Of a DNA stretch of 20,519 nt, positions 1-20,519 are shown one piece after another (the stretch's first letter is position 1; every line of letters starts with the position of its first letter). The stretch is from a virus. Location of the stretch: IMG/VR virus record IMGVR_UViG_3300037502_002762, positions 1 to 20,519 of that record, one strand, 5' to 3'. The notes beneath the pieces are model-generated. The model had not been told where the DNA came from. It saw only the letters and a list, made by a program, of their open reading frames with translations, and did not search any database. Both the position numbers and the translations under genes were made by a program.

Positions 1-737
1 AACTCACGTGCATCTTTAGAAAAGCGGGCCAAGGCACTTGTCAAGAAGCCTTTGGTTTTTTCAGCACCGGAGATGAAGAGGTTCGTGGGATTGATCAATC
101 CCCCCGCAACTTCAGCCCCGAAACGAACCCCTGCCTCACCCGGGGCATATGCCTCGGCTATTCCGCCACCAAGGCCTGCGCCGGCGGAGGTTGAGAATGA
201 AGATACGCCTGTCCGGACAGGAGCCCGACGTGCGGTCTCGCCAATTTGGCTAATGTACTGTCCAACTTTGCTTGCGGTGGGCCCAGCTACTGGAAGGAAA
301 AAGGATGTTGGGTAAGCCGACAAAGAGGCGCCAAATGTAAATCCGCCCTCTCGGTATGGAGCGAGATCCTCTCGAGGCGCAATCGGAAAGACATCTTCCA
401 GAGCAAACTCAGCAAGCGCTCCCCCACCAACCAACCCGGTAAGAAACCCGAGTGTCCCGCCAGCGACAGCGCCATAAGGTCCAAAAGGAGCCCCGGCTGT
501 TGCGCCCATGCGGCCAAGTGTCAGACCAGTCCCGAGCGCTGTTCCGCCTTTGGTGATTCCCTCTAGCGTTCCAACGCCAATCTGCTCGGCTTTTTCGCCC
601 AGTGTCGGCTCGGCAAGGATGTCTCCCTCGGGGAGATTTATTGCCTCCGTTTGAAAAGGAGAAACAAAGGCTTCACCTACGCCCGAAGCACTGTCAATGT
701 CTTCTTGAATAAAACTCGGAACGCCTTTTTCGGCCAT
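1..737 (-). CDS. Large internal virion/ejection-type protein, N-terminal 245 residues (C-terminus outside the window)
   Basis: An open frame starts at the ATG at 737-735 and stays open to the window edge, so the 3' end of the gene is missing. The start overlaps the stop of the preceding gene by one base (TAATG). The protein begins MAEKGVPSFIQEDIDSASGV. After an acidic first 50 residues it has a long Gly/Ala-rich hydrophobic stretch (GAVAGGTLGFLTGLVGGGAL, about residues 89-108), then FFLPVAGPTASKVGQYI and a second Gly-rich part. There is no signal peptide. Gly-rich hydrophobic segments like these are common in podovirus internal proteins that enter the cell envelope with the DNA, and the three genes before it look like the same class. 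That role is inferred from composition and position; no catalytic motif is visible in the part present. Confidence 0.75.
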   Translation of the reverse strand, partial: MAEKGVPSFIQEDIDSASGVGEAFVSPFQTEAINLPEGDILAEPTLGEKAEQIGVGTLEGITKGGTALGTGLTLGRMGATAGAPFGPYGAVAGGTLGFLTGLVGGGALAEFALEDVFPIAPREDLAPYREGGFTFGASLSAYPTSFFLPVAGPTASKVGQYISQIGETARRAPVRTGVSSFSTSAGAGLGGGIAEAYAPGEAGVRFGAEVAGGLINPTNLFISGAEKTKGFLTSALARFSKDARE

Positions 738-2731
738 TACTTCTTACCCCCTGGGGCACCTCGACGAATCGCAGGGATACGGCCCTGCCACAAATATTGA
801 GTCCCGATCGGAAGCTTGCGAGCTTCTTCCTCGGAGTAGATTCTAACAGGCACCCCAAGAGCTGTGCGGAACTTCTCTGCAGCAGACAGGAAGGTACGGG
901 CCTTGGCTCGTGTGTCGGGAGGCAGCTCAGTGTTGTAGGCTTGACCCGCAGCCAAGTTGATTTCCTTGGCAATTTCTTCGTCAATCGCAATCAAGCGATC
1001 CCGCAGTGCAGCAGGATCATCGAAGAACTTAGGCCCGATGTCATACAACTTGCGCAGTCTTTCCTGTTCCGTGGTCGCTGCTCGGTCACTCTTGATGAAT
1101 GCCTCGATGAGGTTTTCCACTTCCTGCTTAGCAAGGTTCTGAGCTTGCGTTACTTCTGGGAAGGGAGCGCCTAAGCCAGGAATGCCAGAAATAACCTCAG
1201 CCGTGACGGCCGCCGGTCCTGTAATCTTTCCGCTCATACCCCAGATGCCGCCGCGTTGTGGCAAAGCCCCCGTCTGTCCTGCAGGAGGCGTTGCTCCGGG
1301 CAGGCCACCAGGAAGTGGAGCCGCTACAGGGGTGGGGGAAGTAATTGGGGAAGCCACCGCACCAGAAGACGGAGCGGCTGAAACACCACCAGAAGCCGCG
1401 GTCGGTGCTGCAGGAGCAGCACCTGGAGCACGACGCATAGCGTCTCCGCCCAAAGTCTTACGAGCTTCAATCGCCTGTGTAAGGAAAGGCGGCAGCTCTG
1501 GACGTCGCGTGACTTGGAAAGACTCTTTTGTCACCGGATCCGTTCTTGTTTCAACAATAGGCGTATTGAGCTGAGCGATTGCGGACTCAATCAAATTGTC
1601 CTGCTCTGGCGTAGTACCGCCAATGGACCAAGACGCGATGAGGCCTGGACGGTTGATCACGTTCCATTCCCAGTCACCCTTACCAAACAAGCTGGCCCCT
1701 GCCGACTTAGCTATGTCGGAGAAGGCCTTGCGCTGGCTTTCGATAAGCCTGACGTTTTGGGCACGGATGTTCTCGATGTCCTTTTCACCGGCTTGCAATG
1801 CGGCAAGTTTGACAGCCTGCTCTTGTTTAGCAATTTCACCTGCACGTGCCCCGATTTGACCGGGCAATGCACGAGTAGCGCCAGAGAGACGAGAAAGTGT
1901 TGGACCTTTCAAAACTTCGCCCTGTGGGCCACGATTGGAAGCAAACCCAAGAGCGGCTCCGCTAATATCGAACAGCATTTGAGCCTGAGCAGCCTCTCGA
2001 CTGTCACCACCCAACAGCTCCTTATAGACAGGCATGCGATTGGCCATGGCCTGTTGCAATGTAGGAACCGCCATAGGACGCTGGGAAATAAATTTCAAGG
2101 TTTCCCGCTGGGCTTGGCTAACAAGCTCAGGGGGATAAGAGGACGCATCAGGCTCAGCACGGGTCACGGCGTCCTCGTCGGACCCATCGCTAAAACGTTG
2201 AACGATTCCACCCTGATACATGTTCAAGGGAGGCATGCCCTCAGGCATCGGAGGAGCGGCTTCAGGCGCAGGCATTCCACCCATCTCAGGAGGCATGCCC
2301 ATTCCAGGCATCATCCCACCCATTTCAGGAGGAGCCATTCCTGGCCCTTGGGCCGCGGGCCCTGGGGGAGGCATCATGGGAGCAGGAGCACCAGCAAGAC
2401 CACCAATGCCACCACCAAGTGAGCCTTGTAACAGAGCCAACACCTGCTCAGGCGTTTCCATTGCTGCGTTGTAGCCCACCAGATCGGCGAGCTCTTCGCG
2501 GCGTGCGTCAACAGATCGCATGTCCCCGCGGATGTTGTTCATCAGGATTTCAGGAGAGTCAGGGCGACGATCGAGCATGGCCGAAGAATCGTAGAGGTCA
2601 TCGCCCTCCATCTCGTCTTCAAAAAGCTCGTCAATATCCATGTCCTTGAATCCGGACATGATGCCCACGTTTTCGGGGTCAAATTCCTCCCCTTTTTTAA
2701 ACATAGGACGATCCATTACCTTGGATTTCAT
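737..2731 (-). CDS. Putative internal virion protein, 664 aa, with Met/Pro/Gly-rich low-complexity segment
   Basis: The ATG at 2731 is preceded by AAGGAG five bases away and is preferred over the GTG at 2737, which would overlap that site. Residues 31-47 are strongly acidic (DMDIDELFEDEMEGDDLYD). Residues 115-168 are a Pro/Met/Gly-rich linker with repeated PPEMGGM-like units, followed by YQGGIVQRFSDGS (172-184). A 'GGI' motif of this kind also occurs in the 913-aa protein upstream. The middle is helical and Ala/Gln/Lys-rich. A second Pro/Ala/Ser-rich linker (about 430-500) leads to a charged helical C-terminal domain ending in RRGAPGGKK. It lies in a run of four genes with 0-9-base spacing. 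I infer an ejected core protein; no enzyme motif was recognised, so the precise role is unknown. Confidence 0.8.
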   Translation of the reverse strand: MKSKVMDRPMFKKGEEFDPENVGIMSGFKDMDIDELFEDEMEGDDLYDSSAMLDRRPDSPEILMNNIRGDMRSVDARREELADLVGYNAAMETPEQVLALLQGSLGGGIGGLAGAPAPMMPPPGPAAQGPGMAPPEMGGMMPGMGMPPEMGGMPAPEAAPPMPEGMPPLNMYQGGIVQRFSDGSDEDAVTRAEPDASSYPPELVSQAQRETLKFISQRPMAVPTLQQAMANRMPVYKELLGGDSREAAQAQMLFDISGAALGFASNRGPQGEVLKGPTLSRLSGATRALPGQIGARAGEIAKQEQAVKLAALQAGEKDIENIRAQNVRLIESQRKAFSDIAKSAGASLFGKGDWEWNVINRPGLIASWSIGGTTPEQDNLIESAIAQLNTPIVETRTDPVTKESFQVTRRPELPPFLTQAIEARKTLGGDAMRRAPGAAPAAPTAASGGVSAAPSSGAVASPITSPTPVAAPLPGGLPGATPPAGQTGALPQRGGIWGMSGKITGPAAVTAEVISGIPGLGAPFPEVTQAQNLAKQEVENLIEAFIKSDRAATTEQERLRKLYDIGPKFFDDPAALRDRLIAIDEEIAKEINLAAGQAYNTELPPDTRAKARTFLSAAEKFRTALGVPVRIYSEEEARKLPIGTQYLWQGRIPAIRRGAPGGKK

Positions 2732-2740
2732 ACCCACTCC

Positions 2741-3625
2741 TTAAAATAGACCTGCTTTTTTCGCACCAGCCGCAGCGGACAGACCAGCAATGCCCAGGCC
2801 CACGGCCTGTTGCAAGGGGCTGGCCTGAGGTGCGGTTTGTGCAGTCAACGCAATCTGCGTACCCGGAGCACCTTTGTAGATGTCCGACAAGAAGGAAAGC
2901 TGCTGGTAAGGCGTGAGCGCCTGTTGCAGTTGCGTGGCTCGTTGAGCCTCAAGTTGTTGTTGAGCAAGCTGCTGCTCTTGGCCGCCAAGCGTGGACAACG
3001 TCTGCACATCCTGCAGCCCGAGCTGTTGAGCGCTCTGTCCCAGGGCGGCTTGTTGCACGCCCAACTGACCGTAGAGTTGACCGGCTTGAAGGGCACGGCC
3101 CTGCTGTTGGCCAAAGAGGTTTTGCGCCTGTGCGTAGTTCTGGGCCAAGTCCTGAGCAATTCGTTGGCTCATGATGTCCTGCAGGCCACGCTCCGTTTCG
3201 GCTCGCTGTACGCCCTCACGAGTTCCACCAAAAGCGCCAGCGCGAACAGCCTGCGCTGCCTGACCCTGACGAGCGATGTCTGCCTGACGGCGCATCTCGG
3301 ACAAGGCCTGCTGAGTGACTAGTTCTTGGTACGGATTTTGGTACTGCTGAAGCTGGGCCGCGGTCGGCGCTCCAAGAGCTTGGCCTGTTGCGGCAATGCC
3401 ACTCTCCACGGCTCGCTGGCCTGCCTGCAAGAAAGGCTGATAACCGCCAATGCCTTGCTCAGCAAGCTGTGCAGCCTGCTTTTGCAAGTCCGTCATGCCC
3501 GCTACTTGGTAGGCTGGCAGCGGTAGCTGTTTTTCAGAAAGGCTTTTAGCTGCTTGTAAGAGGCCTAGCTTGTAGGCCTCAATCTGTGGCGCTTCGCGGA
3601 CTATCTGTTCGGTGACTTCAGCCAT
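2741..3625 (-). CDS. Gln/Ala-rich coiled-coil internal virion protein, 294 aa
   Basis: The ATG at 3625 overlaps the stop of the 913-aa gene by one base (TAATG), with AAGGG upstream. Residues about 100-245 are an almost continuous Gln/Ala/Leu-rich helix with coiled-coil character (for example QQQGRALQAGQLYGQLGVQQ). A short Gly-rich break, AGAFGGTREGVQRAE, lies near residue 130. The C-terminus is small and hydrophobic (GLGIAGLSAAAGAKKAGLF) and could associate with membrane. Proteins of this pattern recur in environmental podovirus genomes beside other ejection proteins, and I infer the same here. Its stop codon is part of the ribosome-binding site of the next gene (TAAGGAG), which suggests translational coupling. 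Function is not proven by any motif. Confidence 0.8.
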   Translation of the reverse strand: MAEVTEQIVREAPQIEAYKLGLLQAAKSLSEKQLPLPAYQVAGMTDLQKQAAQLAEQGIGGYQPFLQAGQRAVESGIAATGQALGAPTAAQLQQYQNPYQELVTQQALSEMRRQADIARQGQAAQAVRAGAFGGTREGVQRAETERGLQDIMSQRIAQDLAQNYAQAQNLFGQQQGRALQAGQLYGQLGVQQAALGQSAQQLGLQDVQTLSTLGGQEQQLAQQQLEAQRATQLQQALTPYQQLSFLSDIYKGAPGTQIALTAQTAPQASPLQQAVGLGIAGLSAAAGAKKAGLF

Positions 3626-6366
3626 TATGCTTTCCCTTCAAGTGCTTTCATCATCGCGTACATGCGCTTGGCGCCCAAGCGCCGTGAGCCTTTGCCCATG
3701 CCACGGACTGCTTTGGCCGTAAAGACAAACTCACCATCAGAGAGCATAGCCGGGATGGAATCCGATGTCGCGGTTCCCGGTCCGTTGATGGCGCCGTTCT
3801 TACGAGGAAACTCGGGCGTACCGCCTTTCCTGAGTGTAGCGATACCGCCTTGAGCTGCAAACATCGGAGCTGGAGAAACAGAAAGACCTGCGGTTCCCGC
3901 AAGGTTTTCTGTTGAGTAAGGTGCATAGACCGTTCGTCCCCCTCCTGGGGTAAAAAATGGTTTTGCTGTTGTTCCTGTTGTTCCTGTGGCTCCGCTAACA
4001 GAGAAAGGAACATACTCATAGGAGCTGGGAACAAGAAATGTTTCCTGCATCTTTTGTATTGCACTAGCTAAAAATCCTGGTTTTAACGGTTTTTTTGCAA
4101 GGGCCTCTCGCGCTTGGGCTATTTCAGGGGAATAGACAGGATTCCTTGTCACATACTGATTTTGTTCTGTGTCAAAAAATATTTCTGCGGGCCTATATCT
4201 AGAGGACCCTGTCGATACAATACCCCCCTCAGCATATCCCTGTGGGGACATTGTCTGTTGCGGGGCAGCGTAATACTGCATCGGGCTAAACATGAACCGA
4301 GGGGGTATGTATTGCCGGCGGGGCAAACCGTATCCCATGTAAGGCGGTGTAAAGTATTGCGTTGCAGCACCGCCTGGGGTTGTGCCATAGATCTCAGGGC
4401 TTTGAGCAAGCAAATCAAACCCAGTTTCTTTTGGAACGATGCCCGGGGCCTCTGGTTGCTGAGGGCCACCCATGGCGCCCAAAGCTAGCGTTCCAGCGGC
4501 AACAGTGGGGCCGTAGCTGCGAATAAAGCTGGGGTTGAGATCTTTGGAAGCCATCTGCAATGCTTCGGTAGGCTTAAACCCGGCCTGAACGTATTGCTGA
4601 TAGTTCGGGCTTTGAATGAGTTGTTGGTTGGTGTAGGAAGTGGGCATGAAAGCCTCTTTCGCTGCACCAAAGTAGTCGCCCTGCCGATACAGATCCATGG
4701 CCGACGGGGCCTGTTGGAATCCGGTAGCTGCAGGAGACCCGGGGAGAGTTCCGATACCTCCCGTTGTCGGGCCCATCGCGGAGAGTCTAGGAGTTGTATA
4801 GCTTCCTGGAACACGAATACCTCCACCTAGTGCTTGCTCAGAAGCAGCGGGGGTGGGAATCCCTTGGCCAGACGTAATCAAGTTCTGATAGTCCGAGGTA
4901 GACATATAGTCAGGGCCCGCGGGGAAGGGAACTGTTGGTGTTGCCGCTCCCGAGGCGAGCAAGTTTTGAGCGTCCGCTGTAGATAAATAATCCCCAACCG
5001 AAGGCGTGGGGAGACTCGTGATGCCTGTTCCGGGGCCAATGGGAGCTGCGTTTGTTAGCATCTCCCCGGTGACGGGATCGAACGAAAACCCTTGAGGGCC
5101 ACCAGGAAGAGCGAATGTCTGTGAAGCTGGAGCAATCGGAGTTGTAAGCGCAGGAGGTGCTGCGACTACCGGCGAGGAGACAGCCGGGGTCAATAGCTGC
5201 TCGCCCGTGATGGGATCAAACAGGAAGTCTTGTGGCCCAGCAATTGGTTGACCAGCAAGTTCTGTCACGGTGGGAGCCGTAGGCGCTTGAACAGGAGAGA
5301 CCTCTACGTTAGCAAGATTACCTGCCACCTCAGGCTGTGCAGAGGGCATGCCAAGAAGGGACTTGCCCGACTCAACCGCACGGTCCCATTGACCAGATAT
5401 TGTGGTCGGACCAGCATAAGACTTAGCCTCAAAGGCGCCCATGCCGCCCGTTACACCCGCCGTTACACCCGCGGTAAGGCCGCCAAGAGCACCGCTCTTC
5501 AAAGAATCCTTAAGGCTTTGTCCAGCAAGAAGGCTCGAGCCAAAGCCCCCAACAAAGCCGCTGACTGCGGCCACGCCGGCAGCGGACGTGATTCCAAACT
5601 GAGCGGCCGCAGCCGGTCCAAGGAAAAAGCCCAACGCAACGGCAGTGACGATTTTTCCGACCGAGGATTTGGCAAAGCTTTTGATTGCTCCTGCGATGCC
5701 CTTGACCGCACCTCCAATCGCTTTGCCTACAGACTTAAAGGCACCGCCAACAGCTTTGGCCACGGATTTAAAGAAAAACTCAGGCAGCCCAGTGACTGGG
5801 TTGATCGTTCCGGAACCTCCGCGGCGGCGCAGCATACGTGCCTCTGCCGGGGTGATGTGCGCCAGCATTCGGTCACCATTGCGACCCTGACTAGCCAGGG
5901 CTTGAGCAATCGGGTTGAGTTGAACGATTCCGCCTTCGGCAAAGCCCTGAACGCCCATAGGCATCATCGACCCGGACATCTGGTCCAGGGCCATGTTCAG
6001 TGCGCCAAAATAGGCTGCATCAAACTCAGGAGGAAGGAGCTCTTCAGGAACTCCCTCTTTGATGAATTCGGCTCGTATTTCTTGGTAGTTTTGAGGCTCA
6101 GCAAGAACGGCATCAACCATCTGCCCAAGAGCGTCAATGATCTCAGGAGGTAGTTGTGCGCTATCCAAAGCTTGCCTAAACCGCTGAACTTCTACGGGGT
6201 CCGTATCCTCCGCCGCGGCCAGCAACTCAGTGCCAAATTCACGGGGATCAATCTGCTGACGCGCAGATTCAAACGCTGCTGAAGCAGCAGGATCAAACAT
6301 CGGGGGCTGGTTGGCCGGCGCCGGTGCGCCCATGCCTCCCAAAGACATAATGCCTTGCTCTTCCAT
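3625..6366 (-). CDS. Large internal/tape-measure-like virion protein, 913 aa, with amphipathic 11-residue repeats
   Basis: The ATG at 6366 has AAAGGA six bases upstream; an in-frame TTG at 6381 is a poorer start. The N-terminal 150 residues are acidic and helical. FAEGGIV follows, then a Lys/Gly/Ala-rich amphipathic stretch (199-242) of four 11-residue units (FKSVAKAVGGA, FKSVGKAIGGA and two weaker ones). A hydrophobic Gly/Ala region comes next (VALGFFLGPAAAAQ and onward). The middle is Pro/Gly-rich and disordered, with two short internal duplications. Two further motifs, YAEGGIV and AAQGGIATL, come late. The C-terminus carries SDSIPAMLSDGEFVFTAKAV, a motif I recognise from tape-measure-like and internal proteins of environmental phages. 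It probably contributes to envelope penetration during DNA ejection. It is the first gene after the only real intergenic gap and its candidate promoter. Confidence 0.8.
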   Translation of the reverse strand: MEEQGIMSLGGMGAPAPANQPPMFDPAASAAFESARQQIDPREFGTELLAAAEDTDPVEVQRFRQALDSAQLPPEIIDALGQMVDAVLAEPQNYQEIRAEFIKEGVPEELLPPEFDAAYFGALNMALDQMSGSMMPMGVQGFAEGGIVQLNPIAQALASQGRNGDRMLAHITPAEARMLRRRGGSGTINPVTGLPEFFFKSVAKAVGGAFKSVGKAIGGAVKGIAGAIKSFAKSSVGKIVTAVALGFFLGPAAAAQFGITSAAGVAAVSGFVGGFGSSLLAGQSLKDSLKSGALGGLTAGVTAGVTGGMGAFEAKSYAGPTTISGQWDRAVESGKSLLGMPSAQPEVAGNLANVEVSPVQAPTAPTVTELAGQPIAGPQDFLFDPITGEQLLTPAVSSPVVAAPPALTTPIAPASQTFALPGGPQGFSFDPVTGEMLTNAAPIGPGTGITSLPTPSVGDYLSTADAQNLLASGAATPTVPFPAGPDYMSTSDYQNLITSGQGIPTPAASEQALGGGIRVPGSYTTPRLSAMGPTTGGIGTLPGSPAATGFQQAPSAMDLYRQGDYFGAAKEAFMPTSYTNQQLIQSPNYQQYVQAGFKPTEALQMASKDLNPSFIRSYGPTVAAGTLALGAMGGPQQPEAPGIVPKETGFDLLAQSPEIYGTTPGGAATQYFTPPYMGYGLPRRQYIPPRFMFSPMQYYAAPQQTMSPQGYAEGGIVSTGSSRYRPAEIFFDTEQNQYVTRNPVYSPEIAQAREALAKKPLKPGFLASAIQKMQETFLVPSSYEYVPFSVSGATGTTGTTAKPFFTPGGGRTVYAPYSTENLAGTAGLSVSPAPMFAAQGGIATLRKGGTPEFPRKNGAINGPGTATSDSIPAMLSDGEFVFTAKAVRGMGKGSRRLGAKRMYAMMKALEGKA

Positions 6367-6407
6367 TGTTATCCTTTCCAAGTTTGCCGGTGGACCAACG
6401 TCGTCCG

Positions 6408-6426
6408 CGCGTCGGGAAAGGACGCG
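6408..6426 (-). other. Hairpin in the leader of the ejection-protein block
   Basis: The only long intergenic gap contains a perfect 6-bp stem, CGCGTC and GACGCG, around a 7-base loop. An alternative 5-bp pairing (CGTCC with GGACG) overlaps it. It lies about 40 bases before the ATG at 6366 and downstream of the candidate promoter, so it would be in the 5' leader. There is no U-run after it in the direction of transcription, so it is not a standard intrinsic terminator. A role in mRNA stability or processing is only a guess. Confidence 0.4.
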
Positions 6427-6438
6427 AATTTGGCTAAT

Positions 6439-6468
6439 ATTATGGCGTATACCACTAGTTTCTGTCCA
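6439..6468 (-). promoter_or_regulatory. Candidate sigma-70-type promoter for the ejection-protein block
   Basis: Read on the minus strand, TGGACA (6463-6468) and CATAAT (6439-6444) each match the -35 and -10 consensus at five of six positions, with an 18-base spacer. The -35 box lies in the last codons of the 110-aa gene and the -10 box in the gap. Transcription would start near 6432, about 65 bases before the ATG at 6366. The gap is the only one above 10 bases in the whole operon, which supports a regulatory role. Activity is inferred. Confidence 0.5.
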
Positions 6469-6787
6469 CTTCTAGGTACGAAAGATAGAAGACAACATCG
6501 TCTTCTGAGGCCTCTACCTCAAGCTCATCTGTAGCTTCTAGGACACAGGGGACCCCACTAAATACGTCCATGGTCGCATTGACCGGTAGGAAGATATCCC
6601 GCATCAAGTGGTAGGCCGTTGCCCCTCCGCCCGGATAGACAATTACCGTGATCGTCGCATCCGTGGAGTTGGCATTTGTCACTCGCAAAGAGCTCAAAAT
6701 GGCCGTATTCGCGGCCGGGACGGTATAGATTGTATGCGCGGTGGATGCCACGGCTATATGCTGTTGCTTAAGATATTTGTTGGCCAT
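6455..6787 (-). CDS. Small beta-rich virion protein, 110 aa
   Basis: The protein starts [24 protein letters not shown], followed by alternating hydrophobic and Thr/Ser-rich strands (AILSSLRVTNANSTDATITV), and ends in an acidic tail (ELEVEASEDDVVFYLSYLEV). The length and strand-rich pattern fit a single beta-sandwich domain such as head-decoration or minor tail proteins often have. It starts at the last base of the upstream C1q-like gene's stop (one-base overlap), so it is probably made with that protein. The terminator codon lies just inside the candidate promoter of the next block. I do not recognise a named family with confidence. Confidence 0.75.
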   Translation of the reverse strand: MANKYLKQQHIAVASTAHTIYTVPAANTAILSSLRVTNANSTDATITVIVYPGGGATAYHLMRDIFLPVNATMDVFSGVPCVLEATDELEVEASEDDVVFYLSYLEVDRN

Positions 6788-7746
6788 CAGTACATCTCCG
6801 CAGAAACAAAGGCAATGGTCATGATGACCGATGCAATCGCCGGTCTAGTAGGACTCGTATTAGCCGGGTAATACTCCAAAAACGCCCCCGATCGATCCGA
6901 CCACCACGCCATCTCTAAATACTCAGCCGTCGGGTCATTTACAGTGAAAATTCCATTAATCGACGGGACAATGTGCGACCAAATGCTCCCACTTTTGCGA
7001 GCGGCCAAGTCAAAGCGTGTGTTGCTCAGGGGATAGTTGACGCCGGTGTTCTTGGCCCAAATCTCAAACTCCCCCGTGGCATTGTCTTGATTGGATACCT
7101 GTGTGCGGAAAGTCACAAGATATTGGCCTGAATAATCAAACATGATCTTCGAGGCCCGTGATCCGTTGATCGTGATGCTTCCTACTTCTTGCGATGTAGA
7201 TACAGTGTATACACCAACCCCGCCTGTCGTGCCACTGACCTGGGCCACGATGCGGGTTCCAGCAGTCACCCCAGTCCCGGTAATGGTCATGCCTACCAAG
7301 ATTGGGCCAGAGCTGACCGCCGAAACCGTAAGGACTGTACCTGCCCCCGGCGGAGTGCCATCATCAATTGTCCCCGTGAACACCGCCGTATGGCTCGCAA
7401 CCTTGATGCCGTACTCGAAAATTGGGCTATCAAAAGTGATAATGTTCTCGGAGGTGGTTCCGACGTTTGCCTGATCTTGCTCAGACATCAACATCGCATA
7501 GGGCAACAAAATGCCCGTGCTCGCCTGAAACCCTCTCACCGGTCCGGCAAAACCACCTCCGGCTGACCCTCCACCGCCCCCGAACCACGAAGCGGCAGCC
7601 CCAACGTTTTGGTCCTGCGTCGAGGTATAAGTGCTGTTGAGCTGCAAAACAATCTGCTCGAGCGATCGAACGAGCTGGTCAAACTGCTGGGCGCTGTATT
7701 CTGCTGGCGCCGCGTTGGGCAGGCGGACGTTGAATATCTTGCTCAT
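6787..7746 (-). CDS. C1q/TNF-like structural protein with inserted beta domain, 319 aa
   Basis: The N-terminus (residues 1-45) contains a predicted helix, [19 protein letters not shown], likely a trimerisation coil, followed by a Gly-rich linker (55-66). Residues about 100-319 have the strand pattern of a jelly-roll C1q-like domain: [18 protein letters not shown] (199-216), [17 protein letters not shown], and a final [19 protein letters not shown]. Residues about 121-193 look like a separate beta domain ([18 protein letters not shown], then [16 protein letters not shown]) inserted between early strands of that jelly roll. The start overlaps the nozzle gene by four bases (ATGA). It is probably a surface-exposed or tail-associated trimer; the fold assignment is by pattern only. 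Confidence 0.75.
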
Positions 7747-9605
7747 CGCAACCCGTCAGGCTGAATATCTACCCGTAGTGTCCCGTAGCGCCAGAAGGTA
7801 TCTACCTCGTCGCTTTCAATCTTCAAAGAAATCTGCCGTCCACGCGCCCTGGTGTCCACCTTTTGAGTGGTCGGGGTCACAAGATACGGGTCCAAGGAGC
7901 TTGGCACGGCAGTCGATTGCGGATAAGGCCGCAGCCGTATCTGCACCTCCAAATTGCCTTGCTGATTCTTAAAGTCCGGAATAAAGCGCTTCATGAAGAT
8001 CATGCTGTCGCCATCGCCAATGTCAAAGTACCCTGACTGAATGTAGGCCGTGATCGGTGATCCGTTGGCATTGACTCCATCTTCTTGGTTGTACAAGAAA
8101 GACCGACCGGGCGTGAGACCGTAAATCGTGCTAATCGTCGTGGCGGTGCTGTTTTCGTTGTATTCCGAGGCAACCGGCTTTTCAAACGTGCCAATGTCAG
8201 ACCACGCGGTTCGAGCCAAACTGCCAATGCTCCAGACGTTTTCCAAGTAGTTGTAGCTCACAAACCGGTCAATATAGTCCGCAGTAAATGACGGGTAAAA
8301 CCACGTCACCTCGTTGAACTGCGAGTTGACACCGGCAAAGACTTTCGCCCCTTGGACAAGATTAATGTCCTTGAAGACGTAGTCTTGAACCGTACAGGGC
8401 ATCTTTTTGACCGTACCGTCGAAGACGTAAAAGGCCTCAGTGCCCATCCAAAAGGCCAAGCCGTTGACGTCCACGGCTGCATGCGGGCCAATACAGCCGC
8501 AGTTGGCGCCCAGTTGCTGAAATCCAAACGTATACGGAGGCCCAACATACTGCATGGCATGCAAAGAGGTATCAGTGAAGATCAAAATCTGACCACGTGA
8601 CCTGATTGCGGAAACGATGGTGCTTCCGTCCGTGAGCCGTTGTCCGCCAGCCGTGTTGGTTGCAGACTCGGTAAATGTATTGATGTCCTCTTGATTTGAG
8701 AAGCGGACAAACATCGGATCTTGCGTAGTTGGTGTGCCAATGACAGATTCCGAGCCAAAGCAGACTAGATGCCTGTCTGGGGTAGATACCAACGCAAAGG
8801 TGTTTTTTGTCGGAGCGCCGCTAATGGCTATGGCCCGTGTTCCGGTGCCCCCGCTCAAGTCCCAGACGTAGATTGCGCCATTGCAAATCTGGGCGATTAG
8901 GTCTTCACCAAAGGTGTCCAACTGCCACACTCGGGTGTTAAGCGCCGTCACCCCCGCAGGGCGTGGAGTGCCCCAAGTAGAAAGGCCCCAGGTTCCTGCC
9001 CCCCAGCCAAAGTCAAAGACGCTGACATTTGAGCCTACGTTGATTTGATAAGTGCCCACGACCGCTGCACCGCCGTTTCCTGAATCAGAACTATTGGCGG
9101 CGACAGGGGCTTGGATGGTGTAAGAGTTAGCGTTGACGACGTTGAGGATCTCATACTCAGAATTGAGAATGCCTGCTGTGATAACGCCACCAAGAGAGAC
9201 GGCGCCGCTGAACCTAACGAAGTCGCCAACAATGGCGCCATGCCCGGTGTCCGTGACCGTCAGAATGTTGCTACCAGTAGTGGCAGCAAAGGTTACGTCC
9301 CCGGCGCCTGTCGTGGCCCGGATAGGAGTGATGTCAAAGTACTGTCCGCCGTTGTAGACGTAGAGTTTTTTGGTCGTCCCAACAGCCAGATAGGGCGAAC
9401 CGTCCAAGGCATTCCATGTCTGGATGTCCGTAATTTGGCCAACAAGAGCCGTCAGGTTGCCGTTAAAGCTGGTCCAACCGCCTAGTTTTTCTGGCAGGCC
9501 GTAGCGGAATCGAATGTAGTCGCCATCGATCCAGCCGCCCTCAGCACCGTACTCGGTGTTCTGCTTGTCAATCCCAGGCTTGAGGGCAAGGCGAAAGTAG
9601 GCCAT
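7743..9605 (-). CDS. Tail nozzle / packaged-DNA stabilisation protein (P22 gp10-like), 620 aa
   Basis: The N-terminus ([20 protein letters not shown]) and then [14 protein letters not shown] are typical of a family of podovirus tail proteins related to the P22 gp10 stabilisation/nozzle protein. Propeller-like repeats follow: [14 protein letters not shown] (73-86), [17 protein letters not shown] (234-250), [16 protein letters not shown] (340-355) and [13 protein letters not shown] (385-397). Residues about 100-190 form a separate Gly/Thr-rich beta insertion ([20 protein letters not shown]). The C-terminal 150 residues are beta-rich. P22 gp10 closes the tail tube after DNA packaging, and the size here is somewhat above that family's usual length because of the insertion. 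It starts directly after the zinc-ribbon gene with no gap. Confidence 0.65.
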
Positions 9606-9821
9606 TTAGTTGCCCCATGTCTTGGCACCAGCCGCAGGAAGGGTCGTGACCCAGATTGAGACGTTCTGAAGAGCTTGCCAAGGCTGGCCGCAATTGGTAC
9701 ACGTGCCACTGGCTTCTTCCAAGGCGCTGACTGGGTCCTTGCAGTGCGAGCAGAGGATTTCAATTTCGTGCTTGGGCTCTACGCCAAACTCGGCTTTTCT
9801 GGCTTCTATGACTGTTTTCAT
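9606..9821 (-). CDS. Small zinc-ribbon protein, 71 aa
   Basis: The ATG at 9821 overlaps the endolysin stop as ATGA and has GTGGAG seven bases upstream; the in-frame GTG at 9833 is less likely because it sits in that site. Two CxxC knuckles (C24-S-H-C27 and C41-T-N-C44) with 13 residues between them form a classic four-cysteine zinc ribbon. The C-terminal 25 residues (ALQNVSIWVTTLPAAGAKTW) are hydrophobic but too polar for a clear membrane helix. It lies between the endolysin and nozzle genes. Zinc ribbons of this size in phages may bind nucleic acid or simply stabilise a small structural protein. No function is assigned. Confidence 0.8.
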   Translation of the reverse strand: MKTVIEARKAEFGVEPKHEIEILCSHCKDPVSALEEASGTCTNCGQPWQALQNVSIWVTTLPAAGAKTWGN

Positions 9822-10195
9822 GCGTAGCTCCACACCGTGGGTCGGTTTTCTCCCGTCATAGTATCAAGATGCAGGAAGCGTTTGTCGCCTTTTTGTTGGA
9901 CGCCGATGCCGGTAAAGCCCAGCTCCATGGCGATCGTTAGGAGCTTGTGCGCTTCGGCCCCCTGAATTCCAACGTCGGCGGCTTTGCCTGAGCTATGTGC
10001 TCCCGGTGTTGGCTTTGCCTTCTCAATGGGGTGGTCCGGGCAGCGGTAACCCGAAGTGATTGTCATGGATTTGTTGTACCGGTTTCGCAGACTTTGAAGC
10101 CTGTGCATGAAGTCCGGGTCCATCTCGGCCTTACCGCAATGTCGGCAGGCAAACTCAGACTCTTTGAAGTTCGGGTAGCGGCCCCAGTCCATCAT
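9818..10195 (-). CDS. Endolysin, M15A-type peptidase (peptidoglycan cross-link cleavage), 125 aa
   Basis: The N-terminus FKESEFACRHCGKAEMDP and then LQSLRNRYNKSMTITSGYRC match Peptidase_M15_3 (M15A, D-Ala-D-Ala carboxypeptidase-like) proteins. Zinc-site residues are visible in GAHSSGKAAD (H67, D74) and in FLHLD (H109), with D111 as a nearby acidic residue. The length of 125 aa is normal for single-domain phage endolysins of this group. There is no signal peptide, so it needs the holin, which is encoded just upstream and overlaps it by four bases (ATGA). C17 and C20 form an extra CxxC near the N-terminus that is frequent in this family. It cleaves peptide bonds in the host cell wall at the end of infection. 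Confidence 0.93.
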   Translation of the reverse strand: MMDWGRYPNFKESEFACRHCGKAEMDPDFMHRLQSLRNRYNKSMTITSGYRCPDHPIEKAKPTPGAHSSGKAADVGIQGAEAHKLLTIAMELGFTGIGVQQKGDKRFLHLDTMTGENRPTVWSYA

Positions 10196-10584
10196 GGCAA
10201 TCCCTTTGTCTTTTCATACGAGCGAAACGCACCCAGGCCCAGCAGCCCACCCAGCACCGTCAGCAGCGTATCCATGTCAAACGCAATCTTGATCTCTTCA
10301 CCACCCGCACCGACCACAAAGAAGTTCAGAATGGGAAACACCACAAAGTGCAGTGCAAACGCACCCCCGCAGGTCCAGCCGATAAATGGCCTCCAGCCTC
10401 CACGAAACGTACTGCCCGACTTGGCATCTTCCTTGTTGATCTCAAGCTGCCCCATGGCCTTCTGGAAGTCTTGATCTTGAGCAGCCTTGATGAGTTCGGC
10501 CTGAGCCTTCTCCCGAGCGTCTTTGTCCGGGATTAACTTGTCAAGAAGCCTACCTCCAACTTCTAAAATGGCGAGTGGGGTCAT
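10192..10584 (-). CDS. Holin of the 3-TM / GTA-holin type, 130 aa
   Basis: The N-terminus (LEVGGRLLDKLIPDKDAREK) plus the WRPFIGW motif (64-70) match the 3TM holin family (GTA_holin_3TM). Hydrophobic segments are at about 67-93 (WTCGGAFALHFVVFPILNFF, which may hold one long or two short helices) and 105-120 (TLLTVLGGLLGLGAF). The cytoplasmic N-terminal half is charged and helical. The gene begins right after the stop of a tail-fibre gene (TAGATG) and overlaps the endolysin by four bases, forming a compact lysis cassette inside the tail operon. It would form pores in the inner membrane so that the endolysin reaches the wall. No spanin gene was seen next to it. Confidence 0.88.
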   Translation of the reverse strand: MTPLAILEVGGRLLDKLIPDKDAREKAQAELIKAAQDQDFQKAMGQLEINKEDAKSGSTFRGGWRPFIGWTCGGAFALHFVVFPILNFFVVGAGGEEIKIAFDMDTLLTVLGGLLGLGAFRSYEKTKGLP

Positions 10585-11517
10585 CTAACACGCCATCAAA
10601 ACGCATGGGACGCAGTAAGAGCCGTCATCATAGGTGCAAGTGACATGGGTTGAGGTTACTTTCGCAATGGTCTTAGACCGCACAATGTCATCACCCTGCG
10701 GTTTTGCAGTTCCGTCACCAGCACTCATCAGCAGATCACCACGGGCTACTGTTACGCCTTGTGCAATGCGGATAATCATGTCACCCGTCATCGCCATGTT
10801 GATCTCGTCTACTTGGTGAGCCTCGTCATAAGTCCAGTTCACAAACACACCAGCGACATTGGCATCACCCTCAACATCAGAAACCTTGACCTTGTTAAGT
10901 TGCTCGTTCTGAACATCGTTGCCATCAGCGTCTACATAAATATTCATCTCATCGAGGTTTGACAGGACTGTGCCCTTCTTGAGTGACTCATCCTTGGCAG
11001 TAGTGGTCTGGGCATAACGGGATAAGTGACCACCGTTGTATGAGACTGTTGAGCCTGATACGGAGATGTTGCCTTCTAGTGTGTTGTCTTGGAAAAAACC
11101 TACTAAAATTCCATCATCAGTTAGTCTATTAACAACCAAAGGATTATCTGCTGCTGCCGTAAATGCTCCTTGACCTGTGTTTCTTAATTCACAACCTGCT
11201 GTTCCGGTTGCAGATGTTGTCTTCCCTACCAGCAATCTACCGCTGGAATCAATCCGCATCGCCTCTGCTCCACCTTCTGCAAAGGCTATGGTGTCAGCCG
11301 CAGGAAAGAAGATACCTGTGTTTACATCACCCGTGGTGGTCAGGGCTGGTAGGGATGCAGTACCCGCAGCAGCAACGATTTGTTTGTCCGTGTTGATCCT
11401 AGCCGTCTCAGTGCCCTTGCTCTGAAAGACTAAAACCCCGTCATCCCCGCCAGTCGTTTTTAGCCCGGAGGTGCCGGAGACTACTCCGTCGTCGGAGTTC
11501 AAGATTGATGAGGGCAT
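10585..11517 (-). CDS. Tail fibre protein with conserved C-terminal domain, 310 aa
   Basis: The first 100 residues are beta-rich and fibre-like (TGIFFPAADTIAFAEGGAEA, then MRIDSSGRLLVGKTT), a pattern very common in phage tail fibres. From about 150 a different domain begins: GGHLSRYAQTTTAKDESLKK, GTVLSNLDEM, VAGVFVNWTYD, MTGDMIIRIAQGVTVARGDL, LMSAGDGTAKPQGDDIVRSK and a cysteine-rich end, CTYDDGSYCVPCVLMAC. This C-terminal part is conserved in many environmental phage fibres and resembles intramolecular chaperone/autoprotease (peptidase G2-like) fibre ends, but I cannot confirm self-cleavage. It directly precedes the holin gene. Probable receptor-binding or side-fibre role. Confidence 0.75.
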   Translation of the reverse strand: MPSSILNSDDGVVSGTSGLKTTGGDDGVLVFQSKGTETARINTDKQIVAAAGTASLPALTTTGDVNTGIFFPAADTIAFAEGGAEAMRIDSSGRLLVGKTTSATGTAGCELRNTGQGAFTAAADNPLVVNRLTDDGILVGFFQDNTLEGNISVSGSTVSYNGGHLSRYAQTTTAKDESLKKGTVLSNLDEMNIYVDADGNDVQNEQLNKVKVSDVEGDANVAGVFVNWTYDEAHQVDEINMAMTGDMIIRIAQGVTVARGDLLMSAGDGTAKPQGDDIVRSKTIAKVTSTHVTCTYDDGSYCVPCVLMAC

Positions 11518-11520
11518 GGT

Positions 11521-11817
11521 TTAGTCCTTTGGAAAACGGGTTTTGATCTCAGCAACCTTGGCTTGCCATTCTTCCATCGTGGCTTCACCTCGTTGTGCTT
11601 TGAAGAATAGTGGGTCTGCCTCGGCAATGTAGGCGGCTCTGCGGTTTTCATTAGCGATACGGGCTGGTTCAAGCGCAGTCAGTCGAGCCACCTCTGCGTC
11701 AATCTCGGCATCAGTTGGGCGGGTCTGGCTTTGATCGAGCCACTCAAGGTCATCACCACGGAGAACCCATACTGCTTTGGGGCGCAAAGATTCAAGAGCC
11801 TTTTCTTTGGTAATCAT
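11521..11817 (-). CDS. Small helical protein, possible tail-fibre assembly helper, 98 aa
   Basis: The sequence begins MITKEKALESLRPKAVWVLR, followed by GDDLEWLDQSQTRPTDAEID, which resembles the XkdW/tail-fibre assembly type of small proteins that sit next to fibre genes. It continues as charged helix (EVARLTALEPARIANENRRA and EADPLFFKAQRGEATMEEWQ). The start overlaps the upstream fibre gene by four bases (ATGA), and the next fibre gene starts three bases after its stop. The neighbourhood supports a chaperone or structural partner of the fibres. The family link is from pattern memory only. Confidence 0.7.
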   Translation of the reverse strand: MITKEKALESLRPKAVWVLRGDDLEWLDQSQTRPTDAEIDAEVARLTALEPARIANENRRAAYIAEADPLFFKAQRGEATMEEWQAKVAEIKTRFPKD

Positions 11818-12386
11818 CCTTTAATCTCCAACAAAGTAATTGTTGCAACATCATTGGCGGCATTTGTAGTAACACTATTACCAAGTCTACTGTGAAATTG
11901 AAGTTTGTAAGTTGTTGACGAGGTTGTGTTTGGAGAATCTAAAACAGAAAGCATTAAAGCGGCTCTTCGAGTAAGTGGAGACCCCGAAAACCCTGCAAAA
12001 TAAAGGTGGTTTACTGCTTGAGTAATTGATGTTGCGCCCCTAAGAACCTGAAATGTAATTGCATTTTCAGAGGTATCAACATTAGAAACTGATGGATATA
12101 CCAAAACCAATACTTTGTTAGATGCGCTAGATGGGGTTATAGATGCAGACAAACCAACATCTACAAAGGACACAGAAGTTGTAGAAGTTCCCGTTCCCAG
12201 AGTTCCTGTTACTACCTGAATCACACTACCCGCTGGCAACTGCGAAGCAGTAATTGATGATGCGCTTGTTACTATCGTCCCGGTGTTATCTGGGAGCGTA
12301 AGTGTGCGGTTTGTCGAGGTGGCGGGACTCTCAATCGTGAAAGTAGCGGTTCCGCTTGCCGCACCCGCTAGGGCTATTTTCGACAT
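11814..12386 (-). CDS. Tail fibre / surface beta protein, 190 aa
   Basis: The N-terminus SKIALAGAASGTATFTIESP and then TNRTLTLPDNTGTIVT is a widespread attachment segment of phage fibre proteins. The rest is strand-rich: SVSFVDVGLSASITPSS, NKVLVLVYPSVSNVDTSENA, and an end NDVATITLLEIKG. It is short for a fibre and may be a modular tip or a side protein that assembles with its neighbours. The DNA is AT-rich here (19 of 60 bases are G or C at 12061-12120). Its ATG overlaps the stop of the 58-aa gene by one base (TAATG). Receptor binding is inferred. Confidence 0.75.
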   Translation of the reverse strand: MSKIALAGAASGTATFTIESPATSTNRTLTLPDNTGTIVTSASSITASQLPAGSVIQVVTGTLGTGTSTTSVSFVDVGLSASITPSSASNKVLVLVYPSVSNVDTSENAITFQVLRGATSITQAVNHLYFAGFSGSPLTRRAALMLSVLDSPNTTSSTTYKLQFHSRLGNSVTTNAANDVATITLLEIKG

Positions 12387-12562
12387 TATGGTGCTCCTTG
12401 TTCGTCTGCTGGTTCTGGGACACCGCCTTCAGCGACCCACTTCAAATACTCTTGATAGTCTGTGTTGTCATCAAAAGGCTTAAACGCAACACTTGATCCA
12501 TCGTCATTCAATTTAACGATGTTTGTGTCTCCACGATAACCAAGCACAATTTTGTAATTCAT
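12386..12562 (-). CDS. Small protein next to fibre genes, 58 aa
   Basis: The ATG at 12562 follows the upstream fibre stop by one base and is preceded by CGGAG at eight-base spacing. The frame ends in TAA at 12388-12386, which overlaps the next ATG. The protein is MNYKIVLGYRGDTNIVKLND and then DGSSVAFKPFDDNTDYQEY, ending LKWVAEGGVPEPADEQGAP. The pattern 'DNTDYQEYLKWVAEGG' with a proline/acidic end is often seen in small proteins or C-terminal segments linked to phage fibres, so a fibre-assembly or capping role is plausible. The gene is short and could be overlooked. Tight spacing on both sides and a ribosome site support it being real. Confidence 0.75.
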   Translation of the reverse strand: MNYKIVLGYRGDTNIVKLNDDGSSVAFKPFDDNTDYQEYLKWVAEGGVPEPADEQGAP

Positions 12563-12584
12563 TTTATAACTCCGATGTTATAAA
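12563..12584 (-). promoter_or_regulatory. Perfect hairpin presenting the ribosome-binding site of the 58-aa gene
   Basis: On the mRNA strand, arms TTTATAAC and GTTATAAA (8 bp, perfect) enclose the loop ATCGGA, and the start codon follows immediately. The GGAG ribosome site is in the loop and the first base of the 3' arm. The stop codon of the upstream fibre gene is inside the stem. The stem is AT-rich and weak, so ribosomes finishing the upstream gene would open it. Translational coupling is inferred. Confidence 0.55.
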
Positions 12585-13691
12585 CGCTTTGTTAGCACTA
12601 CTGCTGACATAAAATGCGCTTCCTTGCCCAACAGTTAAACCAGACGCTACTGTTACCCCAATTACAGGACAACGAACACTTGGAGTGTCCAATACTACTG
12701 CGGTGGCAGTGACGGATGATCCTGCTCCATTTAATGCGAAATAGTTACCGACCGAACTAGAAAGAACTAAAGACTGTCCCGAAGCGGATCGCATGGTTAC
12801 AGGGACATTTATTGGGGTGAGTGAAAGTGTAGTTAAAACACTATAACCACCACCAGCCCAATCAGAATTAGTTGACCCAACATCCCGACCAATCGCTTGA
12901 TAACAGTACCTTTGACACAACGCCAACTCAGTCCCATAAGGTCTGCGCTCAAACGGCGTGGCGACAGAGCCTGCTTCGAGTTGGACGCCTGTGATGTAGA
13001 AGGTGGCTCCGTTGGTTCCGACTACGCTGGTTGCGCCTGTGGCTGAAAGATAATTTGCACCCGCCCATGCACCAGCAGTTCCGCTTAAAGTAGAGCCAAC
13101 GCCAAGACCAAACAGAAGCACCAGCCCTGCGCCGTTATTTGTAACCCATGTTCCAGTCGTATCACCCGCAATAGCGACAGTCTTTTGTTCCCAAGTATTA
13201 GATGCGGAAACGCTATAGGTAAAAGGATATGAACGGTTAGCCGCACTATTCTTCACCGCACCGCCGAAAGTCCCTGTCAGCGAAGAACGAACCCAAAAAG
13301 ATAATGTTACGGACTTAGCGTTTGCAGTTCCCCAATTTAAATCTGCAACATTAAAACCTTCAATCGTCTGGCCAGTCATAAAGTAATCAGACGCCCCAAT
13401 TGAAACCGAAGATGCAACGGTCAGTCCGAGATAGTTAGTAAACCCAGCAGGGGGCGTAATGCTCCCAGCATTTTGTTGGATCGTAAATTTGCTCGCTTGA
13501 GATGCGTCAAAAAACCAGCGGTCGACTGTATATTGAAAACCCGTAGGAGTCACCGCCGCACCAGCATTCCTCTGGTCAATCCTCATGTCACCATTCAATA
13601 TCCGATTCTTAAAACTGAAGGCTCCACCAGAAAATTGGTTTGTGCTGTCTGGGAATGTGACTCCGTCACTGCCCGAAATAATCATTGTCAT
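12564..13691 (-). CDS. Receptor-binding tail fibre with carbohydrate-binding-like domain, 375 aa
   Basis: A short N-terminal attachment segment (SGSDGVTFPDSTNQ) leads into a widely distributed phage domain: NRILNGDMRIDQRNAGAAVT, YTVDRWFFDASQASKFTIQQ, VTLSFWVRSSLTGTFGGAVK, TWEQKTVAIAGDTTGTWVTN and GATFYITGVQLEAGSVATPF. This pattern is the CBM-like jelly roll of tail fibres, in which FYITGVQLE is the last strand. ELALCQRYCYQ marks its end. About 110 further residues form a variable strand-rich C-terminal tip. The start codon overlaps the homing endonuclease stop (ATGA). DNA is AT-rich relative to the structural genes (23 of 60 G+C at 13321-13380). It probably contacts a surface glycan of the host. 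Confidence 0.85.
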   Translation of the reverse strand: MTMIISGSDGVTFPDSTNQFSGGAFSFKNRILNGDMRIDQRNAGAAVTPTGFQYTVDRWFFDASQASKFTIQQNAGSITPPAGFTNYLGLTVASSVSIGASDYFMTGQTIEGFNVADLNWGTANAKSVTLSFWVRSSLTGTFGGAVKNSAANRSYPFTYSVSASNTWEQKTVAIAGDTTGTWVTNNGAGLVLLFGLGVGSTLSGTAGAWAGANYLSATGATSVVGTNGATFYITGVQLEAGSVATPFERRPYGTELALCQRYCYQAIGRDVGSTNSDWAGGGYSVLTTLSLTPINVPVTMRSASGQSLVLSSSVGNYFALNGAGSSVTATAVVLDTPSVRCPVIGVTVASGLTVGQGSAFYVSSSANKAFITSEL

Positions 13692-14344
13692 GCTGCTAAC
13701 TCCTTACGTTGTTTGTGCCAAGCTTTAGTGGCCTCGCTGCGTAGTTGACGCTCTTCAACAGACTGAATTCTTCCTTTGCGGGATGCAGACATTTTAGCCC
13801 TTGTTTCGGCAGACACAACCCTACTTTTGTTCATAGCAATGATGTCAGCACTCCTGCGTTTCTGAGCCTCGCTCATCTTTTTCCGAGTCTCTTCTGAAGC
13901 TTTTTTACCCAAGTTGGGGCCAACCCTTCCAGTCATCACTTCGCTTAGCTTTTGTTTGCCAGACTCCGGGTACTTCTTGCCCTTCATTGGCGAAGGTAGG
14001 CTAAGTCCTTTTCTCCAGCCACGGTGGCCCATTAACGACAAACTATGTTTACGTCGACGCTCTTCAGTCCATTTATGTTCGTCAGACCCACCAGCTTCGA
14101 TGTTGTACCCGTTGGGGGTAATCGAATTAAAAACTGAAATCCAAAAATGCTCAAAAAAGTTTAGCGTTTTTCTGCTGAGAATATTATTGGTGATAACTTC
14201 ATACGAAAAGTTTTCAAACCCGTGCTTCTTGTACGCAAGCCTCAATAACTTCCCATGCCCACGCCTGTTACGCAACGTAATTGTTTGCCCCACGTACTGT
14301 TTTCCAGTGAGGTTATTGGTAACAAGGTAGACATGCCCATTCAT
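13688..14344 (-). CDS. Free-standing GIY-YIG homing endonuclease with NUMOD3 repeats, 218 aa
   Basis: The ATG at 14344 overlaps the stop of the fibre gene as ATGA and has AAAGGTGG eight bases upstream; a GTG at 14356 is less likely. The catalytic domain shows VYLVTN (5-10) and QYVGQT (16-21) as the GIY...YIG pair, an Arg cluster at 25-28, AYKKHGFENFSYEVI (38-51), the catalytic Glu in FFEHFWI (E65) and NGYNIEAGG (79-87). NUMOD3-type DNA-binding motifs follow (MKGKKYPESGKQKLSE, GKKASEETRKKMSEA, SAETRAKMSASRKG). It cuts a homing site in DNA lacking the gene and promotes its own spread. It is not inside an intron: the coding sequences on both sides are complete. AT-rich composition (19 of 60 G+C at 14161-14220) fits recent arrival. 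Confidence 0.93.
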   Translation of the reverse strand: MNGHVYLVTNNLTGKQYVGQTITLRNRRGHGKLLRLAYKKHGFENFSYEVITNNILSRKTLNFFEHFWISVFNSITPNGYNIEAGGSDEHKWTEERRRKHSLSLMGHRGWRKGLSLPSPMKGKKYPESGKQKLSEVMTGRVGPNLGKKASEETRKKMSEAQKRRSADIIAMNKSRVVSAETRAKMSASRKGRIQSVEERQLRSEATKAWHKQRKELAA

Positions 14345-15111
14345 AAAATCAACCACCTTTGTCCGCTACTGACTGTAATAGTCACCGACGTGTCCACGGT
14401 AATTGGCCCCACGCTCAACCCATTCTCACCCGCCGCTATTGTGTAGCTGGCTGTAGCCGTGTCTTTATTAGTCAGTATCGCACCACCTGCCTGAGCACCA
14501 GAGATACCGCCCCAAGCACTGCCGTCATAACCCTCGAACTGATCGGTGTCGTCGTTGAAGCGGAACATACCCTTGGCAGGCGTAGGCCGTTGAGCCTGTG
14601 TTCCAACCGGCATGGTCACTGCACCCGTGCTGCTAAATACAGGATTGCCCGTGACCGTCAAAGCCGACAAGGTCGCCGTACCACCCGCCAAATTCACGAA
14701 ATCAAACGCCACCACCACATTCGTGCCGTCCGCATACACATGCATCTTGCGGCCATTGGGCACGGTCACCCCGGTCCCCGCCGAGGTCTTCACAACAATA
14801 CTCTGGCCCCCAGTCGTATTGTTCTCTATTAGGTACTGCTTCTCAATAGTCGGGACAATCAAATTACGGGTCGCGGTCAACGAGCCCGTAGAAGTCACAT
14901 TCAGGATCAGATTCCGGAAAGTCTGAGCCGCATTGCTGTCCGTGTAGCCAAGCGTCAAATCCGCATCCGTGGGGAAGTTGGCCGCAGCACGACCAGTAAT
15001 CGCCTCTTCAATGGCCGTGCCCAGGTTCGTGTTGGTTGTTACACCCCACGTTCCCGACTGCTCACCATTTCCAATGAGCTCGATTTTCAGCGAACTGTAA
15101 GTACTCGCCAT
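14341..15111 (-). CDS. Tail fibre / surface structural protein, 256 aa
   Basis: The N-terminus ASTYSSLKIELIGNGEQSGT, then WGVTTNTNLGTAIEEAITGR, is a very common start of environmental phage fibre-like proteins. Strand-rich repeats follow, then a fibre segment QAQRPTPAKGMFRFNDDTDQ with EGYDGSAWGGI. The last 42 residues (ending TITVSSGQRWLIL) are 28/42 identical to the C-terminus of the 153-aa protein at 16350-16811, so this is a shared tip or assembly module. AAGGA lies upstream of the ATG at 15111. The homing endonuclease starts inside its stop codon. Confidence 0.8.
   Translation of the reverse strand: MASTYSSLKIELIGNGEQSGTWGVTTNTNLGTAIEEAITGRAAANFPTDADLTLGYTDSNAAQTFRNLILNVTSTGSLTATRNLIVPTIEKQYLIENNTTGGQSIVVKTSAGTGVTVPNGRKMHVYADGTNVVVAFDFVNLAGGTATLSALTVTGNPVFSSTGAVTMPVGTQAQRPTPAKGMFRFNDDTDQFEGYDGSAWGGISGAQAGGAILTNKDTATASYTIAAGENGLSVGPITVDTSVTITVSSGQRWLIL
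14344..14469 (-). repeat. Duplicated 42-residue C-terminal tip module, copy 2
   Basis: These 42 codons of the 256-aa fibre gene encode the same module as 16353-16478: SYTIAAGENGLSVGPITV followed by TITVSSGQRWLIL. The two are 28/42 identical at protein level, while the DNA has diverged more, so the copies are not recent. This copy borders the homing endonuclease. Confidence 0.85.
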
Positions 15112-15121
15112 CTTCTATCCT

Positions 15122-16345
15122 TTAAGCCGCTATGGGCACCCAAGTGACGGTCTGGGAGTCATTGACAACCACCCAATTTCCCGTCTGTCCATCATTAACA
15201 TTTTGCCAGTTAGGCACTTGATTGTCATTAATTGTGGTCCAAATCGTGACCGAACCCACCCGACCAACCGCCTGAACCCCCGTAACCCCAACACGAGCCC
15301 CAGCTCCAACAGTGACAGGGCTAACAGCACCCGTTCCCTGAACTCCCGTAACATTGACCGTGACAGGAATGCTGGCATACGCCTGACCAATAAATCCATC
15401 GCCCTGTACCCCAGTAACGGCAACAACCGCACTTTGGATGACAATAACATTGCCAACCTGCCCATCGCCCTGAACGCCCGTGACCGGTACCGAAGCCGAT
15501 CCAGTAATAGCAGTCTGGCCAATGGCCCCAGCGGCAAAAACACCCGTAACCGCAACAACCGCGGCAGCCTGGACGGCAACATCTCCAACTTGGCCGGTTC
15601 CGAGGACTCCGGTGACGGGGACGACTGCGTCCCCTGTCTGGGCGGTTTGTCCGATGAATCCGGTTGCGCTGACCCCGGTAACGGTGACACTTGCCCCACC
15701 AGAGACGGCAACGGTCCCAATAGCACCGCTACCTGAGACCCCGGTGACGAGGACGACTGCGGTTCCGGTGACGGCAACGTCTCCGATGAATCCCGAACCT
15801 TGGACCCCGGTGACGGGCACAGTAGCGCCGGCAGTGACGTTAGCCTGACCGATGAATCCTGTCGCCGAGACTCCATCCACGGCGACCACTGCGGAGCCCG
15901 AAACAGCAACATCTCCAATTGCTCCGGTGCCTTGAACGCCGACAACGGCAACATCCGCTGACCCGACAACGGCAACCGTTCCAATCGCTCCGGTTGCTTC
16001 GACTCCTGTAACAGGAACATCTGCTCCCGCTTGAGCAACAACGTCTCCAATTGCCCCAGTTCCAGACACCCCGGTCGGAAAGACGTTTGCGGTACCGGTT
16101 TGTTGGGTTTGGCCAATAAATCCGGTGCCTTGTACGCCAGTGACAAGAACGGAGGCCGCCGCCGTAACTGCGACGGTGCCAACTGCTCCTGTTGCTTGAA
16201 CGCCTGTAACCGGTACATTTGCCGCTCCTGTTACCGCAACTGTTCCAACGGCCCCAACGCCCTGAACACCAGTAACTGAAACCTCAATCGAAGCAGACCC
16301 CAGGTCTGCAAACGGGGCTCCAGCAAACGGGGTAATCCCGAACAT
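15122..16345 (-). CDS. Repeat protein: 16 tandem 22-residue repeats plus Trp-repeat C-terminus, 407 aa
   Basis: Residues 1-18 (MFGITPFAGAPFADLGSA) are a recurrent phage N-terminus. Residues 19-368 are 16 repeats, 15 of exactly 22 residues and a final one of 20, built around VPVTGVQGTGAIGTVAV. The TGV and IG/VG positions are nearly invariant. Alternating small/hydrophobic residues suggest two or three short strands per repeat, as in a beta-solenoid or a fibrous trimer. Residues 369-407 are three 11-residue units of pattern W-x-x-[IV]-N-D-x-Q (WTTINDNQVPN, WQNVNDGQTGN, WVVVNDSQTVT). There are no catalytic motifs. It is very probably an elongated virion surface protein. A degenerate form of the same repeat occurs at 18915-19289. 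Confidence 0.88.
   Translation of the reverse strand: MFGITPFAGAPFADLGSASIEVSVTGVQGVGAVGTVAVTGAANVPVTGVQATGAVGTVAVTAAASVLVTGVQGTGFIGQTQQTGTANVFPTGVSGTGAIGDVVAQAGADVPVTGVEATGAIGTVAVVGSADVAVVGVQGTGAIGDVAVSGSAVVAVDGVSATGFIGQANVTAGATVPVTGVQGSGFIGDVAVTGTAVVLVTGVSGSGAIGTVAVSGGASVTVTGVSATGFIGQTAQTGDAVVPVTGVLGTGQVGDVAVQAAAVVAVTGVFAAGAIGQTAITGSASVPVTGVQGDGQVGNVIVIQSAVVAVTGVQGDGFIGQAYASIPVTVNVTGVQGTGAVSPVTVGAGARVGVTGVQAVGRVGSVTIWTTINDNQVPNWQNVNDGQTGNWVVVNDSQTVTWVPIAA
15125..15241 (-). repeat. Three 11-residue Trp repeats at the C-terminus of the repeat protein
   Basis: Codons 369-407 encode three tandem units with the pattern W-x-x-[IV]-N-D-x-Q-x-x-[NT], followed by WVPIAA. The unit is half the length of the 22-residue repeat before it, but its sequence is unrelated. 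Confidence 0.85.
15242..16291 (-). repeat. Tandem array of 66-bp (22-codon) repeats, 16 units
   Basis: Fifteen units of exactly 66 bases and a last unit of 60 encode the 22-residue repeat. Length is strictly kept although the DNA sequences have diverged. The period is a multiple of three, so other frames also stay open over much of the array; one such frame is open for 362 codons on the same strand but is a by-product. Confidence 0.92.
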
Positions 16346-16349
16346 GCCG

Positions 16350-16811
16350 TCACACTACCAGCCAGCGCTGGCCCGAACTAACCGTAATAGTGACTCCGCT
16401 TGCGACAGTCACAGGCCCCACCGATTGAGCGTTCGTGCCCGTTTCAATCGTGTAGCTTTCTGTGGCCGTCGTTGCGTTTACAACAAATGCACCAATCCCT
16501 CCCCCGCCACCAGTGATGGCACGTTCAGATGGATAAGTTACAAAAACGTCTTTACTTCCAGCCGCAAGATCAATTTTTGATCCAGTGCTGGACGAAAGAA
16601 CTGTATCCCTGGAAAGCGTAGTTCCAGAAGAGGTATACGTGCCAATGCCCACTTCCCACTGCGAACCACCAACGATGGTGTAGTAGGTAGTGTTTCCATT
16701 TCCAATGGCCGCAAAAGACTGATAACCAGTTGTGGCACCGGCAAGCGTGAGCGTACCGGTGCCAGTTGTGGTCGTGGTCTCTTTGACCCTGTCTTTAATT
16801 ACAAGGGCCAT
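16350..16811 (-). CDS. Tail-associated structural protein, 153 aa
   Basis: The protein begins MALVIKDRVKETTTTTGTGT and then LTLAGATTGYQSF, a widespread phage structural family that continues WEVGIGTYTSSGTTLSRDTV and KDVFVTYPSERAITG. A Gly stretch (GGGGGIG) links this to a C-terminal 42-residue module (112-153) shared with the 256-aa fibre gene at 14341-15111. It has AAGGTG six bases before the ATG. It lies directly upstream of the repeat protein, and the shared tip suggests that both proteins end in the same attachment or trimerisation element. Precise location in the virion is unknown. Confidence 0.8.
   Translation of the reverse strand: MALVIKDRVKETTTTTGTGTLTLAGATTGYQSFAAIGNGNTTYYTIVGGSQWEVGIGTYTSSGTTLSRDTVLSSSTGSKIDLAAGSKDVFVTYPSERAITGGGGGIGAFVVNATTATESYTIETGTNAQSVGPVTVASGVTITVSSGQRWLVV
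16353..16478 (-). repeat. Duplicated 42-residue C-terminal tip module, copy 1
   Basis: It encodes SYTIETGTNAQSVGPVTV followed by TITVSSGQRWLVV at the end of the 153-aa gene, matching 14344-14469 at 28/42 residues. Confidence 0.85.
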
Positions 16812-16820
16812 TTGAGCACC

Positions 16821-17255
16821 TTACGCGATACGGATAATCGCCCCAGTAGCCGTGGCAGCGGGGAACACAATCGTGAAAGTACCCGCAGTCGAGGTCTTAG
16901 CACCACCGAAGTTCAACACTGCAACAGCAGGATTGCCTGTAGCAGTGTCGTTATAAATCAACGCACCATATGCGGTGATTGTTGCGGTGGTAAACGACAG
17001 ATCAGAGAAGTCCGTGATCGCGGTCGTGCCCGTGGTGGTAACACCTTGCTTGGTCAGCGTACCGCCGCCAGCCGCGTAGGAGCCAGAAGCGGCCACTTCG
17101 TTGGTGGTGGTGTAAGCCGTGGTTGCAGCAGTAAAAGAGGCGCTGTTGTTATACAGAGCCAGCTTGAACGTGTTGCCACCAGTAGCAAAGTTGTGAACGC
17201 CACGGAGGATTTCGCCCTTGAAAGAGGTGGGCATAACAGTTGTGGTAAAAGCCAT
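16821..17255 (-). CDS. Small beta-rich structural protein, 144 aa
   Basis: The protein begins MAFTTTVMPTSFKGEILRGV, followed by NTFKLALYNNSASFTAATTA, YTTTNEVAASGSYAAGGGTL and TAYGALIYNDTATGNPAVAV, ending FTIVFPAATATGAIIRIA. This order (FK-ALY, then NEV-GY, GG-LT, A-GA-IYN) is a common small virion protein pattern in environmental tailed phages. It has no Cys, no membrane segment and almost no charge in its second half, as expected for a beta-sandwich. It starts at the base after the previous stop. I think it is a minor tail or decoration protein, but the exact role is unknown. Confidence 0.8.
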   Translation of the reverse strand: MAFTTTVMPTSFKGEILRGVHNFATGGNTFKLALYNNSASFTAATTAYTTTNEVAASGSYAAGGGTLTKQGVTTTGTTAITDFSDLSFTTATITAYGALIYNDTATGNPAVAVLNFGGAKTSTAGTFTIVFPAATATGAIIRIA

Positions 17256-17543
17256 TTAGACTCTCCTTAAGAGGTTGGCGGCGTCTTGCTCCCCGCCTTG
17301 AGCGCAAATTTGGATGCAAGTAGACCTTTCGGCCCGCTTTGCCTGTTTCAGATATTCAAAGACAGTTCTTTGAACGCGCTCCCTAAAAAACTTCGCCTGC
17401 TCACGAATGGCCGGGGGAGCGTTCTCGGCCACACCAATGATTTTATCCGTGCAAAGTTCTGCTAAATCTTCGCACGAAAGCCCCCCAAAGTCACTTGTTT
17501 TGACAATGGGACTGGGCAGTTGTCCAAATTTAAGATCAAGCAT
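17256..17543 (-). CDS. Small conserved-type phage protein of unknown function, 95 aa
   Basis: The protein is mostly helical: SCEDLAELCTDKIIGVAENA, PPAIREQAKFFRERVQRTVF and EYLKQAKRAERSTCIQICAQ. I recall similar small proteins (with 'CTDKII...APP.IR.QA' in the middle) between adaptor and tail genes of environmental phages, always uncharacterised. AAGGA lies upstream of the ATG at 17543, within the end of the previous gene. Spacing is two bases upstream and none downstream. It could be an assembly factor; no evidence beyond position. Confidence 0.75.
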   Translation of the reverse strand: MLDLKFGQLPSPIVKTSDFGGLSCEDLAELCTDKIIGVAENAPPAIREQAKFFRERVQRTVFEYLKQAKRAERSTCIQICAQGGEQDAANLLRRV

Positions 17544-17545
17544 GG

Positions 17546-18247
17546 CTATGTCCTTAAGGCTTCTGGAGGCAGCAAAGGAGAGGTCTCCTCCGGCTCTTCA
17601 ATTTCAGAGTACTTTTTGGCTACAAAACGACCGTTTTCCAGCCCAACCACCAGGGGTTCGGCCAGCCGGTGATAGCCATAAAGCTTACTTTTGACGGGCT
17701 CGTTGGTGTCCAACAAGGAAGATTCTTGAGCAATCCCAACCTTGATCCCCCGGCTAATCGCTATAGATAGCAAGAACTCACAGTTAGCCCGCCCTGCCTC
17801 GGCAAAGTGGACATAGCCCTTGTACGAGAAATCGATCCCGTAGAGGTGGATTTCAGCCACTTTTGCTGCAATCGCAAAACCGATGGCGTAAGCCACAGTG
17901 TTGTTGAAGTACCCCGTGCGACAGTCGTTCATGACATCTTCCAGGGGGAACTCCACCAGCCCCGGGCATCGATCATCCAGCTCACAGGTGTAGATGGGTC
18001 CCTTATGCTCCTTGAGCACCTTGGACATGATGCCTGTCTGGCTGCCCGCATCCTCGGAATCCAAGAACCGACTGGCCGGATCCATCATAAACACCCGGTC
18101 GTGGTAGATGATCCCCGACATGCAGTTGATCGCCCAGACTTCATCAAAATCAAAAGAATGAGTCCTGGCCAGTATGTACTGACCGTGACTTCTTCCCATT
18201 GCGACTATTGCTACTTTCTTGCCTTCTAGGTTTGGTACTTGGCTCAT
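17546..18247 (-). CDS. Rossmann-like protein resembling MptE/DUF115 enzymes, 233 aa
   Basis: The N-terminal strand-loop KKVAIVAMGRSHGQYI (10-25) resembles the Gly-rich entry of MptE-like proteins (6-hydroxymethylpterin diphosphokinase-like) and DUF115 glycan-related proteins. A second hallmark is VAYAIGFAIAAKVAEIHLYG with IDFSY (118-142), the usual 'A-K-I-LxGxDxSY' strand and loop, followed by HFAEAGRANCEFLL. The length suits one domain. There is no signal peptide or membrane segment. It overlaps the adaptor gene by four bases, so it is made with the tail proteins. Relatives act on nucleotides, pterins or surface sugars; which reaction this one performs, if any, cannot be seen here. Confidence 0.65.
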   Translation of the reverse strand: MSQVPNLEGKKVAIVAMGRSHGQYILARTHSFDFDEVWAINCMSGIIYHDRVFMMDPASRFLDSEDAGSQTGIMSKVLKEHKGPIYTCELDDRCPGLVEFPLEDVMNDCRTGYFNNTVAYAIGFAIAAKVAEIHLYGIDFSYKGYVHFAEAGRANCEFLLSIAISRGIKVGIAQESSLLDTNEPVKSKLYGYHRLAEPLVVGLENGRFVAKKYSEIEEPEETSPLLPPEALRT

Positions 18248-18903
18248 GGGCCTGGACTCTCCGATTTTATGGGCAGACGAATCATTCCGTCTCTGTACTC
18301 GTCGCGTCTGCGTCTTCCTTGTTGCTCCACTCCAAGCCCTTGGATGGACTCTTTGTAAGCATTATTGAAATAAGCCAACATATCTGGTGGCCCTTTTGTG
18401 TAGCTGTAGGCTTGAATCAAACAGGCATACAGCAACGCCTCCGGGGCATTGTTGCTCACCCAGGTGGTCGTATTCGTGGAAGAAAGTTGGGCCGGGCGGT
18501 AGATGTAGCCAAGCTCGACCGCATAGGACGCCGCGGGAGTCGGTGCCACATAGAAGGTGTTTTGATCCCACACGGAGTAGTACTTGGGAATTCCGGTGTC
18601 CGTCCCATCTGGCCAGTACTCCTTCATAAAGGAAGTATCCCGGAAATCCAAGAAAACTTGGTCTCCACCAGCCGAAGTCAGCATCATGTAGCGGTGCGTC
18701 AAGATGTCAGTTGGGGCGGTCAAGAACTTGTTTCCTGACGTCAGAGAGCCTGCCACCTCGAGCTTGAAAACATCCAAGTCAATGTCACGAAGAATGCGAT
18801 TCTCCGCCATCGTGATGAAGGTATTGATCACCGAGTTGGAAAAGACGTTGCTGTCTACCTCGGTGTAGTTACGAATATTGGTTACAAGTTCGTCGTATGT
18901 CAT
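18244..18903 (-). CDS. Head-tail adaptor protein, SU10-type, 219 aa
   Basis: The N-terminus MTYDELVTNIRNYTEVDSNV, then SVINTFITMAENRILRDIDL, LTSGNKFLTAPTDIL, GIPKYYSVWDQNTFYVAPTP, YAVELGYIYRPAQL and NAPEALLYACLIQAYSYTKG reproduce, in order, the motifs of the phage SU10-type adaptor family. These proteins form a ring between portal and nozzle and initiate the tail tube. The length is typical. It overlaps the genes on both sides by four bases, which fits stoichiometric production of neck proteins. No abnormal features. Confidence 0.85.
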   Translation of the reverse strand: MTYDELVTNIRNYTEVDSNVFSNSVINTFITMAENRILRDIDLDVFKLEVAGSLTSGNKFLTAPTDILTHRYMMLTSAGGDQVFLDFRDTSFMKEYWPDGTDTGIPKYYSVWDQNTFYVAPTPAASYAVELGYIYRPAQLSSTNTTTWVSNNAPEALLYACLIQAYSYTKGPPDMLAYFNNAYKESIQGLGVEQQGRRRRDEYRDGMIRLPIKSESPGP

Positions 18904-19586
18904 GTTGTAGTCACCGATGGATCGCCTACGTCACCTGACCCCTCCACGCTTTGCGGGGTAAAGGACACGTCAGGCACAACAACCTCCCCAATACTACCAG
19001 ATCCGCTCACACTTGATAAGGGAACTGGCAGGACTAAGCTAACAGAAACAGGGTTGACCGAAGCCGTACTTCCCACGCCCGTTACGGCAACAGGAGCATT
19101 TCCTATAGTAGCTACGTTTCCAATGCCTCCAGAGCCTGAAGCGCTGCCAACAAACGGAATAATTACGGAGTTGCCCTCGGCAGTAACGCTTCCAATTTGA
19201 GCGCTAGCACTGACCCCTGCGGCCAAAACGACCCTAGCATGGCCGCGGATAAAGACATTTCCGATCTCTCCCACCCCATGAGCCGTATCTTGGCTCGGGT
19301 AAGGACGCATGTTGATTACGTTGTTGGCACTACCAACGCTCTGGAAGTAAGTAAATCCAGGCTGGCCAACATAGACATCTACCGGCTCAACCCGGTCAGG
19401 CCGGGGCTGAAGAAGTGCAACCGCATCTCCCCGATACCTTAGGGGCTCTAGTTGCGGTTCCTTGGGCTCGTAATCCTCTGGGCAGACCTTGAATCCGCGC
19501 CAGTTCTTCTTTAAGACGTTGTATGGATACCGCTGGCCGCAGTAGTCGCATAGACCATACGAGTATTTGCCGGTTGCGTAGGCCAT
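18900..19586 (-). CDS. Virion protein with CxxC N-terminal domain and degenerate 22-residue repeats, 228 aa
   Basis: Residues 7-40 (KYSYGLCDYCGQRYPYNVLK onward) contain C13-x2-C16 and C35, with D38 where a fourth zinc ligand would be. So metal binding is possible but incomplete by the usual four-Cys rule. Residues 40-84 (YEPKEPQLEP and RPDRVEPVDVYVGQPGFTYF) resemble a conserved segment of environmental phage proteins. Residues 100-224 are five to six loose copies of the 22-residue repeat found in the 407-aa protein (GVSASAQIGSV, GSASGSGGIGNV, VSGSGSIGEVVV). The gene sits between connector and adaptor, so a neck-associated surface protein is likely. AAATG context with a one-base gap from the previous gene. 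Confidence 0.75.
   Translation of the reverse strand: MAYATGKYSYGLCDYCGQRYPYNVLKKNWRGFKVCPEDYEPKEPQLEPLRYRGDAVALLQPRPDRVEPVDVYVGQPGFTYFQSVGSANNVINMRPYPSQDTAHGVGEIGNVFIRGHARVVLAAGVSASAQIGSVTAEGNSVIIPFVGSASGSGGIGNVATIGNAPVAVTGVGSTASVNPVSVSLVLPVPLSSVSGSGSIGEVVVPDVSFTPQSVEGSGDVGDPSVTTT
18915..19289 (-). repeat. Degenerate 22-residue repeats in the neck-region protein
   Basis: The IG/VG marker pairs fall at residues 108, 131, 155, 199 and 220, with one copy (near 177) lacking it, giving spacings of 21-24 residues. The copies carry GVxxS-x-x-IGxV like the 407-aa protein but have indels. Confidence 0.65.
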
Positions 19587-19587
19587 T

Positions 19588-20250
19588 TCATACCCCTAAG
19601 TATGGGATGAAGGAAACACTCGCCGTGTCCCGATCCTCCAACGCAGCTCTTGTAAAGTCTTCCTCGTACATCTGTTTAAGCCCCGTTACCCGGTCTGGAG
19701 CAAACTTCAGCGACAGGTAGTACGCCAATCCCGACACCAAACAAGGCAAGAACCGGAAATTGACGTCGGCCGTATTGGTGTAGTTCCCCGCATCCTGAAT
19801 GCGCCGAATCCTGTAATACACAAACGTATAAGGCCCGTTCGGTCGAGGATACAAAAATACCTTGGTCGGGTTGGCCCGCTGCACATAGTACTGAGCAGGA
19901 CGAGCTCCCGTCTGTTTGTCCGGGATGTTGAGATACTCCTCCCGGCTGATTCGGTCAATCGTGATGTCCACCGAAGGCGATTGGGAGTTGTCCCGAATCA
20001 CAGCAGATAAGACGTTGACTGTATCCGAGCTCAGGGTAATTTCCGCCGTTCCCGTGAGCGGGAAGGTGGCCTCTTCAATGGTCCAGAGATTCAGACCGCG
20101 ATTGGCCCAATCCAAGAACAAAAGATTTAACGAACGACGGGCAGACGACAGTTGATAGCCGCTCTGCATTCTCATGCCGCAGCGCTCAAAGGCCTCCTCG
20201 ATGATGTCATCGATGGCCAGATCAAAAGTAGTGGTGCCGGAAGTCGTCAT
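19588..20250 (-). CDS. Head-tail connector protein (P22 gp4-like), 220 aa
   Basis: The protein begins with a helical part, LAIDDIIEEAFERCGMRMQS, then LSSARRSLNLLFLDWANRGL and NLWTIEEATFPL. This pattern of two helices leading to 'L-WANRGLNLWT' is typical of P22 gp4-like connector proteins. A beta part follows (ITLSSDTVNVLSAVIRDNSQ, YYVQRANPTKVFLYPRPNGP, YTFVYYRIRRIQDAG), then a C-terminal helix, LVSGLAYYLSLKFAPDRVTG, and EDFTRAALEDRDTASVSFIP. P22 gp4 is the ring below the portal. The partial upstream gene overlaps it by four bases. The assignment is by motif order and position; a different neck family is possible. Confidence 0.6.
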   Translation of the reverse strand: MTTSGTTTFDLAIDDIIEEAFERCGMRMQSGYQLSSARRSLNLLFLDWANRGLNLWTIEEATFPLTGTAEITLSSDTVNVLSAVIRDNSQSPSVDITIDRISREEYLNIPDKQTGARPAQYYVQRANPTKVFLYPRPNGPYTFVYYRIRRIQDAGNYTNTADVNFRFLPCLVSGLAYYLSLKFAPDRVTGLKQMYEEDFTRAALEDRDTASVSFIPYLGV

Positions 20251-20519
20251 TCGTTGTACAGGTTGTCAAAAGTAACCGTCGGATCCATATAGCTGTCATC
20301 TTGCTCTGCACAATGAATCCACTGGCTGGGCCTGAAATCAGGAGCTCCCGTTCCGGTCTCCCAATAAGCAGGGCTTGTAACTCGAACTCGATTATTCGGC
20401 AAAGCCACAATATTGCCAGTCCATTTTCCGGCATCCGTCAACATCAGCACATGACTTTGTTTGTGCTGCGACGGGCAATCAGCCACTTCACTTTCCGCAT
20501 AGTCTACCGTAAACAGATA
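20247..20519 (-). CDS. Partial gene of unknown function, C-terminal 90 residues
   Basis: The frame is open from the window edge to the TGA at 20247, so the 5' part is probably outside. A GTG at 20486 is the only internal candidate start of useful length; it has a GGAAAG four bases upstream and would give 79 aa. The visible sequence contains VADCPSQHKQSHVLMLTDAG, KWTGNIVALPNNRVRVTSPA and DFRPSQWIHCAEQDDSY. It is a compact, aromatic-rich protein with two Cys and no known motif. It overlaps the connector gene by four bases, so it is part of the same operon. Confidence 0.6.
   Translation of the reverse strand, partial: YLFTVDYAESEVADCPSQHKQSHVLMLTDAGKWTGNIVALPNNRVRVTSPAYWETGTGAPDFRPSQWIHCAEQDDSYMDPTVTFDNLYNE

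What the first reader, a model, noticed from the sequence alone, without database searches (positions are those of the whole stretch)
13688..14344. Homing endonuclease seated between two fibre genes by ATGA overlaps on both sides
The gene joins its neighbours with 4-base overlaps at both ends, so it neither interrupts a reading frame nor adds spacer. That is unusually neat for a mobile gene, and it would be translated with highly expressed late genes. It sits where fibre genes are exchanged, so it may drive fibre-locus exchange between phages.
Basis: partly seen in the sequence, partly recalled or inferred. Interest (0 to 1): 0.6.

Follow-up and report, generated by a model that had tools for sequence, protein, structure and literature searches.

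The report
Homing endonuclease paired with phage fibre
A small DNA-cutting gene in a freshwater-type bacterial virus belongs to a family that is always joined to the start of one kind of host-recognition fibre gene, and it appears to spread by cutting that fibre gene in rival viruses at a spot where its own partner fibre has been re-spelled so as not to be cut.

Summary
In detail: a 218-aa GIY-YIG/NUMOD3 homing-endonuclease-like gene (minus strand, 14344→13688) joins both neighbours by ATGA. The overlap itself is ordinary: 7 of 23 gene junctions in this window are 4-nt overlaps, and T4 free-standing homing endonucleases are known to overlap neighbours. What lies behind it is more interesting. 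All 40 distinct family members with readable sequence downstream sit directly before a complete 'FKNRIING' tail-fibre gene, and the last endonuclease codons carry that fibre's ribosome-binding site (40/40 AAGGA[G]). HEG-less junctions are common. In about 12 independent cases the HEG follows the amputated start of a second fibre, always broken 2–20 nt into the 24-nt FKNRIING motif. The partner fibre is recoded at exactly that motif: AAYCGYATY is intact in 0/37 HEG-linked against 70/91 HEG-less fibres, while sequence 10 codons downstream does not differ. Best explanation: intronless homing into fibre genes. The enzyme cuts the conserved motif in HEG-less fibres; repair brings in the HEG plus a new, cleavage-resistant fibre 5' end (often a different fibre body), leaving a stub or none. 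Cleavage and resistance are inferred, not shown. It is a new variant of a known kind (T4 SegF/SegG-type homing).

The parts
13688..14344 (-). Free-standing GIY-YIG/NUMOD3 homing-endonuclease-like gene, 218 aa
   Evidence: dN/dS in family median 0.23
14102..14338 (-). GIY-YIG catalytic domain (residues 3-81)
   Evidence: Pfam PF01541; profile matches I-TevI 1LN0/1MK0, E 3e-5
13871..13966 (-). NUMOD3 DNA-binding motif (best stretch, residues 127-158)
   Evidence: Pfam PF07460, E 1.1e-11
14341..14344 (-). ATGA overlap, upstream gene stop / HEG start
13688..13691 (-). ATGA overlap, HEG stop / fibre start
13700..13705 (-). AAGGAG ribosome-binding site of the fibre gene, carried inside the last codons of the HEG
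   Evidence: AAGGAG or AAGGA in 40/40 family members
14353..14360 (-). AAAGGTGG, possible weak ribosome-binding site of the HEG inside the upstream gene
   Evidence: sequence
12564..13691 (-). Partner tail-fibre gene of the FKNRIING type, 375 aa
   Evidence: PHROG 4492, E 1e-53; relatives
13590..13613 (-). FKNRILNG motif of the partner fibre, TTT AAG AAT CGG ATA TTG AAT GGT: inferred target block in a recoded, presumably resistant form
14341..15111 (-). Upstream fibre-type gene (256 aa), complete, ending SGQRWLIL
12386..12562 (-). 58-aa gene that follows the partner fibre here; a similar gene follows the fibre in L122

Best explanation
This is a free-standing (intronless) homing endonuclease that forms a two-gene mobile cassette with the 5' part of the downstream receptor-binding-type fibre gene. 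In a co-infected cell the enzyme most likely cuts HEG-less fibre genes inside the conserved DNA that encodes FKNRIING (core about AAYCGYATYATYAAYGG). Repair uses the HEG-carrying genome. On the right it recombines through the conserved fibre sequence (FKNRIINGxMxIDQRNAGAS) or further on, so the fibre body may be kept or swapped. On the left, where there is no homology, it joins illegitimately. The recipient thus gains the HEG plus a complete new fibre start with its own ribosome-binding site, and its old fibre start is left as a stub or lost. The donor is spared because its own fibre is recoded at the motif. Shown by sequence: the HEG-fibre pairing, the SD inside the HEG, empty and occupied alleles, stubs broken in the motif, the recoding, and purifying selection on the HEG. 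Inferred: cleavage, the exact site, resistance and the repair route.
For: GIY-YIG + NUMOD3 protein. All 40 distinct [AQ]WH..R..-ended members with readable downstream sequence abut an FKNRIING fibre; fibre ATG in the same frame offset in 39/40; AAGGAG or AAGGA before the fibre ATG in 40/40. Most of these loci were found with HEG queries alone. Occupied/empty pairs with the same upstream gene and the same fibre start: L286/L294 (HEG) against L336/L342/L362 (intact fibre), alignable up to ...CGCATCATCAA. About 12 independent stub breakpoints, all 2-20 nt into the 24-nt motif; one (L241) is an in-frame stub-HEG fusion, one (L235) is decayed. Partner fibres recoded at the motif: AAYCGYATY 0/37 against 70/91 (Fisher 1.6e-17); codon divergence peaks at motif codons (z 9-21) and is near zero from about 10 codons on; against the nearest HEG-less fibre body, 39% of core bases differ against 12% downstream (n=35). 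ATA at the first Ile codon 18/33 against 17% in the same genes (p 2e-6). Several different solutions: N to S TCA, R to AGA, R to Lys AAA, I to ATA, I to Leu CTG/CTA. In the same contig the stub keeps the HEG-less spelling at Ile (ATC) where the partner fibre has ATA (L286, L275, L279, L009, L272). HEG+ fibre bodies are scattered over the fibre tree (25 changes, shuffled mean 31.3). HEG dN/dS median 0.23.
Against: No cleavage was tested. The 10-residue segment with the I-TevI catalytic Arg27 is missing in the whole family, so the chemistry may differ. HEG and motif are about 100 bp apart, so shared descent of the cassette, not repeated selection, could explain much of the recoding. Downstream codons are a weak control because fibre bodies recombine, and only 4 independent pairs are strongly supported on the tree (3 agree, none opposes; not significant). 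HEG+ N-termini are somewhat more AT-rich. In the window itself there is no stub, and the nearest relatives carry a different fibre set, so this copy's own insertion event cannot be reconstructed. 21 of 91 HEG-less fibres also lack the exact core.
Confidence: 0.74

Rival explanations
1. Passenger: the HEG entered once in front of a fibre gene and has since travelled by ordinary homologous exchange of fibre modules; it no longer drives exchange and the motif differences are inherited drift.
For: HEG and motif are physically linked; many copies share the same left neighbour (TAATG after a small ~55-aa gene); fibre modules recombine anyway; HEG+ N-termini somewhat more AT-rich.
Against: Stubs show non-homologous joins of the HEG to fibre genes broken in one 24-nt motif in about 12 separate cases; HEG under purifying selection; several unrelated recodings, including replacement of an Asn that is invariant in 91 HEG-less fibres.
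Confidence: 0.15
2. The HEG cuts elsewhere, for example in the upstream gene or further inside the fibre; the stub breakpoints mark only where sequence homology between fibres begins, and the recoding has another cause such as expression or fibre folding.
For: [quoted passage not shown] 2003 as cited in PMC2988022).
Against: Homologous exchange at the motif would give intact hybrid fibres, not a stub joined to the HEG start codon; differences peak exactly at the motif; many changes are synonymous.
Confidence: 0.09
3. Domesticated regulator: a GIY-YIG protein kept as a co-translated attenuator or chaperone of the fibre gene, not a homing enzyme.
For: Constant SD and overlap arrangement at the fibre start.
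Against: Many fibres of the same type have no HEG; stubs and patchy distribution are typical of mobile genes; most active-site residues kept.
Confidence: 0.02

Closest known systems
T4 SegF and SegG, intronless homing
   Same: Free-standing GIY-YIG gene beside the gene it cuts; co-conversion of flanking sequence; marker exclusion of a HEG-less relative (PMC2988022)
   Different: Those target genes 56 and 32, not receptor-binding fibres; no amputated second copy of the target gene and no ribosome-binding-site hand-over to the partner are described in the review sections read
T4/Aeh1 MobE (HNH)
   Same: Stop/start overlap with the neighbour (UAAUGA), translational coupling, and insertions that split a host gene (nrdA) (PMC2988022)
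   Different: Different nuclease family; the split nrdA works as two pieces, whereas here a complete new gene start is supplied downstream
I-TevI (GIY-YIG intron endonuclease)
   Same: Catalytic domain family; matched Tyr, His, Glu and Asn positions
   Different: No intron here; the segment with Arg27 is missing; similarity is low
HEG islands of vibriophage ICP1 and others (Barth, Dunham and Seed 2023, PMC10448857)
   Same: HEGs proposed to mobilise neighbouring phage genes
   Different: Those are >10-kb regions flanked by HEGs; here one HEG moves one fibre gene start
Allomyces mitochondrial orf360/atp6 hybrid gene (from memory, not looked up)
   Same: GIY-YIG gene that invades a gene and brings replacement coding sequence
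   Different: Mitochondrial, and it replaces the gene's 3' end, not the 5' end; lead only

Membership tests
GIY-YIG homing endonuclease | GIY-YIG catalytic domain above curated cut-off | tested here: met
   23.3 bits against 22.6; 22 of 35 family members match at E<=0.001
GIY-YIG homing endonuclease | Conserved Tyr, His, Glu, Asn active-site positions | tested here: met
   Y17, E65, N81 in 62/62; Y6 61/62; H30 60/62; aligned to I-TevI
GIY-YIG homing endonuclease | Catalytic Arg (I-TevI R27) | tested here: inconclusive
   Segment absent in the family; position 27 is R or K in 44/62, otherwise P, Q and others
GIY-YIG homing endonuclease | Modular DNA-binding region (NUMOD3) | tested here: met
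   35/35 members
Intronless (free-standing) homing system | No intron or intein; separate reading frame | tested here: met
Intronless (free-standing) homing system | HEG-less alleles exist in relatives | tested here: met
Intronless (free-standing) homing system | Enzyme cuts the HEG-less allele in or near the neighbouring gene | not testable with these tools
   Only footprints: stub breakpoints
Intronless (free-standing) homing system | HEG-carrying allele is resistant | tested here: inconclusive
   Target block altered in 37/37 HEG-linked fibres; resistance not assayed
HEG island (PMC10448857) | >10-kb region bracketed by two HEGs | tested here: not met
   Translations of the ORFs of at least 60 aa listed for the window show one HEG; no dedicated search for further HEGs was run
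Mobile group I intron | Group I intron RNA around the HEG | tested here: not met
   No Rfam match in the window

The most novel reading that the evidence does not exclude
A widespread class of 'fibre gene drives': nuclease genes tied by translation signals to a cleavage-resistant spelling of a phage receptor-binding gene, which rewrite the fibre of co-infecting phages and thereby actively spread host-range modules through aquatic phage populations.
Probability: 0.5. Interest if true: 0.82.

Novelty: new variant of a known kind. Interest (0 to 1): 0.66.

Why it matters
Phage fibres decide which bacteria are infected and are the most exchanged part of many phage genomes, yet what drives the exchange is mostly unknown. 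If right, a selfish nuclease forces it: each transfer installs the nuclease, a re-spelled start of the fibre gene and often a new fibre body. It gives a concrete, testable target sequence and natural, presumably cut-resistant versions to test it with.

Tried and rejected
Sister HEG clade (ending QWARQKGE, between two ~125-aa paralogues): looked for the same recoding around the AKAW codons of its partner gene and found none clear (15 against 115 genes); its target may lie elsewhere. I-TevI-type CNNNG cleavage motif (C at the second Ile codon, G of Gly): 57/91 HEG-less against 8/37 HEG-linked, suggestive only. Independent-pairs test on the fibre tree: too few supported pairs. Close relatives among cultured phages: none in the phage collection (best full-length match about 32% identity); prokaryote genomes gave only distant hits. 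A literature search call failed on a too-short term; searches on homing endonuclease with tail fiber/fibre found no report of such a pair. AT-bias as the cause of the recoding: fibre-body codon use is alike in both groups, and ATA/AGA are enriched at the motif over the bodies of the same genes. The script undercounts stub bases where the first codon is TTC (L275, L279, L009); those were read.

Full report
What is there. The window is a whole 20,519-base IMG/VR record, the structural-gene part of a podovirus-like phage; its 'stabilization protein' homologue (7743–9605) is 74% identical to that of phage DSL-LC04 (61.5 kb, Dishui Lake), whose annotated fibre region shows a different gene set. The finding is real: on the minus strand a 218-aa gene runs from ATG 14344 to TGA 13688 and shares ATGA with both neighbours. 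It has a GIY-YIG domain and NUMOD3 motifs. The downstream neighbour is a tail-fibre gene (PHROG 4492); the upstream one a fibre-type gene ending in SGQRWLIL.

The overlaps are ordinary. Seven of the 23 gene junctions in the window are 4-nt overlaps. HEG-less relatives join the upstream gene to the fibre by the same ATGA or TAATG. Overlap with the neighbour is described for T4 free-standing homing endonucleases, with mobE as UAAUGA, and is thought to limit their translation (PMC2988022).

The gene is one half of a pair. The closest relatives of the upstream gene (87–95% identical, L146–L148) are not followed by the HEG or this fibre; there the upstream gene is followed by TAAGGAGT and a different fibre. 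Starting from the HEG I collected 63 distinct relatives. All 40 members of its own clade (C-terminus [AQ]WH..R..) for which downstream sequence exists abut a fibre gene with an FKNRIING motif 20–31 residues from its start. The fibre ATG is in the same frame offset in 39 of 40, overlapping the HEG stop by 1–19 nt, and AAGGAG or AAGGA inside the HEG's last codons precedes the fibre ATG in 40 of 40. So the HEG's end is a portable ribosome-binding site for the fibre. The left neighbour varies: a small ~55-aa gene with TAATG, an 83-aa gene with ATGA, or, as in the window, a fibre-type gene with the SG.RW end (also seen in the wider family).

Empty alleles and fossils of insertion. HEG-less junctions are common (15 different small-gene/fibre, 9 with the 83-aa gene, 11 after relatives of the upstream gene). 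L286 and L294 carry the 83-aa gene, then MSNARELAEL..GMKNRIIK*, then the HEG, then a new complete fibre; L336, L342 and L362 carry the same gene and the same fibre start uninterrupted, 79–91% identical DNA that aligns up to ..CGCATCATCAA. In about 12 independent cases (L286/L294, L275, L279, L002–4, L238, L239, L257, L122, L272, L298, L009, L241, L235) the HEG follows such a stub, and every stub ends between base 2 and base 20 of the 24-base motif. A join between a broken fibre gene and an unrelated start codon, always in the same 24 bases, is what a double-strand break there would leave.

The partner fibre is re-spelled at that spot. Comparing 37 HEG-linked with 91 HEG-less fibre genes (deduplicated), the core AAYCGYATY is present in 0 and 70 (Fisher p 1.6e-17); divergence peaks at the F, N, R, I, I codons and vanishes about ten codons downstream. 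Relative to the HEG-less fibre with the most similar body, 39% of core bases but 12% of downstream bases differ (n=35, Wilcoxon p 2.5e-7). There are several solutions: AAY to TCA, CGY to AGA or AAA, ATY to ATA, CTG or CTA; the window has CGG ATA TTG. ATA at the first Ile codon is three times commoner than elsewhere in the same genes (p 1.6e-6), and is never seen at that codon in 89 HEG-less fibres though it is 23% of Ile codons in their bodies. Where stub and partner fibre occur in one contig and the stub reaches that codon, the stub has ATC and the partner ATA (L286, L275, L279, L009, L272). HEG-linked fibre bodies are scattered across the fibre tree (25 changes against 31.3 shuffled), with boundaries just behind the motif (L122 against L078: 60% identity at the motif, about 90% from 60 bases on). 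The HEG is under purifying selection (dN/dS median 0.23, close pairs 0.04–0.08).

Mechanism. I commit to intronless homing into fibre genes: cut at the motif in HEG-less genomes, repair from the HEG-carrying genome, homologous on the fibre side and illegitimate on the left, with immunity by re-spelling. Shown: pairing, signals, alleles, stubs, re-spelling. Inferred: cutting, site, immunity, repair route.

Limits. HEG and motif are linked, so common descent inflates the statistics; only the diversity of spellings, the number of stub events and the within-contig contrast speak for repetition. The window copy has no stub, and its own empty site was not found, only equivalent ones (relatives of the upstream gene followed directly by such fibres: L312, L113, L327). 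The sister clade did not show the same re-spelling at the place I looked.

Compared with what is known. It works like T4 SegF/SegG (free-standing GIY-YIG enzyme, neighbour gene as target, co-conversion; PMC2988022). New here are the target (a receptor-binding-type fibre), the strict coupling with the fibre's translation start, the replacement of the fibre's 5' end leaving stubs, and the spread over many fibre bodies. I found no report of such a pair in the library searched.

Noticed in passing
HEG-less FKNRIING fibres in L066-L145 and other fetched loci: The motif DNA is unusually uniform, with ATC favoured at both Ile codons although ATC is the rarest Ile codon in the same genes (16%); it may serve as a shared recombination joint for fibre modules.
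   Followed up: partly
L263-L300 sister clade, e.g. L277, L282, L292: Sister HEGs (ending QWARQKGE) often start with ATGGCAGGAACA (MAGT), the same start as the neighbouring gene family, and sit between two ~125-aa virion-type paralogues: apparently the same start-proximal insertion in another gene family.
   Followed up: partly
L241:2476-3129: A fibre N-terminal stub is fused in frame to the HEG (MPYGQIQVDTVKDSLNNTLAPSSAV-LNAQVYL...).
   Followed up: no
L481:164-2550 (MW202481, Manatee Spring podovirus): An annotated HNH endonuclease gene lies just before two fibre genes, one with the FKNRIING-type motif and the intact core site; a different nuclease family at a similar place.
   Followed up: no
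window 14341-15111 and 16350-16811 (-): Two fibre-type genes share a C-terminal module (...SVGPITV..GVTITVSSGQRWLxx) that also ends the gene upstream of the HEG in L263, L288, L291, L296 and L300.
   Followed up: partly
window 15122-16345 and 18900-19586 (-): Proteins built of repeated VTGVQGTGAIGTVAV-like units; homologues in L146-L148 align in several registers.
   Followed up: no
window 17546-18247 (-): Conserved 233-aa gene among the tail genes with a weak MptE-like (PF01973) match; function unclear.
   Followed up: no

Follow-up and report, generated by a model that had tools for sequence, protein, structure and literature searches.

A phage gene for 22-residue repeats whose open +1 frame probably encodes a second protein

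Does one stretch of phage DNA, coding for a regular array of 22-residue repeats, also carry a second gene in another reading frame? The question arises from a linear virus record of 20,519 bases, here called the window and analysed at its full length, which is probably a fragment of a larger genome. The array itself is fairly ordinary; the surprising part is the probable overlapping +1 gene. We consider, with a probability of roughly three in four, that the array DNA also encodes a second, unrelated, real protein translated from the overlapping +1 frame as described below. The features on which the argument rests are collected in Table 1.

Table 1. Positions of the array gene, the proposed nested gene and related features in the window
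Feature	Positions	Strand	Basis
Array gene (main frame; P0001)	15122-16345	minus	ORF, 407 aa
16-unit array, 22 residues per unit (last unit 20 in the register of the sequence-only reading)	15242-16291	minus	anchors, AF2 beta-solenoid-like model
C-terminal part, one Trp per 11 residues	15125-15241	minus	sequence read; low AF2 confidence
Nested +1-frame ORF (P0003), proposed overlapping gene	15130-16218	minus	362 aa, open frame and constraint
AGGAG, candidate ribosome-binding site of the nested ORF	16225-16229	minus	6 bases before the ATG at 16218
Units 6-8, core with dominant +1 constraint	15683-15880	minus	third-position variability, dN/dS
Unit 9, raised codon conservation	15617-15682	minus	codon identity of 0.81 where residues agree
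Second repeat gene: Cys-rich N-terminal domain (phrog_28581) followed by related repeats	18900-19586	minus	repeats at 18909-19280

The minus strand of the window carries genes for two adaptor-like proteins, the C-terminus of a tape-measure-like protein, a DNA ejection protein, several tail-fibre-like proteins, a 3TM holin and an M15 peptidase/endolysin. The array gene belongs to this tail/fibre gene cluster, and its product would be located in the virion. Two other minus-strand genes, 16350-16811 and 14341-15111, end in a nearly identical C-terminal module (ITVSSGQRWLVV and ITVSSGQRWLIL, respectively) that is common to the tail-fibre families phrog_34255 and phrog_5342. A GIY-YIG/NUMOD3 homing endonuclease gene lies between two fibre-like genes (13688-14356, minus strand), and a 918-aa gene contains two tandem 33-base copies that are 78% alike (5708-5773). 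A scan with the product of 18900-19586 returned at least 590 relatives, and among the best 80 of these the lower-ranked ones match its first 95-114 residues only.

The sequence-only reading had described the array as 16 units with fixed TGV and IG/VG positions, and its span and unit count are correct: the 350 residues equal 15 x 22 + 20, and the 16 GV anchors are spaced by exactly 22 residues. The array protein is 51% identical to itself at a lag of 22 and 55% at a lag of 44, whereas the maximum in 1000 shuffles, at any lag from 5 to 59, was 23%. The motif positions are fixed nearly throughout, with GV in 16/16 units, but [IV]G is present in 15/16 and TGV in 14/16. In the C-terminal part, tryptophans follow at W369, W380, W391 and W402. 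The same reading had recognised no named repeat family, and the searches agree: no Pfam, NCBIfam or PHROG family matched P0001 (best PHROG E 0.12), Pfam gave no family at E <= 1, the curlin repeat included, and a sequence search of the PDB yielded no significant match.

Tandem Repeats Finder detected no DNA array at this gene. DNA identity among the first 15 units is limited, as had been claimed, with a mean of 53.3% (range 36-68%), and mean protein identity among the units is 54%. A random synonymous redraw from the same codon pool gave an inter-unit DNA identity of 53.5 +- 0.5%; the similarity in DNA is therefore explained by the protein alone, and the units are old. This rules out a very recent unit duplication and upholds the earlier view of the array's age. 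Compared with its relative L001, the window shows 76% identity for units that occupy the same place in the array and 53% for those that do not, and the best L001 DNA match is the same-position unit for 10 of the 15 window units.

A scan of viral contigs for the array gave 75 loci; rows L073-L075, without a unit-profile hit, and L076-L077, which are the window itself, were left out. Unit number varies among relatives, as had been surmised: the 73 array proteins, the window included, comprise 53 distinct ones with 2-28 anchors, some of them shortened by contig ends. A strict unit length of 22, however, does not hold for the family. Among 691 anchor spacings, counted with heuristic anchors and over redundant lineages, 388 equal 22, 172 equal 20, 46 equal 21, 35 equal 24 and 16 equal 16, with other lineages at 20 or 20/21. 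Even spacings make up 624 of the 691, which suits alternating strands. The C-termini of relatives, read by eye, carry Trp repeats with a period of 11 residues, which is half that of a unit.

N-terminal elements, also read by eye, are swapped among relatives (MFGITPFAGAPFA, MATYSGWGGGPWGE and MPLPTRTDV). At the 5' end of the array gene (16350-16345), the MFG-type relatives L001, L022 and L182 have the gene 16350-16811 just upstream; in WG-type relatives tblastn did not find this gene, and a phrog_644 gene usually adjoins the array. We read this 5' difference as a cassette exchange. WG-rich stretches (e.g. WGANPWGLSVWGG) replace part of one or two units in L020, L039, L031 and L034, and the +1 frame stays open through those of L020 and L039. 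In L044 (3100-4298) the repeat-coding sequence is divided between two abutting ORFs of 280 and 119 aa, so the array gene may be broken there.

Within the phage collection a single record matched, the uncultured phage DSL-LC04 (OR003939; protein WJZ48131.1), a metagenome-assembled phage from a lake (PMC10611076). A search of plasmids for array relatives gave no match, and a close-range scan of prokaryote genome contigs with a single array protein matched 79 stretches, none encoding a relative. With the plasmid and prokaryote scans empty of relatives and one record from the phage collection, a bacterial or plasmid origin of the array was rejected.

AF2 modeling of the monomer with 25 sequences produced a regular beta-solenoid-like fold, with mostly three short strands per unit, at moderate confidence (mean pLDDT 60.5, pTM 0.53); block means of pLDDT are 65-82 over residues 21-230 and below 50 for residues 343-407. 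Foldseek found no solved structure at E <= 0.001, the best being the curli subunit CsgA (8c50, E 0.46, probability 0.13). Among predicted viral proteins (BFVD) it found four at E <= 0.001: A0A6J5P871, A0A6J5PBZ6 and A0A6J5Q5Q3 from uncultured Caudovirales phages, at 14-29% identity, and A0A0P0YMC0, which has no name. The three phage proteins are similar in predicted structure but are themselves predicted and have no assigned function. When 40 chains pre-ranked by Foldseek were compared by VIA-align, CsgA came first (Z 21.7, rmsd 9.1, 284 aligned), followed by RsaA (Z 18) and then by left-handed helices. CsgA, whose repeats are also about 22 residues long, and the S-layer protein RsaA are the closest structural neighbours of the model among these chains, but aligned identity is 10-12%, rmsd 6.3-9.1, and the array protein has no Pfam match.

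A beta-solenoid is our best guess for the fold: the array product would be an unnamed phage repeat protein, probably a stalk in which the units are stacked in a beta-solenoid-like manner. That the solenoid is an artefact, and the array instead assembles as a trimeric fibre or adopts some other beta structure, is a possibility to be taken seriously, if the less probable one. AF2 favours beta-solenoids for repeat sequences, mainly perfect or near-perfect repeats (PMC11795689); the moderate confidence, its fall towards the C-terminus and the lack of a solved structure at E <= 0.001 in the Foldseek search also favour an artefact. The array units have diverged, however, and are not near-perfect repeats of the kind for which that bias is reported; in addition, anchor spacings are predominantly even, as strand alternation would favour, and beta-solenoids rank first in VIA-align.

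The openness of the alternative frame was assessed against synonymous shuffles. In the window array gene, +1 stops occur at codons 38 and 405 only; these 2 stops over 408 codons compare with an expectation of 7.0 (p 0.003), and the longest open run, 366 codons against 137 expected, was reached in 0/300 shuffles. Low +1 stop counts (p <= 0.05) occur in none of the other 21 genes of the window. Among these is 18900-19586 with its related repeats, where the +1 frame is not open (13 stops against 10.3 expected). A longish +1 run occurs at 19588-20250 (p 0.033), and +2 stops are low at 18244-18903 (p 0.013) and 19588-20250 (p 0.030).

Among 52 distinct relatives, the +1 frame is open almost throughout in 17 and not in 35. 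The longest run has p <= 0.002 in all 17 open relatives, and the stop count has p <= 0.01 in 16 of them (L026: 0.108). Outside this clade, L036, L043, L052 and L072 show a mild shortage of +1 stops (p 0.004-0.022), without a full-length run. Three array segments examined in 12 sequences contain 0 +1 stops each, against 21.5, 21.4 and 28.1 expected. The alternative frame is open beyond what codon usage predicts, and openness of almost the whole frame was seen in a single group, 17 of the 52 distinct members.

WJZ48131.1 of DSL-LC04 resembles the window protein in its repeat array, its C-terminus with Trp 11-mers and an open +1 frame over the whole gene, and its N-terminus is WG-type; it differs in that its +1 frame shows the ESRRQD core only in partly recognisable form, and it is annotated as a hypothetical protein. 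The gene has 1 +1 stop against 7.1 expected, with 0/500 shuffles as low, and shows the strongest +1 openness of 34 genes tested among the 85 features of the record, these being mostly genes above ~120 codons, not all such genes. The DSL-LC04 primase gene has few +1 stops too (p 0.003). In L199, a +1 open run of 220 codons lies at 28056-29921, the DSL-LC04 DNA polymerase I gene, and 0/300 shuffles were as long. A profile HMM similarity between the +1 frames of DSL-LC04 and the clade (E 2e-42, two-sequence search) was discarded as evidence because main-frame similarity forces +1 similarity.

A scan with an alignment of the +1 proteins produced 73 pattern matches and, from these, 31 loci, of which 25 lie on contigs already returned by the array scan and six on others; a scan with P0003 alone found no locus because its search patterns lay outside the conserved core. 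The motif ES[RQ]RQD was present in the +1 frame of 23/23 sequences inspected, each with the array in its main frame, and six of the 23 come from contigs missed by the array scan. In none of the 23 does a +1 stop occur after codon 38 until, at the earliest, the last 34 codons of the main frame.

Codon context separates the clade from its relatives. In 13 clade sequences, GTA accounts for 2/615 Val codons before A or G and 44/324 before C or T (p 3e-19, a pooled value that, like the others here, is too small for sequences that share ancestry), whereas in 15 relatives outside the clade the counts are 180/630 and 74/274 (p 0.69); both samples were hand-chosen for divergence, and it is the contrast between them that counts. 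The other 21 window genes tend in the opposite direction, with 56/251 before A or G and 16/143 before C or T (p 0.0065). Avoidance of GTG before A is seen both within the clade (4/300 vs 78/639) and outside it (8/239 vs 71/665, p 0.0003), so that only the GTA signal is clade-specific.

A trace of a second coding frame is found in units 6-8. In a comparison of 12 sequences by unit, the share of identical residues for which near relatives also use the same codon is 93% in unit 6, 75% in unit 7, 93% in unit 8 and 81% in unit 9, against 73% in unit 10, 74% in unit 15 and 53-66% in units 3-5 and 11-14; codon agreement in neighbouring genes, window versus L001, is 43-59%. Variability by codon position was then counted in 13 of the 23 sequences, namely those keeping 252 codons after the core start, with L008 and L011 removed by hand as redundant. 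Third positions are variable at 26/66 sites in units 6-8 and at 103/110 in units 10-14 (p 4e-15), whereas first positions (31/66 vs 50/110, p 0.88) and second positions (23/66 vs 46/110, p 0.43) vary alike in both regions. The third position of a sense codon is the second position of a +1 codon, and a freeze of third positions with first and second positions free therefore indicates a coding constraint in the overlapping frame. Correspondingly, main-frame dN/dS is 0.87 in units 6-8 and 0.22 in units 10-14, while +1 dN/dS is 0.65 and 1.31, respectively.

Synonymous variation of the older frame is reduced at the codon position used by the +1 frame in units 6-8 only, since third positions in units 10-15 are as variable as usual. 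Unit 9 has an ordinary ratio of third- to first-position variability and a +1 dN/dS of 1.03, and further on the value is 1.31-1.39; openness is kept there, the sequence is not. Eleven invariant columns of a 20-sequence +1 alignment fall in units 6-8, and the +1 peptide PALLCP is the same whether the main frame reads AGAT (window) or TSVA (L001). The +1 flanks of this core would have to be read through in translation but not to preserve their sequence, which would fit a stretch that is disordered or simply basic. An excess of +1 identity over codon shuffles, seen in all units, was discarded as mostly shared ancestry in favour of the position-specific contrast. The idea that strict unit length reflects selection on a regular fold is supported by the regularity of the AF2 model, but it is tempered by the moderate confidence of that model and by the share of the constraint that comes from the +1 frame; the main-frame dN/dS of units 6-8 should not be read as fold constraint alone.

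The nested ORF would be translated by internal initiation. AGGAG-N6-ATG is present in 4/4 MFG-type sequences (window, L001, L002 and L022). In WG-type relatives the main-frame W-G-Y codons by themselves produce an ATG at +1 codon 31, in 12/12, without a clear AGGAG. P0003 contains 20% Leu, 12% Arg, 11% Pro and 11% Ser, with a pI of 11.3 and a charge of +27; six relatives have a pI of 10.4-11.4. Searches of P0003 against PHROG, Pfam, NCBIfam, phage records and the PDB gave no match of note, and AF2 with 20 sequences gave no confident fold (mean pLDDT 43.9, pTM 0.19).

Several other explanations of the +1 signal were weighed. Translation of the +1 frame as a fusion, through a +1 ribosomal shift that yields a longer or differently ended fibre protein, would fit those relatives, DSL-LC04 among them, in which openness begins right at the start of the gene; in many members, however, the open region is cut off from the main start by a +1 stop (at codon 38 in the window and at codon 26 or 28 elsewhere), and we regard a fusion as unlikely, though not far-fetched. 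It is quite unlikely that only the array protein exists and that openness is a codon habit, either inherited codons or a codon-pair preference. Val, Thr, Gly and Ala codons do dominate the array, few of them able to make +1 stops, and GTG before A is avoided outside the clade as well. Yet inter-unit DNA identity equals the random-synonymous value and leaves no room for a general codon memory, the same repeat type at 18900-19586 and the other 20 window genes show no stop deficit, 35 of the 52 relatives lack the open frame, and the third-position freeze would be left unexplained.

The local character of the codon conservation, in units 6-9, would also suit a DNA or RNA element, whether regulatory, structural or a patch of recombination, instead of coding constraint. 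Such an element, or a recent exchange, should reduce variation at all three codon positions, but first and second positions vary as elsewhere; no Rfam family reached its gathering threshold within the window, and the openness of the remaining units would stay unexplained, which makes this reading very unlikely. An overlapping antisense gene, in the frame whose codon boundaries coincide with those of the main frame, would likewise leave first positions free, and its dN/dS over units 6-8 (0.52) is even lower than that of the +1 frame. It was set aside only because stops interrupt it inside units 6-8 in 8/16 sequences, including the window, where the +1 frame has none; the longest antisense run in the window is 204 against 197 expected and is unusual (p 0.00) in one near relative only, L013. 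We hold an antisense gene to be extremely improbable.

Returning to the preferred reading, an overlapping +1 gene, we hypothesize that the main frame encodes a phage tail/fibre-cluster protein in which unit number would set the length of the stalk. In one clade, the +1 frame of the whole array would be kept free of stops to encode a second protein of roughly 250-400 residues, which would start at its own ATG inside the array gene and probably end 3 to 34 codons before the main stop. As a guess, the product may be an accessory protein, basic and for the most part disordered, that makes contact with nucleic acid or membrane. The nested gene appears to be the younger one and to have been overprinted onto the array within one clade, since the whole family has the array but a single group was seen with the open +1 frame. 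We lean towards the fuller picture of a freshwater phage clade that keeps a nested +1 gene of ~250-400 codons with its own start, a conserved core of ~66 codons and freely varying basic flanks.

The locus resembles overprinted nested genes of viruses in that a second frame on the same strand is open and partly conserved within an older gene in one clade only, and in that the predicted product has no relatives and an unusual composition. It differs in spanning a whole protein-repeat array, over ~250-400 codons, in a tailed dsDNA phage, and in that both frames survive 66-base changes: with a unit of 66 bases, gain or loss of units preserves both frames. The nested phage genes E in D of phiX174 and Rz1 in Rz of lambda are much shorter. 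Literature searches on the unit peptide, on 22-residue phage or beta-helix repeats, on overlapping genes and on nested tail-fibre ORFs found nothing comparable.

If translated, the nested ORF would be a long same-strand overlapping gene in a repeat array of a tailed phage, of a kind that annotation misses; in the DSL-LC04 record, the main frame alone is annotated. It would also mean that a second gene can be born within a repeat array whose unit length is a multiple of three, and that such an array can carry it through changes in unit number. With dozens of array relatives, with and without the second frame, the family offers a system in which the birth of a gene may be studied.
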